From Haloferax gibbonsii ATCC 33959 (GTDB taxonomy: Archaea; Halobacteriota; Halobacteria; Halobacteriales; Haloferacaceae), in NCBI RefSeq assembly GCF_000336775.1, contig NZ_AOLJ01000003.1, positions 6,559-70,558 of the forward strand: 64,000 nucleotides of DNA, read 5' to 3'. Within the stretch, counting starts at the first letter, position 1. The number at the start of each line of letters is the position of its first letter. Positions 1-64,000 of this stretch are shown here, one piece after another. Position numbers and translations under genes: made by a program. The notes under the pieces were generated by a model. That model saw only the letters and a list, made by a program, of their open reading frames with translations. It was not told the DNA's origin and made no database searches.

Positions 1-1935
1 ACGACGCCCGACGAGGCGACCACCCGCTCGGACCTCAGGCGGGAGGCCGTGTTCGTCGGGCTGACGCTGGTCGGCATGGTGACCGGCCTGGCGACGGGAT
101 GGCTCGGTGGACCGTCACTCCTCATGTGGGCCGGCTACGGCGTCGCGTACGCCTTCGGTGGCTGGTACGGGCTCAAGGGGGCGATCGAGACGCTCCGTCA
201 CGGCGCTGTCGACATCGACCTGTTGATGATCGTCGCCGCGCTCGGGGCGCTCTCTATCGGCGCACCGTTCGAGGGAGCGATGCTCCTCTTCCTGTTTTCG
301 CTGTCGAACACGCTCCAACACTACGCGATCGGCCGCTCGCGCCGGGCGATCAAGTCCCTCGTCGAGATGCGGCCGGACGAGGCGCAAGTCCTCCGCGATG
401 GTGAGGAGGTTACGGTTCCCATCGAGGAGGTCGCCGTCGGCGACGTGTTCGTCGTCCGCCCCGGCGACAGAATCCCGCTCGACGGCGTCGTCACGTCCGG
501 CGAGGGAACGGTGGACCAAGCCTCGCTCACCGGCGAATCAGTTCCCGTACCCAAGGTGCCCGGTGACGAGGTGTTCGGCGGCACGATAAACGAGAGCGGG
601 AGCCTCGAAATCGAAGTCACGCGGCAGGCACACGAATCGGCGATCAGCCGCCTCATCCACATGGTCGAACGCGCCCAAAGCGAGAAGGCCCCGACACAGC
701 GGCTCATCGACCGTCTCGAACAACCGTACGTCCTCGGCGTGTTCGGGCTCACGATTGCAGCTATCGCCGTTCCGGTCGCGCTCGGGAACGAGTTCACCGG
801 GACGTTCTACCGCGCGATGACGCTCATGGTCGCCGCCTCGCCGTGTGCGGTCATCATCTCGACGCCCGCGGCAGTCCTCTCAGCTATCGCCTCCGGAGGC
901 AGACAGGGCGTCCTGTTCAAGGGCGGCGAGCACGTCGAGACCGCCGCGCGCATCGATGCGGTCGCCTTCGACAAGACCGGGACGCTCACGCAGGGGGACA
1001 CGCAGTTGACCGACGTGTTCGTCCGTGACGGCACGGCAGACGAGACGCTGACCGAGGACGAACTCCGCTCTGTCGTGGCCGCGGTGCAGGCCCGTTCGGA
1101 GCACCACCTCGCCCGCGCGACGGTGCGGGCGGCAGATGCTCGATCACTCGACGTCCCCGACGCGGAGCGGTTCCAGTCGGTCGCCGGGAAAGGGGTCAAA
1201 GCGGACGTCGACGGCACGACGACGCACATCGGGAACCGCAGTTACTTCGAGACCGTCCTCGGGGACGCGGCGATCGACGGTCTCGAACCGGGCCTCGACC
1301 GTCTCCAGACGTTAGAGGAAGAGGGGAAAACGAGCGTCCTCGTCGCCCGAGAGCGCCACGGCGACGTCAGCGTGTCGGGGTGGCTCGCCTTCACCGACAC
1401 CGTTCGCCCCGGCGCGGCCGAGATGATCGACGACCTCCGCTCGCTCGGCGTGGAGCACATCGTCATGCTGACGGGCGACAACGAGCGCGTCGCACAGCGC
1501 ATCGCCGACGAAGTCGGAATCGACGAGGTACAGGCCGAACTGCTCCCGGAGGAGAAAGTGGCGACCATCGAGGACCTGGTCGGGCGATTCGAGAACGTGG
1601 CGATGGTCGGCGACGGCGTCAACGACGCGCCGGCGCTCGCCACGGCGACCCTCGGCATCGCGATGGGCGGCGCGGGAACCGACGTCGCGCTCGACACCGC
1701 CGACGTGGTGCTGATGGGCGACGACCTCAGCAAGATTCCCTACGTGCTCGGTCTCGGACGCAGGACTCGCCGGACGCTCACCATCAACCTCGCAATCGCC
1801 TTCGGCGCGATTGCACTCATGGTCGGTGCGATCCTCCTCCGAGGAATCCCGCTCCCGCTCGCAGTAGTCGGCCACGAGGGCTCGACGGTCATCGTCTCAC
1901 TGAACGGTCTTCGGCTGCTCGGCTTTCGTGGGTGA
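1..1935 (+). CDS. P1B-4-type heavy-metal transporting ATPase (5' end outside window)
   Basis: The frame is open from base 1, so the true start lies outside the window; an internal GTG at 49 is used here as residue 1. Visible landmarks are TGES (161-164, actuator), SPC (264-266, in the metal-binding helix), DKTGT with the phosphorylated Asp (about 308), the GDGVND hinge (521-526), and HEGST (609-613) in the last helix. SPC instead of CPC together with HEG(G/S)T is the signature of P1B-4 pumps, whose family members export Co2+, Fe2+ or Zn2+; which metal is used here is not visible. No cysteine-rich N-terminal metal-binding domain is seen in the part present. The next gene is an unrelated membrane protein about 130 bases downstream. 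Confidence 0.93.
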   Translation, partial: TTPDEATTRSDLRREAVFVGLTLVGMVTGLATGWLGGPSLLMWAGYGVAYAFGGWYGLKGAIETLRHGAVDIDLLMIVAALGALSIGAPFEGAMLLFLFSLSNTLQHYAIGRSRRAIKSLVEMRPDEAQVLRDGEEVTVPIEEVAVGDVFVVRPGDRIPLDGVVTSGEGTVDQASLTGESVPVPKVPGDEVFGGTINESGSLEIEVTRQAHESAISRLIHMVERAQSEKAPTQRLIDRLEQPYVLGVFGLTIAAIAVPVALGNEFTGTFYRAMTLMVAASPCAVIISTPAAVLSAIASGGRQGVLFKGGEHVETAARIDAVAFDKTGTLTQGDTQLTDVFVRDGTADETLTEDELRSVVAAVQARSEHHLARATVRAADARSLDVPDAERFQSVAGKGVKADVDGTTTHIGNRSYFETVLGDAAIDGLEPGLDRLQTLEEEGKTSVLVARERHGDVSVSGWLAFTDTVRPGAAEMIDDLRSLGVEHIVMLTGDNERVAQRIADEVGIDEVQAELLPEEKVATIEDLVGRFENVAMVGDGVNDAPALATATLGIAMGGAGTDVALDTADVVLMGDDLSKIPYVLGLGRRTRRTLTINLAIAFGAIALMVGAILLRGIPLPLAVVGHEGSTVIVSLNGLRLLGFRG

Positions 1936-2063
1936 GCACGTCACGGGCGACGGAGGCGAACTCCCCCCGGTCGCTCGGAGGACCGCCGGCCTGTCGCGAT
2001 GACGAGAGGCCGGCGGACTTTCCCACCCGCCCGTTCATCTACACGCAGGCCGTACGTTCCAGT

Positions 2064-2735
2064 ATGAAGACGATTCACCGGTTCCTCGCGGCTGCGGGCT
2101 TCGTCGCGCTGTCCGGTATCGTGAGCTTGCTTGCCGCGCCATCGCTCCCCGCTGAGCTCGTCACGAACTGGGGGTCGGGTGGCGAGCCCAACGGGACGAT
2201 GCCGAAGCTGCTTGCCCTCTGGCTCATTCCCGCTCTGACCGCGGGGCTCCTCCTCACGTTCGCCGCCATCCCGCGAATCGACCCGCTCCGAGAGAACATC
2301 GCCGAGTTCCGGTCCTACTACGACTGGTTCGTCGTCATCTTCACCGTCTACATGTCCGTCGTTCACGTCGGCATCGTCGCCTTCAATCTCGGCTACGAGT
2401 TCGACTTCACCTCCCTGATTCTCGTCGCCGTGGCTGGGCTGTTTTATTATAGCGGCGTCGTACTCGCGCACGCCGAGCAGAACTGGTTCGTCGGTATCCG
2501 GACGCCGTGGACTCTCAGTAGCGAGGAGGTCTGGGCACGGACTCACGCACTCGGCGGCCGACTCTTCAAACTCACCGCCGTCCTCACGCTCGTCGGTCTG
2601 TTGTTCGGTGACTACGCGCTCTACTTCCTCCTCGTTCCTGCGCTTTTGACAGCCGGCGTTACCGTCGTCTACTCGTACTACCTGTACGAGCGAATCGACG
2701 GAAGCTCGGATACCGCCCCGGGCTCGAATCTGTGA
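2064..2735 (+). CDS. SdpI/DUF1648-family membrane protein
   Basis: This 223-residue protein has about six hydrophobic segments. An N-terminal DUF1648-like hairpin is followed by a C-terminal SdpI-like part containing GIRTPW (144-149) and SSEEVWARTHALGG, which is the recognisable SdpI signature. In Bacillus, SdpI gives immunity to the toxin SdpC and sequesters a repressor; most archaeal homologues are of unknown role and no partner toxin is visible here. The ATG at 2064 was chosen because the conserved N-terminus starts there and the longer upstream frame is only the off-frame shadow of the ATPase gene. Confidence 0.85.
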   Translation: MKTIHRFLAAAGFVALSGIVSLLAAPSLPAELVTNWGSGGEPNGTMPKLLALWLIPALTAGLLLTFAAIPRIDPLRENIAEFRSYYDWFVVIFTVYMSVVHVGIVAFNLGYEFDFTSLILVAVAGLFYYSGVVLAHAEQNWFVGIRTPWTLSSEEVWARTHALGGRLFKLTAVLTLVGLLFGDYALYFLLVPALLTAGVTVVYSYYLYERIDGSSDTAPGSNL

Positions 2736-2916
2736 GTCACTCTGAGAGCAACAGGAGCGGCGTGCTGAATAGCGCGGCTGGACGTCGCACCGGTCGCTTG
2801 TCTCGCATCGTTTAACGCGAACCGGCCGTCTGGTGGATGAGCGAACCTACCTCTCGGTTGGACGACTGGTGTTGGTTACGTTCCGTCTCCTGACGACTCC
2901 TGCGGTCCGTTCGCCC

Positions 2917-3726
2917 TCACTCCCACGGGTTCGTCCCCAGCGCGTGGACCAACAGAATCGCCCCGACGGCGATGCCGACGAGGACGAGCGCGACCGGGAA
3001 CGCGGCGTCGAGGCCGGTCGAGAGGTACGACACCCAGATCTGCACCGGGAGCGTCCGCGGGTAGTACGCCAGCATGAGCGTCGCGCCGAACTCGCCCATC
3101 GCCCGCGCGAACGTCAGGGTCACCCCGGCGAGGATGCCCTGCTTCGCCAGCGGGAGCGTCACGCGCCGGACGCTCCCGATGCGGTCCTCGCCGAGCGAAC
3201 GGGCCGCCGCTTCGAGTTGCCTGTCCACGCCGTCGAAGGCCGTCTTCGCGGTCACGACCAGAAACGGCGAGGCGACGTAGGTCTGCGCGAGGACGACCCC
3301 GACCAGCGAGCGCGTCAGCGGGACGCTCGTCAGCTGACCGAGGCCCGCGGGGCCGACCAGCTTGAGCAGTAACATCCCGCTGACGACCGGCGGGAGGACG
3401 AGCGGGAGCATGACCATCGCCAGAATCACGTCGCGGCCGCGGAACGACGTGCGCGAGAGCCAGTAGGCCAAGGGGAGGCCGAAGGCGACGGCGACCAGCG
3501 TGCTCAGCGTCGCCGCGACGACGGAGTTGGTGGCGGCGGTCACGACGACGTCGCTCGTCACGTCGCCGACCAGCGACGCCGGCGACTGCGCGAGGACGAG
3601 CGCGCCGATGGGAAGCAGGTAGTAGACGAGGAGCATCCCCGCGAGAAGCAGCGTCAAGCCTCGCCACGTCTCGGGCAGGAGCCGCGTGACGCCGCTCTCG
3701 CGGCTGTTAGGCTCTCGGTGGGACAT
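2917..3726 (-). CDS. Molybdate/tungstate ABC transporter permease (ModB/WtpB type)
   Basis: This 269-residue inner-membrane permease has about six membrane spans. The cytoplasmic loop near residues 205-225 contains MGEFGATLM, the EAA-type ATPase contact typical of ModB/WtpB. The start overlaps the end of the substrate-binding protein gene by 20 bases, so the two are translationally coupled. No ATP-binding subunit lies downstream; the next gene faces the other way at 2735. The cluster must therefore borrow an ATPase from elsewhere, or belong to a locus split by rearrangement. Assignment to tungstate or molybdate rests on the family of the neighbour and not on substrate residues. Confidence 0.88.
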   Translation of the reverse strand: MSHREPNSRESGVTRLLPETWRGLTLLLAGMLLVYYLLPIGALVLAQSPASLVGDVTSDVVVTAATNSVVAATLSTLVAVAFGLPLAYWLSRTSFRGRDVILAMVMLPLVLPPVVSGMLLLKLVGPAGLGQLTSVPLTRSLVGVVLAQTYVASPFLVVTAKTAFDGVDRQLEAAARSLGEDRIGSVRRVTLPLAKQGILAGVTLTFARAMGEFGATLMLAYYPRTLPVQIWVSYLSTGLDAAFPVALVLVGIAVGAILLVHALGTNPWE

Positions 3727-4669
3727 CTCCGAAGTAGTGCGGGTGGCTCGCGCGCACGGCGAACCCGGAGGGTTCGAGGAACTCGCCGGCGGTCCCGACG
3801 AGCGCCTCGAACACCGATTTCGACGCCGCCGTGTCGGTTCGTCGCGTCGCGGCGTACCGGATTGGGCCGCCGCGGACGGTGATACCCTCCGGGAGCGTGT
3901 AGGAGACCGTCGCGTACGCCGACGCGTGTTCGGGGTCGCTCAGGTTGATTTCGGCCGGGAGTTCGAGGTACGGGTAGTCGCGCTCGACGGCCATGCTCCG
4001 GTAGACGAACGCCGCGTCGACGCCGCCGGCGTCGAACTGCGCGAGCAGTTGCGTCTCGGGGTATATCTGGTCGCGGCGAAGCAGGTCGGTGGCGAGTGCC
4101 GGCCGGTCGTAGTAGTCGGCGGCGAGCGCGAGCGCGAACCGCGTCCGGTAGCCCAGCGGGTCGAGGTCGGGGTCGGTTCGGCCGAGGCTGACGTCGTCGT
4201 CGAGGAGGGCGTCGGGCCACGACGCGGCGTCGGCGACTCGCTCGCCGCCGTCGGTCTGGGGGTTGTACGCGACGACGAGCGCGTTGTTGGCGAACGTCGC
4301 GTACCACGGGACAGAAAGCGGCGCGTCGAACAGCGTCGTGTCCGCGAGGGCGACGATGTCGGGGTCGCGCTGGTCGTCGGCGACCATCCGCGCCACGCGG
4401 GCGGAACCGTGTGCCTCGACCTCCACGCGGGTTCCCTCCGGGGGCTCGAACTCGGCGGTGAGCGCCCGCTGGAGGCTTCCGGCGGCGAGAACCGACACTG
4501 TCGGCGTCGACCCTGCTCGACCGAGACAGCCCGCTGTCGCGGTGAGGCCGGTCGCGGCGACCCCGCCGACGGACGCGAGAAACGCCCGCCTGCCCGACCC
4601 ACTGGCGGACTCGCCGGTGTTCTCCGCCGCGCCCGTTCGGGCCGGCCGATTCCGTCTCTCTCGCGTCAT
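3707..4669 (-). CDS. Molybdate/tungstate substrate-binding lipoprotein (ModA/WtpA type)
   Basis: This 320-residue extracellular binding protein has a Tat motif (RR at 27-28) and a lipobox ending in Cys48 (TAGC), so it is probably exported folded and lipid-anchored. The mature part begins with VSVLAAGSLQRALTAEF, the usual start of extracellular ModA/WtpA-like binding proteins (PBP type II fold), followed by a region (ARMVADDQRDPDIVALAD) typical of the archaeal tungstate/molybdate group. It lies between a molybdopterin-oxidoreductase-like gene (4 bases away) and the permease (20-base overlap), forming a three-gene minus-strand operon. Confidence 0.88.
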   Translation of the reverse strand: MTRERRNRPARTGAAENTGESASGSGRRAFLASVGGVAATGLTATAGCLGRAGSTPTVSVLAAGSLQRALTAEFEPPEGTRVEVEAHGSARVARMVADDQRDPDIVALADTTLFDAPLSVPWYATFANNALVVAYNPQTDGGERVADAASWPDALLDDDVSLGRTDPDLDPLGYRTRFALALAADYYDRPALATDLLRRDQIYPETQLLAQFDAGGVDAAFVYRSMAVERDYPYLELPAEINLSDPEHASAYATVSYTLPEGITVRGGPIRYAATRRTDTAASKSVFEALVGTAGEFLEPSGFAVRASHPHYFGDVPPRA

Positions 4670-4673
4670 CTGG

Positions 4674-5147
4674 TCAGGGTTTCTTGGAGATGTCTTCGAG
4701 CGATTCGGGGTCGGTAGACGGGTCGAGCGCGCGCGCCTCGACGGCGCGGACGCCTTTCACCGTCCGCGACCCGTCAATGTCGGGCGCGATAAAGCGCGTC
4801 TCGTAGCCGTGCTCCTCGCCTATCGGCGTCCCGTCGCGGGCGTAGGCGAGCACGGCGTCGAGAGCGTCGTACACGTCGATACAGACGCGATAACCGTCGG
4901 CACTCTCGACGACGAGGTGCGTCGTCTCGTCGTCGAGGCCGACGTCAGCGAAGAGGTCGAAGACCGGAATCCCGGTCCACGTCGCGGTGTGTCGCGTCCC
5001 CGACGCGCACGCGACCGTCACCGTTCGGTCCTCGGCGGGGAAGTCGAGTAACTCCGCGCCCGACAGCGACGCTCGGCCGTCGCCGCGGAGGAGAATCGGC
5101 TCGGACGGGGCGGTCGCCGGACGCGACCGGTCGTGTTGTGCGTGCAT
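4674..5147 (-). CDS. Molybdopterin-dependent oxidoreductase-like domain protein
   Basis: This 157-residue soluble protein has the pattern of the sulfite-oxidase/YedY molybdopterin-binding domain: an early FPAEDRTVTVACASG stretch, then TWTGIPVFDLFADVGL and late VKGVRAVEARAL. The Cys in VACASG sits where the family's molybdenum-ligating Cys is expected, but the protein is short compared with full YedY or SUOX proteins, so catalysis is uncertain. It is the first gene of the operon with the molybdate/tungstate binding protein and permease, suggesting a link to metal uptake or sensing. A weak TATA-like AATAT lies about 25 bases upstream of the ATG on the minus strand. Confidence 0.7.
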   Translation of the reverse strand: MHAQHDRSRPATAPSEPILLRGDGRASLSGAELLDFPAEDRTVTVACASGTRHTATWTGIPVFDLFADVGLDDETTHLVVESADGYRVCIDVYDALDAVLAYARDGTPIGEEHGYETRFIAPDIDGSRTVKGVRAVEARALDPSTDPESLEDISKKP

Positions 5148-5445
5148 GTGTATTCACTAGTCCGATATTGGTTGACTCTAACGGTGTGTGTAACCTCCAA
5201 CAATTAAGGGTTTATAAACATCTGAAAATGAATTCCCCGACGTGCTGGGTGGGCGGTTGTCGGAGCCCGCGTGGGCGGTTTCGACCCGATTACGAGTCGG
5301 TCGGTCAACGTCGGGGGCGGTCGTGTCGGTTCTCGAATTCCGGAATTCCCCTTCCATCGACGACTCTCAGCCCCTCGAACTACGCCGCGTCGGTCGATTC
5401 CGAAGTCCGTACATTCATTGTTCCGAGAATACACGTTTAATCTAC
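5148..5445. other. Divergent intergenic region
   Basis: This stretch of 298 bases separates the minus-strand oxidoreductase-like gene from the plus-strand glycosyltransferase. It holds AT-rich promoter material around 5195-5230 (TTTATAAAC) and a short run containing two GAATTCC copies near 5336-5350. A short frame follows the first TATA-like stretch but shows no recognisable protein. I see no RNA gene here. Confidence 0.5.
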
Positions 5446-6708
5446 ATGTTCGAGGTCCAGTCCGAACTGGCGGTGTTCATCCTCCTGATGCTCGTCTGGA
5501 CCGTCTTCGTGCTGTATTCGGCCTCGGTGTTCACGTGGTTCGTCGAGGTGCTCGTCCTCGCGTGGCGACAGACCGTTCCCGCAGACGACGTCGCCTACGG
5601 CTACGACGACATCCAAGTGCGCATCATCACTATCGACGCGGCGAACATCGTCCAATCGACGGTCAACGCGGTTCCCGACGACCTCGCCGACGTTCGAGTC
5701 ATCGCGGAGAAACCGATTTCGGTCGACGGCGCGACGGTCCACGCCGTTCCCGAGGAGTTCACCTGCACGGCGTCTCACAAGGGCCGCGCGCTCGAATGGG
5801 CGCGCCGCGAGGTCCCCTGCGACAAGGAGTTCGTCCTCTACCTCGACGAGGACACGCTGATGGCGAACTTCGAGGGGTTGCCGGAGGGCGACATCATCCA
5901 GATAACCGAACTGCCGGTGTACACCGGGTCGTGGGTGACGTACCTCTCGGAGGTGTTCCGCATCGGTTACCAGCGCGAACAGCGGGCGTTTGGCCGCTTC
6001 AGCTTCCCGCTGTACGCGTGGGGCGGCGGCATCGCGATTCGGACGAGCCTCGAAAACCGCATCACGTGGGACTCGAAGACCATCACCGAGGACACGGACT
6101 TCGCGTGGCGCGCCGCCGCCGCCGCCGACCTCGATTTCAGCGTGCTGAACTGCAAGTTCCGCAATCAGGCCCCGCCGTCGGTGATGACGATGCTCAAGCA
6201 GCGTCGCCGGTGGTTCTCCGGGACGCGACAGGATTCGGACCTCCTACCGCTGCACTATCAGATGTTCCTGCAGTTCCGCCTCGTCGCGTGGGGCTTTTCG
6301 CCGCTCATCCCGGTGATAACGTTCATCACGTTCCTCGTCCCCGGCGCGCTCCCGGATCTGATGCTCTATCGGGTCGGCTCCCTTCTCGAGTTCGCCACGC
6401 TGTTCGTCGTGACGGGGGCCGGCGTGGCAAGTTACTGGTCGGAGTCGAAACTCACGCTCCTCGCGGTCCCGTGGACACCGATTCTCGTCGTTCTCAACAC
6501 GGCGGGCGCGCTCTGGGGGTTCGTCTCCCCGGTCGAGCACTTCGCCGTCACGACCAAGGTGCCGCTGGAGACGGTCGAAAAGCGCAACCCCGCGTTCGAG
6601 CCCGGCTCGCTCACGAAACACGACGGGCGGAACGACTTACCCGAGCGGCTGGACGTGAATCGACTCACGAGCGGGCTCCGGGAGTCTGTTCACGTCTTTG
6701 ACGATTGA
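5446..6708 (+). CDS. Membrane-anchored family 2 glycosyltransferase
   Basis: This protein of 420 residues starts with one membrane span (about 8-38), then a GT-A catalytic domain: DED at 134-136 (DXD-type metal binding), TED near 214-216 as the likely catalytic base region, and QRRRW at 252-256, the processive-GT2 Q(Q/R)xRW motif. Two or three more spans follow (about 280-395). This order matches cellulose synthase-like and hyaluronan synthase-like enzymes that build and export a polysaccharide or lipid-linked glycan; the sugar is not visible. The ATG at 5446 is preferred over upstream in-frame starts because the membrane anchor begins there. Confidence 0.88.
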   Translation: MFEVQSELAVFILLMLVWTVFVLYSASVFTWFVEVLVLAWRQTVPADDVAYGYDDIQVRIITIDAANIVQSTVNAVPDDLADVRVIAEKPISVDGATVHAVPEEFTCTASHKGRALEWARREVPCDKEFVLYLDEDTLMANFEGLPEGDIIQITELPVYTGSWVTYLSEVFRIGYQREQRAFGRFSFPLYAWGGGIAIRTSLENRITWDSKTITEDTDFAWRAAAAADLDFSVLNCKFRNQAPPSVMTMLKQRRRWFSGTRQDSDLLPLHYQMFLQFRLVAWGFSPLIPVITFITFLVPGALPDLMLYRVGSLLEFATLFVVTGAGVASYWSESKLTLLAVPWTPILVVLNTAGALWGFVSPVEHFAVTTKVPLETVEKRNPAFEPGSLTKHDGRNDLPERLDVNRLTSGLRESVHVFDD

Positions 6709-6830
6709 CCGCGGCGGTTGCGTGCCGAACCATTCCCGATCGGCATCCGGTGACCACTCTCCTGGGGCTGACTCCCGCGCCGTGACAATCGAGCCACCGT
6801 TTGATGCGCTCACGGCACGTCTGCTCGCGT

Positions 6831-7421
6831 ATGAACGCGCACGCGAACACCGGTCCCGACCGCGCTCGCAAACACGAGCCCTTCCCGGCGTACGGACCCG
6901 TGGACGCGGCGCTCGGGTTCGTCGTCTTCTACCTGTTCGTCGAGCGCGCCACGCCGACTATCGTCGACACCGTGACGGGTGTCGTTCCCGGGCTCTCGGC
7001 GTCGGCGGTCGGCTTCGGACTCGCGGCGTTCCTGTGGTTCATCTTCGTCGTGACGACGCTCGACCAACTCCGCCGGCAACTCGCGGCGCTCGGGGTCGTC
7101 GCCGGGGACGCCGGCCGACTCGACCGCGTAGCGTCGGGACGGGCCGTCCCCAGCGTCCCGCGACTTCTCCTGTACGGCGTCGTCACCGTCGTCGGCGGCT
7201 CTATCGCCGTGCTCACGTTCGACCGCGCCGTCGACGCGGGCATCGCGTTCATCCGGCTCGTCACGGGCCTCGGTGCCGGCGTATTCCCGTTCGGCGCGGT
7301 CCCGCTCGTCGAGTTCCTCGTCATGGTCGTCTTCTTCGTCTCGTTCGGCGCGGCGACGCACTCGCTCGACAGGGTGGTCATCGGGAGCGTCAGGACCGCG
7401 TTCGCGACGGTCCGCCCGTAA
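6831..7421 (+). CDS. Four-span membrane protein of unknown function
   Basis: This 196-residue protein has a short hydrophilic N-terminus and four hydrophobic segments (roughly 20-45, 57-80, 105-130, 150-175). I do not recognise the family. It sits 122 bases after the glycosyltransferase and 93 bases before the Tat lipoprotein of the aminopropyltransferase-like cluster, and may belong to that cluster, where bacterial counterparts often include small membrane proteins such as DUF350 (a comparison, not a match I can show). The ATG at 6831 is chosen because the ten residues upstream are not protein-like. Confidence 0.72.
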   Translation: MNAHANTGPDRARKHEPFPAYGPVDAALGFVVFYLFVERATPTIVDTVTGVVPGLSASAVGFGLAAFLWFIFVVTTLDQLRRQLAALGVVAGDAGRLDRVASGRAVPSVPRLLLYGVVTVVGGSIAVLTFDRAVDAGIAFIRLVTGLGAGVFPFGAVPLVEFLVMVVFFVSFGAATHSLDRVVIGSVRTAFATVRP

Positions 7422-7514
7422 ACCCGTCAGCGGACACGACGTTCTCTCCGACGAGACGTATCGAACCACAAGACTGTTATCCTAGTTTTCTGATTGACAG
7501 AGACGAGAGTCCCC

Positions 7515-8240
7515 ATGAAGCGTCGTACGTTCCTCCAACTGACCGGCCTCGGGGCCGTCGGCGGACTCGCCGGCTGTCTCGGTTCGAACTCCCCTCCCCC
7601 GCGAAAGTCGAGCGTCGTCTCCGAATTCGAGGTCTCCGACGGCTCGCTCGTCGTCGACCTCGCCGACCAGACGTGGGTGATGTCCCGCTACGAAGCCGCC
7701 GACCAGTCGTCGCTGTCAGGGTTCGACCCGCAGTCGCTGGCCGCGCTCAGCCCCGTCGGGGTTGCGAGCGCGAAAGGCAAGGGCGGCGGCGGTGGCGGCC
7801 GCGGCGCGACCGGCCGCGGCACGGGCGGCTACGCCTCCGCCCCGCGGACGGTCCACGGCCACGCGTGGTACCACGGCGGCGACTACGCCGACGACTGGTA
7901 CGAGAACAACGCCGGCAAAGTGAGTCGATTCCCCGTCGGCGTCGCCGCGCTCGGCATCGCCTACCTCGGGTCGACCGCGGCGATGCGAGACGACGCGCCC
8001 GACGCCGGCCCGGTGCCGTGGGACCGCGAGATACAGGACCCGAACGACACCGTCCAGTACGACATCGACGACGGCAGCCAGTTTGGACAGGACGGCTGGT
8101 ACCGCGTCGGCGCGCACGTCGTCGGCGACGACGTGAACCACGACTTCCGCTGGGAGTGTTACGACCTCGAAGTCACCGACGGTATCGGTGATGCGGGGTA
8201 CTCCATCGAGGAAGAGTGGAAAGTCTCTCCGCGCATCTGA
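7515..8240 (+). CDS. Tat-exported lipoprotein of unknown function, aminopropyltransferase-linked
   Basis: This protein of 241 residues has MKRRTFLQLTGLGAVGG (Arg3-Arg4) followed by LAGC, giving a Tat signal and a lipid-anchored Cys21. The mature part has a Ser/Pro linker, a Gly-rich patch (about 88-105, KGKGGGGGGRGATGRG) and an aromatic-rich stretch (HGHAWYHGGDYADDWYENN). The Gly-rich block is unusual in a haloarchaeal lipoprotein and could be a flexible or amyloid-prone segment. It lies 58 bases upstream of the membrane aminopropyltransferase-like gene. In bacteria related clusters contain a DUF4247 lipoprotein; equivalence is only a positional guess. Confidence 0.8.
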   Translation: MKRRTFLQLTGLGAVGGLAGCLGSNSPPPRKSSVVSEFEVSDGSLVVDLADQTWVMSRYEAADQSSLSGFDPQSLAALSPVGVASAKGKGGGGGGRGATGRGTGGYASAPRTVHGHAWYHGGDYADDWYENNAGKVSRFPVGVAALGIAYLGSTAAMRDDAPDAGPVPWDREIQDPNDTVQYDIDDGSQFGQDGWYRVGAHVVGDDVNHDFRWECYDLEVTDGIGDAGYSIEEEWKVSPRI

Positions 8241-8298
8241 GCGCGGATGACGCGCGCTTTCCCTCGCCCTCTATAACTCACCCACTCGCCCTCCATCG

Positions 8299-10134
8299 AT
8301 GTCCAACACGCGAACCGACACGGCGACGCTCCTGACGCTCACCTTCGTGGTGTCGTTCTGTAGCTTCGCCTACGAGTTCGTCTACTCGGAACTGCTGACG
8401 GTGATGTACGGCGGGACGGTCACCCAGTACGTCATCACGGTCGGGCTGTACTTCTTCAGCCTCGGCATCGGCGCGGCGCTCTCGGACGACCTCGACGGCG
8501 CGACCCTCGGCGGGAACTTCTTCCGCACCGAGGTGCTCCTGGCCGCGGCCGCGCCCGCGGGCTTCCTGCTCATCGTCGGTCTCAACAGCGTCCGCATCCC
8601 GCAGGCGGTGCCCGCGGAGGTCATCTGGACCGTCGCCCGCCTCCCCGTCGTCGTCGTCGGGTTCCTCTCGGGGTTCGAACTCCCGCTTTTGACCCGCATG
8701 TTCGACGAACTCGGCGACGACGGGTCGGCGACGCCCTCGTGGCTCCGAACCGCAGGCGCGCGAATCCACGATTTCGTCGTCGCCGCTGTCGGTACCCTCT
8801 GGACCGTCGAGCGGACCGAGGGCCGCAGAAGCGGGCTGTCTGTCATCCTCGCGATGGACTACGTCGGCGGCCTCGCCGGTGCCGTCGTCTACGCCCGCGT
8901 CCTCTACCCGGGTCTCGGCCTCATCCCGACGATATTCGTGCTGGCGCTCCTCAACGGGGTCGCCGCGCTCGTCTTCGTCGCCCACTTCGGCGAGTGGTCG
9001 TGGTGGCCCTTCAGCGACGCCGCCCCGTCCGCAAGCCCCGCCTCGTCCGCCAGCGCCGCACACGGCGGGAACGCGACCGACAGCGCCCGAGCCGACCGGT
9101 CGCTCTCGGCCGCCCGGGTCTCGAAGACGCTCCTCGTGGTCTGTCTCCTCTTGACGGCGACCTACGCGGGCGTCGTCGCCAAGCACGACGTCGCCGACGA
9201 GCGCCTGTCGCAACTCTACCTCGAACAGCAGATAGAAAACGAGTATCCGCCGGGCGCGATGCGCGCGACGGTCACCTCACAGGAGACGACCGCCTACCAG
9301 CACGTCATCAGATACAACCGCACGTGGACCGGCACCGGCCCGAACCCGCACTTCGACGGGCGGACGGAACAGTGCCTCCGCCTCGGCGCGGCCGTCCAAC
9401 TCTGCGAGAGTTGGGCCGACAGCTACCATCGGGGGCTAGTCGACGTGCCGATGTCGCTGGTCGAACCCGGCCCGGAGACCAAGGTACTCGTCGTCGGCGG
9501 CGGCGACTGGATTGCTATCGACCACCTGCGGGAGTACGGCGTCACCGTCGACCACGTCGACCTCGACGGCGAGTTCATGCGCGACGCGAAGACGGACCCC
9601 TTCTTCCGCCGCTGGCACGACGACGCCCACGAGTACGACCGGCTGAACACGACGGTCGCCGACGGCTACCGGTACCTCCAAGAGACGAACGAGACGTACG
9701 ACCTCGTGTTGCTCGACGTGCCCGGCGCGACCGACGACGACCTGCTCACGCTCTACTCGACCGAGTTCTACCGCTCCGTCCGGACCCACCTCTCCGAGGA
9801 CGGCGTCGCGGTGACGTGGGGCTACTCGCCCGACGCCTACCCCGAACACCACAAGGCGTTCGTCAACACCGTCGGGGCCGCGGGTTTCACCCAAGAACTT
9901 TCCTACTGGGTGCGCGAGGACCTCGACGACGACGGCGAGACCGAGCGCGTCGAGCAGTTCTACGTGCTCGCGCCCGGCGACCGGCCCCGGCTCACCGGCG
10001 ACGGCGCGACCCGGTACGTCCGCGCCCGCGAGGAGCACTACGGCTCCCCCGAGTGGCACGCGGTCCCGCACTACCGCGGCGTCCGCGAGAACTCCATCTT
10101 CCACCCGAACTACGACATCCTCGTCGACACCTGA
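8299..10134 (+). CDS. Membrane-bound spermidine synthase-like aminopropyltransferase
   Basis: This protein of 611 residues has seven or eight membrane spans in residues 10-300 followed by a Rossmann methyltransferase-like domain of the polyamine synthase type. VVGGGDW (glycine motif near 400-403) binds the nucleotide cofactor. VDLDGEF supplies the acidic ribose ligand. DLVLLDVPGATDDD and LYSTEFYR match the conserved SpeE region. Soluble SpeE enzymes transfer aminopropyl groups from decarboxylated SAM; fused membrane versions are of unsettled function and may modify lipids or membrane polyamines. The gene is followed six bases later by the DUF2617-like gene, so they are cotranscribed. Confidence 0.9.
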   Translation: MSNTRTDTATLLTLTFVVSFCSFAYEFVYSELLTVMYGGTVTQYVITVGLYFFSLGIGAALSDDLDGATLGGNFFRTEVLLAAAAPAGFLLIVGLNSVRIPQAVPAEVIWTVARLPVVVVGFLSGFELPLLTRMFDELGDDGSATPSWLRTAGARIHDFVVAAVGTLWTVERTEGRRSGLSVILAMDYVGGLAGAVVYARVLYPGLGLIPTIFVLALLNGVAALVFVAHFGEWSWWPFSDAAPSASPASSASAAHGGNATDSARADRSLSAARVSKTLLVVCLLLTATYAGVVAKHDVADERLSQLYLEQQIENEYPPGAMRATVTSQETTAYQHVIRYNRTWTGTGPNPHFDGRTEQCLRLGAAVQLCESWADSYHRGLVDVPMSLVEPGPETKVLVVGGGDWIAIDHLREYGVTVDHVDLDGEFMRDAKTDPFFRRWHDDAHEYDRLNTTVADGYRYLQETNETYDLVLLDVPGATDDDLLTLYSTEFYRSVRTHLSEDGVAVTWGYSPDAYPEHHKAFVNTVGAAGFTQELSYWVREDLDDDGETERVEQFYVLAPGDRPRLTGDGATRYVRAREEHYGSPEWHAVPHYRGVRENSIFHPNYDILVDT

Positions 10135-10140
10135 TTACCA

Positions 10141-10671
10141 ATGCCCTCCCAACCACCTTCCACCACCGAACCGCCCGCCGCCTCCGACCCGTCTCAGCCG
10201 GTCGAGACACCGACCGAGCTGTACTTCGGCTACAGCGCCGACGCGCCGGACCTGACGACCGTGGACGTGAAGACGGTCTCCCCGGCGACGCTCGCGGGCG
10301 AACCGGCGGTCCTCACCGTCATCGGCGAGTCCCACTACGTCGGCCTGCCGGCGCTCGACTTCCACGAGCTGTGTTCGTGCAAGCCGCTGCCGCACGAACG
10401 AACCCACGAGACGCCGCTTTCCGTCGGCGCGGAACGCGAGTTCAGCTTCGAGAGCGACCGACTCGACGCCCGGACGGTCGTGGAGGGGCGCTCGCTCGAC
10501 GCCTTCCCCGGCCCGGACGACGCGACCGTCGCCTATCGGTTCGGCCCGGAGGCGTGGACCACCATCCGCGTCGGCGACGGCGGCTACGAGACGTACCACA
10601 CCTACCCGGAGCACGACCTCGCGCTGTACACCGAGACGACGATGACGCCCGAACGAGAGGCTCAGCGATGA
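10141..10671 (+). CDS. DUF2617-like protein
   Basis: This soluble acidic protein of 176 residues starts with a Pro/Ser-rich stretch and then a globular domain with GESHYVGLPALDFHELCSC (about 62-80), resembling the GxSHxV...ExxxC pattern I associate with DUF2617, a family repeatedly found beside membrane spermidine synthases. The CSC pair may bind metal. It lies 6 bases after the aminopropyltransferase-like gene and 22 bases before the next gene, clearly within one operon. The family name is from pattern recall; the function is unknown. Confidence 0.75.
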   Translation: MPSQPPSTTEPPAASDPSQPVETPTELYFGYSADAPDLTTVDVKTVSPATLAGEPAVLTVIGESHYVGLPALDFHELCSCKPLPHERTHETPLSVGAEREFSFESDRLDARTVVEGRSLDAFPGPDDATVAYRFGPEAWTTIRVGDGGYETYHTYPEHDLALYTETTMTPEREAQR

Positions 10672-10693
10672 CTCCCGAACGAACTACCCAACG

Positions 10694-11665
10694 ATGACTC
10701 GAAACGCCACCACCTACGACGGCGACGTGACGCTCAACGGCTCCGAACGACCCCCGGTCGAACTGCGCGACCCCGCGGACGTGTTCGTCGGCGGCGCGAG
10801 CGTCGCCGGCGACCTCACCGTGCAGAACGCCGAGTACGTCTTCACCCACGCGCCGGTGACCGACGACGCGGCCGTCGGCGACGCGACGGCCGGCGACGCG
10901 GCCGTCGAGACCGAAATCCGCGGCAGCCTCGAAGACGGCTACGTCCAGTCGGTCGACGGCGACGTGCTCCTCGGCGACGCCGAAGACGTGTTCATCGCGG
11001 CCGACGCCGCCGACGGCGCGGTCTCGGCACCCGGGGCGGAGAACGTCTACGCGGGCGAGGGGACGCCCGGCGCCGCCCCCGACGACTACGACGTGTCCAC
11101 CTTCGGCTGGAAGCAGTCGGGGAGCGCGACCGACCCCGATACCGGCGTCTACGCCGTCGGCATGGCCCACGACGTCGACCTCACGAACGTCAACTCGGAC
11201 GTGGAACTCTACCTCGTCGGCCACGGCCACGAGGTGCGGGTCGAGGGTCGAGGTGCGGCAGTCTCCGTCCACTTCGTCGGCTACGACAACACCGTCAGCG
11301 TCGGGCCGTACCTCGCGTCGAGCGTCGAGACCGACACCGGATTCGACAACGCGGTCGACGCCGACCCCTACCCCGCCGAGGACCTCGTCGAGATGTCCCG
11401 AAGCGAGGCCTACTCGAACGCCGGGTTCGGCCGCCGTAAGGTGACGTTCCAAGAGCCGGCCGACGGCGACGAGTGGTGTCCGAACTGCGGCAAGCCCGCC
11501 GAGGCCATCATCGAGCGCCATCAGATGGAGGCGTTTTTCCTCTTCGGCTGGCCGCTTTGGACCTTCGAGCAGAGCACCAACCCCGCCCGCGAGTGCGAAC
11601 ACTGCTCGCCCAACGCGATTCACGCCGAACTCTCGGCGTCCGAGCGCCGCGAGATATTCGACTGA
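10694..11665 (+). CDS. Beta-solenoid-like protein with C-terminal zinc ribbon
   Basis: This protein of 323 residues has no signal or membrane span. Residues 1-230 are rich in short beta-strand-like repeats (DVFVGG, DVLLGDAEDVFIA, ENVYAGE, DVELYLVGHGHEVRVEG), consistent with a right-handed beta-solenoid. The C-terminus carries CPNC (262-265) and CEHC (301-304) separated by a hydrophobic WPLWTF segment, a treble-clef or zinc-ribbon arrangement also seen in zinc-ribbon membrane-interacting proteins. I do not recognise the full-length family. It is 22 bases downstream of the DUF2617-like gene and precedes the ion channel gene. Confidence 0.78.
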   Translation: MTRNATTYDGDVTLNGSERPPVELRDPADVFVGGASVAGDLTVQNAEYVFTHAPVTDDAAVGDATAGDAAVETEIRGSLEDGYVQSVDGDVLLGDAEDVFIAADAADGAVSAPGAENVYAGEGTPGAAPDDYDVSTFGWKQSGSATDPDTGVYAVGMAHDVDLTNVNSDVELYLVGHGHEVRVEGRGAAVSVHFVGYDNTVSVGPYLASSVETDTGFDNAVDADPYPAEDLVEMSRSEAYSNAGFGRRKVTFQEPADGDEWCPNCGKPAEAIIERHQMEAFFLFGWPLWTFEQSTNPARECEHCSPNAIHAELSASERREIFD

Positions 11666-11685
11666 CCTCGTCGGCGGTCCGAAGA

Positions 11686-11693
11686 TATATATC
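11686..11693 (+). promoter_or_regulatory. TATA box upstream of pentapeptide-channel gene
   Basis: TATATATC lies in an AT-rich island between the zinc-ribbon gene and the channel gene. A start of transcription about 25-30 bases later would leave a leader of about 120 bases before the ATG at 11837, suggesting the channel gene has its own promoter in addition to operon read-through. Confidence 0.45.
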
Positions 11694-11836
11694 AAAACAC
11701 CAGACAATGTTGCACATACGACTGTCCCCGCGTTCGAACGTCGCACCCGTGTTCGAACGCGCTCGCCGGGTCTGCACCCTCAGCCGCACCCGCCACGCCC
11801 GCTGTCCCCGGCACATCCGTCCGCCCCTCCCCAGCC

Positions 11837-14170
11837 ATGTCGAGAAATGAGTCCACGCCGGCCTTGATGTCCTCCTCGTCGTGCCGGTACACGTTCGACC
11901 CGTCGGTCCAGACCGACGCCCACCTCCAGACGACGTGGGAGTGTCCGCACGAAGCCCACCCCGAAAGCGAGTTCTGCGTGTTCCACATGAGCCGCGACGA
12001 GCGCGCCTCGCTCGACGTGACCGGCGACGACATCGTCGGCGAACTCCGGGCGAACCTCCAGTCGCCCGACACCCGCGTCAACGAGTACGTCGGCGCGGAC
12101 CTCCCGCACCTCTCGCTCACCTATCAGGACATCAACGGCGCGACGAACCACGTCCTCAACTTCCAGCACGCCGACATCGAGGGCTTGGACCTCACCCACG
12201 GCCGCCTCGACCAGGGGTTGATTCTCCGCGAGGCGACGGTCGGCCGCCTCAAACTCGACGAGGCGGTGGTCACCGGCGACGTGGACGCACGGGAGGTCAC
12301 CGTGACCGACGCGGTGACGACCAACGAGGCGACGTTCGAACAGGACGTCCGCTTTTCGGAGGCGACCTTCCGCGGCGAGGTCCGCTGCGACGAGACGGTG
12401 TTCCAGGGGGACACCAGTTTCGCAGACGCGACGTTCCACGGCACGGCGCGCTTCCGCAACGTCGAGACCAGCGGGAGCAGCCACGTCCTCGACGACAACA
12501 TCACCTTCGCGAACGCGACGTTCCGCGACGACGCGAGTTTCAGACAGGCGATTTTCAATTACGTGACGTTCGAGGGCGCGCGGTTCACCGCGGGGTCGGA
12601 CTTCGAACACGTCGAGTTCGAGGGCGACGCCCGGTTCGACGGCGTCCGCTTCGACGAGATGGCCGACTTCGACGAGGCGCGGTTCGACGACGACGCGAGC
12701 TTCGCCGACGCCCGGTTCATGCAGTTGGCCGAGTTCCGCGGCGTCGAGTTCAACGGCGGGAGCCGGACGACCCACGACGACGTGACGTTCGAGGGCGCGA
12801 CGTTCGAGGGCGAAGCGGACTACAAGCTCGCTCGATTCCGCTATTCGGACTTCAAGGACGCCGTGTTCAAGGGCGCGGTCAACTTCGACCGCGCGACGTT
12901 CACCGCCCGCACCGACTGCTATCGCCTCCGCGTCGATGGCGCGTTCGACCTCTCTTTGGCGTCGTTCGACGGGCAGGCGAACTTCGACGAGAGCGAGTTC
13001 CGCGACGCCGTCGTCGCCGAGGAGGCGACGTTCGGGTGCGACGCCTCGTTCGAGGGGGTCGAGTTCGAAGCTAACGCTCGGTTCGGCGAGGCGCGGTTCG
13101 AAGAGGACGTGAGCTTCAAGACCGCGGCGTTCCACGGTCTCGCCACCTTCCGCGGGGCGTTCTTCGAGGGCGAACTGCAGCACCTCGAAGCCAACGCCTC
13201 GTTCAACGAGGCGACCTTCGAAGCCGGCGCGGAGTTCGAGGCCGCGAACTTCACGAGCGCGTCGTTCTGGGAGACGACGTTCCACGACCGGGCGGACTTC
13301 CGGCAGTCTGACTTCGAGACGGCGCGCTTCCGCGTGCTCGTCGGCGACCGCGACACCTACCTCGACTTCACCGACGCGACGCTCTCCGGCGGCACGATTT
13401 CGCAGGGCTCCGGCGAGCCGACGCCGTACGACCTCACCCGCGCGACCATCGGCGACCTGACGCTGGAGGGCGACGGCAACGAACACCAGCTTCTTGACCA
13501 CTTCCGCTTCTGTCTCACCGAGTTCGACCGCTTCGACTTCAGCGACCACCACGGCTACCTCGAACGCAACGACTGGACCATCCACGACTTCGTGGGTAAC
13601 GGCGCGACCGGCCAGTTCGCCGTGGAACTGACGCCCGATATAATCGAAGAAACGTACCGGAAGGCGCAGGACAGCGCCAACGCCGTCGGTGACACCCCCG
13701 CGAGCCGCGAGTTCGAGTTCAAGCGCTACTACTACAACCGCCAGAAGAACTTCGACATCATCCTCAACGAGTACTCGCTGAACACGTGGGCCCGCGGCAA
13801 GAAGGTCGCAAGCGTGGGACTGAACACGCTCATGCAAGTCACCTGCGGCTACGGTAACCGCCTCCCGCGAATCGCGGCGTTCACGTTCCTCCTCCCGGCG
13901 CTGTTCGGGCTGTGTTACGCCCTCGGCGGGCCGTTTCTGACGCAGGCGGGGAGCGTCTTCGACCCCGCCGCGGTCGACAAGACGACGATGGAGGTCCTCT
14001 TCGACAACGTCTACTACAGCTACATCAGCTTCAGCACGGTCGGCTACGGCGATATCAACCCGCTCGGGCCGGCGGCGCGCGTGCTCGCGGCGAGCCAGGG
14101 GATGTTGAACGGGCTGTTTTTCACCCTGCTCACGTTCACGCTGTTCAAGCGCGTGCTCGGCGGGAGCTAA
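11837..14170 (+). CDS. Pentapeptide-repeat protein fused to a two-span K+ channel pore
   Basis: This 777-residue protein has three parts. Residues 1-60 carry a Cys/His-rich head (CRYTF, CPHEAHPESEFCVFH) that could bind zinc. Residues about 80-500 are a long run of five-residue repeats centred on Phe (ATFHGTARF, ARFDGVRFDEMADF), the pentapeptide fold that makes a four-sided solenoid. Residues about 670-777 hold two membrane helices around TVGYGD (734-739), the potassium selectivity filter. The likely role is a K+-selective or related channel with a large cytoplasmic sensing domain. It ends the aminopropyltransferase cluster, where polyamines, known blockers of K+ channels, offer an appealing functional link (inference). 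Confidence 0.9.
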   Translation: MSRNESTPALMSSSSCRYTFDPSVQTDAHLQTTWECPHEAHPESEFCVFHMSRDERASLDVTGDDIVGELRANLQSPDTRVNEYVGADLPHLSLTYQDINGATNHVLNFQHADIEGLDLTHGRLDQGLILREATVGRLKLDEAVVTGDVDAREVTVTDAVTTNEATFEQDVRFSEATFRGEVRCDETVFQGDTSFADATFHGTARFRNVETSGSSHVLDDNITFANATFRDDASFRQAIFNYVTFEGARFTAGSDFEHVEFEGDARFDGVRFDEMADFDEARFDDDASFADARFMQLAEFRGVEFNGGSRTTHDDVTFEGATFEGEADYKLARFRYSDFKDAVFKGAVNFDRATFTARTDCYRLRVDGAFDLSLASFDGQANFDESEFRDAVVAEEATFGCDASFEGVEFEANARFGEARFEEDVSFKTAAFHGLATFRGAFFEGELQHLEANASFNEATFEAGAEFEAANFTSASFWETTFHDRADFRQSDFETARFRVLVGDRDTYLDFTDATLSGGTISQGSGEPTPYDLTRATIGDLTLEGDGNEHQLLDHFRFCLTEFDRFDFSDHHGYLERNDWTIHDFVGNGATGQFAVELTPDIIEETYRKAQDSANAVGDTPASREFEFKRYYYNRQKNFDIILNEYSLNTWARGKKVASVGLNTLMQVTCGYGNRLPRIAAFTFLLPALFGLCYALGGPFLTQAGSVFDPAAVDKTTMEVLFDNVYYSYISFSTVGYGDINPLGPAARVLAASQGMLNGLFFTLLTFTLFKRVLGGS

Positions 14171-14197
14171 TCGAGCCGAGTCGCCCGCGTCCCCTCC

Positions 14198-15028
14198 TCA
14201 CTCGTCCGACCGCTCGTACACGTCCGGTCGCGCGTGCTGGAGCGTCTGCATGTCGCGGCGGATGTCGTTCAGATGCGACAGGTCGATAGTCGCCGTGACG
14301 ACTTCCTCGCGGTCCTGCGCCTTCGAAATCACGTTCCCCCACGGGTCGACTACGAGCGTGCGGCCGTAGGTCTCGACCCACGACGGCTTGTCGCCGATTT
14401 GGCCGGGCGCGATGACGTACGCCTGGTTCTCGATGGCTCGGGCGCGAAGGAGCGGTTCCCAGTGGTCTTTTCCGGTGTGCATCGTGAACGCCGCGGGGAC
14501 GAGAAGGACGCTCGCGCCGGACTGCGCCATCGTTCGGTAGAGCTCCGGAAACCGGAGGTCGTAGCAGATAGAGAGGCCGAACGTCGCGAGGTCGGTGTCG
14601 ACCGTCACCGCCCGGTCGCCGGGGGCGACGTGGTCGGACTCGCGGTGTTCGACGCTCCCGCCGATTTCGATGTCGAACAGGTGGACCTTCCGGTAGGTGT
14701 CGAGCACCTCGCCGCTCGGGCCGATGAGCGCCGACGTGTTGTAGACGCGGTCGCCGTCCGGAATCCGTTCGAAGAAACTCCCCGTGTGGACGAAGACGCC
14801 GTGTTCGCGGGCCTTCTCCGAGAACCGTCGTACGGTGGGTCCGTCGAGCGGCTCTGCGACCTCGGCGAACCGCTCTTCCGGGCCGATGAAGGTCGTCATC
14901 TCCGGGAACGCCACGAAGTCCGCGCCGTCGGACGCGGCCTCGTCGAGGAGGCCGAGCGCCCGCTCGACGTTCGCCGCCTTGTCGTCTCGCGAGTCTAGCT
15001 GGCACGCGGCCGCCACGAATCGGGACAT
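14198..15028 (-). CDS. Nitrilase-superfamily carbon-nitrogen hydrolase (Nit1/Nit2-like)
   Basis: This 276-residue enzyme has the full Glu-Lys-Cys triad: Glu43 in FPEM, Lys114 in YRKVHLFD, Cys155 in ICYDLRFPELYR. The order and the RKxHLFDI and DLRFPELYR stretches match the Nit1/Nit2 branch (omega-amidase or deaminated-glutathione amidase-like) rather than nitrile hydrolases. It is cytoplasmic. It lies 28 bases beyond the channel gene in convergent orientation and is separated from the cupin gene by 42 bases on the same strand, so the cupin and amidase genes may be cotranscribed. Confidence 0.9.
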   Translation of the reverse strand: MSRFVAAACQLDSRDDKAANVERALGLLDEAASDGADFVAFPEMTTFIGPEERFAEVAEPLDGPTVRRFSEKAREHGVFVHTGSFFERIPDGDRVYNTSALIGPSGEVLDTYRKVHLFDIEIGGSVEHRESDHVAPGDRAVTVDTDLATFGLSICYDLRFPELYRTMAQSGASVLLVPAAFTMHTGKDHWEPLLRARAIENQAYVIAPGQIGDKPSWVETYGRTLVVDPWGNVISKAQDREEVVTATIDLSHLNDIRRDMQTLQHARPDVYERSDE

Positions 15029-15070
15029 CTCGTCGGGAGGCTACGTGGACCGACGATATGGTAGTCACGG

Positions 15071-15424
15071 TTACTCGCTCGGGTCGAACTCGAGGTAGAC
15101 CAGTCGCTCGTCGCCGACCGTCCATCCGCGGTGTCCCGGCGGGATGGTCGCGGCGCAGCCGGCGGCAACCTCAGTCTGCGTCCCGTCGTCCAGTTCGAGG
15201 CCGAGCGTCCCCGAAACGACGTAGATGTCGTGTGCGTTCTGGCAGTAGTCGAGCTCTGTCTCACCGTGGCCGTCCTCTGTTCCCCATCCCGGTTCCAACG
15301 TCGCCCGCGTGACCGCCACGTCGCTTAGGTCGACCGACTCCGTGCGGCCGGCTTCGAGCGCTGTGGATTCCGCGTCGGAAAGCTCCGTGACGACTAGCTC
15401 GTCGACTTCGGTACTGTCTGCCAT
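15071..15424 (-). CDS. Small cupin-domain protein
   Basis: This single-domain protein of 117 residues has a compact cupin barrel. The first motif includes GHGETELDYCQNAHDIYVVSGTLGL (split here for reading: GHGETELDY, then HDIYVVSG), and the second ATIPPGHRGWTVGDERLVYLEF. His and Glu residues in motif one are compatible with metal binding, but the pattern is not the textbook HxHx3-4Ex6G, so enzymatic activity is uncertain. Tandem with the amidase gene. Substrate unknown. Confidence 0.8.
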   Translation of the reverse strand: MADSTEVDELVVTELSDAESTALEAGRTESVDLSDVAVTRATLEPGWGTEDGHGETELDYCQNAHDIYVVSGTLGLELDDGTQTEVAAGCAATIPPGHRGWTVGDERLVYLEFDPSE

Positions 15425-15677
15425 AAAACACGTTATCCGGGGACGGTAGTAGCTCTTACGTCGGTGCCGACGACGTAACTATCTCCTGTAAGAAAAATTT
15501 GTAAAACGAGTTCATATACTATTACAGACAATATCGTTCGCGAGGGCTCGTTGGCTCGGCGGGTCCGCTGTCTGCGAGTCGTCACACGAGCGACCCGGAA
15601 GCCGATTCGCAACTCGAAATCTCGAGGTCCAGCCCTGCCAAGATATATGAATCCTTAGCAATTTTACATACGCGACT

Positions 15678-16103
15678 ATGGTCTCGACCCCCCGTTTCAG
15701 AACCCTCCCTCCAGCATGGAAATCCGCACTTATCGGGGTGATAGCCTCGCTCCCCGTCATTGCGGTTGTCAACTGGCTGCCGGAGTCGGAGTCGACCGTC
15801 GGTGCCGGTATGATGGTATTCGGCGCGTTCATCGCGGGGGCCGTCGCCGCGCTCAGCTCGGCGGACCCGGACGCCGCCGGACTCCGCGCCGGCCTTCTCG
15901 GTGGCGTTCTGGAGTTGTTGGTGTTCGCAGCGACCGCGGGCACGACGGCGGCGTGGCCGCCGTCCAGAATCGCGTTCTTCGGGCTCGCCGGCGGGGTCGT
16001 CCTCTGTCTCGCCTCCATGTTCGGTCTGGGATGCGGTCGAGTCGGCGGATGGACGGTGCGTACCGTCGCCTCACGGTGGAATCCCACTGCGAGTACGTCG
16101 TAG
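15678..16103 (+). CDS. DUF5518-type haloarchaeal membrane protein
   Basis: This 141-residue protein has four hydrophobic helices (about 15-32, 42-60, 68-90, 97-118) rich in Gly and Ala. Its pattern (SALIGVIASLPVIAVVNWLP, then GAFIAGAVAALSSADPDAAGLRAG) matches what I know as DUF5518, a family common in haloarchaea with no assigned function. The gene stands alone between a divergent cupin gene and a convergent ThuA gene. An AT-rich stretch (AATTTTACATACG, 15660-15672) lies immediately upstream of the ATG. Confidence 0.78.
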   Translation: MVSTPRFRTLPPAWKSALIGVIASLPVIAVVNWLPESESTVGAGMMVFGAFIAGAVAALSSADPDAAGLRAGLLGGVLELLVFAATAGTTAAWPPSRIAFFGLAGGVVLCLASMFGLGCGRVGGWTVRTVASRWNPTASTS

Positions 16104-16255
16104 ATTCCTTGTGACACTTTTCGCAGAATTACCAAATAATAAAGATATATTGAAAACTGATGTTTGAGTCATGACACTCGCTTTTGGGTTCGAACATCGC
16201 CTCCGTTCTCACAGCGAAGTGATTTCGAACTCGTTCAGCAACAATAGTCGCGTTT

Positions 16256-16272
16256 GTTCCTTTGTAGGGAAC
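16256..16272. promoter_or_regulatory. 17-bp palindrome, family A (GTTCC-N7-GGAAC)
   Basis: GTTCCTTTGTAGGGAAC has GTTCC/GGAAC arms. It shares geometry with five other sites at 17099, 17306, 17433, 43762 and 44027. It lies between the 3' ends of two convergent genes, with no obvious promoter beside it, so it is the weakest member functionally. Confidence 0.35.
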
Positions 16273-16300
16273 GGACCCATCGTGACGCGCGTTCTCGTGC

Positions 16301-17023
16301 TCACTCGTCGACGGGTTCGAGCGGGTCGGTCTTCCCCCACCGCGCCGACGCGCCCTCGGTCGGCGTCGCCCACTCGACGGCGTTGTCGATGACCCGTTTG
16401 ACCTCGTCTTGGTGGAAGATGGGATACTCCTCGTGGCCCGGTCGGAAGGCGAAGATTCGCCCGCGGCCGCGGCGATAGCAGACGCCCGAGCGGAACACGT
16501 CTCCGCCTTCGAACCACGAGATGAAGACGGTTCTGTCGGGTTCCGGGATGTCGTACGGCTCGCCGTAGGTCTCTGTCTCCGGGATGACGAACTGCTCGTC
16601 GAGGCCGTCGGCGATGGGGTGGCCGGGGTCTGCGACCCACACGCGCTCGCGCTCGCCGCCGTGGCGGTACTTGATGTTGCAGGTCGTGCCCATCAGCCGC
16701 GTGAACGGTTTCGAGTTCTTGCCCGAGTGCAGCGGGATGAAGCCCATCCCCTCGTGGACGCGGTCGACGACGCGCTCCGCGACGGCGTCTTTCACCTCGT
16801 CGTTGGCGCAGTGGGACCACCAGACCAGTACGTCCGTCGCGTCCAGCGTCTCCTCGTCTAAGCCGTGTTCGGGCTCCTGCAACGTCGCCGTCCGAACCTC
16901 GCGGTTCGGCCCCTCCAGATGTTCCGCGATGGTGCCGTGGATTCCCTTCGGATACCGCTCTGCGACCTCTGGTTCTTCCCGTTCGTGGACGTTCTCGTTC
17001 CAGACGGTGACTCGTGTCGGCAT
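16301..17023 (-). CDS. ThuA-like protein (class I glutamine amidotransferase fold)
   Basis: This cytoplasmic protein of 240 residues begins with [14 protein letters not shown] and continues with [30 protein letters not shown] and [19 protein letters not shown], the pattern of ThuA, a trehalose-utilisation family with unclear chemistry often found with Gfo/Idh/MocA sugar oxidoreductases. Such proteins are associated with 3-keto-sugar and disaccharide catabolism. The start at 17023 fits a TATA-like ATTTATC about 25-30 bases upstream on the minus strand; the longer upstream frame would pass through that promoter. Three family-A palindromes lie in the 490 bases upstream, implying regulation with the polysaccharide locus. 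Confidence 0.85.
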
Positions 17024-17098
17024 GCGCCATAGTGTTCGCCCCCGTTGATAAATTCTCCTCCCGAGCGAGATATTGGCTACCACTCGCCGCTCCGGACT

Positions 17099-17115
17099 GT
17101 TCCCCTAATGGGAAC
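17099..17115. promoter_or_regulatory. 17-bp palindrome, family A
   Basis: GTTCCCCTAATGGGAAC: arms GTTCCC/GGGAAC are perfect. It lies about 45 bases upstream of the TATA-like sequence of the ThuA gene. Confidence 0.55.
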
Positions 17116-17305
17116 TCACTGCCAATTGTCGACACATGGGCTGTCGCTGCAGAATATGGAACCTTGTAGTTTTGAATGCCGCGTACCGAGGGAATATCCT
17201 CGTCTTCCCGGCCGACAAGCATTACGGTTATATGGTTGTAATCTGACTGCCGAAACGTCTCTTCGACGTTCCCGAGACGGCTTCGAGAATAGTTCTCGGT
17301 TAATA

Positions 17306-17322
17306 ATTCCCAACAGGGGAAC
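17306..17322. promoter_or_regulatory. 17-bp palindrome, family A, one mismatch
   Basis: ATTCCCAACAGGGGAAC has the same layout with A instead of G at position 1. It directly follows an AT-rich run (GTTAATA). Confidence 0.45.
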
Positions 17323-17432
17323 GTCTCTCGACTCGATCCCAGCTCTCGTGAGTCACTTCCACGTCGAATCGCCCGCCTCGTGCCTCACCAATCGCTCTCT
17401 TGAATGTCTGTCGGCACACCCCGAATATCGTC

Positions 17433-17449
17433 GTTCCCCCGAGGGGAAC
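17433..17449. promoter_or_regulatory. 17-bp palindrome, family A, strongest copy
   Basis: GTTCCCCCGAGGGGAAC is a near-perfect palindrome whose symmetry extends two bases on each side (17431-17451). On the minus strand a TATA-like GATATAG (about 17457-17463) sits about 20-25 bases upstream, so the palindrome would cover the transcription start, a repressor-like position. Confidence 0.6.
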
Positions 17450-17513
17450 GAAAACTACTATATCGATTTTTCGTGCGCTTCTCCCGAACCCCGCGCGTCG
17501 CCGCCGCGGGACC

Positions 17514-19448
17514 TTACGACGCCGTTTCCGACCACGGGTGTTCGTAACTCGGGTCGTCCGCGAAGCGGTCGAGACCGGCGCGAATCGACATCCGACTTCC
17601 GGCAGGGAGCCGCACCCGGAGCGCGCCCGTCCCTTCGTCGCCGTCACTTGCGCTGTCGGAGTCCTCCTCGCCACGCTCCGCGCCGTCGGTCTCGACCGTC
17701 GTAAATCGGTGTTCGCCGTACGCGCCCGCTTGGACGACGACCTCCTCCTGTCTCGCCCCGGTGTTGACGAGCGTCAGTTCGATTCCCTGTTTCGTCACCG
17801 ACTCCACGAGCGCGGCGACGCCCGTCGGCAGTCCCGGCCGCTCCCTGCGGGCGTCGAAGTGCCGCACTTGAGCCATGACGAGGCCGCCGTAGTAGACTGG
17901 CTGTGGCGCTCCCATGGTGAGTTGGAGCAGCGCCTTGTGGAACGCCGGGTTTCGGTCTCTGAGGTAGTCTTCGTCCACGGTCGTCGGCTCGTTCCCCTCG
18001 GCGTCGAACAGTCGCAGTCGCTCGTCGACGTGCTCGCGCGTCGCTTCGAGGATTCGGTCCGGGTAGTCCGAGAACTCCCCGTCGAGGTAGGCCAGCCACG
18101 CGTACTCGTGACCGTCGTCGTGTTTCGTCTTCGCCCGCGGGTCGACGCGTCGCCAGTCCTGTTCGCCCCAGTCGCGGAGCCGACGGACCCGATTTCGGTC
18201 CTCGTCGCGCATCGACATGTACCAGAGGTGAACCGCGTAGGGGTCGTCCGTGGGCGGCTGGAACTCGTACCAGCCGTCCCGCCACAGTACCTCCCCGTCG
18301 TCCTCCGTGAGGACGCCCGAGGCGTCGTAGTGGTAGTCGCCCTCGCCGCCGTACTTGTGCGGGATGTGGAGGGTGCTGTGTACGTCGTCTTCGGCGACCT
18401 CGATGCCGTTTTCGATGAGTACGTCGAGTTGCGACCGCGGGAAGTCGAGGTACTCCCGGTCGCCTTCGAGCAGGACCGCGTTCTCGGCGGCGACCGTCGG
18501 CCCGATGCCGATGTAGTGCCACCCGCCCCACGACCAGCCGTAGTAGCCACCGTACCACGACCCGTCTGTGTACTCGCCGATTTCGCCGGAGCGCCCGACG
18601 TTGTCGGGGATGATACCGCCGTTTTCGGCCGTCCGCTCCCGCCACGCGTCGAGGTAGTCGGTCACCCACTCCCGGTAGTCGTCGTCGCCCGTGTGGAGAT
18701 AGGCGTTCGTCATCAGGCTCGTGATGTTGAGGTTCAGCGGGATATCGCCCTTCGCGCAGCGCTCGTTCAGCACCTCGAACAGGCGCTCTTCGTTCGCCCG
18801 GTCGAGGAGGTCCGCGGCCTCGTCGAACTCTAAATCCCGCCACGGGAGGCCGTGTCTGGCCCAGCGGTAGTCCGCGCCGTAGGGGTGGTGTTCGTAGGCG
18901 GAGAAGTCGCAGAACTCCGGGCCCATGCTCCCGTTCATCGGCCCGCGGACCACCCGATTTTCGGCGTCGTAGTTCCCCGTCTCCGAGTCGGCGGTGTAGA
19001 GGTCGGCGAACTTCGTCGCTCGGTCGACGACCGCGTCGTCGTCGGGCGCGGCGAGGCCCATGTTGTACGTGTAGAGGTTGCCCTCCCCGAGGTGGAACCA
19101 GTCGCGACACTGTTCGAACTCGTCGACGACCATCGGATGGCCGAACGGCGTCTCCGTCGCCGCGCCGCGTTCCAACGCGGACTCGTACACGCGACGGGCG
19201 TGGTCGAGCAGGCGTTCGTCGCCGCCCATCGCGTACACGAGCGGCCAGTTGTAGAACCCCTCGACCACGTCGTCGAAGCCGTCGACGCCCACGTGGTCGT
19301 CCGGCGGCCAGAACGGCTCCCCGTCGGGGCCGGTGTAGTCGTCGACGAATCGGTCGACCGCGTCGGCCGTCAGGTCGAACAGTGCTCGCTGTTTGTGCGC
19401 CCACGTCGGCGGTCGAGTCGCCTCGGCGGTCGCTTCGAACTCGCGCAT
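17514..19448 (-). CDS. Uncharacterised large protein, putative carbohydrate-active toroid enzyme
   Basis: This cytoplasmic protein of 644 residues has no signal peptide. Repeated aromatic and helix-turn-helix segments (FYNWPLVYAMGGDERLLDHA, YLHTGDDDYREWVTDYLDAW, GWSWGGWHYIGIGPTVAAEN) resemble (alpha/alpha)6-toroid glycoside hydrolases and polysaccharide lyases. The last 130 residues look like a beta-sandwich (LTLVNTGARQEEVVVQAGAYGEHRF). I do not recognise a named family. The Asp/Glu/His-rich stretches (FHLGEGNLYTYNMG; FCDFSAYEHHPYGADY) are candidate active-site regions. Position between ThuA and a DapA-family aldolase gene, all on the minus strand, argues for a role in sugar or uronate breakdown. 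Confidence 0.85.
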   Translation of the reverse strand: MREFEATAEATRPPTWAHKQRALFDLTADAVDRFVDDYTGPDGEPFWPPDDHVGVDGFDDVVEGFYNWPLVYAMGGDERLLDHARRVYESALERGAATETPFGHPMVVDEFEQCRDWFHLGEGNLYTYNMGLAAPDDDAVVDRATKFADLYTADSETGNYDAENRVVRGPMNGSMGPEFCDFSAYEHHPYGADYRWARHGLPWRDLEFDEAADLLDRANEERLFEVLNERCAKGDIPLNLNITSLMTNAYLHTGDDDYREWVTDYLDAWRERTAENGGIIPDNVGRSGEIGEYTDGSWYGGYYGWSWGGWHYIGIGPTVAAENAVLLEGDREYLDFPRSQLDVLIENGIEVAEDDVHSTLHIPHKYGGEGDYHYDASGVLTEDDGEVLWRDGWYEFQPPTDDPYAVHLWYMSMRDEDRNRVRRLRDWGEQDWRRVDPRAKTKHDDGHEYAWLAYLDGEFSDYPDRILEATREHVDERLRLFDAEGNEPTTVDEDYLRDRNPAFHKALLQLTMGAPQPVYYGGLVMAQVRHFDARRERPGLPTGVAALVESVTKQGIELTLVNTGARQEEVVVQAGAYGEHRFTTVETDGAERGEEDSDSASDGDEGTGALRVRLPAGSRMSIRAGLDRFADDPSYEHPWSETAS

Positions 19449-19646
19449 GCCAACATACCCCGCGTCTCGGGTGATGAATATTTGGGTCGCGCGAGTCGCG
19501 GCGCTCCGGTCGGTTCGGGCGACGACGCTCCGTCCGACCGCGTCGTCGGCGAACCTCCCGATTCAGTCGTCACTCACCGTGCCGACACCGCGCGGCTCGA
19601 CCTCGTCGCTACCGCGGTTATGCCAGTCGCTCTCGCGGCCCTCGGT

Positions 19647-19680
19647 CGGTCGCTGGTTGTCGTCGGTCGTTGGTTGTCGT
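19647..19680. repeat. Two tandem 17-base repeats
   Basis: CGGTCG(C/T)TGGTTGTCGT occurs twice in direct tandem (19647-19663, 19664-19680) with the start of a third copy. It lies in the short gap upstream of the 644-residue protein gene (minus strand) and just after the 3' end of the DapA-family gene. It could be slippage or a spacer; no function is evident. Confidence 0.6.
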
Positions 19681-19706
19681 CGGTCGGCGTCTTCTGTGAG
19701 TCTCGT

Positions 19707-20645
19707 TCAGTCGATGAGGCGCTTGATGTCGTCGTCGAGCTGGTCGTACAGCTCCTCCGCCTGGCGCTCGTCTTCGGCCGACAGCGGGCGAATCGGCTCG
19801 CGGACTCCCCCGCCGTGCAGGCCGGCCAGTTCGAGGCCCTTTTTCACCGCCGGGACGCTGATGGCGCCGTCGAGGCTGTTGTTCTGTCCGGTCCGGTCAC
19901 GGAAGTTCTGGTAGGGCAGACAGATGTTCCGAAGCTCGCGGGCGCGCTCCCAGTTCTCTTCGGTGAGTGCGTCGAAGAGTTCGAGCCCGACCTCCGGCCG
20001 GAAGTTGCTCACGCCCGCCGAGAATCCCTCGATGCCCTCGTTCCAGAACGAGACGGCGAAGGGTTCGGCGAGGCCGTCCACCCAGACCACGTCGTCGCCG
20101 GTGGCGCTGGCGGCCGCGCCGAGTTTCACGGCGTCTTCGATGGCGTACTTGATGCCGACCACGCCGTCGAGCCCCGCGAGGTCGCGGAGGTAGCCGATTG
20201 ACGGGTCGAACCCCTTGACGTACGGCACCAGCGGGGCCGACGAGGCTTCGGCGAGCTTTTCGTAGTAGCGAAGCAGCCCGCGCTCGTGGACGTACGTGTG
20301 GTCCGGCGGCATTATCATCATCGCGTCGACGCCGATGCGGTCGTAGGCTTCGATGAGTTCCCGCGCGCCCGCCGTGCTCCCGCCGACGCCGGCGAGGACG
20401 CACACGTCGGACGGGAGCGCATCGACGGCCGTCTCCGTCACGTCGACGCGTTCCTGCTGGGACAGCGAGTGATACTCGCTGATGTTCGCCGACGCGAGGA
20501 ACGTGCGGATTCCCTCGTCGTAGAGGGTCGTCGCGTTCGCTGCCAGTTCGTCGTGTTCGATGTCGAGGTCGTCGTCGAACGGGGTGAGGAGCCCGGCGGC
20601 GACGCCGCGCAGGTGCTCGCGCACACCGCTCTCTGCGAGTGGCAT
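19707..20645 (-). CDS. DapA/KDG-aldolase superfamily lyase
   Basis: This (beta/alpha)8 lyase has 312 residues. Lys166 in VGIKYA is the Schiff-base lysine and Tyr142 in PYVKGF is the general acid-base; the usual YNxP around that Tyr is replaced by YVKG. GVGGSTAGA (86-94) is the glycine-rich carboxylate-binding loop. Family members include dihydrodipicolinate synthase, 2-keto-3-deoxysugar-acid aldolases and 5-keto-4-deoxyglucarate dehydratase; context points to a keto-deoxy sugar acid. The ATG at 20645 is chosen because the conserved N-terminus begins there; a longer frame continues upstream only as the antisense of the next gene. The gene is divergent from the Gfo/Idh gene at 20760. Confidence 0.88.
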   Translation of the reverse strand: MPLAESGVREHLRGVAAGLLTPFDDDLDIEHDELAANATTLYDEGIRTFLASANISEYHSLSQQERVDVTETAVDALPSDVCVLAGVGGSTAGARELIEAYDRIGVDAMMIMPPDHTYVHERGLLRYYEKLAEASSAPLVPYVKGFDPSIGYLRDLAGLDGVVGIKYAIEDAVKLGAAASATGDDVVWVDGLAEPFAVSFWNEGIEGFSAGVSNFRPEVGLELFDALTEENWERARELRNICLPYQNFRDRTGQNNSLDGAISVPAVKKGLELAGLHGGGVREPIRPLSAEDERQAEELYDQLDDDIKRLID

Positions 20646-20759
20646 ACCCGAACCACCGTGCACTCGCGCATAAAATCTTCGGACAGGGGGGTCGCGAGCG
20701 ACCACGAGCGCCCGAGGACCGTCAAAACAGTTATCTGCCCCATCTCTGTAGTCGAACCC

Positions 20760-21812
20760 ATGCCGCGTCAGACAGACTCGTCTCCAATCGCCGTCGGAGT
20801 CGTCGGCCTCGGAAGCCTCGGTCGTCGGCTCTGTCAACAGTTCGTCGAACTCCCCCGGTCGGAACTCGTCGCCATCTCCGACGTGGACCCGGACGGCCTC
20901 GCCGAGGTCGGCGACTCCTTCGACGTTCCCGAGGCGCACCGCTACCGGTCGTTCGAGGCGTTCCTCGATTCGGCCCCGATGGACGCCGTCGCCGTCGCGA
21001 CGCCCAACGGCCTGCACTACGAGCAGACCTCGGCCGTGTTGGACCGCGGCCTGCACGTCCTCTGCGAGAAGCCGCTCGCGACCGACGCCGAGGAGGCCTA
21101 CGAACTCACGACCCGCGCCGAGGCGAGCGACCAAACCGTGATGGTCGGCTACCAGCGACACTTCAACCCGGCCTACAAGCGCGCCCGCGACGAGTGGGCC
21201 GACGGCGACCGCGTCCCGCGGTTTATCACCGGTGAGGTGACCCACGACTGGCAGTCCTACTACGAGAAGGAAGACGACTGGCGGATGAACCCCGAACTGA
21301 GCGGCGGCGGCCACCTCCTGAACGTCGGCACGCACGTCATCGACGCCATCCTCTGGACGACCGGTCTCACGCCGACCCACGTCAACGCCTACGTCGACTT
21401 CCACGACGACGAGCAGGTGTTCGACCGGCAGTCCTCTATCAACATCGAGTTCGCGGAGGGCGCGATAGCGAACGTCTCCGACACGGGCGTCGTCGCGCGG
21501 ACCCGCGAGCACGTCCACATCTGGGACGACGAGGGGGCGATATACCTCGAAGGCCACGAGTGGGACGACCGGACCGGCTACGTCATCGACGACGAGGGGA
21601 CCGAACACCACCCCTACGACGGCTACGAGCGGTGGCTGAGCAAGGGTACCGCGTTCCTCGACGCGATAGAGACCGGCGAGACGCCGCCCGCGACCGCCCG
21701 CGACGGCCTCAAGGCGGTGCTCATCACGATGGCGGCCTACGAGTCGGGTCGGCGGAACGAACGCGTCGCCCTCGACGAACTCTACCCGTTCGCGTCCGAC
21801 GTCTTCCAGTAG
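20760..21812 (+). CDS. Gfo/Idh/MocA-family NAD(P)-dependent oxidoreductase 1
   Basis: This protein of 350 residues has a Rossmann start VGVVGLGSLG (about 12-21) and EKP at 103-105, the catalytic Lys motif. A C-terminal alpha/beta domain includes GGGHLLNVGTHVIDAI, the substrate-site His region. Family members oxidise sugar hydroxyls, including uronates and myo-inositol. A TATA-like GTTATC about 30 bases before the ATG suggests a leaderless transcript. It is first in a plus-strand run with two enolase-family genes. Confidence 0.9.
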   Translation: MPRQTDSSPIAVGVVGLGSLGRRLCQQFVELPRSELVAISDVDPDGLAEVGDSFDVPEAHRYRSFEAFLDSAPMDAVAVATPNGLHYEQTSAVLDRGLHVLCEKPLATDAEEAYELTTRAEASDQTVMVGYQRHFNPAYKRARDEWADGDRVPRFITGEVTHDWQSYYEKEDDWRMNPELSGGGHLLNVGTHVIDAILWTTGLTPTHVNAYVDFHDDEQVFDRQSSINIEFAEGAIANVSDTGVVARTREHVHIWDDEGAIYLEGHEWDDRTGYVIDDEGTEHHPYDGYERWLSKGTAFLDAIETGETPPATARDGLKAVLITMAAYESGRRNERVALDELYPFASDVFQ

Positions 21813-21896
21813 CGCGCCATCGTTTTCTCTCGGCTGTCCCCGCTTGTTCTCCCGCGCGAGGCGGAGTTTTATCGTGGTGGCCGATTCTGTAGAGGT

Positions 21897-23138
21897 ATGC
21901 GAATCGCGACTATCAGCGGATACGCTCTCTCGTCACCCATCGAACCGCCGCAGGACCGCCCCTTCCACGGCGGCGTCCGTCGCCTCCTCAAACGCGACGT
22001 GGTGCTCGTCGTCGTCGAATCGGCCGACGGAACCCGCGGTATCGCCACCGCCGGCGCGAGCAGTTCCGCGATGCGGGAGTACTTCGAGGGCGAATCGCAG
22101 GGCACCTTCGCGGACGTCGTCAACGGCGCGGTCGCCGACGCGCTCGAAGGCGAGACCGTCGAGGAAGTCGAGGACGCGCACGCGATGCTCCGCGACACCG
22201 ACCTCCCCGACCGGCTCCGCCATCAGGCCATCTCGGCGCTCGACGTGGCCCTGTACGACATCCGCGGGAAGGAGGTCGGCGCGCCCATCTACGAACTGCT
22301 CGCCGACGAGTACGGCACCGACCCGACGACGGAGATGCCCCTGTACGCGAGCGCCGGGATGTACATGGAACCCGAGGGGTACGCCGAACAGGCGGCGACC
22401 ATCCGCGACCTCGGCTTCTTCGGCTACAAGTACCGACCGGGCATCGGCCCCGACGGGGACCGCCGCACCGTCGAACTGCTCGCCGACGTCGCGGGCGACA
22501 TGGAAGTGATGCTCGACGTGCACACGTGGTGGAAGATTCGCGACGGCTACGACCGCGAGACGGTCGAAGACCTCGTCACCTTCGCCGCCGAGCGGGACTG
22601 CTACTGGGTCGAAGAGCCCGTCTCGCCCGACGACCACGCGGGCTACGTCGAACTCGCGGAGACGGGCGCGCCGCTGGCCGGCGGCGAGAGCGAACCGACG
22701 CCAGAGGGCCTCGTCGCGCTCGGCGAGACGGGCGCGGTCGACTTCCTGCAGGGCGACGTTCGCCACCACTGCGGCTACACCGGCTGTCGCCCCGCGGTCG
22801 AGTCCTGCGTCGGCCGCGACGTGGAGTTCGTCCCGCACAACTTCGGGACGTGGGTCGGCCTGCTCGCCAACGCGCACCTCGTCGCGGCCGCGCCCGAGGT
22901 GTCGCTCCTCGAATACCCGGTCTTCGAGGACGACCCGCTCCTCGACACCGAGACCGACCCAGGCATGTACCCCTTCGACCTCGCGTTCGACATCATCGAG
23001 GGCCAACCCGCCGTCGAGGACGGCGTCCTCTCGCTGTCCGACGAGCCGGGACTGGGAATCGAGGTGAACCTCGACGTGCTCGACGACTACCCGTTCCGTG
23101 ACGGGCCGTGGACCGAGTTCCACTACGACGACGACTGA
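21897..23138 (+). CDS. Enolase-superfamily sugar-acid dehydratase-like protein 1
   Basis: This protein of 413 residues has an N-terminal capping domain and a (beta/alpha)7beta barrel. Metal ligands are seen as Asp207 (MLDVHTWW), Glu240 region (VEEP) and Glu264 (GGESE). The second-strand base motif reads KYR (178-180) rather than KxK, and His314 (PHNFGTW) sits where the opposing base of the mandelate-racemase group lies. This suggests dehydration of an acid sugar with a His general base. Exact substrate not predictable. Cotranscribed with the oxidoreductase upstream (84-base gap) and followed by the second enolase-family gene. Confidence 0.88.
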   Translation: MRIATISGYALSSPIEPPQDRPFHGGVRRLLKRDVVLVVVESADGTRGIATAGASSSAMREYFEGESQGTFADVVNGAVADALEGETVEEVEDAHAMLRDTDLPDRLRHQAISALDVALYDIRGKEVGAPIYELLADEYGTDPTTEMPLYASAGMYMEPEGYAEQAATIRDLGFFGYKYRPGIGPDGDRRTVELLADVAGDMEVMLDVHTWWKIRDGYDRETVEDLVTFAAERDCYWVEEPVSPDDHAGYVELAETGAPLAGGESEPTPEGLVALGETGAVDFLQGDVRHHCGYTGCRPAVESCVGRDVEFVPHNFGTWVGLLANAHLVAAAPEVSLLEYPVFEDDPLLDTETDPGMYPFDLAFDIIEGQPAVEDGVLSLSDEPGLGIEVNLDVLDDYPFRDGPWTEFHYDDD

Positions 23139-23236
23139 GTCGACGGTTCGAACCGCCTCGGCGCCTTCGTCCCGTCTGTCTCGCCGCGTTCGCCGTCTGC
23201 ACAAGCTATAATGCGTCTCTCCGTGGTACATTTTTC

Positions 23237-24373
23237 ATGCACGTAACCGACATCGAAGTCATCCCGATATCGCACCGCCTCCCCGACGGCGAGGGCCTCG
23301 GCGACGCCCGCGGGTTCGGCCACGACAGGGCGACGACGCTCATCCGCGTCGACACCGACACCGGCGACGTCGGCTGGGGCGAGGCGTTCGCCCCGGGGAG
23401 CGTCATCGCGCCCGTCGTCGACGAGTTCTTCCGCGACGACGTGGTCGGCATGGACCCCTTCGACGTGCGACGCCTCGCGGAGGAGTCGTACACAGACCCG
23501 TACCACTTCGGCGGGAGCGTCTTCGTCCAGAGCGCCCTCAGCGGCATCGACGTGGCCCTGTGGGACCTCGTCGGCAAGGCCACCGGCAAGCCCGTTCACC
23601 GGCTCCTCGGCGGGACGCCACGGGAGACGCTCACCGCCTACGCCTCGACGATGTACTTCACCGAGGCGGACCGCGACATCGCCGAGCCGATTCGAGACGC
23701 CGTCGACGAGGGGTTCTCGGCGGCCAAGATAAAAATCGGCAACGGCACGGACTCCGACGTGGAGCGGGTTCGGACCGCTCGCCAACTCCTCGGCGACGAC
23801 GCGCGGCTGATGGTCGACATCAACGGGAACTACCGGCCGCGACAGGCGATTCGAACCGCGAAGGCCATCGAGGAGTTCGACATCACGTGGATGGAAGAGC
23901 CGGTCCCGCCGGAGAACCTCTCGGGCTACCGCGAGGTCAAACGCGGCGTCGACGTGCCCCTCGCGGCCGGTGAGGCGCACTACGGCCGCTTCGAGTTCAA
24001 GCGCCTCGTGGACGACCGGACGGTCGACGTGGTCCAGCCCAATCTCGGTCGGTGCGGCGGGCTCTCGGAGGCGAGCCGAATCGCCGACCTCGCCAGCACG
24101 GAGAACGTGGCGGTCAGGCCGCACATCTGGAACAGTGCGGTCGGCCTCGCCGCGGCGGTCCAGTTCGCGGCGTCGGTCTCGGACTACCCGCACACGCGGC
24201 ACGTCCCGGACCCGATGATGGTCGAGTTCGACCGGAGCGAGAACCCGCTCCGCGACGAGATTCTGCAGACCCCGTTCGACCCGACCGGCGGCGAGGTGGA
24301 CGTGCCGCAGGCCCCCGGCCTGGGCGTCGAAATCGACGAGGACGCCGTCGAACGGTACCGCGCCGACCGCTGA
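23237..24373 (+). CDS. Enolase-superfamily sugar-acid dehydratase-like protein 2
   Basis: This protein of 378 residues has a complete mandelate racemase/muconate-lactonising signature: KIK at 164-166, metal ligands Asp194 (MVDINGNY), Glu220/221 (MEEPVPP) and Glu246 (AGEAHYG), and His296 (RPHIWNS). It resembles D-galactonate, galactarate or gluconate dehydratases more than racemases. The ATG at 23237 is preceded by CTATAATGC about 28 bases upstream. With the DapA-family aldolase nearby it could make and split a 2-keto-3-deoxy sugar acid. Confidence 0.9.
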   Translation: MHVTDIEVIPISHRLPDGEGLGDARGFGHDRATTLIRVDTDTGDVGWGEAFAPGSVIAPVVDEFFRDDVVGMDPFDVRRLAEESYTDPYHFGGSVFVQSALSGIDVALWDLVGKATGKPVHRLLGGTPRETLTAYASTMYFTEADRDIAEPIRDAVDEGFSAAKIKIGNGTDSDVERVRTARQLLGDDARLMVDINGNYRPRQAIRTAKAIEEFDITWMEEPVPPENLSGYREVKRGVDVPLAAGEAHYGRFEFKRLVDDRTVDVVQPNLGRCGGLSEASRIADLASTENVAVRPHIWNSAVGLAAAVQFAASVSDYPHTRHVPDPMMVEFDRSENPLRDEILQTPFDPTGGEVDVPQAPGLGVEIDEDAVERYRADR

Positions 24374-24477
24374 GCGCGGGTCGCTCGGTCGTCTCCCCGG
24401 CGCCGCACCGCCGAATCGACCCCGCTCCGTCCCGACTCGCGGGATAGTTTTATGCGTTGAAGCACCGTGGCACCGGT

Positions 24478-24942
24478 ATGCAGTCATCGCTAGTGGTAGT
24501 CGACAGTACGGACTCCAACGAGCGCCTCCTCACCGAGGCGGGGCAAATCGCGGCCGGCACGGACACGCCGCTCGTGCTCCTCACGCGTATCACCGAGGAC
24601 GAAATCGTCGAGAACGCCGAGACGTTGCAGGCGATGAGCGACGCCGCCAACACGCCGCTGGAGTCGAACTCGGCGCGGGAAGTCGCCACGCGATTCGCGT
24701 CGCAGGCCGCCGACGAGGCGTTCGAGTCGGTGGACGGAACCGTGGAATACGACGCCGTCACCGTCGTCGCCGACGAGGGCGAGTTCGCGGACGAGGTGAT
24801 TCGCGTCGCCGACGAGCGCGGCTGTGACCACGTCTACGTCGCCGGTCGACAGCGCTCGCCGACCGGGAAGGCGCTGTTCGGCGACACCGCACAGCGCGTC
24901 GTCCTCAACTTCGACGGGCCGGTCACCATCCTGACCGAGTGA
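24478..24942 (+). CDS. UspA-domain universal stress protein
   Basis: This single-domain protein of 154 residues begins LVVVDSTDSNERLLTEAGQIAA and ends GKALFGDTAQRVVLNFDGPVTIL; the latter covers the region of the G-2x-G-9x-G(S/T) ATP-binding motif, here partly degenerate. Many haloarchaeal operons carry such genes next to transporters and catabolic enzymes. A TATA-like AGTTTTATG lies about 26-30 bases before the ATG. Role unknown. Confidence 0.88.
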   Translation: MQSSLVVVDSTDSNERLLTEAGQIAAGTDTPLVLLTRITEDEIVENAETLQAMSDAANTPLESNSAREVATRFASQAADEAFESVDGTVEYDAVTVVADEGEFADEVIRVADERGCDHVYVAGRQRSPTGKALFGDTAQRVVLNFDGPVTILTE

Positions 24943-25006
24943 CGGAGCGGCCGGAACCCCCCGAAACGACAGCTATTTGCGACCGCGACTCGTCACGTGT
25001 TATCAC

Positions 25007-26440
25007 ATGTATCAGCTGTCGGAGCAAGCGGAGCCTGTACCGTCGGGTTCGTCCCGAACCATCGACATCGGCTACATCGGCGGCGGGAGTCAGGGGTGGG
25101 CCCACACGCTCATCAACGACCTCGCGCAGTGTCCGGACCTCGTGGGGAGCGTCACGCTGTACGACGTGAACTACGAGATGGCGTCGAAGAACGCCCTCCT
25201 CGGCAACCGCGTGATGGACCGCGAGGAGGCGGTCGGCGACTGGTCGTTCGAGGCGACCCGGAGCATGGACAAGGCGCTCGACGGGGCCGACTTCGTCATC
25301 TGCTCGATTCAGGACCCGCCGGGTGAGACGTTCGTCCACGACATCGACGTGCCCCAGGAGTACGGTATCTACCAGACGGTCGCCGACACCGTCGGCCCCG
25401 GCGGGGCGATTCGGGCGCTGCGAGCGATTCCGCAGTACCGCGAAATCGCCGCGACGGTCCGCGAGCGCTGCCCGGACGCGTGGGTCATCAACTACACCAA
25501 CCCGATGACGGTCTGCACGCGGACGCTCTACGAGGAGTTCCCCGACATCAAGGCCATCGGGCTCTGCCACGAGGTGTTCAAGACCCAGAAGCTGTTCGCC
25601 GAGATGGCGGAGCGCTACATTGACGAGGCCGAGGACGTCGCCCGCGACGAGGTTCGGGTCAACGTCAAGGGCGTCAACCACTTCACGTGGGTCGACGAGG
25701 CGCGGTGGCGCGACCGCGACGTGTTCCAGTACCTCGACGAGGAACTCGAGCGTCGGAAACCGCTTTTCGACCGCGAGCCGGGCGACCTCGACGCCGAGTC
25801 CTACTGGGTGAACAACGAGGAAGTCGCGCTCGACCTCTACGACCGCTTCGGCGTCCTCGGCGCGGCGGGCGACCGCCACCTCGTGGAGTTCGTCCCGTGG
25901 TATCTGAGCATCGACGAGCCGGAGGAAATCCAGCGCTACGGGATCCGGCTCACGCCGAGTTCGGCCCGCGTCTCCGACGACGAGGGGCCAGACGAGATGG
26001 AGCGCTACCTCGAAGGCGACGCGGAGTTCGAGTTCCACGAGTCCGGAGAGGAGGCGGTCGACATCATGCGGGCGCTCTCTGGCGAGGGGACGTTCGTCAC
26101 GCACCTCAACTATCCCAACGAGGGGCAGGTCGACGGCATCCCCGAGGGCGCGGTCGTGGAGACGAACGCGCTCCTCTCCGGCGACGACGTGACGCCCCTC
26201 TGTGCGGGCGGCCTGCCCGACGAGGTCGAGAGCATGGTCGAAACCCACGTCACGAATCAGGAGACGCTCGTGCGCGCGGGCTTCGAGGGAGACCTCGACC
26301 TCGCGTTTCAGGCGTTCCTCAACGAACCGCTCGTCACCGTCTCGCGCGACGAGGCCCAGGAGCTGTTCGCCAAACTCGTCGAACTGGAGCGCGGGTACTT
26401 CGCCGACTACGACCTCGACGCGTCGGTCCTGCGGGCGTAA
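25007..26440 (+). CDS. Glycoside hydrolase family 4 enzyme, probable alpha-galacturonidase
   Basis: This protein of 477 residues has a Rossmann NAD-binding start (IGYIGGGSQGW, 21-31), YTNP (163-166), CHEV with metal-binding Cys187-His188, and GVNHFTW with His225. These are the GH4 hallmarks: NAD+ and Mn2+-dependent hydrolysis by redox at C3. From memory, the CHEV variant characterises the alpha-galacturonidase branch (LplD-like), which would suit removal of galacturonate from oligogalacturonides. It has no signal peptide, so it acts inside the cell. The gene follows the UspA gene by 64 bases and precedes an F420-type monooxygenase gene. Confidence 0.9.
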   Translation: MYQLSEQAEPVPSGSSRTIDIGYIGGGSQGWAHTLINDLAQCPDLVGSVTLYDVNYEMASKNALLGNRVMDREEAVGDWSFEATRSMDKALDGADFVICSIQDPPGETFVHDIDVPQEYGIYQTVADTVGPGGAIRALRAIPQYREIAATVRERCPDAWVINYTNPMTVCTRTLYEEFPDIKAIGLCHEVFKTQKLFAEMAERYIDEAEDVARDEVRVNVKGVNHFTWVDEARWRDRDVFQYLDEELERRKPLFDREPGDLDAESYWVNNEEVALDLYDRFGVLGAAGDRHLVEFVPWYLSIDEPEEIQRYGIRLTPSSARVSDDEGPDEMERYLEGDAEFEFHESGEEAVDIMRALSGEGTFVTHLNYPNEGQVDGIPEGAVVETNALLSGDDVTPLCAGGLPDEVESMVETHVTNQETLVRAGFEGDLDLAFQAFLNEPLVTVSRDEAQELFAKLVELERGYFADYDLDASVLRA

Positions 26441-26524
26441 GCCGGCGTTTCGAACCCTCGCGAACGCGCCACTCCCCCGCTTTCGGGGCCAGCTATTTAT
26501 TCCGCCGTACTGTCGGTACACGCG

Positions 26525-27607
26525 ATGTCGAGCGCCAATAGCCGCGGTCTGAGCTTCGGCTGTCAAGTTGTCAGCTACGGAAACGTCGAGGAAACCATCG
26601 AGCGAGCGGTCCGAGCCGAGACGGCCGGGTTCGACACCGTCACCGTCCCGGACCACCTGTTTCACCCGACCGGCTCCGAGGAGTATCTGGTGGACCCGCC
26701 GTGGGAGGCGTTCTCCGTCCTCGGGGCGATAGCCCAGCGCACCGAGGAGGTGACCCTCATGCCCGGCGTCGCGGACTCGGTGCGCCGTCACCCGACCGAA
26801 CTCGCGCACGTCACGGCCACGCTCGACCGGATGACGGACGGCCGCGCCGGTCTCGGTATCGGGGCCGGCGAGGCGTTCAACTTCGCCCCGATTTCGGACA
26901 TCGACTGGGACGACCCGTACACCCGGTTCAGGGAGTGCGTCGCCGTCATCGACGGCCTGTGGAACTCGACGGTCGACGAGCCGTTCTCGTTCGCGGGCGA
27001 CTACTTCGACCTCGACGAGGCGCACATGGGGCTGAAGCCCGCACAGGAGCCGCGTCCGCCGCTCTGGATAGGCGGTTACGGCGAGAGCATGCGCGGCCTG
27101 ACGGGCGCGGTCGCCGACGGCTGGTTCCCGTGGATTTACTCGCCCGACGAGTACGCGGCCGACCTTCGGAAAGTCCTCGACGTGGCCGCGGACCGCGGCC
27201 GCGACCCCGACGCCATCGACCGCGCGGTCATGATCCCGACGACAGTCTCCGAGGACGGCGACGAGGCCCGTGCGGCCGGTATCGAGCGCAACCGCGTGAA
27301 CCTCGCGCTCCGACCGCCGCTCCTCGCCGACATGGGCTACGAGGACATCGCGGAGTCGACGCCCATCATGTGGCAGATGGCGTTCGACGAGGAACAGGAG
27401 CGTCAGCTGTCGGCGGCGGCCGAGCGCATCCCGGACGAGGCAGTCGACGACATCTGCGTCGCCGGCGACCCCGAGCGCGCCATCGAGCGAATCGAGGCGT
27501 TCCGCGACGCGGGCGTCGACAACCTCGTTCTCATCCCCGTCGGAGACTACGAGGAGACGATGCGGCACTACGAAAACGAGATTATTCCGTACTTCGGCGA
27601 GCGGTAG
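26525..27607 (+). CDS. LLM-class F420/flavin-dependent oxidoreductase
   Basis: This 360-residue luciferase-like TIM barrel includes GFDTVTVPDHLFHP (about 37-50), HPTELAHVTATLDRMTDGRAGLGIGAGE (conserved core; read in two parts HPTELAHVTATLDRM and TDGRAGLGIGAGE), and RPPLWIGGYGESM. Haloarchaeal members generally use coenzyme F420. The substrate is unknown; location after the GH4 gene implies it oxidises or reduces a sugar-derived intermediate. TATA-like CTATTTATT about 30 bases before the ATG suggests its own promoter. Confidence 0.88.
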   Translation: MSSANSRGLSFGCQVVSYGNVEETIERAVRAETAGFDTVTVPDHLFHPTGSEEYLVDPPWEAFSVLGAIAQRTEEVTLMPGVADSVRRHPTELAHVTATLDRMTDGRAGLGIGAGEAFNFAPISDIDWDDPYTRFRECVAVIDGLWNSTVDEPFSFAGDYFDLDEAHMGLKPAQEPRPPLWIGGYGESMRGLTGAVADGWFPWIYSPDEYAADLRKVLDVAADRGRDPDAIDRAVMIPTTVSEDGDEARAAGIERNRVNLALRPPLLADMGYEDIAESTPIMWQMAFDEEQERQLSAAAERIPDEAVDDICVAGDPERAIERIEAFRDAGVDNLVLIPVGDYEETMRHYENEIIPYFGER

Positions 27608-27663
27608 CGCGGCCGGGCGAATGGGTGCGCCGGTCGCCGACACCGGCCGATGCGGTCAGTCGG

Positions 27664-27909
27664 TCACTCCCGTGCGCCGTCGCTGACGCCGGGTTCCTGC
27701 CGGTTGTCGTCGTCGTCTCCTCTGCTCGCTTCGATTCGCGGCTCCACGCCGAACCGGTAGTACGCCGTCCAGACGGCCGCTACGACGGCGACGATGGCGA
27801 ACAGCGTCGGCGACCACTCCATGCCGAGCTGCTGGGCCAGCCACATTCCCGAGAGCATGACGCCGAGGACGAACACGAACACGGTCAGGTCGGCGGTTCG
27901 AAGATTCAT
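27664..27909 (-). CDS. Small two-span membrane protein
   Basis: This protein of 81 residues has two hydrophobic helices (about 8-27, 35-52) and an acidic Arg/Asp tail (EASRGDDDDNRQEPG). No family recognised. It is transcribed opposite to the monooxygenase gene and lies downstream of the ThuA gene on the same strand; possibly cotranscribed with it. Confidence 0.6.
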   Translation of the reverse strand: MNLRTADLTVFVFVLGVMLSGMWLAQQLGMEWSPTLFAIVAVVAAVWTAYYRFGVEPRIEASRGDDDDNRQEPGVSDGARE

Positions 27910-27969
27910 GTACCGACGTTCGGAACCGACCGGGATAAACGTTCACACGGCGACGCGCGAGCGCCTCGC

Positions 27970-28623
27970 TCAGTCGCGGACCAGCCAGCCGACGGCGTTG
28001 CGGAGCAGCCGCCGGTAGTCGTCGTTCTCGAAGGCCTCGGCGGTGTGTCCGAGCGACGCGTAACAGACTCGCCCCGCGCCGTACTCGCGGACCCACGCGA
28101 CCGGGTAGTCGGTCAGGTCGGGGTGGGCCATGCGCGCAAGTACGGTCACGTCGTCGTCAACGTCGACCTGATACGGCTCGTCGAACACCTCGAAGTCGCC
28201 GACGCCGTCGGTCACGGCGTGGTCGGAGACGATTTCGACGCCGAACGTCGATTGCTCGGGGTGGGTGAGGAAGTGGCCGCCGAGGAGGTCGCGGAGGTCG
28301 GGAAACGGCTCGTCGCGCTTGTCGAGGCCGCCGTCGCCGTCGTGGACGTTGATGAGGTCGGCGGCGCAGTGGAGGCCCAGATAGGCTCCGCCGTCGCGGA
28401 CGAACCCGAGGAGACCGTCTAACTGCTCGGGTGTCAGGGTGGCGTCCGTTAGGTAGTCCACGACGAGGTCGTAGCCTGTGAGGTCGGCGAGGGCGTCTTT
28501 GTCGGTCGTCGCGGTCACCTCGGCGGCGTCGCCGATGGCGGACTCGATGTGCGGTCGCATCTCCTCGAAGTCGTGGAACGAGAAGGTCGTCTCTCCGATG
28601 ACTAACGCGGACGGCTGCTGCAT
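27970..28623 (-). CDS. ThuA-domain protein 2
   Basis: This protein of 217 residues shows a ThuA pattern: ALVIGETTFSFHDFEEM at the start, YDLVVDYLTDATLTPEQ, GGAYLGLHCAADL with the fold's nucleophile-elbow region, and VAWVREYGAGRVCYASLGH near the end. The family is tied to sugar catabolism but has no agreed chemistry. It is the second ThuA in the window and is only distantly similar to the one at 16301. Adjacent to the CBM9-like gene on the same strand. Confidence 0.87.
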   Translation of the reverse strand: MQQPSALVIGETTFSFHDFEEMRPHIESAIGDAAEVTATTDKDALADLTGYDLVVDYLTDATLTPEQLDGLLGFVRDGGAYLGLHCAADLINVHDGDGGLDKRDEPFPDLRDLLGGHFLTHPEQSTFGVEIVSDHAVTDGVGDFEVFDEPYQVDVDDDVTVLARMAHPDLTDYPVAWVREYGAGRVCYASLGHTAEAFENDDYRRLLRNAVGWLVRD

Positions 28624-28716
28624 GGGCTGTCGTTCAGTTCCCGCGCGAAAAGTCGTTTCGGTGCCACCGCGGCTTGCTCGGCACGACCGGCCGGGGCACC
28701 CGCCCGAGGCGACCGC

Positions 28717-29400
28717 TCACTCGAACTCGATGCGCCCGAAGTACGCCGGCGAGTGGTACGTCGGCTCCGGCAGCTCGATGCGGTTCCACGTCCCCTTCTG
28801 CGCGTCGGGTAGACCGCTCCGGTAGAAGTTCCCGCGCCAGACCGTCCCCGAGTCGAGTTCGAGCGGGAGGTCGGTCAGCGACCGGAGCGTCGACCGCGGG
28901 AGCCGCGCCGCGAGCCACCACGAGTCGTCGTCCGGGGACGCGGTCTTCGTGGGGCCGGGGACGGACGTCTCCACCTCGACGGCCGCCGCGTCGGTCGGCG
29001 AGACGAGGTCGCGGCCGACGTCGCGCTCGCGCCAGTTCGGCTCCTGCCACGCGAGTTTGAACGTGCCGCAGCAGTTCGCCTCGAAGTTGAAGTACCGCCC
29101 CGGCGAGCCGTCCTCGGGCGGGGCCGGCGTGGCGAACAGTTCGACCGAACTGTCCTCGAACGTCGGTCCGTTCAGCTCCGTCACGTCGGCGGTTATCTCG
29201 TCGTCCTCGACGTGGAACTGCAGGTAGAGCGCCTCCGCGTCGAACAGCGCCCTGACCGTCGTCTCCGGACCGGGCTCGTCGCCCCACGCGTACTCGTCCA
29301 GTCGGGCGACGTTCGCCCGCTCCCACACCGTCCCGTCGACCGCACCGGTCAGCGGGACCGCTCTGTCCGCGTCGATGCGGCTGACTTCGTAGGTTCGCAT
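28717..29400 (-). CDS. CBM9-like carbohydrate-binding beta-sandwich protein
   Basis: This protein of 227 residues has no signal peptide. Its pattern (LYLQFHVEDDEITADV, DSSVELFATP, YFNFEANCCGTFKLAWQ, WWLAARLP, WRGNFYR) is that of the DOMON/CBM9-like fold found in family 9 carbohydrate-binding modules. Free-standing cytoplasmic versions are known in sugar loci but their role is unclear. The start at 29400 was chosen because MRTYEV begins the conserved domain. It is divergent from the UxaA operon. Confidence 0.8.
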   Translation of the reverse strand: MRTYEVSRIDADRAVPLTGAVDGTVWERANVARLDEYAWGDEPGPETTVRALFDAEALYLQFHVEDDEITADVTELNGPTFEDSSVELFATPAPPEDGSPGRYFNFEANCCGTFKLAWQEPNWRERDVGRDLVSPTDAAAVEVETSVPGPTKTASPDDDSWWLAARLPRSTLRSLTDLPLELDSGTVWRGNFYRSGLPDAQKGTWNRIELPEPTYHSPAYFGRIEFE

Positions 29401-29486
29401 ACGACTCACTCACTCGACCCGCCCGCAAGAGCGTTCCGCCCGCGCCCGACGAAACCACTTTGTCGGGCGCTACCGAATCGCGTGGT

Positions 29487-30677
29487 ATGAGACGAGAGTT
29501 CACCGGCTACCGCCGGGAGAGCGGCCGCATCGGGGTCAGAAACCACGTCGCCGTCCTTCCGACCTCGGTCGCGTCGTCCTGCGTCGCCCGCGGCATCGCG
29601 GCCGAGGCGGGGGCGTGGGCGCGCGCGACGCCGCACCAGATGGGGGCGAATCAACCGGACGAGGCGCGAGCGCAGACCGAGCGGGTGCTGGTCGGCGTCG
29701 GGCGCAACCCGAACGTCGGCGCGGCGCTCGTCGTCGAGTTCGGGACCGAGGACATCGACGCCGCCGACCTCGCGGACCGAATCGCCCGGGACGGTAAGCC
29801 GGTCGAGACGCTCTCGGTCCGCGAGGTCGGCGGGACGGCGGCGGCCCTCCAGCGCGGGCGAACCGCCCTCGACTCGCTGAACGAGGCGGCCGCGGACGCC
29901 CGCCACGAGTCGGCCGACGCGAGCGAACTCGTCGTCGGCGTCGAGTGCGGCGGGAGCGACGCCACCTCGGGCATCGCAGCCAACCCCGCCGTCGGCGACG
30001 CCTGCGACCGCCTCGTCGCGGCCGGGGGAACCGCCTCGTTCAGCGAGACGCCGGAGTTCATCGGCGCGGAGCACGTCCTCGCGGAGCGATGCGCCGACGA
30101 GGAGACCCGCCGCCGACTGCTCGACCGTGTCGAGCGCCGCGAGGCGACGGCCGACCTGATGGGCGTCGACCTCCGGGGCGCACAGCCCTCGCCCGGCAAT
30201 CAGGAGGGCGGCCTCACGACCATCGAGGAAAAGAGCCTCGGGGCGATTTCGAAGGGCGGGACGACCCCCGTGCGCGGCATCGTCGACTACGCCGAGCGCC
30301 TGCCGGTCGGCGGCGGCCTCGTTCTGATGGACACGCCGGGCTACGACGTGGAGAGCGTCGTCGGCAAGGTCGCCGGCGGGGCGCAGATTATCGTCTTCAC
30401 CACCGGGCGCGGGAGTACCACCGGCAACCCCGTCGCGCCCGTGGTGAAGGTCACGGGCAACCCCCGGACGTGGGAGCGCATGCGGTCGAACATGGACGTG
30501 AACGCCGGGGCGGTGGTCGAGGGTGACGCGACGATTTCCGAGGTTGGTGAGCGCATCTTCGACGAAGTGCTCGCCGTCGCCGACGGGAAGCGAACCGGGG
30601 CCGAGACGCGCCGGATGGAGGAGTTCGCCATCACGGAGATCCACCCGCGCGAACTCGCGGAGGTGCGGGGTAGATGA
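29487..30677 (+). CDS. UxaA-family dehydratase large subunit A, retains ECGGSD site
   Basis: This protein of 396 residues belongs to the altronate/galactarate dehydratase (UxaA/GarD) C-terminal family: GRIGVRNHVAVLPT at the start, PNVGAALVV, GVECGGSDATSGIAANPAVG (151-170), SETPEFIGAEHVL and GNPVAPVVKVTG. However, two conserved Cys segments are lost: HxxGC-Q reads HQMGANQ (50-56) and LGCE reads FGTED (85-89); only Cys32 remains of that set. It overlaps the small SAF-domain gene by four bases (ATGA), and that gene overlaps the paralogue downstream, so all three form one operon. It probably needs the paralogue to be active (inference). Confidence 0.9.
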   Translation: MRREFTGYRRESGRIGVRNHVAVLPTSVASSCVARGIAAEAGAWARATPHQMGANQPDEARAQTERVLVGVGRNPNVGAALVVEFGTEDIDAADLADRIARDGKPVETLSVREVGGTAAALQRGRTALDSLNEAAADARHESADASELVVGVECGGSDATSGIAANPAVGDACDRLVAAGGTASFSETPEFIGAEHVLAERCADEETRRRLLDRVERREATADLMGVDLRGAQPSPGNQEGGLTTIEEKSLGAISKGGTTPVRGIVDYAERLPVGGGLVLMDTPGYDVESVVGKVAGGAQIIVFTTGRGSTTGNPVAPVVKVTGNPRTWERMRSNMDVNAGAVVEGDATISEVGERIFDEVLAVADGKRTGAETRRMEEFAITEIHPRELAEVRGR

Positions 30678-30985
30678 AGGGCCGCGTCCTCGACGGGGCC
30701 GCTCTCGTGTTGGCCGACGGCGACAGCGTGGCGACGGCGCTCGAAGACCTCGACGCCGGGCGTGAGGTTCGCGACGGAGACCGCGCCGTGACGCTCGCAG
30801 ACGACGTTCCGTTCGGCCACAAGTTCGCCCTCGAACCGCTGTCCGCGGGCGAGACGGTCCGTAAGTACGGCGAGGTCATCGGGCGGACCACGGAGGCCGT
30901 CGCGGCCGGCGAGTGGGTCCACACGCACAACTGCGAGAGCACCCGCGGCCGCGGCGACGTGGCGGCGGCGGAGGTGGAGCGATGA
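30674..30985 (+). CDS. UxaA N-terminal (SAF-domain) small subunit
   Basis: This 103-residue protein corresponds to the N-terminal SAF domain of altronate/galactarate dehydratases, which is separate from the catalytic part here. DDVPFGHKFALEPLSAGETVRKYGEVIG and WVHTHNCES are diagnostic; the HTHN motif is conserved in the family. Start and stop overlap both neighbours by four bases, an unusually tight translational coupling that supports a stoichiometric complex. Confidence 0.92.
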   Translation: MKGRVLDGAALVLADGDSVATALEDLDAGREVRDGDRAVTLADDVPFGHKFALEPLSAGETVRKYGEVIGRTTEAVAAGEWVHTHNCESTRGRGDVAAAEVER

Positions 30986-32151
30986 CCCGGAATCCACACC
31001 CGGACCCCCGCCCAGTCACCACAGACTCGTTCGCGGGCTACCGTCGACCAGACGGCCACCTCGGAATCCGAAACCGGGTACTCGTCCTCCCGTCGGTCAT
31101 CTGCTCGCACGTCGTCGCCGAGGAGATAGCCGCCGGCTCGCCCGGTGCGGTGGCCGCGCCCCACGACCACGGCTGCGGGCAGTTGGGCGCGGACGCCGAG
31201 CAGACCGAACGGACGCTCGTCGGCCTCGCCGGGAACCCGAACGTCGCGGGTACGGTCGTCGTCGGTCTCGGCTGCGAGACGGTCCGGAGCGACGTCGTCG
31301 CCGCGGCGGTCGAAGAACGCGGGCTTCCGGTCCGCGAACTCACGATACAGGACGCCGGCGGGACCGACGCCTGCGTCGACCGCGGCACGGACGCCGTCGC
31401 CGACCTCCGGGAGTCGGCCGCCGCTCGGGGGACGGACGACTCGACCGCAACAGCCGACGAACCGGCGGCGACTCTCGGCGACCTCACGGTCGGCGTCGTC
31501 GTCGACGACCTCGCGGACTCGACCAGACGGCACGCCTACCCGCTCGTCGCCGAGTTGGTCGAGCGGGTCGCGTCAGCCGGCGGACGGGTCGTCGTCGCCG
31601 GCAACGAGCGGTTCGCCGCGCACCCCGAGGAGACCCGGTCGCTCGTCGGCGACGCGGCCGCCGACCGACTGCTCGACGCGGCCGGTCGCCCCGCGAGGGC
31701 GACGCGCGTCGGAACGGAGGCGGCGGCCCGAGGCTTTGCGGCCGCGACGGGATTCATCGGCGACGCGCCGGTCGCGGGTGTCGCGGCGTACGGCCAACGA
31801 GTCGATGAAGCTGACGCCGCCGATGCCGCCGCCGGCGCGGTGACGCTGCTCGACGCGCCCTCTCGGGTCGAGGAGGCCGCGACCGGTCTCGCCGCCGCGG
31901 GCGCGCACCTCGTTCTCCACGTCACCGGACAGGGAACGCCCGCCGGCCATCCCGTCGTTCCGGTGGTGAAACTCTCGGGCGACGCGGACACGCTCGCGGC
32001 CGTCCCCGACGATATCGACCTCGACGCCCGCGACGCCGACGCGGACGACCTCGAATCGCTCCTTCTCGGCGTCGCCGACGGCGACCGGACGTGCGCCGAG
32101 CGACACGGGCTCACGGAGTTCGCAATCGCCCGTGCCGGCCCGTCGACCTGA
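30982..32151 (+). CDS. UxaA-family dehydratase large subunit B, retains three cysteines
   Basis: This paralogue of the 29487 gene has 389 residues. It keeps GHLGIRNRVLVLPSVICS (Cys41), HDHGCGQ (Cys65) and GLGCE (Cys98), the three conserved cysteines, but where subunit A has ECGGSDATSGIAANP this protein has VVVDDLADSTRRHAYP (172-187), so that site is destroyed. The C-terminal GHPVVPVVKLSG region is kept. Each subunit therefore keeps what the other lost. The likely substrate class is altronate, galactarate or a related sugar acid; which is not visible. Confidence 0.88.
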   Translation: MTRNPHPDPRPVTTDSFAGYRRPDGHLGIRNRVLVLPSVICSHVVAEEIAAGSPGAVAAPHDHGCGQLGADAEQTERTLVGLAGNPNVAGTVVVGLGCETVRSDVVAAAVEERGLPVRELTIQDAGGTDACVDRGTDAVADLRESAAARGTDDSTATADEPAATLGDLTVGVVVDDLADSTRRHAYPLVAELVERVASAGGRVVVAGNERFAAHPEETRSLVGDAAADRLLDAAGRPARATRVGTEAAARGFAAATGFIGDAPVAGVAAYGQRVDEADAADAAAGAVTLLDAPSRVEEAATGLAAAGAHLVLHVTGQGTPAGHPVVPVVKLSGDADTLAAVPDDIDLDARDADADDLESLLLGVADGDRTCAERHGLTEFAIARAGPST

Positions 32152-32217
32152 CGGTCGTATCGAGTCCCACACCGCCGCCCTCGTCGCATCGTCTTCCGGC
32201 TCGCCAATCTTTATTGG

Positions 32218-33486
32218 GTGGTAGTGTCACACCCGGTCGTAGTGGTAGTCAATCAGCAGGCTCGACCAGCGGGTCGTGGACAGCGGAGCGCACTCGCACT
32301 CATCGGCATCTCTCGCGTCGCGTGTGGGTCGCTCTTCGGCACGGCGATGGCGCTCTACATCGGAGAACAGGGGTCGCCGTTCGCGGTGAGCCTCGCGTAC
32401 GCGGCGTTCTCCTTCGGACTGTTCGTGTTCGCCCCGGTCTGGGGCGCAATCGCCGACATCACGGGGCGGCGGCGGGCGATACTCATCGGGACCGCGTTCC
32501 TCTCGACGCTCGCCATCGTCCCGCTGACCGTGACAGCGTCGGTCCCGCTCCAAATCGTCTGTCGGGGCCTCTTCGCGGTGTTCACCGCCGGCTTCCAGTC
32601 GGTGATTCTCACCATCGTGAGCGAGTCGGGCGGCGAGTCGGAGCGCGGGCGGTCCATCGGTTTCTACAGCAGCGCCCGCTCTACCGGAGCCATCAGCGGT
32701 CGGCTGTTCGTCGGCTACCTCGTCGGCCTGCTCGTGCCGACCGACCTCTATCTCGTCGTCGTCGGCCTCGGCCTCGTGGCGACGCTCCTCACGCTCCGCA
32801 TCGCCGACCCGACGCCGCCGTCCGAAGAGACGCTGACCACGGGTCGACTCCTGGGGGAAGTCCGCGGGCGACTCCTCCCCGGCGGCGCGCGGCGGGAACT
32901 GTTCGAGCGGACCGGACTCGGCTGGCTGTACGTCGGTATCGTCCTCCGGAACATGACCGAGAAGGGCTTCATCTCGGTCGTCCCGGTGTTCCTCGTCGCC
33001 GACGTGGGGCTCTCGAACGTCGTCATGGGCGCCGTGCTCGCGGTCAGTCCCGCGGTCCGAGTCGTCTCGATGTACGGCTTCGGCCGCCTGAGCGACAGCA
33101 TCGGCCGGAAGAAGCTCATCGTGGGCGGACTCGCCGGCAGCGGCGTGCAGGCGCTCGTCGTCGTTCTCGCGCTCCTCCCCGACGGGCAACTCGCCCGCAT
33201 CGGTATCAGCAGCACCGCCTTCGTCGTCCACGCGGTCACGTTCTCGATGCTCACCGTGGGCACCATCGCCTTCGTCGCCGACGTGGCCCCCGTCGACCGC
33301 GAGTCGGAACTGATGGGGCTCCGGTCGACCGCCCGCGGCCTCGGCGGCGTCCTCGGACCGCTCCTCGTCGGCGTGCTCGCCACCCGGTTCGACTACGCCA
33401 CGGCGTTCGTCTGTACCAGCGTCCTCGCGTTCGTCGCCGCCGGGCTGGTCGGGCGGACGCTCACGGAGAGCTTCTCACCCGAGTGA
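32218..33486 (+). CDS. Major facilitator superfamily transporter
   Basis: This protein of about 422 residues has twelve predicted membrane spans and two MFS loop motifs: GAIADITGRRRAILIG between helices 2 and 3, and GRLSDSIGRKKLIVGG in the second half. It could be a sugar, sugar-acid or drug exporter; sequence alone does not decide. The start is GTG at 32218 or, more likely if leaderless, GTG at 32242, because a TATA-like CTTTATTG lies at 32206-32213. It follows the UxaA operon by 66 bases. Confidence 0.88.
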   Translation: MVVSHPVVVVVNQQARPAGRGQRSALALIGISRVACGSLFGTAMALYIGEQGSPFAVSLAYAAFSFGLFVFAPVWGAIADITGRRRAILIGTAFLSTLAIVPLTVTASVPLQIVCRGLFAVFTAGFQSVILTIVSESGGESERGRSIGFYSSARSTGAISGRLFVGYLVGLLVPTDLYLVVVGLGLVATLLTLRIADPTPPSEETLTTGRLLGEVRGRLLPGGARRELFERTGLGWLYVGIVLRNMTEKGFISVVPVFLVADVGLSNVVMGAVLAVSPAVRVVSMYGFGRLSDSIGRKKLIVGGLAGSGVQALVVVLALLPDGQLARIGISSTAFVVHAVTFSMLTVGTIAFVADVAPVDRESELMGLRSTARGLGGVLGPLLVGVLATRFDYATAFVCTSVLAFVAAGLVGRTLTESFSPE

Positions 33487-33613
33487 GCCGCGCCACACCG
33501 TACGACCGCCCGGCCGCGACCCCCGCTCGTAAACGCTTATCACGCCGCCCGCTGACGTTCCAGTCGATGACGCCTACAGTCACAGTCACGCTTTCGCCCG
33601 ACGGTGAGCGCCG

Positions 33614-34639
33614 ATGACCGAGACGCCGGTTCGGGTCGGCATCGTCGGCTGTGCGAGCATGGGGCGGTCCCACGCCGAAGCGCTCGCAGACACCGACGGT
33701 GCCGAACTCGTGGGCTGTGCGGACCACACCCCGGAGACCGCTCGTTCGTTCGGCGAGACGCACGGCTGTCCGTCGTACACCAGCCACGCGGACCTGTTCG
33801 CCGACGCCGCGCTCGACGCCGTCTGCGTCTGCACGCCCAACGGGGCCCACCGAGACATCGTCGTCGACGCCGCGGCGGCGGGCATCGACGTACTCTGCGA
33901 GAAACCGCTGGAAATCACGCCCGGCCGCGTCGACGACATGGTCGCCGCCTGCCGCGACGCCGGCGTCACCCTCGCTTGCATCCTTCAGCGACGGCTGTTT
34001 CCCACGATGCAGTTCGCCCGCGAGGTGGTCGGCGACGGTCGGCTCGGACGGCTCGTGTTCGCCGACGTGCGGGTGAAGTGGCACCGCGACCGGTCGTACT
34101 ACGACGACTCGTCGTGGCACGGCAGCGCGGACCTCGACGGCGGCGTCTTGTTCACGCAGGCGCTCCACGGTATCGACCTGCTCCAGTGGGTCGCCGGCGA
34201 CGTGTCACGGGTTGCCGGCACCGGCGACGCGCTGTATCACGACATCGAAGCTCCCGACACGGCCGCGCTCTCGCTGCGGTTCGAAGACGGCGCGCTCGGG
34301 CAGGTGTCGGCGACGACGGCGACGCGGCCCCAACAGCCCATCAGCCTCGAATTCAACGGGACGGAGGGAACGCTTCGCGTCACCGAGACGGGCGTCGAAC
34401 TGTTCGAGGTGAACGGGGAGAAACAGCCCGTCGACCTCCCCGACCCGCGCCCCGACGGCCCGCACGTCGCCCAGATACGTGACTTCGTCGAGGCCGTCTC
34501 CGCGGGCCGACCGCCGATGGTGCCGCCGGACGAGGCGAGAAAGGGAGTGGACATCATCTTCGCCGCCGAGCGCTCGGACAGTCGCGGCGAGTGGGTATCG
34601 GTGTCGTCGGTCGGCGACCTCCGCGACGCGGACGACTGA
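33614..34639 (+). CDS. Gfo/Idh/MocA-family oxidoreductase 2
   Basis: This protein of 341 residues has Rossmann VGIVGCASMGRSH (8-20) and EKP at 96-98. DLDGGVLFTQALHGIDLLQWVAG includes the conserved C-terminal His region. It follows the MFS gene by 127 bases and precedes another Gfo/Idh gene by 75 bases in the same direction. Substrate unknown; one of five family members in the locus, which suggests distinct sugars or steps. Confidence 0.9.
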   Translation: MTETPVRVGIVGCASMGRSHAEALADTDGAELVGCADHTPETARSFGETHGCPSYTSHADLFADAALDAVCVCTPNGAHRDIVVDAAAAGIDVLCEKPLEITPGRVDDMVAACRDAGVTLACILQRRLFPTMQFAREVVGDGRLGRLVFADVRVKWHRDRSYYDDSSWHGSADLDGGVLFTQALHGIDLLQWVAGDVSRVAGTGDALYHDIEAPDTAALSLRFEDGALGQVSATTATRPQQPISLEFNGTEGTLRVTETGVELFEVNGEKQPVDLPDPRPDGPHVAQIRDFVEAVSAGRPPMVPPDEARKGVDIIFAAERSDSRGEWVSVSSVGDLRDADD

Positions 34640-34714
34640 ATTCGCTGACGCACTTGACAACCGTCGCGCTCGCCCCGTCAACAACTATTAGGACTTCTCC
34701 CGCGTCGCCCCGGT

Positions 34715-35836
34715 ATGGAGAGTGTGACTCTCGGTATCATCGGTTGTGGAGCCATCAGCGACGTGTACTTCGAGGCGGGGAACCGCTTCGACGCCCTCGA
34801 CATCGTCGCCTGCGCCGACCTCGATGCGGACCGCGCGGAATCGAAGGCGGACGAGTACGGCGTCCCCCGCGTCCTCCCGACTGAGGACCTGCTCGCAGAC
34901 CCCGAAATCGACGTTGCGGTCGTGCTCACGCCGGCGGGAACCCACGGCGACCTCGTGTCCGCCGCCCTCCGAGCGGGCAAGCACGCCTACACAGAAAAGC
35001 CGCTCGCGGCGACCAAGGCCGAGGGCGAGGCGATTCTGGAGACCGCCGCCGAGCGCGGACTGACCGTCGGCGTCGCGCCCGACACCGTTCTCGGCACCGG
35101 TATCCAGACCTGTCGCGACCTCATCGACGAGGGCCGCATCGGCGACCCCGTCGGCGCGACGGCGTTCTGGTCGAACCACGGCCACGAGCACTGGCACCCG
35201 GACCCCGACGGCTTCTACGCGGAGGGCGGCGGCCCGCTTTTCGACATGGGGCCGTACTATCTCACGTCGCTCGTGACGCTCCTCGGCCCGATTCGGTCGG
35301 TCGCCGGGACCGCGAACACGCCGTTCGCAGAGCGCGAGATAACGAGCGAGCCGCGCCGCGGCGAGCGGATTCCGGTGTCGGTGCCGACCCACGAGACGGC
35401 CGTCGTGACCTTCGAGAACGGCGCGACGGGGACGCTTCTGACGAGTTTCGACGTGTGGGAGTCCGAACTACCGGGGTTCGAGATTTACGGGACCGAGGGG
35501 ACGCTGAGCGTCACCGACCCCAATCGGTTCGACGGGACGCCCCGCGTCCACCTCAGCGACGACGAAGACGGCGAGTGGCGAGAGATTTCCGTCGAGCGCG
35601 ACCACCCCGGCCAACAGCGCGGCCTCGGCCTCGTCGACCTCGCGTACTCGCTCGACTCCGACTGGGACCACCGGACCAGCGGCGACCTCGGGTTCCACGT
35701 CCTCGAAGCGATGGACGGCATCCGCGAGTCCGCCGAGGAGGGCGCGTACGTCGAACTCTCGGCGCAGTGCGGGCGTCCCCCGTCGGTTCCCGACGGCTTC
35801 CCGACTGAGGTCGGACCCGCGGGCGACGCGGAGTGA
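34715..35836 (+). CDS. Gfo/Idh/MocA-family oxidoreductase 3
   Basis: This protein of 373 residues has LGIIGCGAISDVYFEAG (6-22) and TEKP (93-96). AEGGGPLFDMGPYYLTSLVTLLGP is the conserved active-site segment; here Tyr replaces the usual His, seen as well in some family branches. An AT-rich stretch (AACAACTATTAGG, 34679-34691) about 25-35 bases before the ATG may hold a promoter. Last gene of its plus-strand run; convergent with the ABC ATPase genes. Confidence 0.9.
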   Translation: MESVTLGIIGCGAISDVYFEAGNRFDALDIVACADLDADRAESKADEYGVPRVLPTEDLLADPEIDVAVVLTPAGTHGDLVSAALRAGKHAYTEKPLAATKAEGEAILETAAERGLTVGVAPDTVLGTGIQTCRDLIDEGRIGDPVGATAFWSNHGHEHWHPDPDGFYAEGGGPLFDMGPYYLTSLVTLLGPIRSVAGTANTPFAEREITSEPRRGERIPVSVPTHETAVVTFENGATGTLLTSFDVWESELPGFEIYGTEGTLSVTDPNRFDGTPRVHLSDDEDGEWREISVERDHPGQQRGLGLVDLAYSLDSDWDHRTSGDLGFHVLEAMDGIRESAEEGAYVELSAQCGRPPSVPDGFPTEVGPAGDAE

Positions 35837-35844
35837 ATTCGGGA

Positions 35845-35922
35845 GTGAACGCAGGAATCGGTGCGGGAGCGAAAACAGGCATCGGTGCCGGTACCGGTTT
35901 CGGTGTTGGCGACGGCGTCTGA
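35845..35922 (+). repeat. Gly-rich low-complexity stretch between convergent genes
   Basis: Repeated GG(T/A)-type codons read in one frame as a Gly-Ile/Ala/Thr/Phe alternation after a GTG (26 codons). No start signal is convincing and no homologue is recognised; it may be the remnant of a longer coding tail or chance low complexity. Confidence 0.3.
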
Positions 35923-35949
35923 ACAGCAGTCTCAATCGAGGCTTTTCTT

Positions 35950-37065
35950 TCAGTCGGCCGGTTGTTCCGCGTCGTCCGCGACGTCGATGTCGAGGTCGTC
36001 GGTGAGCGGCTCGCTGTTCCGGTAGTCGATTCTGTCGTGCGCGTCGAAGCAGGCCGCCTCGTGGCGGTCAGACGGGCCGCTCATGCCGGAGAGGTCCGGC
36101 GTGTTCGACGTGCAGTACTCGCGCGCTTCGGGACAGCGGGTGTGGAACCGACAGCCGCTCGGCGGGTTCTCCGGATCCGGGATGTCGATTTTCCTGACCG
36201 GCGGCGTCTCGATGGGGTCGTTTATCTCCGAGAGGCCGGAGGTCGCCCACAGGAGGCTCTTGGTGTACGGGTGCTGGGGGTTCTTGATAATCTCGTCCGC
36301 CGGGCCGATTTCGACGATACGGCCGAGGTACATGACGGCGATGCGGCCGTCGGCGCGACCGGCGAGGTACCGGGCGTTCGCCATGTTGTGCGAGATGAAG
36401 ACGAACGAGGTGCTGAACATCTCCTGCAGTTCGAGGAGGAGGTCCATCAGGTTCACCCGCAGCGACACGTCGAGGGCGCTCACGGCCTCGTCGGCGAGGA
36501 TGAGGTCCGGTTCGAGGAGCATCGACCGGACGATGACGGTCCGCTGGGCCTCCCCGCCGCTCAGTTGGTGGGGGTACCGAGAGGCGTAGTCGTCCGCGGG
36601 CGTGAGCCCGACCGTGTCGAGCATCTGGTGGACGAGCTCCCGGCGCTCGACGAGGTTGAGCTCCGGCCGCCACTTCTTGAGCGCCGGGTTGAGGTTCTTG
36701 AATATCGTCCGGTTGGGGTCCAGCGAGTTCCCGGCGTCCTGGTGGACCATCTGGAGCGACTTCCGAATCTCCTTGTACGGGATGTCGCCGGGTTCGAGGT
36801 CGGACTTCCAGATGTCCTGTCCGCGGAAGCGGACCGTCCCCGAGGTGGGGCGCTGGAGGCCGATCATGGCCTTTCCGAGCGTCGTCTTGCCACAACCGGA
36901 CTCGCCGACGAGCGCGACCACGTCGTTCTCGCCGATGTCGAGCGAGACGTTGTCGACGGCGCGGACGACGCCCTTGTCGTCGCCGAGGAAGCGGTCGAGG
37001 ATGCCATTGTTGCCGCCGAAGTGGACGCTCAGGTCGTCGACGCGGAGCAGGGGGTCGTCGCTCAT
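35950..37065 (-). CDS. Oligopeptide-type ABC importer ATPase (DppF/OppF-like)
   Basis: This protein of 371 residues has Walker A GESGCGKT (54-61), signature LSGGEAQR, a Walker B region (LILADEAVSALDV) and the oligopeptide-transporter tail GCRFHTRCPEAREYC, whose Cys residues are typical of the group. It overlaps the partner ATPase gene by four bases, so the pair is coupled. Although the family is named for peptides, such systems also carry oligosaccharides, and this locus suggests oligogalacturonides. Confidence 0.92.
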   Translation of the reverse strand: MSDDPLLRVDDLSVHFGGNNGILDRFLGDDKGVVRAVDNVSLDIGENDVVALVGESGCGKTTLGKAMIGLQRPTSGTVRFRGQDIWKSDLEPGDIPYKEIRKSLQMVHQDAGNSLDPNRTIFKNLNPALKKWRPELNLVERRELVHQMLDTVGLTPADDYASRYPHQLSGGEAQRTVIVRSMLLEPDLILADEAVSALDVSLRVNLMDLLLELQEMFSTSFVFISHNMANARYLAGRADGRIAVMYLGRIVEIGPADEIIKNPQHPYTKSLLWATSGLSEINDPIETPPVRKIDIPDPENPPSGCRFHTRCPEAREYCTSNTPDLSGMSGPSDRHEAACFDAHDRIDYRNSEPLTDDLDIDVADDAEQPAD

Positions 37066-38123
37066 TTCGACACCTCCTTCTTGAGGGGAATCGTCTCGCG
37101 GGCTTCGTCGGTGTAGAAGCAGGCGGCCCCGTGGTCCTCGGACACCTCGATGAGGTCCGGGTTCGTCGTTCGGCACTGCTCGTCGGCGAGCGGGCATCGG
37201 GTGTGGTACGAACAGCCCTTCGGGACGTTCAGCGGGTCGGGACTCGTCCCCTCGATGGACGCCATCTCGTCGAGGTCGGCGTCGATGTCGGGTATCGAGT
37301 TGAGTAGCTCCCGCGTGTAGGGGTGGGCGGGGTCCATGACGATGTCTTGGACCGGGCCGAGTTCGAGCAGTTCGAAGGCGTACATCACCGCGAGGCGGTC
37401 GGAGATGCGCGCGACGTGGCTCAGGTCGTGCGTCACGATGACGATGGTGAGGTCGTACTCGGTTTTCAGCTCCGAGAGGAGCTTCAGAATCGACTGCTGC
37501 ATCAGGAGGTCGAGCGCGGCGGTCGGCTCGTCCATCACGAGCACGTCGGGGTCGAGGATGAGGCTCAGCGCGATGAGCGCGCGCTGTTTCATCCCGCCGG
37601 ACAGCTCGTGGGGGTACGCGTCGAGGACGCGGTCGGGTTCGAGGTGCACGTCGGAGATGAGCTGTCGGGCGCGCTCCATCCCCTCTTGGATGTCGTAGTC
37701 GTGCGCGCGGAGCGTCTCGACGAAGTGGTCGCCGATGCTGAGCGTCGGATTGAACGAGTCGAGCGCCCCTTGGACCACCATCGAGACGCGCTCCCAGCGG
37801 AACCGGCGAAGCTCCTCCTTGCTCAGGTCGTTGACCTTGATGGGCTCGCCGCCCTCCGGCGGGTTGAACACCACGTCGCCGGTGAGCGTCCCCGGCGAGT
37901 CGATGGCGTCGAGCATGGAGTCCGCCAGCATCGACTTGCCGGAGCCCGACTCGCCGACGACGCCGAGGACTTCTCCCCGCCGGACGTTTATCGACACGTC
38001 GTCGAGGACTCGGGCGTCCCCGCGTTCCATCGCGAACGCGACGCTCGCGTTCGTTATCTCTAGCACGTTGTGCTCGGCCGTCGGTTCGTCTGGCATCTTC
38101 TGTTTGGTGTGTTGTGTCGCCAT
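37062..38123 (-). CDS. Oligopeptide-type ABC importer ATPase (DppD/OppD-like)
   Basis: This protein of 353 residues has Walker A GESGSGKS (57-64), signature LSGGMKQR, Walker B VLVMDEPTAALD and the tail GCSYHTRCPLADEQC. It pairs with the DppF-like protein below. The ATG at 38123 is chosen because the ATPase domain starts soon after; an AT-rich TATA-like run (TATTAAGTA on the minus strand, about 38228-38236) upstream implies these two genes have a promoter of their own, separate from the permease gene. Confidence 0.92.
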   Translation of the reverse strand: MATQHTKQKMPDEPTAEHNVLEITNASVAFAMERGDARVLDDVSINVRRGEVLGVVGESGSGKSMLADSMLDAIDSPGTLTGDVVFNPPEGGEPIKVNDLSKEELRRFRWERVSMVVQGALDSFNPTLSIGDHFVETLRAHDYDIQEGMERARQLISDVHLEPDRVLDAYPHELSGGMKQRALIALSLILDPDVLVMDEPTAALDLLMQQSILKLLSELKTEYDLTIVIVTHDLSHVARISDRLAVMYAFELLELGPVQDIVMDPAHPYTRELLNSIPDIDADLDEMASIEGTSPDPLNVPKGCSYHTRCPLADEQCRTTNPDLIEVSEDHGAACFYTDEARETIPLKKEVSK

Positions 38124-38338
38124 GGTCAGTCCCTCTCGTCGGTTCGTACGGCGGGCGAGCGACCCCACCCGTCACGCGTGCCTATCGTCAACATGTGACC
38201 GTAGTAGGAATCTATCACGTTCAATACTACTTAATACTTTCCGCCGCCGCAGTCGAGGAGCGCCGATATCGGAGTCTTCGCCGGGTTCGGCTGCCGATAC
38301 CGGCAAACTATAAGTTCGTCCGCGATGTCCGTGCTGAC

Positions 38339-38557
38339 ATGGCGCAAGCGCAAACGCGACAGAACGTGCTGTGGACAGTTCGCTCCAAAATCGGCGGTAT
38401 CACCTCGACGGTGGTCTTCCTCGGCGCGCTGTTGATTCTCTTCGGTGCCGCACTTCAGACCGGCGTCTGGGCGGGAATGTTCGGAATAATCGGTGGATTG
38501 CTGGTGTTCGTTGCCGTCGCGTTCCGGGTACTGCTCTGGGCGTACCGGCTGTTCTGA
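38339..38557 (+). CDS. Small two-span membrane protein, opposite strand inside ABC cluster
   Basis: This protein of 72 residues has two close hydrophobic helices (about 20-38, 44-66) with a basic N-terminus (MAQAQTRQNVLWTVRSK). TATA-like ACTATAAG about 30 bases before the ATG supports a leaderless gene. Its stop codon (TGA, 38555-38557) abuts the stop of the 33-residue reading frame on the other strand. Family not recognised. Confidence 0.7.
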   Translation: MAQAQTRQNVLWTVRSKIGGITSTVVFLGALLILFGAALQTGVWAGMFGIIGGLLVFVAVAFRVLLWAYRLF

Positions 38558-38659
38558 TCACATCATGGTGAATCCGTAGTACACCCCGACGAGCAGGATT
38601 ACGAGTATCACGAGGCCGAGCAGGTACCGCGTCGTATTTCCTTCTTTCTCCACTTTCAT
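38558..38659 (-). CDS. Candidate 33-residue single-span membrane peptide
   Basis: The frame starts ATG AAA GTG GAG and encodes a charged N-terminus (MKVEKEGNTTRY) and one hydrophobic helix (LLGLVILVILLVGVYYGF). The composition is that of a small membrane protein. It lies downstream of the permease gene on the same strand and ends exactly where the plus-strand gene ends. Whether it is translated cannot be decided here. Confidence 0.5.
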   Translation of the reverse strand: MKVEKEGNTTRYLLGLVILVILLVGVYYGFTMM

Positions 38660-38790
38660 GGTTGAAGTCCGTTTCGTAGGTCGATAGCGCGTGTGTTAAC
38701 CTTTTCCCTGAGACAGCGTGGCACGACCGCTCTCGGGTCGAGATAATCGAAAAAAACAGCGACGCGAAACGGACCGGCTGGTCCGGTCGG

Positions 38791-40917
38791 TCAGTCCGCG
38801 GCCGGTGCGGCACCGTCGCCGCCTTCCGAGCCGCCGCGACCGCCTTCCATGTCGTCGGTCGAGACGGTGGCCGCGTGCCGCGCGCGGAGGCGGGGGTTGA
38901 ACAGTCGGTCCGTCCCCTGCGCGAACAGCTGGAGGCCGTACGTCATCGTGACGATGAACAGTATCGGCGCGAGCAGCCAGTGGAAGCGGTCCATGCCGGA
39001 CAGCGCGCCGCCGTTGCGGGCGATGTTGAGGACGACGCCCCAGTTGCTCGTCGTGAACGGCAGCACGCCGATGAAGTACAGGCCGACGGACTCCATCAGG
39101 ATGTTCCGCATGGAGCCGACGGTCCCCATCGTCAGCATCGGCATGAGCCGGGACATGACGTTCTTCGAGAGGATGCTCGACGTTGGCAGTCCGAGCACGC
39201 GCGAGGCCTCGACGTGGGACTCACTGCGGATAGTGAGCACCTGCGAGCGGAGCTGTCGGGCCAACCGTGGCCAGTTGTCGATGGCCAGCACGAACCCGAC
39301 GAACACCGGGCTCTTCGGTTCGAGAATCACGGCGAGGACGATGACCAGCGCCAGGCCGGGAATGTTCATCATCACGTCCGTCACCGTCATGAGCACCTTG
39401 TCGATGACGCCGCCGAGGTAGCCGGCCGTGACTCCGAGAAGGATGGCCAGGCCGAGCGTCACCGCCGCGCCCGACAGCATCATGATGAGCATCGGGCGGG
39501 TCGCGAGCACCTGCTGTGCGAGGAGGTCGCGGCCGATGTCGTCGGTGCCGAGCGGGTAGCGCATGTTCTCCAGCGGTTGCAGGAGAATCGGCCCCTGCAT
39601 CGGCCTGACTTCGGGGACGATGTACGGCCCGAACAGCCCGAGGAAGCCGAAGATGCCGAGGATTATCGCGCCGACCCGCGCCCGCGGGGAGGTCCAGATG
39701 ATGCGGAACGGGGTCAGGAGGCTCTGGTCGATTCGCTCTCTGATGTATTCTCCGCGCGAGAAGTCGGAGCTATCGACGTCGAAGCTCATCGCGCCGCTGG
39801 CCGAGATGCGGTTCCCTTCGATGCGGTCGTCGATGGTTTCCGTCTCGTCCGCGCCGCCGCCCCGCAGGCGGTTGACGAACCGCTGGAGCGTCTCGCGGTA
39901 CGACCGCGAGTAGGACTCGCGCTGGGTGTGCCCGGCGCGGGGGTCGATGAAGCCGTAGGTGAAGTCGGCGATGAGCAGGCCGACGACGGTGACGATGGTA
40001 AACAGGATGACCGCCGCCATGACCGTCGTGTAGTCCCGCGCCATCGTGGCTTCGTAGAAGTAGAAGCCCATGCCGCGGTAGCGGAATATCTGCTCCATGA
40101 TGACCGACCCGCCGAACAGGCTGGCGAGGCCGGCCATGAGGCCGGTGTACATCGGCAGCATCGAGTTCCACCCGATGTACCGAAGTTGAATCCGGCTGTC
40201 GGGCAGTCCCCTGAGCTCCGCCACGTCGACGTAGTCCTCACCGATGATGCGGGTACAGTGCGCGCGGAACTCGAGGCCGCCCCACGAGGTCAGCGCGAAC
40301 GACATGATAGGCAGCGCCGCGTGCCGCAGCACGCTGGCCATGAACTCGATGTTGAACCCCGGCGTGAGCGCGTTGTCGTACCGCCCCCCGTTGGGGAAGA
40401 ACTCGGTACCGAATCCGAGCGTGAAAAGCAGTACGAGCCCGACGATGTAGTACGGGACGGCGTCGGAGAAGATGACGAAGTAACTCCCGACCACGTCCCA
40501 GGTGTCGCCCTCGTGGACGGCGAGGAAGCCGCCGATGAGAAACACCATGATGGTGCCGATGACGAGGGCGAAAAGCGAGACGAACATCGTCCACGGGATC
40601 GCCGGTCCGAGCACGCTCCAGACCGGGTCCGCGTAGAAGATAGACCGTCCGAAGTCCAGTTGCGCGACCGATACGATGTACTCGACGTACGCCTGCAGCA
40701 TCGGCTTGTCCGGGTTGACGTTCGAGTACATCTCGACCATCTGGTTGAGGCGGGTCGACGAAACCGCCCCTCCGGACCGCTGTCTGATCTGCGCGGCGAT
40801 GTAGTCCATCGGTCCGCCCGGTATGAGCCGAACCGTCACGAACGAGAACGTGATCGCCGCCCAGACCGTTATCAGGGCCTGCGCTATCCGGCGCACGTAG
40901 TAATTTTTCTCGACCAT
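38791..40917 (-). CDS. Fused DppB-DppC-like ABC permease (two permeases in one chain)
   Basis: This protein of 708 residues carries two complete permease units. Residues about 1-330 are DppB-like: VRRIAQALITVWAAITFSFV and GGPMD near the start, then six spans including VDVAELRGLPDS and GFIDPRAGH. Residues about 370-690 are DppC-like: PRARVGAIILGIFGFLGLFGP, YPLGTDDIGRD (the family's GTDxxGRD motif), EASRVLGLPTSS in the ATPase contact loop, and NWGVVLNIARNGG. These are separate proteins in nearly all Dpp/Opp systems. The linker (about 330-370) is polar and charged. The C-terminus ends in a Gly/Asp-rich tail. The substrate-binding protein gene lies about 200 bases upstream. Confidence 0.92.
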   Translation of the reverse strand: MVEKNYYVRRIAQALITVWAAITFSFVTVRLIPGGPMDYIAAQIRQRSGGAVSSTRLNQMVEMYSNVNPDKPMLQAYVEYIVSVAQLDFGRSIFYADPVWSVLGPAIPWTMFVSLFALVIGTIMVFLIGGFLAVHEGDTWDVVGSYFVIFSDAVPYYIVGLVLLFTLGFGTEFFPNGGRYDNALTPGFNIEFMASVLRHAALPIMSFALTSWGGLEFRAHCTRIIGEDYVDVAELRGLPDSRIQLRYIGWNSMLPMYTGLMAGLASLFGGSVIMEQIFRYRGMGFYFYEATMARDYTTVMAAVILFTIVTVVGLLIADFTYGFIDPRAGHTQRESYSRSYRETLQRFVNRLRGGGADETETIDDRIEGNRISASGAMSFDVDSSDFSRGEYIRERIDQSLLTPFRIIWTSPRARVGAIILGIFGFLGLFGPYIVPEVRPMQGPILLQPLENMRYPLGTDDIGRDLLAQQVLATRPMLIMMLSGAAVTLGLAILLGVTAGYLGGVIDKVLMTVTDVMMNIPGLALVIVLAVILEPKSPVFVGFVLAIDNWPRLARQLRSQVLTIRSESHVEASRVLGLPTSSILSKNVMSRLMPMLTMGTVGSMRNILMESVGLYFIGVLPFTTSNWGVVLNIARNGGALSGMDRFHWLLAPILFIVTMTYGLQLFAQGTDRLFNPRLRARHAATVSTDDMEGGRGGSEGGDGAAPAAD

Positions 40918-41010
40918 CCTTGCTAGTTCTTACCTCTCATGTGGGTACTTAATCATTATGAATAGGGCTACTTTCGTCCGCACTCGTCCGAACCGACCTC
41001 GCCGTCGTCG

Positions 41011-41042
41011 CGTCCGGAGGCGGCGCGTTGCGCCTCCGGACG
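41011..41042. terminator. Strong 12-bp stem-loop between binding-protein and permease genes
   Basis: CGTCCGGAGGCG, an 8-base loop, then CGCCTCCGGACG form a perfect 12-bp stem, 82 bases beyond the binding-protein stop. No T-run follows on the minus strand, so it more likely protects the upstream mRNA end or attenuates transcription than stops it fully, similar in idea to malE-malF intercistronic structures. Confidence 0.6.
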
Positions 41043-41124
41043 GGGAGTTCACCGTATGGCTGATACGTTCTGGCTGATTTGGTGAGACGACGGTTTCTCG
41101 TTCAGGTGGCGGCGCCCGACGCGG

Positions 41125-43221
41125 TTACTCCCCTCCCTCCGCCGGGTGGAAGTATTCCGTTCCCATCTTGGCCATGTACTGGCAGTAGGAGTACTGCCCG
41201 ATCTCGACGATCTCGTAGCGGTACGCCGGGTTCAGGTTGTTGTTCGGCGGCTTCGTCGCCCAGTTGTCGTGATTCAGCCAGTAGCCGCCCGTGCCGCCCT
41301 CCTCGTTGATGAGCATCATCGGGAGCGACTGGTTGAATATCCACGAGACTTCCGCGACCTTCTGTCTGCGCTCTTCGTCCGACATCTGCGTCCGAAGCTC
41401 GTTGAGCTTGTCGATGACGTCGACTTCCTGGAGGTCGCCGGCCGGGTCGCCGATGGGGTACGGCACCTCGACGACGCGGTCCATCGCCCAGCTGTCGTTG
41501 CTCGGAAGCGGCTGTCCGGACAGCGACTCCTGGACTCTGAAGGAGTTCGAGAAGCCGAGGAACGGCGGGCCGGACTTCGCGCCGCCCCAGTTGTCGAACA
41601 GCAGCTCCCAGTCGCCGGATTCCATGGTCTTGCCGGCGCGGATAGTCGCCTCCTGTGCGGTCACTTCCGTCTGCAGACCGAAACTGTCCAGGTAGGACTT
41701 CGCGATCTGTGCGAACCGCAGGGCCATCGGCTCCTCGTCGGACGTCGCCGTGTAGAACCGAAGGGTGACGTTCTCCCCGTTCGGGTCCTTCCAGCGGTTG
41801 CCCGACTTCGAGAAGCCGGCGGCCTCGAGGAGTTCGGTCGCCCGCTGTTCGTCCACGTCGTCTTCCGTGTGGGCGTACCGCTCGAGCTTCGCGAGGTCGC
41901 CGCTCGGCCAGTTCGAGTTCCCGCCGAACCATGGCACTTCCTTGTCCTGCCCGATGCCGGACGGAATGCGGTCTTCGACCCAGTAGGTGCCGTAGTCCGG
42001 AACCCACTCGACGAGCGGCTTCCGGGGGACGATGTGGTGAATCGCCTTCCGGACGCGCGGGTCGCCGGTGATGTCGCTCTGACAGTTGAGCAGGACGCCC
42101 ATCGCCCCGCTGCGCATCTGCGGCGTAATCTGGTCCTCGGAGAGGCTGTCGGCCGGCCCCCACCCGTTCTCCTTGAGTCGGTCACGAGCGGACTGCGACT
42201 CCGGCGGGTAGCTCACGTCGATGACGCCCTCCTGCATCGCCTTGGTCCGCTGTTGCTGGTTCGGGTAGCGGTGCCAGTCGAGGCTGTAGTCTATCATGTC
42301 GCCCGTAATCTCGCCGTTCGACCACTCGGCGTCGCTGAAGGGACTGACGTAGTCGTCGTAGGGTTCGAAGTGCGCGACGTTCTCCTCTCCGCTGACGAAC
42401 TCCCAGACGGAGTTCCCCGGGACGTTCGCGTTGTCCCAGACGTTCTGTTGGACCGCCTGCATCAGCTCCTGTTGGGCGGAGGTCCGCTCCGACTCGGTGG
42501 TGGCGTCGTCGAACATCTCGGCGTACTTCCCCCAGATGTCTCGGTGCGCCCAGAGCCACGCGCGGCGCTTCATGTGACCGAACTCGAATATCTCTCGGCT
42601 GATGTCGGGCTCGACCAGGTCGAACGTGAGTTCGTACTTCCCGGTCGTCTCCACGTTCTCGTACAGCGGTTGCGCGCCGTAGCCCTTGTGGACGGTCTGC
42701 ATCAGCTTGCCGATTTTGAGCTGGGTCGCCACGTCCTCCGCGGTCAGGTCGTCGCCGTTGTGCCACGTGTAGGAGTCGCGGACGTTCCACGCGACCTGTC
42801 CGCTGTCGGCGTACTCCCAGTCCTCGATGACCATCCCTTTCGTCTTGTTCGACACCTTGTCGTGGACGGCCAGTTGGTCGAACATCGCCCAGTACCACCG
42901 GAACGAGAAGTTCGCGGCGTTGCCGTACGGATTGAACCGGGCGTTCGTCGGCGCGAGCGAGATGATGTGGTCGAGCGTTCGGCCCGACGACTGACCGTTC
43001 GATTCACCGTCCGTCGTCGTGCTCCCGCCGCCACCACCCTCGTTCTCGAGCGGCGTCGGCGTGTCTTCGTTACCACCACTACTACAACCGGCTAGCGCGG
43101 CGGCGCCGGCCGTAGCACCGAACGCGTTTCGAAGCAGACGACGGCGCGTCTGTGGCGATACGTCTTCCCACTCGTCGTCGCTGATCCACTTGTCGGACTC
43201 AGCGCTGCTTTGCGAATCCAT
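41125..43221 (-). CDS. Oligopeptide-type ABC substrate-binding lipoprotein
   Basis: This 698-residue lipoprotein has an Arg-rich Tat-like motif RRRLLRNAFGATAG (26-39) and a lipobox ending at Cys46, then a Gly/Ser/Thr-rich linker. The body is a DppA/OppA-type cluster C binding protein (SYTWHNGDDLTAEDVATQLKI, read as NGDDLTAEDV, is a classic SBP_bac_5 segment). The protein is larger than DppA (about 530), leaving room for bulky ligands such as oligosaccharides. ATG at 43221 is preferred over GTG at 43224. A TATA box (TATATA, 43246-43251) lies about 27 bases upstream on the minus strand. No carbohydrate-specific residue can be named. Confidence 0.9.
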   Translation of the reverse strand: MDSQSSAESDKWISDDEWEDVSPQTRRRLLRNAFGATAGAAALAGCSSGGNEDTPTPLENEGGGGGSTTTDGESNGQSSGRTLDHIISLAPTNARFNPYGNAANFSFRWYWAMFDQLAVHDKVSNKTKGMVIEDWEYADSGQVAWNVRDSYTWHNGDDLTAEDVATQLKIGKLMQTVHKGYGAQPLYENVETTGKYELTFDLVEPDISREIFEFGHMKRRAWLWAHRDIWGKYAEMFDDATTESERTSAQQELMQAVQQNVWDNANVPGNSVWEFVSGEENVAHFEPYDDYVSPFSDAEWSNGEITGDMIDYSLDWHRYPNQQQRTKAMQEGVIDVSYPPESQSARDRLKENGWGPADSLSEDQITPQMRSGAMGVLLNCQSDITGDPRVRKAIHHIVPRKPLVEWVPDYGTYWVEDRIPSGIGQDKEVPWFGGNSNWPSGDLAKLERYAHTEDDVDEQRATELLEAAGFSKSGNRWKDPNGENVTLRFYTATSDEEPMALRFAQIAKSYLDSFGLQTEVTAQEATIRAGKTMESGDWELLFDNWGGAKSGPPFLGFSNSFRVQESLSGQPLPSNDSWAMDRVVEVPYPIGDPAGDLQEVDVIDKLNELRTQMSDEERRQKVAEVSWIFNQSLPMMLINEEGGTGGYWLNHDNWATKPPNNNLNPAYRYEIVEIGQYSYCQYMAKMGTEYFHPAEGGE

Positions 43222-43375
43222 CACACAGTACCCATTATGACTATCCCATATATACCCATCGATAATGGTAATTATCCAATGACACTATTTGATTACGCGG
43301 TCGCGCCCGTGGCTCTCGCGACGCGCGGGGCGGTCCCCCAAAGGACTATTATCCCGTTTTGCGAAATCGCCGGTA

Positions 43376-43618
43376 ATGGGAACCTCAGAACGGTCGTACT
43401 TCAAATGTTGGATCTGCCGAAAGAAGATGCTGTGGACGAGCGTGCTCTCGTTTACGCTGCTCATCGTCGTCCTCGGCCTTCTCGCGATGACGGGCATCGA
43501 GCGCGGGACCGCGTCGTACGTCGTCCTCATGATGGACTTCGCCCTCGCCGGCGTGCTCCTCGCGACCGTCGGCGTCGTCTTCTGGCGGTGCGGCTACCTG
43601 AGTGATGCCCTCGACTGA
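43376..43618 (+). CDS. Small membrane protein with CxxC
   Basis: This protein of 80 residues has a basic start with CWICRKK (CxxC at about 10-13) and two hydrophobic helices (about 18-37, 47-67). Divergent from the ABC binding-protein gene. A TATA-like CTATTATC about 30 bases before the ATG at 43376 favours that start over one further upstream. Family not recognised. Confidence 0.68.
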   Translation: MGTSERSYFKCWICRKKMLWTSVLSFTLLIVVLGLLAMTGIERGTASYVVLMMDFALAGVLLATVGVVFWRCGYLSDALD

Positions 43619-43761
43619 ACGCTCTCGGCTCTCTGTTTTCTCCCGTCGTCTCCCCCGACTCGGCTCACCGCTGTTCTTCATATCATAGTATCACTTTCAT
43701 CGCTACCTCGCCGCAGTCTTCCGATTTCCGTACCTAATTTGTAATCGAGATGTTAGTTTTT

Positions 43762-43778
43762 GTTCGCGTATGGGGAAC
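43762..43778. promoter_or_regulatory. 17-bp palindrome, family A
   Basis: GTTCGCGTATGGGGAAC has GTTC/GAAC arms with G/G at the fifth position instead of C/G. The AT-rich run about 25 bases to its left may be a TATA box. Confidence 0.5.
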
Positions 43779-44026
43779 TCGATATCCGAATTCGGTTGGG
43801 CGTCCTCGCCGAGTGGCGTCCCAGTCACCGCCGCGAACATCAGAATCGCGGTTTTTGAGGTCTCTACTAGGTGAAATTGGGCTCGATTCGGTTCGGTACG
43901 CGCCGTGACGACGCTACAACCGTAATGCTCATTCCCCCGGTTTCAGGTCGGTTCGAGCTCCATCGAAAACGACCGAAAATCGGCGGGATATGGGTTTTAC
44001 GCCCGGTTTTCCTCGAATTCGGCCAT

Positions 44027-44043
44027 GTTCGCCCACGGGGAAC
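44027..44043. promoter_or_regulatory. 17-bp palindrome, family A
   Basis: GTTCGCCCACGGGGAAC is identical in its first six and last six bases to the site at 43762. It lies 82 bases before the esterase gene start and about 27 bases after a TATA-like TTTTAC. Confidence 0.55.
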
Positions 44044-44108
44044 AATCTGCCGGTCCGCGACGTCGACACGCACTTGTGAACCCGTCGCGTTCGTCGGAAC
44101 GACACCGA

Positions 44109-45164
44109 ATGACTGGCTTCGACTACGACGACTGGTTCGACGGCGTCCTCCGAGCGCCCGACAGCTCGGCCGCGTACGCGGGCGAGACAGGACAGGAATT
44201 CGAGGCGTGGCAGAAGTCGTTCCGCGCCGAACTGCGCGACGTGCTCGGATTTCCGGCGATGCGCGACAGCGCCGTCGAGGACATCGACCCGCGGCGACGG
44301 GAGCGTCCGGAAGCGACGGTTCGACACCGGAGTTACGAGCGACAGACGTGGAGCGTCCGCACCGAACGGGGGTTCCGCGTCCCGTTCTACCTGCTTCTCC
44401 CCGACTCGGTGGACCCGCCGTACCCCGTCGTCGTCGCGCTTCACGGCCACACCGAACACGGTAAAGACCTCGCCGCCGGCGTCGCCGAGGGCGAGGCGGC
44501 CGGCCGTCACATCACCGACGACCGACGAGACATGGCCCGACAGGCGGTCCGGCGGGGCTTCGCCGTCGTCGCTCCCGACATGCGCGCCTTCGGCGAGTTA
44601 TCACCCGACACATCCGACGACTCGGATTCGCCCGACGCCGTCAGCGCGTGTACGCGCTGGCAGAAGCGCGCCCAACTCCTCGGCCGGTCGCTCGTCGGCG
44701 AGCGCGTGTGGGACGTGCGCCGTCTGGTCGACTTCGTCGAGGGACACTCCGCGCTCGACGCCGGCCGACTGGCCGTCTGCGGCCACTCCGGCGGCGGGAC
44801 CGTCGCGCTGCTCGCGGGCGCGCTCGACGACCGAATCGGGCACGTCGTCGCCTGCGCGTCGGTCTGTCCGTTCGAGGACTCCATCGTCCCCATCGACCAC
44901 TGTCTGTGCAACTACGTCCCCGGCCTCCGACGACTCGGCGAGGCGTGGGACATCGCCGGCCTCGTCGCCCCGCGGTCGCTCCGCATCGTCGCGGGCGAAT
45001 CCGACCCCATCTTCCCGATAGCCGGGACGAGACGGGCGTTCGACCGCATCCAGGGTCGGTACTGCGCCGCGGATGCTGAGGGGAAGTGCAGTCTCTTCGT
45101 CGGCGACGGTGGCCACCGCTTCTTCGAGGCGGGCGCGTGGCCCTTCCTGCGCGACCGACTCTGA
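44109..45164 (+). CDS. Alpha/beta-hydrolase esterase (acetyl-esterase/dienelactone-hydrolase-like)
   Basis: This cytoplasmic enzyme of 351 residues has an oxyanion-region ALHGHTEHGKD, nucleophile elbow GHSGGG with Ser227, Asp in GESDPIFP and His in DGGHRFFEAG, a complete Ser-Asp-His triad. It resembles large acetyl-xylan-esterase-like/DLH-type hydrolases (about 350 residues with an N-terminal helical extension). In a pectin locus it may deacetylate or demethylate imported oligogalacturonides. It is followed by the GH28 gene. Starts upstream of 44109 are less likely because palindromic regulatory DNA would then be coding. Confidence 0.85.
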   Translation: MTGFDYDDWFDGVLRAPDSSAAYAGETGQEFEAWQKSFRAELRDVLGFPAMRDSAVEDIDPRRRERPEATVRHRSYERQTWSVRTERGFRVPFYLLLPDSVDPPYPVVVALHGHTEHGKDLAAGVAEGEAAGRHITDDRRDMARQAVRRGFAVVAPDMRAFGELSPDTSDDSDSPDAVSACTRWQKRAQLLGRSLVGERVWDVRRLVDFVEGHSALDAGRLAVCGHSGGGTVALLAGALDDRIGHVVACASVCPFEDSIVPIDHCLCNYVPGLRRLGEAWDIAGLVAPRSLRIVAGESDPIFPIAGTRRAFDRIQGRYCAADAEGKCSLFVGDGGHRFFEAGAWPFLRDRL

Positions 45165-45276
45165 GCCGGCGCGCTGTCCCCGACCCCGCTTCCGTCTCTC
45201 GCCTCGCGTCGCCGATACCGGTGCCTCGTGGTACCTCGGCACAACGTTTATCAACGCGCTCGCGGATGCTTCAGGC

Positions 45277-46815
45277 GTGACTCTCGAACAGCGGAACGTT
45301 CGCGACTACGGTATCGACGACGACGATTCGCTCGACACGGCGGCGATTCAGGCGGCGCTCGACGACTGCGCCGGCGAGGGCGGCGAGGTGTATCTCCCGC
45401 CGGGGACGTACCGAAGCGCCCCGCTCCGCGTCGGCGACGACACGACCTTCAGACTGGCAAACGGGGCGGAACTCCGGTTCGTCCAGGACTTCACCGAGTT
45501 CCCGACGGTCGAGAGCCGCTGGGAAGGGTGGGACCAAGACGGCTTCCACCCGTGTCTCCACGTGGCCGACGCCTCGAACGTCACCATCACCGGCGAGGGC
45601 GTCATCGACGGCGGCGGTTCGTACTGGTGGGAGTTCGTGTCGTTACCGCCCGAAGAGTACCCGGCCGAGCTCGCCGAGCGACTCGAGGAGATTCGACGCG
45701 GCAACCAACAGGACGAGGTGAGCACGTTCACGGTGCGTCCGCCGCTGCTCCAGATAGACGGCTGTGAGAACGTGACCGTCTCCGGCGTGACGCTCCGGAA
45801 CTCCCCGTTTTGGAACACGCACGTCGTCTACTCCGACGACGTGACGATTCACGACGTGTCGATTCAGAACCCGCCGGACGCCCCGAACGGCGACGGCATC
45901 GACATCGACTCCTCGCGCTTTGTCAGGGTCAGCGACACCCACATCGACGCCGGCGACGACGCCATCTGCCTGAAGTCGGGCAAGGACGAGCAGGGTCGCG
46001 AGGTCGGACGCCCGACCGAGAACGTCGTCGTGACCAACTGCACGGTCGAACACGGCCACGGCGGCGTCGTCATCGGGAGCGAGACGGCCGGCGACGTGCG
46101 GCACGTCACCGTCACGAACTGCACCTTCACCGACACCGACCGCGGTATCCGCATCAAGTCCAAGCGCGGCCGCGGCGGGACGGTCGAGGACCTCCGGTTC
46201 GACACCATCGTCATGCGCCGCGTCGCCTGCCCGTTCGTCATCAACGGCTACTACCAGACGGACATCGACAGCGAGCCCGAGCCCGTCACCGAGGCGACGC
46301 CGAACGTCCGAAACGTCGACTTCCACCACATCACCGCCGAGGAGGTCGAGTCGGCGGCGTTCCTCGCCGGCCTCCCCGAACAGCGCTTCGAGGGCATCTC
46401 CTTTACCGACGTGGACATCGACGCGACCCGCCCGTTCGACGCCTCGGACCTCTCGCCGGCGATGGCGAAGGGGTACGACCAGCGACACGGCGTCTTCTGT
46501 AAGTCGCTCGGCAGCGTCTCGTTCCGAGACGTTCGCGTGACGGTCCCCGACGGGAGCGGGACCCCGCTGACCGCGGAAGCGAGTTCGACCGTCGTCCTCG
46601 ACGGCTTCGAAGCCGAGTCCGACGAGGGACCTGCCGTCGAGGCAGCCGGCGTCGAGAACCTCCGAATCGGCGGCTGCGTCGCCCCCGACGACGGCGAGCC
46701 GTTCGCCCGCGTCCGCGACGGCGAGGCCGACGAGCCCTCGGTACTCCTCGCCGGCAACTACGGCGACATGGACGAGGCCGTCGTCTCGGTGCAGCCAGAG
46801 ACGGTCGAGCAGTAG
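45277..46815 (+). CDS. Cytoplasmic GH28 polygalacturonase-type glycoside hydrolase
   Basis: This 512-residue right-handed beta-helix carries the GH28 quartet: NGDGID (204-209, variant of NTD), DD at 227-228, GHG at 260-262 (His261) and RIK at 292-294. These residues act in acid/base and substrate binding; the NGDGID variant is common in exo-acting and rhamnogalacturonan-type members. There is no signal peptide, in contrast to most GH28 enzymes, so it would cut oligosaccharides after import. The GTG at 45277 is favoured because TTTATC (45246-45253) lies about 28 bases before it. Convergent with the LarA-like gene. Confidence 0.9.
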   Translation: MTLEQRNVRDYGIDDDDSLDTAAIQAALDDCAGEGGEVYLPPGTYRSAPLRVGDDTTFRLANGAELRFVQDFTEFPTVESRWEGWDQDGFHPCLHVADASNVTITGEGVIDGGGSYWWEFVSLPPEEYPAELAERLEEIRRGNQQDEVSTFTVRPPLLQIDGCENVTVSGVTLRNSPFWNTHVVYSDDVTIHDVSIQNPPDAPNGDGIDIDSSRFVRVSDTHIDAGDDAICLKSGKDEQGREVGRPTENVVVTNCTVEHGHGGVVIGSETAGDVRHVTVTNCTFTDTDRGIRIKSKRGRGGTVEDLRFDTIVMRRVACPFVINGYYQTDIDSEPEPVTEATPNVRNVDFHHITAEEVESAAFLAGLPEQRFEGISFTDVDIDATRPFDASDLSPAMAKGYDQRHGVFCKSLGSVSFRDVRVTVPDGSGTPLTAEASSTVVLDGFEAESDEGPAVEAAGVENLRIGGCVAPDDGEPFARVRDGEADEPSVLLAGNYGDMDEAVVSVQPETVEQ

Positions 46816-46830
46816 GCGACGCCCGACGCA

Positions 46831-46849
46831 CTCGTTTTTCCGAAAAAGA
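46831..46849. terminator. Candidate bidirectional T/A-rich terminator
   Basis: GTTTTTCCGAAAAAGAC has self-complementary T5/A5 arms and sits between the convergent ends of the GH28 and LarA-like genes. It gives a T-run on both strands, as archaeal termination sites need. Confidence 0.45.
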
Positions 46850-46863
46850 CGCGCTCGCGTTCT

Positions 46864-48240
46864 TCAGTCCCGGAGCGACGGCGCGGCGAACTGACCGGCC
46901 TCGAACGCTATCGGCGAGGGTTCCTCGACCACGCGCAGGTCGTCTCGCTCGCGGGCTTCCTCGACGAGCGCCGGCGAGGCGTACAGCCGGTGGAGGTGCA
47001 TGGTGTCGGCCGCGCGGACGACGCGGACCGTGTCGGGGTCGACGACGCCGATTGTCGACAGCGCGGCGACCACGCCCGCGCGGTCGGTCTCGACGACGGG
47101 CGGGAGCTTCACGCCGCGGATGGTGCTCGCGGTGAGCGCGTTGATGAGCGTCGTCTGCGCGTCCAACTCGGCGACGATGTCCTCGTGAATCACGTCGGCC
47201 GACCCGACGCCCATCGCGTTGCCGTGGGTCTTCTCGGTCAGCCCGTGGGTGTAGATGCGCTTGATGTTCGGCTTCTCGGGCGCGGGCTCGTTGATGGAAA
47301 ACGGCCGGCGGCCGATGACGTTCGTGTCCATCCCCTGCCCGCTAATCTCCTTGCCCTGCCGGTCGAAGACGACCAAATCGAGCTCCTCGAACGGGAGCTT
47401 CGGCATCAGTTCGTACGCGGTTTCGAGCAGTTCGCGCTCGCGGTCGAGGAAGCCCGACGGGGGGACGCCCTCGATGAGCGTGGTGTCGTCGTGCTGGTCT
47501 TCCACGACGGCGACGCCGCCCACGATGGGAAGCGAGTCCAGCAGTTGCTCGGTGATTTCGGGAATCATCCGTCGGAACGACCAGTCGACGGCCCACTTGT
47601 GGGCGATTTGCGCGCCGCGCTGTTTGCCCATGCCGATGACGAGCATCTTCGACAGCCCGCTTTCGACCTCGCCGTCGAAATCCGTGTGTGGCTTGACGCG
47701 GTTGATGGGGACGATGGCGTCCGCGCCCGCGGCGTTGGCGTCGGCGACCACGGGCACGTCGCGGTCCGGCGTGCGCCCGACCTCCACGACCTCCATGCTG
47801 GACCGAATCTCGCAGCCGATTCGCTCCTCGGTGATGCCGAGTTCGTTCAGCATCTCCCGCTGTCCCTCGCCGGTCGCGCCGCCGTGGCTCCCCATCGCGG
47901 GGAAGACGAACGGCTCGTAGCCCGCCTCGGAGACGGCGTCGACGACGCCCGCGACGATGTCGGGTATGTTCGCGATACCGCGGCTCCCGACGCCGAGCGC
48001 GACCTCGCCGCCCTCGGGAACGTCCGCGAACGACAGCGCGGCGACGGCCTTCGCGGCTGCCTCCGGCACGTCGGCCGCCGGAATGGGATTCGTCTCCCAG
48101 ACTTGTTCGATGATACCTAACTCGGGGAGCGAGGGGTTACCGCACGCTTCGAGGATAACGTCTTCCGGGACTGAGAGCCAGTCTACGGGGTTCTCGTCGC
48201 CATCTGTGTGCATGCGGAACTCGACGGCCGAGTTCGACAT
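46864..48240 (-). CDS. LarA-like (DUF2088) nickel-pincer hydroxyacid racemase/epimerase family protein
   Basis: This protein of 458 residues resembles LarA: VGSRG (Arg87), MGSHGGA (His119), INRVKPHTDF (Lys183, His185), GMGKQRGA (Lys206) and HKWAVDW (His214). These match the positions used in LarA for substrate binding, acid/base His residues and the Lys that holds the pincer cofactor. The family has recently been shown to include sugar-acid epimerases such as gluconate-type, which would fit this locus better than lactate racemase. No cofactor-making genes (larB, larC, larE) are in the window. Start at 48240 lies next to the Gfo/Idh gene on the same strand (24 bases). Confidence 0.88.
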   Translation of the reverse strand: MSNSAVEFRMHTDGDENPVDWLSVPEDVILEACGNPSLPELGIIEQVWETNPIPAADVPEAAAKAVAALSFADVPEGGEVALGVGSRGIANIPDIVAGVVDAVSEAGYEPFVFPAMGSHGGATGEGQREMLNELGITEERIGCEIRSSMEVVEVGRTPDRDVPVVADANAAGADAIVPINRVKPHTDFDGEVESGLSKMLVIGMGKQRGAQIAHKWAVDWSFRRMIPEITEQLLDSLPIVGGVAVVEDQHDDTTLIEGVPPSGFLDRERELLETAYELMPKLPFEELDLVVFDRQGKEISGQGMDTNVIGRRPFSINEPAPEKPNIKRIYTHGLTEKTHGNAMGVGSADVIHEDIVAELDAQTTLINALTASTIRGVKLPPVVETDRAGVVAALSTIGVVDPDTVRVVRAADTMHLHRLYASPALVEEARERDDLRVVEEPSPIAFEAGQFAAPSLRD

Positions 48241-48264
48241 AAAACTGTTCGTCGGGGGGCCTCT

Positions 48265-49413
48265 CTACACGCTGAGGTCGTCGAGGACGACGCGGCGGCC
48301 CTCCTCTGAGGACCGATAGCTCGCCTCTGTGAGCTGGACGCCCCGAGCCCCGGCGGTGAAGTCCCACGGGAACGGTTCGTCGGCGACGACGTGCCGGATG
48401 AACTTCTCCCACTGGAGCTTGAACGCGTTCTCGAACACCTGATTGTTCGGGACGCCCGTCCAGTCCTCGTAGAAGTCGTGTTCCTTCGGCGTGTCGGGGT
48501 TCCACTCCGGTTTCGGCGTGTTCGCGTGCCCCTGCGTCTTGCAGTCGCGCAGGCCGGCGACCGCGCTTCCCTCGGTCCCGTCGACCTGAATCTCGAGGAG
48601 GTCGTCGCGGTTGACGCGGACGGTCCACGAGGAGTTGAGCTGGGCGACGATGTCGTCTTCCAGCTCCATGATGGCGTAAGCGGCGTCGTCCGCGGTCGCC
48701 TCGTAGGACTCGCCGTCCTCGTCGATTCGCTCGTCGATGTGGGTCTTCTGGAGACAGCGGACGGACTCCACCTCGCCGAAGAGGTTCTCCAGCACGTAGC
48801 TCCAATGGGAGAACATGTCGTCGACGATGCCGCCGCCGTCCTCGGCGCGGTAGTTCCACGAGGGGCGCTGCGCCTCCTGGCCGTGACCGGTGAACACCCA
48901 GTAGCCGAACTCGACGCGCACCGAGAGGATGTCGCCGAAGAAGTCCTGTTCGATGAGCCGCTGGAGCTTCAACAGCCCGGGCAACCAGAGTTTGTCCTGG
49001 ACGATACCGTGTTTCACGTCGCTCTCTTCGGCCATCCCGGCCACGTCGAGCGCGGCGCTGAGGTCGCTCGCGAGCGGTTTCTCGCAGTAGACGTGCTTCC
49101 CGGCGTCGATAGCCTTCATGACGCTGTCCGGGCGGCGGGGGGTTATCTGCGAGTCGAAGTACACCTCGTCGTCGCCGTCGAGACACGTCTCGAGGTCGGG
49201 GTCGACGGTCCAGCGGTCGATACCGTGTTCCTCGCTCAGTTCGCGGAGTTTGCGTTCGTTACGGCCGACGAGAAGCGGGTCGGGCATTACTCGTTCCCCG
49301 CTGGGAAGTTCCACGCCGCCCTCCTCGCGCAGCGCGACGATGGAGCGGATGAGATGCTGATTCGTTCCCATCCGGCCGGTCACGCCGTTCATGATGATAC
49401 CTAGCTCTTGCAT
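48265..49413 (-). CDS. Gfo/Idh/MocA-family oxidoreductase 4
   Basis: This protein of 382 residues has an atypical nucleotide start LGIIMNGVTGRMG (4-16) and EKP at 111-113. DDGGGIVDDMFSHWSYVLENLFG-type active-site region (read DMFSHWSYVLENL) is kept. It is the sister gene of the LarA-like gene downstream (24-base gap) on the same strand, so they probably act in one step sequence on the same sugar acid. A TATA-like TTATTAC about 35 bases before the ATG is on the minus strand. Longer upstream frames pass through promoter DNA. Confidence 0.88.
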   Translation of the reverse strand: MQELGIIMNGVTGRMGTNQHLIRSIVALREEGGVELPSGERVMPDPLLVGRNERKLRELSEEHGIDRWTVDPDLETCLDGDDEVYFDSQITPRRPDSVMKAIDAGKHVYCEKPLASDLSAALDVAGMAEESDVKHGIVQDKLWLPGLLKLQRLIEQDFFGDILSVRVEFGYWVFTGHGQEAQRPSWNYRAEDGGGIVDDMFSHWSYVLENLFGEVESVRCLQKTHIDERIDEDGESYEATADDAAYAIMELEDDIVAQLNSSWTVRVNRDDLLEIQVDGTEGSAVAGLRDCKTQGHANTPKPEWNPDTPKEHDFYEDWTGVPNNQVFENAFKLQWEKFIRHVVADEPFPWDFTAGARGVQLTEASYRSSEEGRRVVLDDLSV

Positions 49414-49582
49414 GTGCTGACTCGTTGCACCAATCTGCTGGTCGGAGTGTAATAACCTTTTGCATGGTTTCGGTTTCCGCCGGAACGATTCGCGCGCCTG
49501 ACCGTCGCCTGCACCCGCGAGCCGTCGATTACGACGATGTCCGACAGCGCGTAACCGAGGACGCGTGTGATTGAGCGCATCT

Positions 49583-49599
49583 ATTCGAACATCTCGAAC
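49583..49599 (+). promoter_or_regulatory. 17-bp palindrome, family B, with TATA box
   Basis: ATTCGAACATCTCGAAC, immediately followed by TTTATAAGG (49601-49609). Half-site CGAAC recurs in the other family-B sites. Confidence 0.6.
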
Positions 49600-49631
49600 T
49601 TTATAAGGAATCGGAGATGTGTTACAAACAT

Positions 49632-49760
49632 ATGAGTGTAATAGATTATATCTCATCTCGTCATTTCGAACCGGCGTCGGCGTCATTCGTTCGGCACTCT
49701 CGAACTTTATATGCTGGTCGACCTCAGATTCAGGCTGCCATAAATTATAACAATCGTTGA
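49632..49760 (+). CDS. Candidate leaderless 42-residue open frame between tandem promoters
   Basis: ATG lies about 28 bases after the first TATA box, the spacing of leaderless haloarchaeal genes. The product (MSVIDYISSRHFEPASA...) is polar and basic, with no recognised family, and the second palindrome lies inside it. It may be noncoding; low confidence. Confidence 0.22.
   Translation: MSVIDYISSRHFEPASASFVRHSRTLYAGRPQIQAAINYNNR
49689..49705 (+). promoter_or_regulatory. 17-bp palindrome, family B, with TATA box
   Basis: GTTCGGCACTCTCGAAC, immediately followed by TTTATATGC (49706-49714). It is about 80 bases upstream of the pectate lyase start, so it is the best promoter for that gene, with a leader of about 50 bases. 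Confidence 0.65.
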
Positions 49761-49788
49761 ATATGTTGTCTGTTCGAGTGATGCACTC

Positions 49789-51888
49789 ATGAAACCCGAC
49801 AGACGGACGTTCCTCCGCGTGCTCGGAGCAGGAAGTATCGGTGCGGCGACGACTGGCCTCTTCGGTGGCAGCGCCGCGGCCGCGACCGTGATTTCGATGC
49901 GGGGCGGCGGCGACGACATCTGGGGCACCGCCGACGCGTTCCACTACTACTACACGGAACTGAGCGGCGATTTCGACGTCGCCGTCCAGAACACCGGCAT
50001 CGACAACGTCGAAAGCTGGACGAAGGTGGGGCCGATGGTCCGCGAGTCGCTCGACCCCGACTCGAAGAACGTCATGGTCCGTCGCCGGCCCAACGGAGAG
50101 GCGTCGATGCAGTATCGACCCGAAGACGGCGCTGAGACGGACAGCGTCGGCGGCACACCGGCCGACTGGCTCCGCCTCAAGCGAAGCGGAGACGCGATAG
50201 AGACCTACCACTCCACGGACGGCGAGACGTGGACGTCGATTAACACGCTCGACGCCGCCGACATCTCGCTGGGCGACAGCGTCTACGTCGGACTGGCGGT
50301 CACCAGCCACCTCTCGGGGACGCTCGCGACGGCGACGTTCCAGAGCCTCTCGGGGGTCGACCCCGACCGGAACCGCGATATCGGCGACGTCGAAGTCGCG
50401 GGGAGCGTGGAGAACACGACGGGCGTCCCGCTCGTCTCGACCGGCGACGTGACCGACATCGGCCCCGGGTCCGCCACGCTCACCGGCGACCTCGGCGACC
50501 TCGGCGGTGCCGACTCCGCAGAGTGTTACTTCGAGTACCGGGAGGTACCCACCGAGTCGTGGAAGACCACGGATTCGACGGTGCTCACCTCGTCGGGCGC
50601 GTTCAGCGTCGACGCCGACGACCTGACGCGGCGTCGCTACTACGAGGTTCGCGCGGTGGCGGACACGGCCGACGGCGACACCGCTCGGGGCTCGGTGTCC
50701 ACGTTCAACACGCCGAACCCGTCGAACAGCAAGGTTCCGGCCCACGCCGGCCCGGACAGCGCGTCCCACTTCGGTCCGAGCGACGGGTTCGCCGAGGCCG
50801 CACCGTGGCTCGACGACGACACCCCGGTCATCGTGATAACCGAGCCGACCCGCCGCCAACTCGAAAAGGCGGTCACCATCGATGGCGAGCGACTGGTCGT
50901 CTTCGAGACCAGCGGAACGATCGACCTCGGCGTGCGCGACCTCCCGATTCCGTACGACAAGTGCTACATCGCGGGCCAGACCGCGCCCTCGCCGGGGGTC
51001 ACGTTAGTCAAGGGTCGGGTGAATATCGGGGCGAGCGACTGCGTCCTCCAGCACGTTCGAGTCCGACTCGGCGACGCGGGCATCGAGGACGCGACCGAGG
51101 ACTGGGCGCTCGACACGGTCAACACGGCCGACGAGACGACGAACAACGTCATCGACCACGTCTCCGCCTCGTGGAGCGTCGACGAGTGCCTCTCGGTCGG
51201 CTACGAGACCGCGGAGACGACCGTCTCGAACTGTCTCGTCGCCGAGGCGCTCGACGACTCGGTCCACCCGAAGGGCGAACACGGCTACGGGTCGCTCATC
51301 GGTAACGACGCGAAGAACGTCGCCATGCTGGGGAACGTCTGGGCGTTCAACACCGACCGCCATCCCAGACTCAAGGAGGGAACCGAGAGCGTCGTCGTCA
51401 ACAACGTGATGTACGACTTCGAAGACGGCACCTGGCTTGACCCCGACACCGAGGCGAGCATCGTCGGCAACGCCTACCTTCGACCCAACTCGGACAAGGC
51501 GAACGTCTTCACCGAGGACGACGTGGACACCGCCGTGGCGTACCTCGAAGACAACCTCACCGACGGCGACGTGCCGATGGTCGACGAGAACGTGACTGTC
51601 GTCGATGAACGGCCGCTGTGGCCCGACGGACTGACGGCGATGTCGTCGGCCCGGACGCTCGACCACGACCTCGCGAACGTCGGCGCGCGCCCGGCCGACC
51701 GGACGGCGACCGACGAGCGAATCCTCGAAAACGTCGAAGCCGGGGAGAGCTACCTCGTCGACAGTCAGGAACAGGTCGGCGGCTACCCGGACCTTCCGGT
51801 CAACAGCCACGAGCTGAACGTCCCCAACGGCGGGACTCGCCCGTGGCTCCGGTCGTGGTCTCGTCGGGTCGAGACACCGTCACACTAA
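49789..51888 (+). CDS. Secreted multidomain pectate lyase (PL1-like)
   Basis: This protein of 699 residues has a Tat signal (PDRRTFLRVLGAGS, Arg5-Arg6) and an Ala-rich cleavage region near residue 30. Residues about 35-190 look like a DUF1349/LamG-type beta-sandwich that may bind glycan; about 200-300 look like a fibronectin-III-like linker domain. Residues about 325-640 are the PL1 beta-helix: ITEPTRRQLEKAV, FETSGTIDLG, NVIDHVSASWSVDE (His457) and NTDRHPRLKEG (Arg524, His525, Pro526, Arg527), where the RxxR pair is the family's catalytic and substrate-binding element. It should cleave polygalacturonan outside the cell and is controlled by the palindrome-bearing promoter. Confidence 0.9.
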   Translation: MKPDRRTFLRVLGAGSIGAATTGLFGGSAAAATVISMRGGGDDIWGTADAFHYYYTELSGDFDVAVQNTGIDNVESWTKVGPMVRESLDPDSKNVMVRRRPNGEASMQYRPEDGAETDSVGGTPADWLRLKRSGDAIETYHSTDGETWTSINTLDAADISLGDSVYVGLAVTSHLSGTLATATFQSLSGVDPDRNRDIGDVEVAGSVENTTGVPLVSTGDVTDIGPGSATLTGDLGDLGGADSAECYFEYREVPTESWKTTDSTVLTSSGAFSVDADDLTRRRYYEVRAVADTADGDTARGSVSTFNTPNPSNSKVPAHAGPDSASHFGPSDGFAEAAPWLDDDTPVIVITEPTRRQLEKAVTIDGERLVVFETSGTIDLGVRDLPIPYDKCYIAGQTAPSPGVTLVKGRVNIGASDCVLQHVRVRLGDAGIEDATEDWALDTVNTADETTNNVIDHVSASWSVDECLSVGYETAETTVSNCLVAEALDDSVHPKGEHGYGSLIGNDAKNVAMLGNVWAFNTDRHPRLKEGTESVVVNNVMYDFEDGTWLDPDTEASIVGNAYLRPNSDKANVFTEDDVDTAVAYLEDNLTDGDVPMVDENVTVVDERPLWPDGLTAMSSARTLDHDLANVGARPADRTATDERILENVEAGESYLVDSQEQVGGYPDLPVNSHELNVPNGGTRPWLRSWSRRVETPSH

Positions 51889-51987
51889 CCGCACGGGGCC
51901 GACGCACCGTCTGTCACCGCATCGTCCGCCGACGACTATCTTGCTTGTATCCGCACATTTTTAAATCATTTTCGGTGAACTACGTGT

Positions 51988-53094
51988 ATGGGTACGAATA
52001 TCGGATACATCGGTATCGACCACCACCACCGGGACCCCTACTTCGCGGTCGCGAGCGAGTTGGACGCGACGATTACCGCGGTCTGCGAGCCCGGCCGGCG
52101 GGTCGACGTGGAGAACATCGCGGCGATGGACGACCGGCCCGACGAAATCACGACCGAGGGACAGGACATGGCGGACCTCGTCGGCGGCGCGGCGGTCTAC
52201 GAGGACCCGCACGAACTCGTCTCCGACGCCGACGTCGACGTGGCGTGGATAACCTACCGGAGCGACGAGACGCCGGCAATCATCGAGAGCGCCGTCGAGA
52301 ACGGCGTTCACGTCGTCAGCGAGAAACCCATCGCTCGGACCGCCGCGGACCTCGAAGACATCGCCGAGCGGGCCAACGAGCTCGGCGTCACCGTCTCGCC
52401 GACGATGTACTACCGGCGCAACCCCGTCGCGATGGCGCTCCGCGACCGAGTTTCGGAGGGCTTCTTCGGCGACGTGTGGACGCTGGACGGCCGCTTCAAC
52501 GCCAGCCAGCTCTCCTACCGGGACACCGACCACTACCTCTACGACCGGGAGACGAGTCGCGGCGGCGCGCTCCAGTGGATCGGCCCGCACTGGGTCGACG
52601 TGATGCCGTGGATTCTCGACGACCCCATCGCGCGGGTGAACGCCCGGTTCCACGACGCGGTCGAGGCGGACGTGGAAGCGGGGGCCGTCCTCCAGTTCGA
52701 GACCGAAAGCGGGACGCTCGGGACGTACCACACCGGCTACTACCTGAGCGACCGCGGCAAGGACACGCACCTCGGGCTCTACGGCACCGAGGGACAGGCG
52801 CTGACGCCGCTGCACCACGACTCGCTGCAGCACGAACCGACGGTCCCCCTCGACATCACCTCGGAACACCCCGACTGGACCGCCGCGCCCAAGCGGACCG
52901 TCGAGTTCGAGTTCACCTACGACCGGTTCCCGGCGTGGGGCGACTTCGTGCAGGACTACTTCGAGGACTACTTCGCGGGCTACGAGACCGGCGACGTGCC
53001 CGCGACGGTCGACGACGCCGTGCAACTGCTGCGCGTCCTCGATGCGGCCTACGAGTCCGGCGAGCGCGGCGGCTGGGTCGAAGTCGAGGGGTGA
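51988..53094 (+). CDS. Gfo/Idh/MocA-family oxidoreductase 5
   Basis: This protein of 368 residues has NIGYIGIDHHHRDPYF at the start, an unusual His-rich dinucleotide loop, and SEKP (111-114). The region SRGGALQWIGPHWVDVMPWILD holds the conserved active-site His. A TATA-like TTTTTAAAT (51959-51967) about 25 bases upstream marks a leaderless start. Gene follows the pectate lyase gene and precedes the IclR gene, forming a likely co-regulated set. Confidence 0.88.
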   Translation: MGTNIGYIGIDHHHRDPYFAVASELDATITAVCEPGRRVDVENIAAMDDRPDEITTEGQDMADLVGGAAVYEDPHELVSDADVDVAWITYRSDETPAIIESAVENGVHVVSEKPIARTAADLEDIAERANELGVTVSPTMYYRRNPVAMALRDRVSEGFFGDVWTLDGRFNASQLSYRDTDHYLYDRETSRGGALQWIGPHWVDVMPWILDDPIARVNARFHDAVEADVEAGAVLQFETESGTLGTYHTGYYLSDRGKDTHLGLYGTEGQALTPLHHDSLQHEPTVPLDITSEHPDWTAAPKRTVEFEFTYDRFPAWGDFVQDYFEDYFAGYETGDVPATVDDAVQLLRVLDAAYESGERGGWVEVEG

Positions 53095-53151
53095 ACGCGC
53101 TCGACGCCGCCGCGCCCGCCGGGCCACCCTGCGCCGCGGGGTCGACCAGCC

Positions 53152-53168
53152 GTTCGGCTATCCTGAAC
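53152..53168 (+). promoter_or_regulatory. 17-bp palindrome, family B, at IclR promoter
   Basis: GTTCGGCTATCCTGAAC, directly followed by TTTAAATATATAG (53169-53181). The IclR start codon is at 53198, so this site sits just upstream of the BRE/TATA of a leaderless promoter, a typical position for an autoregulated or activator-controlled gene. Confidence 0.65.
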
Positions 53169-53197
53169 TTTAAATATATAGCCGAAAATATTGAGTC

Positions 53198-53965
53198 ATG
53201 CCAACGGATGACTCGCCCAAGACGCTCCGGACGACCGCCACCTCGATAGAGATTCTGAAGCAACTCGAAGCGATAGACGGCGCGCGAGTCTCCGAAATCG
53301 CCGAGCGGATGGACAAGCCCAAGAGCACGATTCACGGCCACCTCGCGACGCTCAAGCAGGAGCAGTTCGTCATCAAGGAGGGTGATTTCTACTTCATCGG
53401 CCCGGAACTGCTCCGACTGGGGAACCAAGTCCGGACGCGGGAGCCGGCGTTCGTTCTCGCGCGGCAGTTCACGGAGCGACTGTTCGAAGAGACCCGCCTC
53501 CGGTCGATTTTCACCGTCGAGATGGGGGGAAAGGCCGTCTTCCTGCACACCGCGTCGGGGAGTAAGATGGGGTGGTCCCACGAGCAACTCGGCAACCGAC
53601 TGTTCCTGCACAACACCGCCGTCGGAAAGGCGATTCTCGCGGAACTCCCGGAGCCGCGCATCGAACAGATAGTCGACCGGTGGGGCCTCCCGCAGGAGAC
53701 GGAAAACACCACCACCGACCGCGAGGCGCTGTTCGAGGAGTTAGAGCGCGTCCGCGACCAGGGCTACGCCGTCAACCGCGCCGAGAACTTCAACGAACTC
53801 TACGCTATCGGCGTCGCCGCGACGCGCCGCTCGGGCGACGTTATCGGCGGGTTCAGCGTCACGGGGCCGGCCCACTCGGTGACCGGCGAGGACAGGAAAG
53901 CCGAGCTCGCGCACACGGTCAAAGACATCGTCAGCGAGTTCGAACTGGAACTCGCGCTCGCGTGA
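53198..53965 (+). CDS. IclR-family transcriptional regulator
   Basis: This protein of 255 residues has an N-terminal winged helix (about 8-65: SIEILKQLEAIDGARVSEIAERMDKPKSTIHGHLATL, read in parts as VSEIAERMDKPKSTIHGHL) and a C-terminal ligand-binding domain (about 75-250) with LHTASGSKMGWSH and LFLHNTAVGKAILAELP, the IclR effector-domain pattern. In haloarchaea, IclR proteins control sugar-catabolic operons. The palindrome upstream of its own gene and identical types upstream of the pectate lyase suggest it is the local regulator. Confidence 0.92.
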   Translation: MPTDDSPKTLRTTATSIEILKQLEAIDGARVSEIAERMDKPKSTIHGHLATLKQEQFVIKEGDFYFIGPELLRLGNQVRTREPAFVLARQFTERLFEETRLRSIFTVEMGGKAVFLHTASGSKMGWSHEQLGNRLFLHNTAVGKAILAELPEPRIEQIVDRWGLPQETENTTTDREALFEELERVRDQGYAVNRAENFNELYAIGVAATRRSGDVIGGFSVTGPAHSVTGEDRKAELAHTVKDIVSEFELELALA

Positions 53966-54649
53966 CTCGGGCGGGACCGACCCGGGTCGCTCGCCGCCGC
54001 CGACCGCTCTCCGGCCGTTCGGGACTGTCGAACATTATATACTCGCGATAGTTACAGCCGCTCTCCCCGCTGGATTATTACTGCGAATCAACAAATTACG
54101 CTCGTACGTCTGTAATATATTTTCGTAACGCGCCGCCGTGCTGAGCGAGCGTTCGGACGCAGTGACTGCACGTGCTCGATTACGCCCGGCGCAATTTCAC
54201 TATCGGATAATTTACTTATTAATATTCCTATCAGAATCCAGTAATTTCTGAACACCGAGGCGTTATCTATCGACTCGCGTCCGACGGCATCCGAGAAACC
54301 ACTACTCGGTCGCTGAAACGGCGAAGGCTAGCAGATAACCCGCCCGGACCGATTTTCGGCTCGGGCTCTCGGCACCGGTCGACACTGCCCCGAACCGCCA
54401 CGGCTCGGCTCGCCACCGAGAACAATCCGTGAACGCCGAATAAACGGTCATTACGGCTCGTTCGTCTCTCTTCGTTGTCTCCCTGTACTTCGGAACCACG
54501 AATCGAGGTTCGAGATATCGTCTCGTGAAATAACACTTCTATATGTATATCGAATATTTTACTATTATTTCGGTGTCCGCTCTCGGAATCCGCCGTGTTC
54601 GCTCGACGGCCGCCACCTTTTCTTCCGAGGAGTCGTTACCACCGATGCT
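53966..54649. other. 684-base AT-rich gene-poor region
   Basis: No gene is supported. The stretch carries a family-B palindrome and TATA box at 54017-54042, then strongly AT-rich DNA (54060-54260) with no start codon at the leaderless position. It may hold an unannotated small RNA or only be spacer. No tRNA-like or tandem-repeat structure was seen. Confidence 0.45.
54017..54033 (+). promoter_or_regulatory. 17-bp palindrome, family B, orphan promoter
   Basis: GTTCGGGACTGTCGAAC, directly followed by ATTATATAC (54034-54042). No gene starts at the expected distance, so it may drive a noncoding transcript. Confidence 0.5.
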
Positions 54650-54835
54650 ATGGGCGTGATGAGCAAGCTTCGACGGCTGCTCGGCCTCGTAGAGGGACAC
54701 GAAGACGACGTCGCCAAACAGATCGGAAAGCGAACGAAGGTGAGCGAGGAGAAGGCGAAGAAAGGCATCGAGAAGGCGACTGACGCGGTCGAAAGCGGTT
54801 CTGACGGCGGCTCGGGAGACCGGAGTAGCTACTGA
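54650..54835 (+). CDS. Small charged protein of unknown function
   Basis: This protein of 61 residues (MGVMSKLRRLLGLVEGHEDD...) is Lys/Glu-rich and likely helical; no family recognised. An alternative ATG lies at 54659. It may be an abundant small haloarchaeal protein, since such charged peptides are common, but nothing more can be said. Confidence 0.5.
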   Translation: MGVMSKLRRLLGLVEGHEDDVAKQIGKRTKVSEEKAKKGIEKATDAVESGSDGGSGDRSSY

Positions 54836-54940
54836 CCGACGGTGGCGTGACGAGCCGTGATGGGCGGCCGGCCGGGAGGGTGCCCGCACCTGCACGCGTT
54901 TCGGCGAACCACTCATACCGTTCGGCCGCACACACGGGTT

Positions 54941-55342
54941 ATGCCCGAATCTCGCACGCCGTCGCTCGACGGACGAGTCTTCAAATCGGTCGCCAACGCC
55001 GAGGGCGGCGACGTCGGCGGCGACACCTACTTCTGGTTCGACCAGTCCGACGACCTGATTCACGCGACGTACCGCGGCGGAACCGTCAGGTTGGGCCACC
55101 TCGTCGGCCTCCGCCTCGACGACACGCTCGACTTCCGGTACTCCCACGTCACCGAGGACGGGACGACCGCGACCGGCCACTCGACCGACCGCATCGAGCG
55201 ACTGGACGACGGTCGCCTCCGTCTCCACGAGGACTGGTCGTGGGACTCGAAACCGGGCTCCGGGACGAGCGTCCTCGAAGAGCTCACCGACGAGGAGCGG
55301 ACGGGGCTGGACCTGTCGCCTGACTCCTTCGACGGACGGTAG
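54941..55342 (+). CDS. Small beta-barrel-like protein, often annotated as N-acetylglutamate synthase-like
   Basis: This protein of 133 residues has a pattern of alternating strands (LDGRVFKSVANAEGGDVGGD, TYFWFDQSDDLIHATYRGG, RLRLHEDWSWDS). It resembles a small family that databases call 'n-acetylglutamate synthase', but it lacks a GNAT acetyltransferase fold, so that label is doubtful. Start MPESRT at 54941 is chosen over longer frames because it begins the family-like part. Convergent with the ABC ATPase gene. Confidence 0.75.
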   Translation: MPESRTPSLDGRVFKSVANAEGGDVGGDTYFWFDQSDDLIHATYRGGTVRLGHLVGLRLDDTLDFRYSHVTEDGTTATGHSTDRIERLDDGRLRLHEDWSWDSKPGSGTSVLEELTDEERTGLDLSPDSFDGR

Positions 55343-55371
55343 TGACGGGGCCCGTGCCTGCCTCGCCCTCG

Positions 55372-56505
55372 TCAATCAGCTAGGGCGCTCTCAGTCACCT
55401 GCTCGGGTACTGACGAGTGGTACACGGCGTCTCCGTCCGAATCGAACAGGTGGAGTCGGTCCGTATCGACGGCGAGTTCGACGATGTCGCCGGCCGCAAT
55501 TCGGCTCCGCGGCTCGACCTTGACTCGAATCTCCTCGTCGCCGAGGCGACAGTGCAAAAGCAGTAGCTCTCCGAGCGGTTCGGTGACCGTCACCTCGGCG
55601 GTGAACGACTCTGACGCCGCGGCACGGTTCGAGACGAGGGACACGTCTTCGGGCCTGACCCCGAGCGTGAGTCCGTCGTCGTCGATGCCGTCGAGTCCGG
55701 AGCCGGCGGGAAGTGTGAGCGAAAGCCCCGGTGCCGTTGCGACGTGTTCATCTCCTCGCTGTCGGACCGACGCGGGGATAAAGTTCATCGCGGGCTCGCC
55801 GACGAACCCCGCGACGAACTGGTTCGACGGGTAGTCGTACAGCTCCTGGGGGGCAGCGACCTGCTGGAGCCTCCCGTCTTCGAGCACGGCGACCCTGTCG
55901 CCGAGCGTCATCGCCTCCGTCTGGTCGTGGGTGACGTAGACGGTCGTCGTTTCGAGGTCGCGGTGGAGCTTGAGCAACTCGGCGCGCATCTGGACCCGCA
56001 GTTTCGCGTCGAGGTTCGAAAGCGGCTCGTCCATCAGGAACACGTCCGGTTCGCGGACGAGCGCGCGGCCGATAGCGACTCGCTGTCGCTCCCCGCCCGA
56101 GAGTTCCTTCGGTTTCCGGTCGCGGAGATGCGCGATGTCGAGCGTCTCGGTGGCCTCTTCGACGCGTCGCTCGATTTCGTCGCCGGAGAACTCGCTCGCA
56201 GACTTCATGCCGAACTTCATGTTCTCGGCCGCCGTCATATGGGGGTACAGCGCGTAGTTCTGAAACACCATTGCGATGCTTCGGTCCTTCGGCGGTACCT
56301 CGTTGACGACGCGGTCGCCGATGGCGATAGAGCCGTCCGTCACCGATTCGAGGCCGGCGAGCATCCGGAGCGTCGTCGATTTCCCGCACCCCGAGGGGCC
56401 GACGACGACGAGGAACTCGCCGTCGTCTATTTCGAGGTCGATACCCTTCACGGCGCGCACGTCGTCGTACGTCTTCCGCAGGTTCTGAATCGTGATGTCT
56501 GACAT
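55372..56505 (-). CDS. UgpC/MalK-type ABC importer ATPase
   Basis: This protein of 377 residues has Walker A GPSGCGKST (36-44), Q-loop FQNYALYPHMT, signature LSGGERQR, Walker B VFLMDEPLSNLD and a C-terminal OB-fold (TOBE) domain, LGVRPEDVSLV. Such ATPases serve carbohydrate or glycerol-phosphate importers. It is the last gene of a minus-strand cluster behind the two permeases (10-base gap) and ends convergent with the beta-barrel gene. Confidence 0.93.
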   Translation of the reverse strand: MSDITIQNLRKTYDDVRAVKGIDLEIDDGEFLVVVGPSGCGKSTTLRMLAGLESVTDGSIAIGDRVVNEVPPKDRSIAMVFQNYALYPHMTAAENMKFGMKSASEFSGDEIERRVEEATETLDIAHLRDRKPKELSGGERQRVAIGRALVREPDVFLMDEPLSNLDAKLRVQMRAELLKLHRDLETTTVYVTHDQTEAMTLGDRVAVLEDGRLQQVAAPQELYDYPSNQFVAGFVGEPAMNFIPASVRQRGDEHVATAPGLSLTLPAGSGLDGIDDDGLTLGVRPEDVSLVSNRAAASESFTAEVTVTEPLGELLLLHCRLGDEEIRVKVEPRSRIAAGDIVELAVDTDRLHLFDSDGDAVYHSSVPEQVTESALAD

Positions 56506-56515
56506 GGTGAGTTCG

Positions 56516-57382
56516 CTATTTCTGTTGGATGGTGAGTGTCCGCAGGAGCGGCCGGTGAAGCACGATGAGCACGACGAGCGGCGGGAGCAACGCGAGGACC
56601 GCGCCAGCCATGATGAGCCCCCACTGCGTCAGCCCCGCCTGCGCGGAACCCTGGAGGTACCGAATCCCGACCTGGACGACCTGACTGCTCTTGTCGGTCA
56701 CGACGACCAGCGGCCAGAGGAACTGGTTCCACGTGTAGATGAACGTGATAACGCACACCCCGGCTATCATCCCCCTCGACATCGGGATGAGCACCCTGAA
56801 CAGGAAGGTGAGCGGCCCGACGCCGTCGAGGCGTGCGACCTCGACGAGCGAGGCCGAGATTCCCATGAACTGCTGGCGAAAGAGGAAGACGGCCGTCGCG
56901 CTCGCGACGTACGGCCCGGTCAACGCCAGGAGAGAGTTCGTCCAGCCGAGGTCGGCCATCAACTGGAACAGCGGGACGATTCGAACCGGCACCGGCAACA
57001 ACAGCGTCAGCAGGATGAACATGAACACCGCCCGCTCGTACGGGAAGCGGTAGTAGACGAGCGCGAGCGCCGCGAACAACGAGAGCGTGACCTTGCCGAC
57101 GACGACGATGACGCTCATCACGAACGAGTTCAGCATGTACGTGCTGAAGTCGTAGTTCACGAGCGCGTCCGAGTAGTTCGAAAGCCCCTTCGACCCGAGG
57201 CCGAGGTTCGTCACCTGATACACCTCCGTCGTCGACTGCGTGCTCATGATAACCGCGAGCAACAGCGGCGACGCCATCAGGAGAATCGAGAAGACGATGC
57301 CGCCGTGCAGCAGCACGTCGTCGGGTAGTCGGTGGACGAGCCGTCTCGCGTCGATGTTCGTGGTGTCTGTTTCTGTTGCCAT
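56516..57382 (-). CDS. ABC permease UgpE/MalG-like
   Basis: This protein of 288 residues has six spans. The EAA loop SLVEVARLDGVGPLTFLFRVLIPMSR (read as EVARLDGVG and IPMSR) contacts the ATPase. Overall pattern matches the second permease (MalG/UgpE) of carbohydrate importers. It starts 4 bases after the partner permease ends. Confidence 0.92.
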   Translation of the reverse strand: MATETDTTNIDARRLVHRLPDDVLLHGGIVFSILLMASPLLLAVIMSTQSTTEVYQVTNLGLGSKGLSNYSDALVNYDFSTYMLNSFVMSVIVVVGKVTLSLFAALALVYYRFPYERAVFMFILLTLLLPVPVRIVPLFQLMADLGWTNSLLALTGPYVASATAVFLFRQQFMGISASLVEVARLDGVGPLTFLFRVLIPMSRGMIAGVCVITFIYTWNQFLWPLVVVTDKSSQVVQVGIRYLQGSAQAGLTQWGLIMAGAVLALLPPLVVLIVLHRPLLRTLTIQQK

Positions 57383-57386
57383 CTCG

Positions 57387-58280
57387 TTATCCTCCGTACC
57401 GCCCGTACCCCGACGCGAACCGAAGCTGGAGGTACATCAGAATCGACACGACGACGAACAGAATCACGGACTGCGCGGACGCCAGCCCGAGGCTGTTGAA
57501 CTGGAAGGCGTCGCGGTAGAGCTTGAATATCAGGAAGTTCGTGGCGTCGCTGGGACCGCCGCTCGTCATCAGGTCCACGAGCGGGAACGTCGAGAAGAAC
57601 GCGTATATCGTGTTCATGATGACGAGGAACGTCATGGTCGGTGCGATCATCGGCACGTACACCTTGTACAGCATCCTGAACCGACCGACACCGTCGATAC
57701 GGGCGTTCTCAGTCAGTATCTCGGGGATGTTGTTCAGCGCGGCGACGATGAAGATGATGTTGTAGCCGAGCTGCTTCCAGACCGCGACGACCGCGAGTAT
57801 CGCAAACGCCTGCGGGCCGTCGTTGAACCAGTCCAGCGTAAAGGGCGTCAGAAGTTCGAGGTAGTGGGTGAAGATGCCGAGGTTCGGGTGCAGGATGAAG
57901 TTCAGGAGAATCGCGGCGACCGCCGGCGGGAGCGCGTACGGCCAAATCGCGGCGACGAGATACACGGACGACCGGACGTCGACGGAGAATATCAGGTAGC
58001 CTATCAGCAGCGAGACGCCGAGCGTTCCGAAGACGACGACCGCCGCGAACGCGACCGTGATGAGGAAGCTGTACCGGTAGACGTCCGAGGTGAGCAGGCT
58101 GACGAAGTTCCCGAGCCCGGTCCACGTCTGTCGCTGTCCGAGAAACAGCGTCTCGTAGAGGCTGAGCCGGAACGTCTCGAGCGCGGGGTAGTACAGGAAC
58201 GCGACGAGGACCGCCGCCGTCGGGAGTAACAACAGCGCCGCCTGAAGCGTCGAATCGTACGGTTTTGTGGCAGTAGACAT
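57387..58280 (-). CDS. ABC permease UgpA/MalF-like
   Basis: This protein of 297 residues has six spans; LTENARIDGVGRFRMLYKVYVPMIAP (read as NARIDGVGRF and VPMIAP) is the EAA loop. Predicted first permease (MalF/UgpA). Lies between the binding-protein gene (22-base gap) and the MalG-like gene. Confidence 0.92.
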   Translation of the reverse strand: MSTATKPYDSTLQAALLLLPTAAVLVAFLYYPALETFRLSLYETLFLGQRQTWTGLGNFVSLLTSDVYRYSFLITVAFAAVVVFGTLGVSLLIGYLIFSVDVRSSVYLVAAIWPYALPPAVAAILLNFILHPNLGIFTHYLELLTPFTLDWFNDGPQAFAILAVVAVWKQLGYNIIFIVAALNNIPEILTENARIDGVGRFRMLYKVYVPMIAPTMTFLVIMNTIYAFFSTFPLVDLMTSGGPSDATNFLIFKLYRDAFQFNSLGLASAQSVILFVVVSILMYLQLRFASGYGRYGG

Positions 58281-58302
58281 GTAAATAACGTGTCGGGGGA
58301 GC

Positions 58303-59787
58303 CTACTCGCTCCCGTCGTAGTTGCCGTTGTAGCCGGCGAGCGCCTCGCCGACCTGCGTGTCCATCCGCGACAGCCCCTCCTCGACGCCGAGTTGGTCGT
58401 TGATGATGCTGACCGATATCTCCTCGTTGATGGACCGGGTCTTGGGGAAGACGCCCATCACCGCGCCGCGCGTCGCGGGCGTATCCTCGGTGTCCTGAAG
58501 CTGGTCGAACGCCGTGCTGAAGTTGGGGTTGTTCTCGAACCAGCCGTCGTTCGTGAGCTGGTCGATGGCGCTCTGCCGAACCGGGAAATAGCCGCTGTTG
58601 CGGTGCCAGCGCGCCTGTTGTTCGGTCTGCGTGACGTAGGCGATGAACTCGCCCGCGGCCTGCTTCTTCTCGTCGGCGAGGGCGTCGGGAACCCACAGCG
58701 ACCCCCCGCCGATGACGACGCCGGTGTTCGCGCCGTCGGGGGTCGGAAGGTAGCCGGAACCGAGTTCGAAGCCGTTCTCCTTCGCCCCGGACTGCATCGA
58801 GACGATGTTCGACGTGGAGTCCCACAGCATCGGCACCTTCTGGGTGAGAAACGCCTGCCGCGCCTCTCCCCACGCCTCGATACCGGGGTTGAGATAGAGC
58901 CCGTCTTGGGCCATCTGCTTCCACCAGGAGTAGACGCTACGCCCCGCCTCGGAGTTGAAGAACGTCTGGTCGGGGCGACCGGCGCGGCCGTTTTCCTGGT
59001 TCACGAGCACCTGGTCCTGCTTCGCGAACTGCTGTTCGATCTGCATCCACGTGTGGTTCGGCCAGCTGATTCCGCTTTCCATGGCGGTCTGGTCGACGAT
59101 GGTCTGTGCGGCCTGCCGGACTTCCGCGAGGCTCCGCGGCGGGCTTTCGGGGTCGAGTCCGGCCGCCTCGAACGCGCTCTTGTTGTACAGCATGATGGTG
59201 TTCGAGGAGTTGAACGGCATCGAGTTCAGCGTCCCGTCCATGCGGTAGTAGTTCAAGACCGACGGCAGGAAGTCGTCGAGGTCGATTTTGTCTTCCGGGA
59301 GAATCTCCTCGACCGGCGTGAACGAACCGCTGTCGAGCGCGAGTCGCGTCCCGACCTCGAATATCTGGACGATTCCCGGCGGGTCGCCGGCCCGCGACGC
59401 TTGCAGCGACTGATTGAGGTTCTGTCGGTAACCGCCGTTGTTGACCGCCTCGATGGTGATTCCGTCGTGCTGTTGTGAGAACTCGCTGGCCATGTCTTCC
59501 AGCGTCTGGCCGAGTTCACCCCCGAAGATATGCCAGAACGAGACGCTCACGTCTTGTGCGCCGGACGAGCCGGCCGTCGTTCCCGACTGTTCGGCGCTCC
59601 CGCCCCCGGTCTGGGTGGGTGAGTCGCCTCCGCCGGAACAGCCCGCGAGTCCCGCGACGCCGACGGCCCCCGCCGTTGCGAGGAATCCGCGCCGACTGGT
59701 TGTGCGTCCGATAGCTCGGTTCGTCATTTCGGCTCGCCCGCCGTCAGGGCCATTTCCAGGCATGTACCGGAACATATCCGAACACAT
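58303..59787 (-). CDS. ABC sugar/glycerophosphate-binding lipoprotein (UgpB-like)
   Basis: This protein of up to 494 residues has SRRGFLATAGAVGVAGLAGC (Arg32-Arg33, Cys50), a Tat and lipobox signal. The mature part is an SBP_bac_1 type (SVSFWHIFGGELGQTLEDM, SNTIMLYNKSAFEAAGLD, FIAYVTQTEQQARWHRNSGYFPVR). A start at 59787 is preferred because GATATAATGG (59806-59815, minus strand) sits about 22 bases upstream; MTNRAIG at 59727 is the alternative and would still keep the signal. UgpB-like by neighbours, with ligand uncertain. Confidence 0.88.
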   Translation of the reverse strand: MCSDMFRYMPGNGPDGGRAEMTNRAIGRTTSRRGFLATAGAVGVAGLAGCSGGGDSPTQTGGGSAEQSGTTAGSSGAQDVSVSFWHIFGGELGQTLEDMASEFSQQHDGITIEAVNNGGYRQNLNQSLQASRAGDPPGIVQIFEVGTRLALDSGSFTPVEEILPEDKIDLDDFLPSVLNYYRMDGTLNSMPFNSSNTIMLYNKSAFEAAGLDPESPPRSLAEVRQAAQTIVDQTAMESGISWPNHTWMQIEQQFAKQDQVLVNQENGRAGRPDQTFFNSEAGRSVYSWWKQMAQDGLYLNPGIEAWGEARQAFLTQKVPMLWDSTSNIVSMQSGAKENGFELGSGYLPTPDGANTGVVIGGGSLWVPDALADEKKQAAGEFIAYVTQTEQQARWHRNSGYFPVRQSAIDQLTNDGWFENNPNFSTAFDQLQDTEDTPATRGAVMGVFPKTRSINEEISVSIINDQLGVEEGLSRMDTQVGEALAGYNGNYDGSE

Positions 59788-59903
59788 AATTTAAATTTTA
59801 CCATTATATCCCAAATAATTAGACATATGTTGTTCTCTGGTGTGGCTCGTACCGCTCTGATTGGGGTATAAAAATCTCGGCGGCACCGAGCGTCGAGTCG
59901 GAA

Positions 59904-60581
59904 TCACGGACGCGGCTCCGTGGTGACGACGTCCCATCGGTCGACGGTGAGGGCGTCGACGCCGACCGACCGGAGGGTCGTCGCAGTCGGTTCGTCGTCG
60001 ACGGTCCACGCGTCGACGAGCAGCCCGGCGTCGTGCGCGCGCTCGACGAGGTCCGACGAGGTGCAGAGCTCGTGTTCGACGTGAACGAACTCGCAGCCCC
60101 GCTCGGTCGCCCACGCCAACTCCGCGGAAACGTCGTCGTGGAACGAGTAGCCGATATCAGCCGCTGACGGCGTCCCCAGGGCGACGCCGACCGCTTCGCG
60201 CGACGGGGACGAAAAGACGACCCGCTCGTCGAGTCGCTCGACGGCCGCTAAGGCGTCTTCGACGAGCCCCGGGTCGCGGGTATCGAGGTTCATGCCGGTG
60301 CCCGCGGGCCACTCGTCGACCACCCGCTCGAAGCGCGGAATCGTCGCTTCCGACCCGCCGACTCGAAGCGCCGTGAGGTCGTCGACGGCGGTTTCGGCGA
60401 GTTTCCCCGCGACCGTCGTCAGCCGCGACAGGTCGTCGTCGTGAAACGCCACCAGCTCCCCCGAGCCACAGCGCATCACGTCCACCTCGACGAGGTCGAC
60501 GTGGGGTGCGGACTGCTTGACCGCGGGAATTGTGTTCTCTGGATACTGGCCCGCACAGCCTCGATGCCCGATAGTGAGCAT
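59904..60581 (-). CDS. Glycerophosphodiester phosphodiesterase (UgpQ-like)
   Basis: This cytoplasmic enzyme of 225 residues has HRG (6-8), PENT (14-17, Glu15), Glu32-Asp34 and His47-Asp48, the GDPD metal and catalytic residues. It hydrolyses glycerophosphodiesters to glycerol-3-phosphate plus alcohol. Being the first gene ahead of a UgpB-A-E-C-ordered importer strongly suggests the system imports and uses glycerophosphodiesters. It starts near a TATA-like GATAAGTA on the minus strand. Confidence 0.92.
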   Translation of the reverse strand: MLTIGHRGCAGQYPENTIPAVKQSAPHVDLVEVDVMRCGSGELVAFHDDDLSRLTTVAGKLAETAVDDLTALRVGGSEATIPRFERVVDEWPAGTGMNLDTRDPGLVEDALAAVERLDERVVFSSPSREAVGVALGTPSAADIGYSFHDDVSAELAWATERGCEFVHVEHELCTSSDLVERAHDAGLLVDAWTVDDEPTATTLRSVGVDALTVDRWDVVTTEPRP

Positions 60582-60695
60582 ACGACACGTCGCCGACAGT
60601 TACTTATCAACCATGCTATGATATCCCCGTACTGAACAGATCACTATTGAGACAACATAGCAGCCACAATATACGAGCCCCGACCAAACCGGTGT

Positions 60696-61460
60696 ATGGG
60701 TGACGACCGCTACCTGTGGACCGCGATTCGGGCGGCTGAGGTCGCCGGCGACGAGCTACGGGCCCGATTCGAGTCGGGTTCACGCGAGCGGTCCCGCGGC
60801 CCCCCGGCGGACGAGGCCGCCGAAGAGCGCATCATCGAAGTGATATCAACCGCGTTTCCGGACGACAACGTCGTCTCCGAGGAGTGCTCTCCGGAGTTCC
60901 GCCCGAAGCCGCGTTGGGTCATCGACCCGCTCGACGGGACGGTCAATTTCCACAACGGCGTGCCGCACTTCTCCGTCTCCGTCATGTACGAGGGTGCGAC
61001 ACGGCCCGACGTCGGCGTCGTCAACTACGTCCCGGCGGACCAGCTGTACGTCGCGGTCGAGGGCGAAGGCGCGTTCGTCAACGGACGGGAACTCTCGGTC
61101 TCGAACGCCGCGGAGCTGTCGGACGCGCTCGTCGTGACCGGATTCGACTCGCTGGCCCGAGCGAACGGCGACGGCGCGTATCTCGAAGCGCTCTGCGAGT
61201 CGACGCAGGGCGTTCGCCGGATGGGGTCGGCCGCCGCGGAGTTGGCGCTCGTCGCCGCCGGCCGCTTCGACGTGTACTTCGAGCAGAACCTCGATATGTG
61301 GGACACGCGGACCGGCCCGCTCCTCGTCCGCGAGGCCGGCGGCGAGGTGACGCACGTCGAAGCGATAGACGACGTGACCGGCGACACCGTCGTCGCGTCC
61401 AATCAGGACCTCCACCGGCAGGTCATCTCGCTCATGTCTCGGCACAGCGCCCTCGGGTGA
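60696..61460 (+). CDS. Inositol monophosphatase/FBPase-superfamily phosphatase
   Basis: This protein of 254 residues has Glu62-Glu63 (SEEC), DPLDGTVN (77-84) and a late WDTRTGPLLVREAGG, the metal-dependent Li+-sensitive phosphatase signature. Family members cleave inositol phosphates, 3'-phosphoadenosine phosphate or sugar phosphates. It is divergent from the phosphodiesterase gene; a TATA-like AATATACG about 25 bases before the ATG indicates a leaderless start. May process a polyol phosphate released by the neighbouring phosphodiesterase. Confidence 0.9.
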   Translation: MGDDRYLWTAIRAAEVAGDELRARFESGSRERSRGPPADEAAEERIIEVISTAFPDDNVVSEECSPEFRPKPRWVIDPLDGTVNFHNGVPHFSVSVMYEGATRPDVGVVNYVPADQLYVAVEGEGAFVNGRELSVSNAAELSDALVVTGFDSLARANGDGAYLEALCESTQGVRRMGSAAAELALVAAGRFDVYFEQNLDMWDTRTGPLLVREAGGEVTHVEAIDDVTGDTVVASNQDLHRQVISLMSRHSALG

Positions 61461-61535
61461 GCGACGCGTCTCGGACTGGTGGTCTGGACGTTTGGCAGCC
61501 CGGCAGTTTGGCGATTCGGCGGTTCGTCCGCCCCC

Positions 61536-62594
61536 TCAGTCGTCTCCCGACTCCCGGCGCTTGACTGTCTCCGGGTCGAAGTCGTTGACCGCGCGGTTCG
61601 GTTCGAGGCCCGCCCGCTCGACCACTTCGATGTCGGCCGCCGGCGATTGCCCGTCGGTCGTGAGGTAGTCGCCGGTGAGGATGCCGTCCGCCCCGGCCTC
61701 GAACGGCAGGTGTTGCTCGTCGGGCGCGAGGTTGACCTCTCGCCCGCCGGTCAAGCGGACGCGCGCGTCGGGGTGGAGCAGTCGGTAGACCGCGACGGTC
61801 TTGACGAGTTCCGTCGTCGTGATGTCGGCGTGGTCGGCGTCGCCGAGCGGCGTCCCGGAGACGGGATTGAGCACGTTCACCGGGAGCGATTCGACGCCGA
61901 CTTTCTGGAGTTCGATAGCGGCGTCGACGCGGTCGGCCGGCGTCTCGCCCATCCCGAGGATGACGCCGGCACAGAGGTCCATCCCCGCGTCTTTGGCCCG
62001 GCGGAGCGTCACGAGTCGGTCCTCGAAGTCGTGGGTCCCGACCACCTCGTCGAAGTACCGCGGCGAGGTTTCGATGTTGTGGTTGTAGTGATTCACGCCC
62101 TCGTCGGCGAGGATTCGCGCTTCCTCCTCGGTGAGCAGGCCGAGCGAGGCGTCGACTTCGACGCTCGTCTCGTCGCGGACGAGTCGAATCGCCTCCAGCA
62201 CCTCCGCCCACTCGTCGGGCCGGCGTTCCTTCGAGACGCCCTTCTCGGCGACGACGATGCCGAACCGCTGTGCGCCGTCGCGTTCGGCCCGCCGCGCGGC
62301 GTCCAACACCGCCTCCGGCCCGAGAAAGCCGTGCGTTTCGACGCCGGTGTCGAAGTGCGCCGACTGCGCGCAGAAGCCGCAGTCCTCGGCGCAGTCGCCG
62401 GCCTTCGCGTTGACGATGGAGCAGGCGTCGACGGTCCCGTCGGAGCGGACGGAACGGACGTAGTCGGCCCCCGCCGCGAGGGGCTCGACCGGCTGCGCGA
62501 TGAGCGCTACCCCGTCGGTCCGGTCGAGTTCCTCGCCGCCGAGCACTCGCCGCACCGCGTCGTCGACAGTCGGGTTCCCAGTCTCGTAAACCAT
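61536..62594 (-). CDS. bioB: Biotin synthase
   Basis: This radical-SAM enzyme of 352 residues has CAEDCGFC (68-75; Cys68, 72, 75) for the [4Fe-4S] cluster, followed by AQSAHF, and the later conserved stretches YNHNIETSPRYF, GVILGMGET, and NVLNPVSGTPL. Radical SAM chemistry inserts sulfur into dethiobiotin. No other biotin genes are in view. It ends convergent with the phosphatase gene. Confidence 0.95.
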   Translation of the reverse strand: MVYETGNPTVDDAVRRVLGGEELDRTDGVALIAQPVEPLAAGADYVRSVRSDGTVDACSIVNAKAGDCAEDCGFCAQSAHFDTGVETHGFLGPEAVLDAARRAERDGAQRFGIVVAEKGVSKERRPDEWAEVLEAIRLVRDETSVEVDASLGLLTEEEARILADEGVNHYNHNIETSPRYFDEVVGTHDFEDRLVTLRRAKDAGMDLCAGVILGMGETPADRVDAAIELQKVGVESLPVNVLNPVSGTPLGDADHADITTTELVKTVAVYRLLHPDARVRLTGGREVNLAPDEQHLPFEAGADGILTGDYLTTDGQSPAADIEVVERAGLEPNRAVNDFDPETVKRRESGDD

Positions 62595-62734
62595 ATCTTA
62601 TTTCTAAGTTGACGAGTTCAAAAACCCGTTGCCTCGTCGACATTCACCCCCCGGTCGTCGGCTCCCCGACGAGGTGCCTGCCCCGCTGGCATCATAACAC
62701 TATTCGAGCCACTGACGAAACTCGTACTAGTTCT

Positions 62735-64000
62735 ATGGCTCTCTCGGACACCGACGTCGCCGACGTGGTCGACTCGCTCTCCCTCGACGAGAAGTGCTCG
62801 CTCGTTTACGGTGCGGTCGACCCCGAGGGGACGGCGACGGGCTACGTCCCCGGCGTCCCCCGACTCGACATCCCCGAACTTCGCCTCGCCGACGGGCCGC
62901 TCGGGATTCGCATCCCCGGTCGCTCGTCGACCGCGTTTCCGGCTTCCATCGCCGTGGCGTCGACGTTCGACCCCGAACTCGCGCGGCGACAGGGCGTCGC
63001 GATGGCCCGCGAGGCCAAAGCCAGCGGCCAGCACGCGGTTCTCGGCCCCGGACTGAACCTCGTTCGCGTCCCCAACTGCGGGCGCAACTTCGAGTACTAC
63101 TCCGAGGACCCGGTCGTGACGGCCGATTTCGCCGCCGCGGCCGTGGAGGGACTCCAGTCGGAGGACGTCATCGCCACGCCGAAGCACTACGTCGCCAACA
63201 ACCAGGAGACGAAGCGACTCGTCGTCAGCGCCGAGGTCGGCGAGCGGGCGCTCCGAGAGCTCTATCTCCCCGGGTTCGAGGCGGCCGTCGAGGCGGGCGC
63301 GGGCTCGGTCATGACCGCGTACAACCGCGTCAACGGGACGCACATGAGCGACCACCGGCGGCTCGTCACCGAGGTACTGAAAGACGAGTGGGGCTTCGAC
63401 GGCTACGTCGTCTCCGACTGGTTCGGCACCGCGAGCGCCGTCGGCGCGGCCACCGCCGGCCTCGACCTCGAAATGCCGGGCATCTCGCTCGAAGCGCTCC
63501 ACGAGGCGTTCGGGATCGACCCCGACACCGAGATGCTTGAGGAGGGAGACGACGAGAGCATCCCGGCCGGCGAGACCACGACGCCCAAGTTCGCGACCGA
63601 ACTGAAATCCGCGGTCGAGTCCGGCGCGGTCCCGGCCGACCGCCTCGACGACATGGTCGCGAGAATCCTCGGGCAGATGGCCCGCATCGGCCTCTTCGAC
63701 GGCGAGTGGGGCGACGGCGGCGCGCTCGACACGCCCGACCACCGCGACCTCGCCGAGACGCTCGCCGCCCGCGGGACCGTCCTCCTGAAGAACGACGACG
63801 GGGCGCTCCCGCTCTCTGACGACGCCGACGTCGCGCTCGTCGGCCCCGGCGTCGCGGAGGCGATGCTCGGCGGCGGCGGCTCCTCCGAAGTCACCCCCGC
63901 CCGCGAGGTCTCGGCGCTCGAAGGAATCCGCGCCCGAACCGACGGCGCGGTCGCGTTCGAACCCGGCGTCGAACGCGTCGTCACGCCTTCGTTCTTCGAC
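62735..64000 (+). CDS. GH3 beta-glucosidase-like enzyme, 3' end outside window
   Basis: The open frame from ATG 62735 runs to the window edge. It has RLADGPLGIR, NFEYYSEDP, PKHYVANNQE (Lys150-His151) and SDWFGT with the nucleophile Asp228, the GH3 N-terminal barrel signature; the start of the second alpha/beta domain (TVLLKNDDGALPL, GGGGSSEV) is visible. It would hydrolyse beta-glucosides or xylosides; no signal peptide is seen. It is 140 bases from the divergent bioB gene. Confidence 0.93.
   Translation, partial: MALSDTDVADVVDSLSLDEKCSLVYGAVDPEGTATGYVPGVPRLDIPELRLADGPLGIRIPGRSSTAFPASIAVASTFDPELARRQGVAMAREAKASGQHAVLGPGLNLVRVPNCGRNFEYYSEDPVVTADFAAAAVEGLQSEDVIATPKHYVANNQETKRLVVSAEVGERALRELYLPGFEAAVEAGAGSVMTAYNRVNGTHMSDHRRLVTEVLKDEWGFDGYVVSDWFGTASAVGAATAGLDLEMPGISLEALHEAFGIDPDTEMLEEGDDESIPAGETTTPKFATELKSAVESGAVPADRLDDMVARILGQMARIGLFDGEWGDGGALDTPDHRDLAETLAARGTVLLKNDDGALPLSDDADVALVGPGVAEAMLGGGGSSEVTPAREVSALEGIRARTDGAVAFEPGVERVVTPSFFD

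Follow-up and report, generated by a model that had tools for sequence, protein, structure and literature searches.

A conserved haloarchaeal gene cluster pairs a membrane SpeE-like enzyme with DUF2617, a candidate divergent S-adenosylmethionine decarboxylase

Where would a SpeE-like aminopropyltransferase obtain its donor in an organism without S-adenosylmethionine (AdoMet) decarboxylase (AdoMetDC)? According to Prunetti et al. (2016; PMC5178350), none of the sequenced halophiles was found to have an AdoMet decarboxylase, the source of decarboxylated AdoMet (dcAdoMet) is left open, and the role of halophile SpeE homologues is unknown. A gene cluster of Haloferax gibbonsii ATCC 33959, in which a membrane SpeE-like enzyme is encoded next to a DUF2617 protein, raises this question directly.

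A conserved five-gene module

Within the 64,000-nucleotide stretch that we analyzed (the window), ORF calls placed five genes on the + strand, in the single direction described by an earlier sequence-only reading. The genes and their key codons are as follows:

7515-8240, +, lipoprotein gene; RR motif, LAGC lipobox and conserved Arg/Gly-rich patch; Tat signal
8299-10134, +, membrane SpeE-like aminopropyltransferase-like enzyme; ~7 N-terminal transmembrane (TM) segments, C-terminal spermidine-synthase domain (residues ~359-540)
9496-9510, +, GGGDW codons of the SpeE-like donor-binding loop; Asp403 kept, next Gly replaced by an aromatic residue
9715-9729, +, DVPGA codons of the SpeE-like enzyme; catalytic Asp473 kept, second Asp of canonical DxxDP replaced by Gly
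10141-10671, +, DUF2617 protein; proposed divergent AdoMet decarboxylase of the fused two-half type
10330-10335, +, Ser64-His65 codons (IGESH) of DUF2617; proposed pyruvoyl/cleavage-site Ser, invariant in 53/53
10378-10380, +, Cys80 codon (ELCSC) of DUF2617; proposed catalytic Cys, invariant in 53/53
10594-10611, +, YHTYPE codons (152-157) of DUF2617; His153 and Glu157, matching SpeD HTWPE and human IHITPE
10694-11665, +, beta-rich protein, solenoid-like, with a zinc ribbon at the C terminus; no relative of solved structure
11837-14170, +, pentapeptide-repeat protein joined to the two-TM pore of a K+ channel; filter STVGYGD

The intergenic gaps, 5′ to 3′, are 58, 6, 22, and 171 nt. The gaps of 6-22 bases noted earlier therefore apply to the SpeE-like, DUF2617, and beta-rich genes, but not to the lipoprotein (58 nt) or the channel (171 nt). 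Similarly, the range first assigned to the cluster, 8299-14170, holds four of the genes, while the lipoprotein gene lies outside it. Two upstream genes, encoding a glycosyltransferase (5446-6708) and a membrane protein (6831-7421), were rejected as members, as both are found only in close Haloferax relatives and are not conserved with the cluster.

All five genes were present in 17 of 145 Halobacteria genomes. As these were the same 17 genomes for each gene, their co-occurrence is not due to chance, and the conserved neighborhood that had been proposed stands. The order lipoprotein-SpeE-DUF2617 was fixed in 55/55 complete loci, DUF2617 was on the same 12 haloarchaeal plasmid records that carry SpeE, and the five proteins have correlated pairwise distances (0.84-0.96). 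The lipoprotein was found in 17/17 genomes and 56/56 loci, and the beta/zinc-ribbon protein in 17/17 genomes and 52/56 loci. The channel is the most loosely linked of the five genes: it lay within 6.5 kb in 43/56 loci, some of which end at contig ends, and was on a separate contig in one genome. Although present in 17/17 cluster genomes, it also occurs without the cluster (50/145 Halobacteria genomes). Around the 17 loci, no family recurred beyond these five, and neither DUF350 nor PspA was among the neighbors. Thus, the five genes form a real conserved module.

This module is an archaeal branch of known bacterial clusters containing SpeE with seven TM segments. Bacterial clusters of the form DUF4178-PspA-(DUF2617)-DUF4247-DUF350-SpeE(7TM)-K+ channel have been described together with PSP systems (PMC11237479). 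The likeness to such clusters was recognized in the earlier reading, and corresponding gene types are indeed clustered: both versions have a membrane SpeE and DUF2617, together with a K+ channel, a cytosolic protein rich in beta structure, and a secreted or lipo-protein bearing a Gly-rich patch. In three Bacillota, DUF2617 adjoins DUF4178, PspA, DUF4247, and membrane SpeE. In contrast, by Pfam the haloarchaeal cluster lacks DUF350, PspA, DUF4178, and DUF4247. Its channel is fused to pentapeptide repeats rather than to RCK, it includes the beta/zinc-ribbon protein, and its SpeE lacks the acceptor Asp.

The SpeE-like enzyme and its acceptor

The SpeE-like protein matches the Pfam family Spermine_synth (PF01564; E=4.6e-14, 52.8 bits versus a cut-off of 22.9), and a hydropathy scan identified 7 TM segments, in keeping with the seven/eight-span membrane aminopropyltransferase predicted at first sight. 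It falls short of the equivalog cut-offs for full-length polyamine aminopropyltransferase (best 189.8 bits versus 472) and for speE (53 versus 249.6 bits). Among PDB entries, the SpeE domain is best matched by a Thermus polyamine aminopropyltransferase, 1uir.

In spermidine synthases, the GGGD Asp and the catalytic Asp hold the amine of the decarboxylated donor. Both are invariant in the SpeE-like family, whose motifs are GGGD[W/Y] and D[V/L/I]PG[A/V]. An aromatic residue replaces the Gly after GGGD in nearly all members, and D[VLI]PG is found instead of the acceptor loop DxxDP in 54/56 loci, the other two not being readable. The bacterial membrane SpeE loop, by comparison, is DLPDP. For the membrane aminopropyltransferase/polyamine reading, the donor-side residues are conserved, whereas the acceptor side differs from that of a putrescine enzyme. 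We favor, with some reserve, an acceptor other than a free polyamine.

One alternative is ordinary polyamine synthesis, in which SpeE and DUF2617 would make a triamine or aminopropylagmatine from agmatine, the chief polyamine of haloarchaea, and the polyamines would act on the channel. This scheme is close to that of the sequence-only reading. Agmatine is a main polyamine in H. volcanii (PMC5178350), the best PDB match, 1uir, is a triamine/agmatine enzyme (PMC6267482), and in another haloarchaeon a pentapeptide protein adjoins SpeD and a deacetylase-fold gene. However, the acceptor Asp is lost across the SpeE-like family, a soluble metabolite pathway is at odds with the membrane fusion and the lipoprotein linkage, and PMC5178350 reports that no spermidine was found in H. 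volcanii and that putrescine-binding residues are not conserved. We therefore consider ordinary polyamine synthesis improbable.

The GGGD(W/Y) motif marks the H. volcanii protein HVO_B0357 as a SpeE ortholog (PMC6267482), and H. volcanii, like the cluster genomes, has DUF2617. Deletion of HVO_B0357 caused no phenotype (PMC5178350). In the available portions of PMC5178350 and PMC6267482, we found no discussion of its neighbor genes or of DUF2617.

DUF2617 as a candidate source of the donor

The assignment of the adjacent protein as DUF2617-like proved correct: it matches PF10936 at E=1e-5 (26.1 bits versus a gathering cut-off of 22.3, Pfam), and 17/17 cluster members match at E≤1. DUF2617 proteins are characterized by a pair of conserved His together with acidic residues (PMC11237479); H65, H153, and E76, invariant in 53/53 DUF2617 proteins, form this pattern. 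S64, C80, F134, and T140 are, like H153, invariant in 53/53, and E157 is near-invariant, with Asn or Gln replacing it in two bacterial members. DUF2617 S64, C80, F134, T140, H153, and E157 run in the same order as S68, C82, F223, S229, H243, and E247 of human AdoMetDC, which would make S64 the pyruvoyl-forming Ser, C80 the catalytic Cys, and H153 the processing His.

Because none of the 17 DUF2617 members matched PF02675 (SpeD) at E≤1, we class DUF2617 as a remote relative rather than as SpeD. The sole PDB match of the DUF2617 profile was SpeD 2iii (E 0.044; 0.42 using a larger profile). With this match, we dropped the idea that the SpeE would lack a donor altogether. Using hhalign, DUF2617 scored 34.1 against 33 SpeD sequences (P 6.6e-5), while the best of 200 column shuffles scored 20.3. 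The C-terminal half scored 33.3, far over 150 shuffles (16.2), and the N-terminal half, which contains Ser64 and Cys80, scored 18.4, below shuffles (18.8); the register is thus significant for the C-terminal half but not for the N-terminal half. A SpeD HMM gave 14.6 bits on DUF2617, compared to 5.7 for the best of 300 controls. Against a single human AdoMetDC, DUF2617 scored at shuffle level (19.5 versus 20.2); this comparison lacks power, and the known SpeD-human pair scores lower (18.2).

When the AlphaFold model of DUF2617 was compared with 350,542 PDB chains using Foldseek, T. brucei AdoMetDC/prozyme ranked first (prob 0.82; E 0.03, TM 0.2-0.33 for AdoMetDC). Thermotoga SpeD followed at prob 0.69 and 0.60, and others among the matches listed were at ≤0.33. 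In a viral library, where the ranking was unspecific, SpeD was 11th (prob 0.47). No DUF2617 was found in viral contigs, and tblastn for plasmid-borne bacterial DUF2617 returned haloarchaea only, the other matches listed being chance IstB-type ATPases.

The similarity of DUF2617 to AdoMetDC is thus remote and the structural likeness weak. Like AdoMetDC (SpeD, PF02675, or the fused eukaryotic form), DUF2617 has the Ser-His motif, the Cys, and F-6-S/T-13/14-H-4-E, in order, and likewise adjoins membrane SpeE; AdoMetDC is also its top Foldseek match. It differs in falling below Pfam detection, in its ~150 residues and nearly all-beta model with low TM-score, and in that the residue preceding Ser64 is not always Glu. 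From the alignments and the model, DUF2617 is probably an AdoMetDC homologue. Chance or convergence around the HTYPE motif, which would make the cluster an envelope-stress module with unknown chemistry, would fit the low TM scores and modest E-values. Yet the C-terminal half far exceeds its shuffles, sequence, structure, and genome context all concur, and AdoMetDC would be the activity missing beside an aminopropyltransferase; we judge coincidence to be an unlikely explanation.

Canonical SpeD was absent from all 17 five-gene cluster genomes and present in 1/48 cluster archaea of a second genome collection. It was also absent in 3/3 Bacillota with DUF2617, against a background of 319/398 (80%) in the same sample. 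C. glutamicum and H. volcanii both have a DUF2617 match and neither has SpeD. SpeD lay within 7 kb in 6/8 bacterial membrane-SpeE loci. Counting against a decarboxylase role are the one cluster archaeon that also has SpeD, the lack of a phenotype on deletion of HVO_B0357, and the PSP study (PMC11237479), one reading of which assigns an AdoMet decarboxylase to operons akin to the DUF2617 ones. DUF2617 is a candidate replacement for the absent canonical SpeD, and we think it more likely than not that it produces dcAdoMet. Relative to the known clusters, what is new is this candidate identity of DUF2617 as an AdoMetDC-like protein.

Alternatively, the SpeE-like enzyme could have switched to AdoMet as its donor, acting as an aminocarboxypropyl- or methyltransferase, with DUF2617 a non-catalytic or different partner that originated from an AdoMetDC-like fold. 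Plant putrescine methyltransferases, which derive from spermidine synthase, provide a precedent, and the lack of SpeD, the aromatic residue after GGGD, and the change from DxxDP to D.PG in all readable loci would be compatible with such a switch. However, the two Asp residues that in spermidine synthases hold the amine of the decarboxylated donor are invariant, DUF2617 pairing is strict where the corresponding bacterial loci have SpeD, and the invariant Ser, Cys, and His of DUF2617 are unlike a dead enzyme. On balance, we give direct use of AdoMet a small but real chance.

If DUF2617 is an AdoMet decarboxylase, it would explain the dcAdoMet source of its SpeE partner in organisms thought unable to make dcAdoMet, and a Pfam domain of unknown function, also found in Corynebacterium and Mycobacterium, would gain a role. 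By title and abstract, the literature on Rv2598-Rv2600 contained no function paper. The donor question is now testable in H. volcanii, with a named neighbor gene, a predicted active site, and an existing deletion of the SpeE partner. A bolder proposal, which we put forward tentatively, is that DUF2617 is an AdoMet decarboxylase of a third, strongly reduced class, used by haloarchaea and SpeD-less actinobacteria such as Corynebacterium, and that it feeds a membrane aminopropyltransferase whose target is a lipid or a component of the envelope, rather than one that makes free polyamines.

A possible envelope role and the remaining components

We lean toward a mobile haloarchaeal membrane module in which DUF2617 would supply dcAdoMet for aminopropylation of a non-putrescine acceptor in an envelope or osmotic response. 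DUF2617 would cut itself before Ser64 to form a pyruvoyl group and decarboxylate AdoMet, and the adjacent SpeE-like enzyme would use the dcAdoMet to modify the acceptor, either on or within the membrane. The Tat lipoprotein on the outside and the zinc-ribbon protein on the inside may detect or process the product or the state of the envelope, and the K+ channel may be an effector of the same response. Such a scheme, if true, would make chemical sense of a widespread class of envelope clusters, in which one enzyme makes the donor and a membrane transferase uses it. MprF-type lipid aminoacyltransferase/flippases likewise combine an N-terminal multi-TM domain with a cytosolic transferase for a cationic group. 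The resemblance of the SpeE-like enzyme is an analogy only: no sequence relation is known, its donor would be dcAdoMet, and a lipid acceptor is speculation.

The Gly-rich patch reported in the lipoprotein is conserved as GRGATGRGxGGY. The lipoprotein stands in for the DUF4247 lipoprotein of the bacterial clusters in analogous position and Gly-rich patch only; membership in DUF4247 was rejected, as 17 members gave no Pfam match, and no relatives were found among solved structures. In the beta/zinc-ribbon protein, the ribbon cysteines C262, C265, C301, and C304 are invariant, and Zn_ribbon_15 matched in 8/17 members (best E 3.2e-5). The solenoid part of the original description is plausible, since the AF2 model is nearly all-beta (pLDDT 89.5), but the model had no PDB fold match and the sequence no solved relative. 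DUF4178 was rejected for this protein for want of a match.

The pentapeptide-channel fusion was confirmed by Pfam (Pentapeptide_3, E=1.1e-53; Ion_trans_2, E=5.8e-10) and by the STVGYGD filter. Gating of this channel by polyamines is doubtful. The TxGYG selectivity filter is present in 43/43 channel members.

The five-gene module

All five cluster genes share one direction in the window, and domain searches bore out the domain assignments that a sequence-only reading had made for them. Its range for the cluster (8299-14170) omits the Tat lipoprotein, which sits at 7515-8240.

Cluster genes in the window
7515-8240, + strand, Tat lipoprotein (ORF call)
8299-10134, + strand, SpeE-like membrane enzyme (ORF and domain search)
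10141-10671, + strand, DUF2617 protein (ORF and domain search)
10694-11665, + strand, beta-rich protein with a zinc ribbon (ORF and domain search)
11837-14170, + strand, pentapeptide-repeat K+ channel (ORF and domain search)

The SpeE-like protein is 99% identical to that of Haloferax prahovense, to which the host is very close. Analysis of the conserved neighbourhood, a check proposed with the sequence-only reading, recovered the same 17 of 145 Halobacteria genomes with each of the five proteins as query, and the genes lie near one another in nearly all of the 17. Beyond the five, no widely recurring gene family was found around these loci. The cluster is a real, conserved and partly known module.

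A survey across GTDB genomes yielded 56 archaeal loci (55 from haloarchaea plus Actinarchaeum), which overlap in part with the 17 genomes, and 5 bacterial loci. The order lipoprotein-SpeE-DUF2617 held in 55 of 55 archaeal loci of sufficient extent to judge. The zinc-ribbon protein was present within 6.5 kb in 52 of the 56 and the channel in 43, with some loci ending at contig edges; both genes are sometimes inverted. Pairwise distances among the five proteins are correlated (0.84-0.96). Megaplasmids are a frequent home of the cluster, and the 12 haloarchaeal plasmid records with SpeE are the identical 12 with DUF2617. The uneven distribution is consistent with gain or loss of the module as one unit.

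Several loci depart from the usual layout. At L097 (genome G123), the zinc-ribbon gene is ~6.5 kb from the remaining cluster and on the opposite strand, yet retained. At L089, L090, and L092 (genomes G041, G059, and G113), the zinc-ribbon protein is only 198 aa and lacks its N-terminal half, to which a separate upstream ORF weakly matches. The cluster of genome G040 is divided between the two ends (L081, L082) of contig C18 (558,626 bases). This split points to a replicon that is circular, probably a megaplasmid.

DUF2617, a candidate for the missing donor enzyme

Aminopropyltransferases require decarboxylated AdoMet as substrate. Of 145 haloarchaea, only 2 have canonical AdoMet decarboxylase (SpeD; PF02675), and neither belongs to the 17 with the cluster; among 48 cluster archaea from a second collection, Halosimplex salinum alone has it. 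This scarcity agrees with Prunetti et al. 2016 (PMC5178350), in which AdoMet decarboxylase was found in no halophile, spermidine was not found in H. volcanii, and the two membrane SpeE homologues of H. volcanii were left without explanation. A plasmid of Halobaculum rubrum encodes consecutive SpeD, CxxCxxCC, and soluble SpeE proteins (L118:7984-9762); this is one of few haloarchaea with a complete canonical decarboxylated-AdoMet pathway, here plasmid-borne.

At six of eight bacterial membrane-SpeE loci, canonical SpeD lies within 7 kb. In Alteromonas it is directly downstream of membrane SpeE, whereas haloarchaea have DUF2617 at that place. Within the Thalassobacillus phylum, DUF2617 occurs in 3 of 398 genomes, all with the arrangement DUF4178-PspA-DUF2617-DUF4247-membrane SpeE, after which two have a K+ channel and DUF350. 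SpeD is present in none of these three, compared to 319 of the 398 (chance ~0.008 if independent). In a control set of 14 genomes, Corynebacterium glutamicum and Haloferax volcanii were the two with DUF2617; neither yielded SpeD, which was detected in eight others.

When the PDB was searched with a profile built from 17 DUF2617 proteins, a single chain matched at E<=1, the SpeD structure 2iii (E 0.044), in an alignment spanning the SpeD active-site segment; with a 50-protein profile, 2iii was again the top PDB match (E 0.42). Profile-profile comparison with 33 SpeD proteins scored 34.1 (P 6.6e-5), compared to at most 20.3 for 200 column-shuffled SpeD alignments and 12.8 for a reversed one. The C-terminal half by itself scored 33.3 (controls <=16.2), and adding three bacterial DUF2617 proteins gave 33.2 (controls <=22.4). 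A SpeD HMM scored DUF2617 at 14.6 bits, with 5.7 the highest value among 300 controls (shuffled or reversed).

The AF2 model of DUF2617 is confident (pLDDT 87.6, pTM 0.80), and both halves contain the same hairpin-turn-strand unit. When 350,542 PDB chains were searched with Foldseek, T. brucei AdoMetDC/prozyme ranked first (probability 0.82) and Thermotoga SpeD scored 0.69 and 0.60, with no others above 0.33 among the matches listed. As TM-scores of the matches are low (0.2-0.33), the resemblance of the modelled fold to AdoMetDC is suggestive only. DUF2617 is probably an AdoMetDC relative, a new assignment that would fill the published gap.

Predicted active-site residues

In human AdoMetDC, the N-terminal half contains the pyruvoyl-forming Ser68 and Cys82, and the C-terminal half Phe223, Ser229, His243, and Glu247. 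PDB entries 1msv (Ala at 68) and 1jl0 (Ala at 243) served as checks on the human sequence and residue numbers. DUF2617 contains, in order, Ser64, Cys80, Phe134, Thr140, His153, and Glu157 (window protein numbering). Spacings F-6-S/T and H-4-E are identical, while S/T-to-H differs by one residue; the C-half register was picked by the alignment program itself. Residues G62, S64, H65, E76, C80, F134, A138, T140, H153, Y155, and P156 are invariant in 50 archaeal and 3 bacterial DUF2617 proteins. Since the N-half match (Ser64/Cys80) taken alone is not significant against shuffles and Glu157 is substituted in two bacterial proteins, pyruvoyl formation at Ser64 is a prediction.

The SpeE-like enzyme and the channel

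Judged by its GGGD(W/Y) motif (PMC6267482), the window SpeE is the orthologue of HVO_B0357, an H. volcanii membrane SpeE homologue. Across the 17 aligned sequences, neither the Asp of GGGD nor the catalytic Asp varies. After GGGD, an aromatic residue replaces Gly in nearly all archaeal cluster SpeE proteins. Bacterial membrane SpeE has the loop DLPDP, whereas archaeal cluster SpeE has D[VLI]PG[AVI] (54 of 56 loci; 2 not read). SpeE falls far under curated cut-offs for polyamine aminopropyltransferases. We read these motifs as a donor site retained and an acceptor site altered. Given the transmembrane domain and linked lipoprotein, a membrane acceptor, by analogy with MprF, is a natural guess.

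A second haloarchaeal SpeE-like family (L026-L037), with open frames mostly of 523-709 aa, matches the window SpeE only at ~390-505 and is apparently of the HVO_0255 type.

The TxGYG filter is retained in 43 of 43 channels. The channel family is also present in genomes without the cluster, and one genome, apparently H. larsenii, has its channel on a separate contig, so a gating link between channel and module is no more than a possibility. In a haloarchaeon without the cluster (L104:5319-10236; contig C34 of G090), canonical SpeD adjoins a pentapeptide-repeat membrane protein and a histone-deacetylase-fold gene that is acetylpolyamine amidohydrolase-like, a second link of pentapeptide proteins with polyamine genes.
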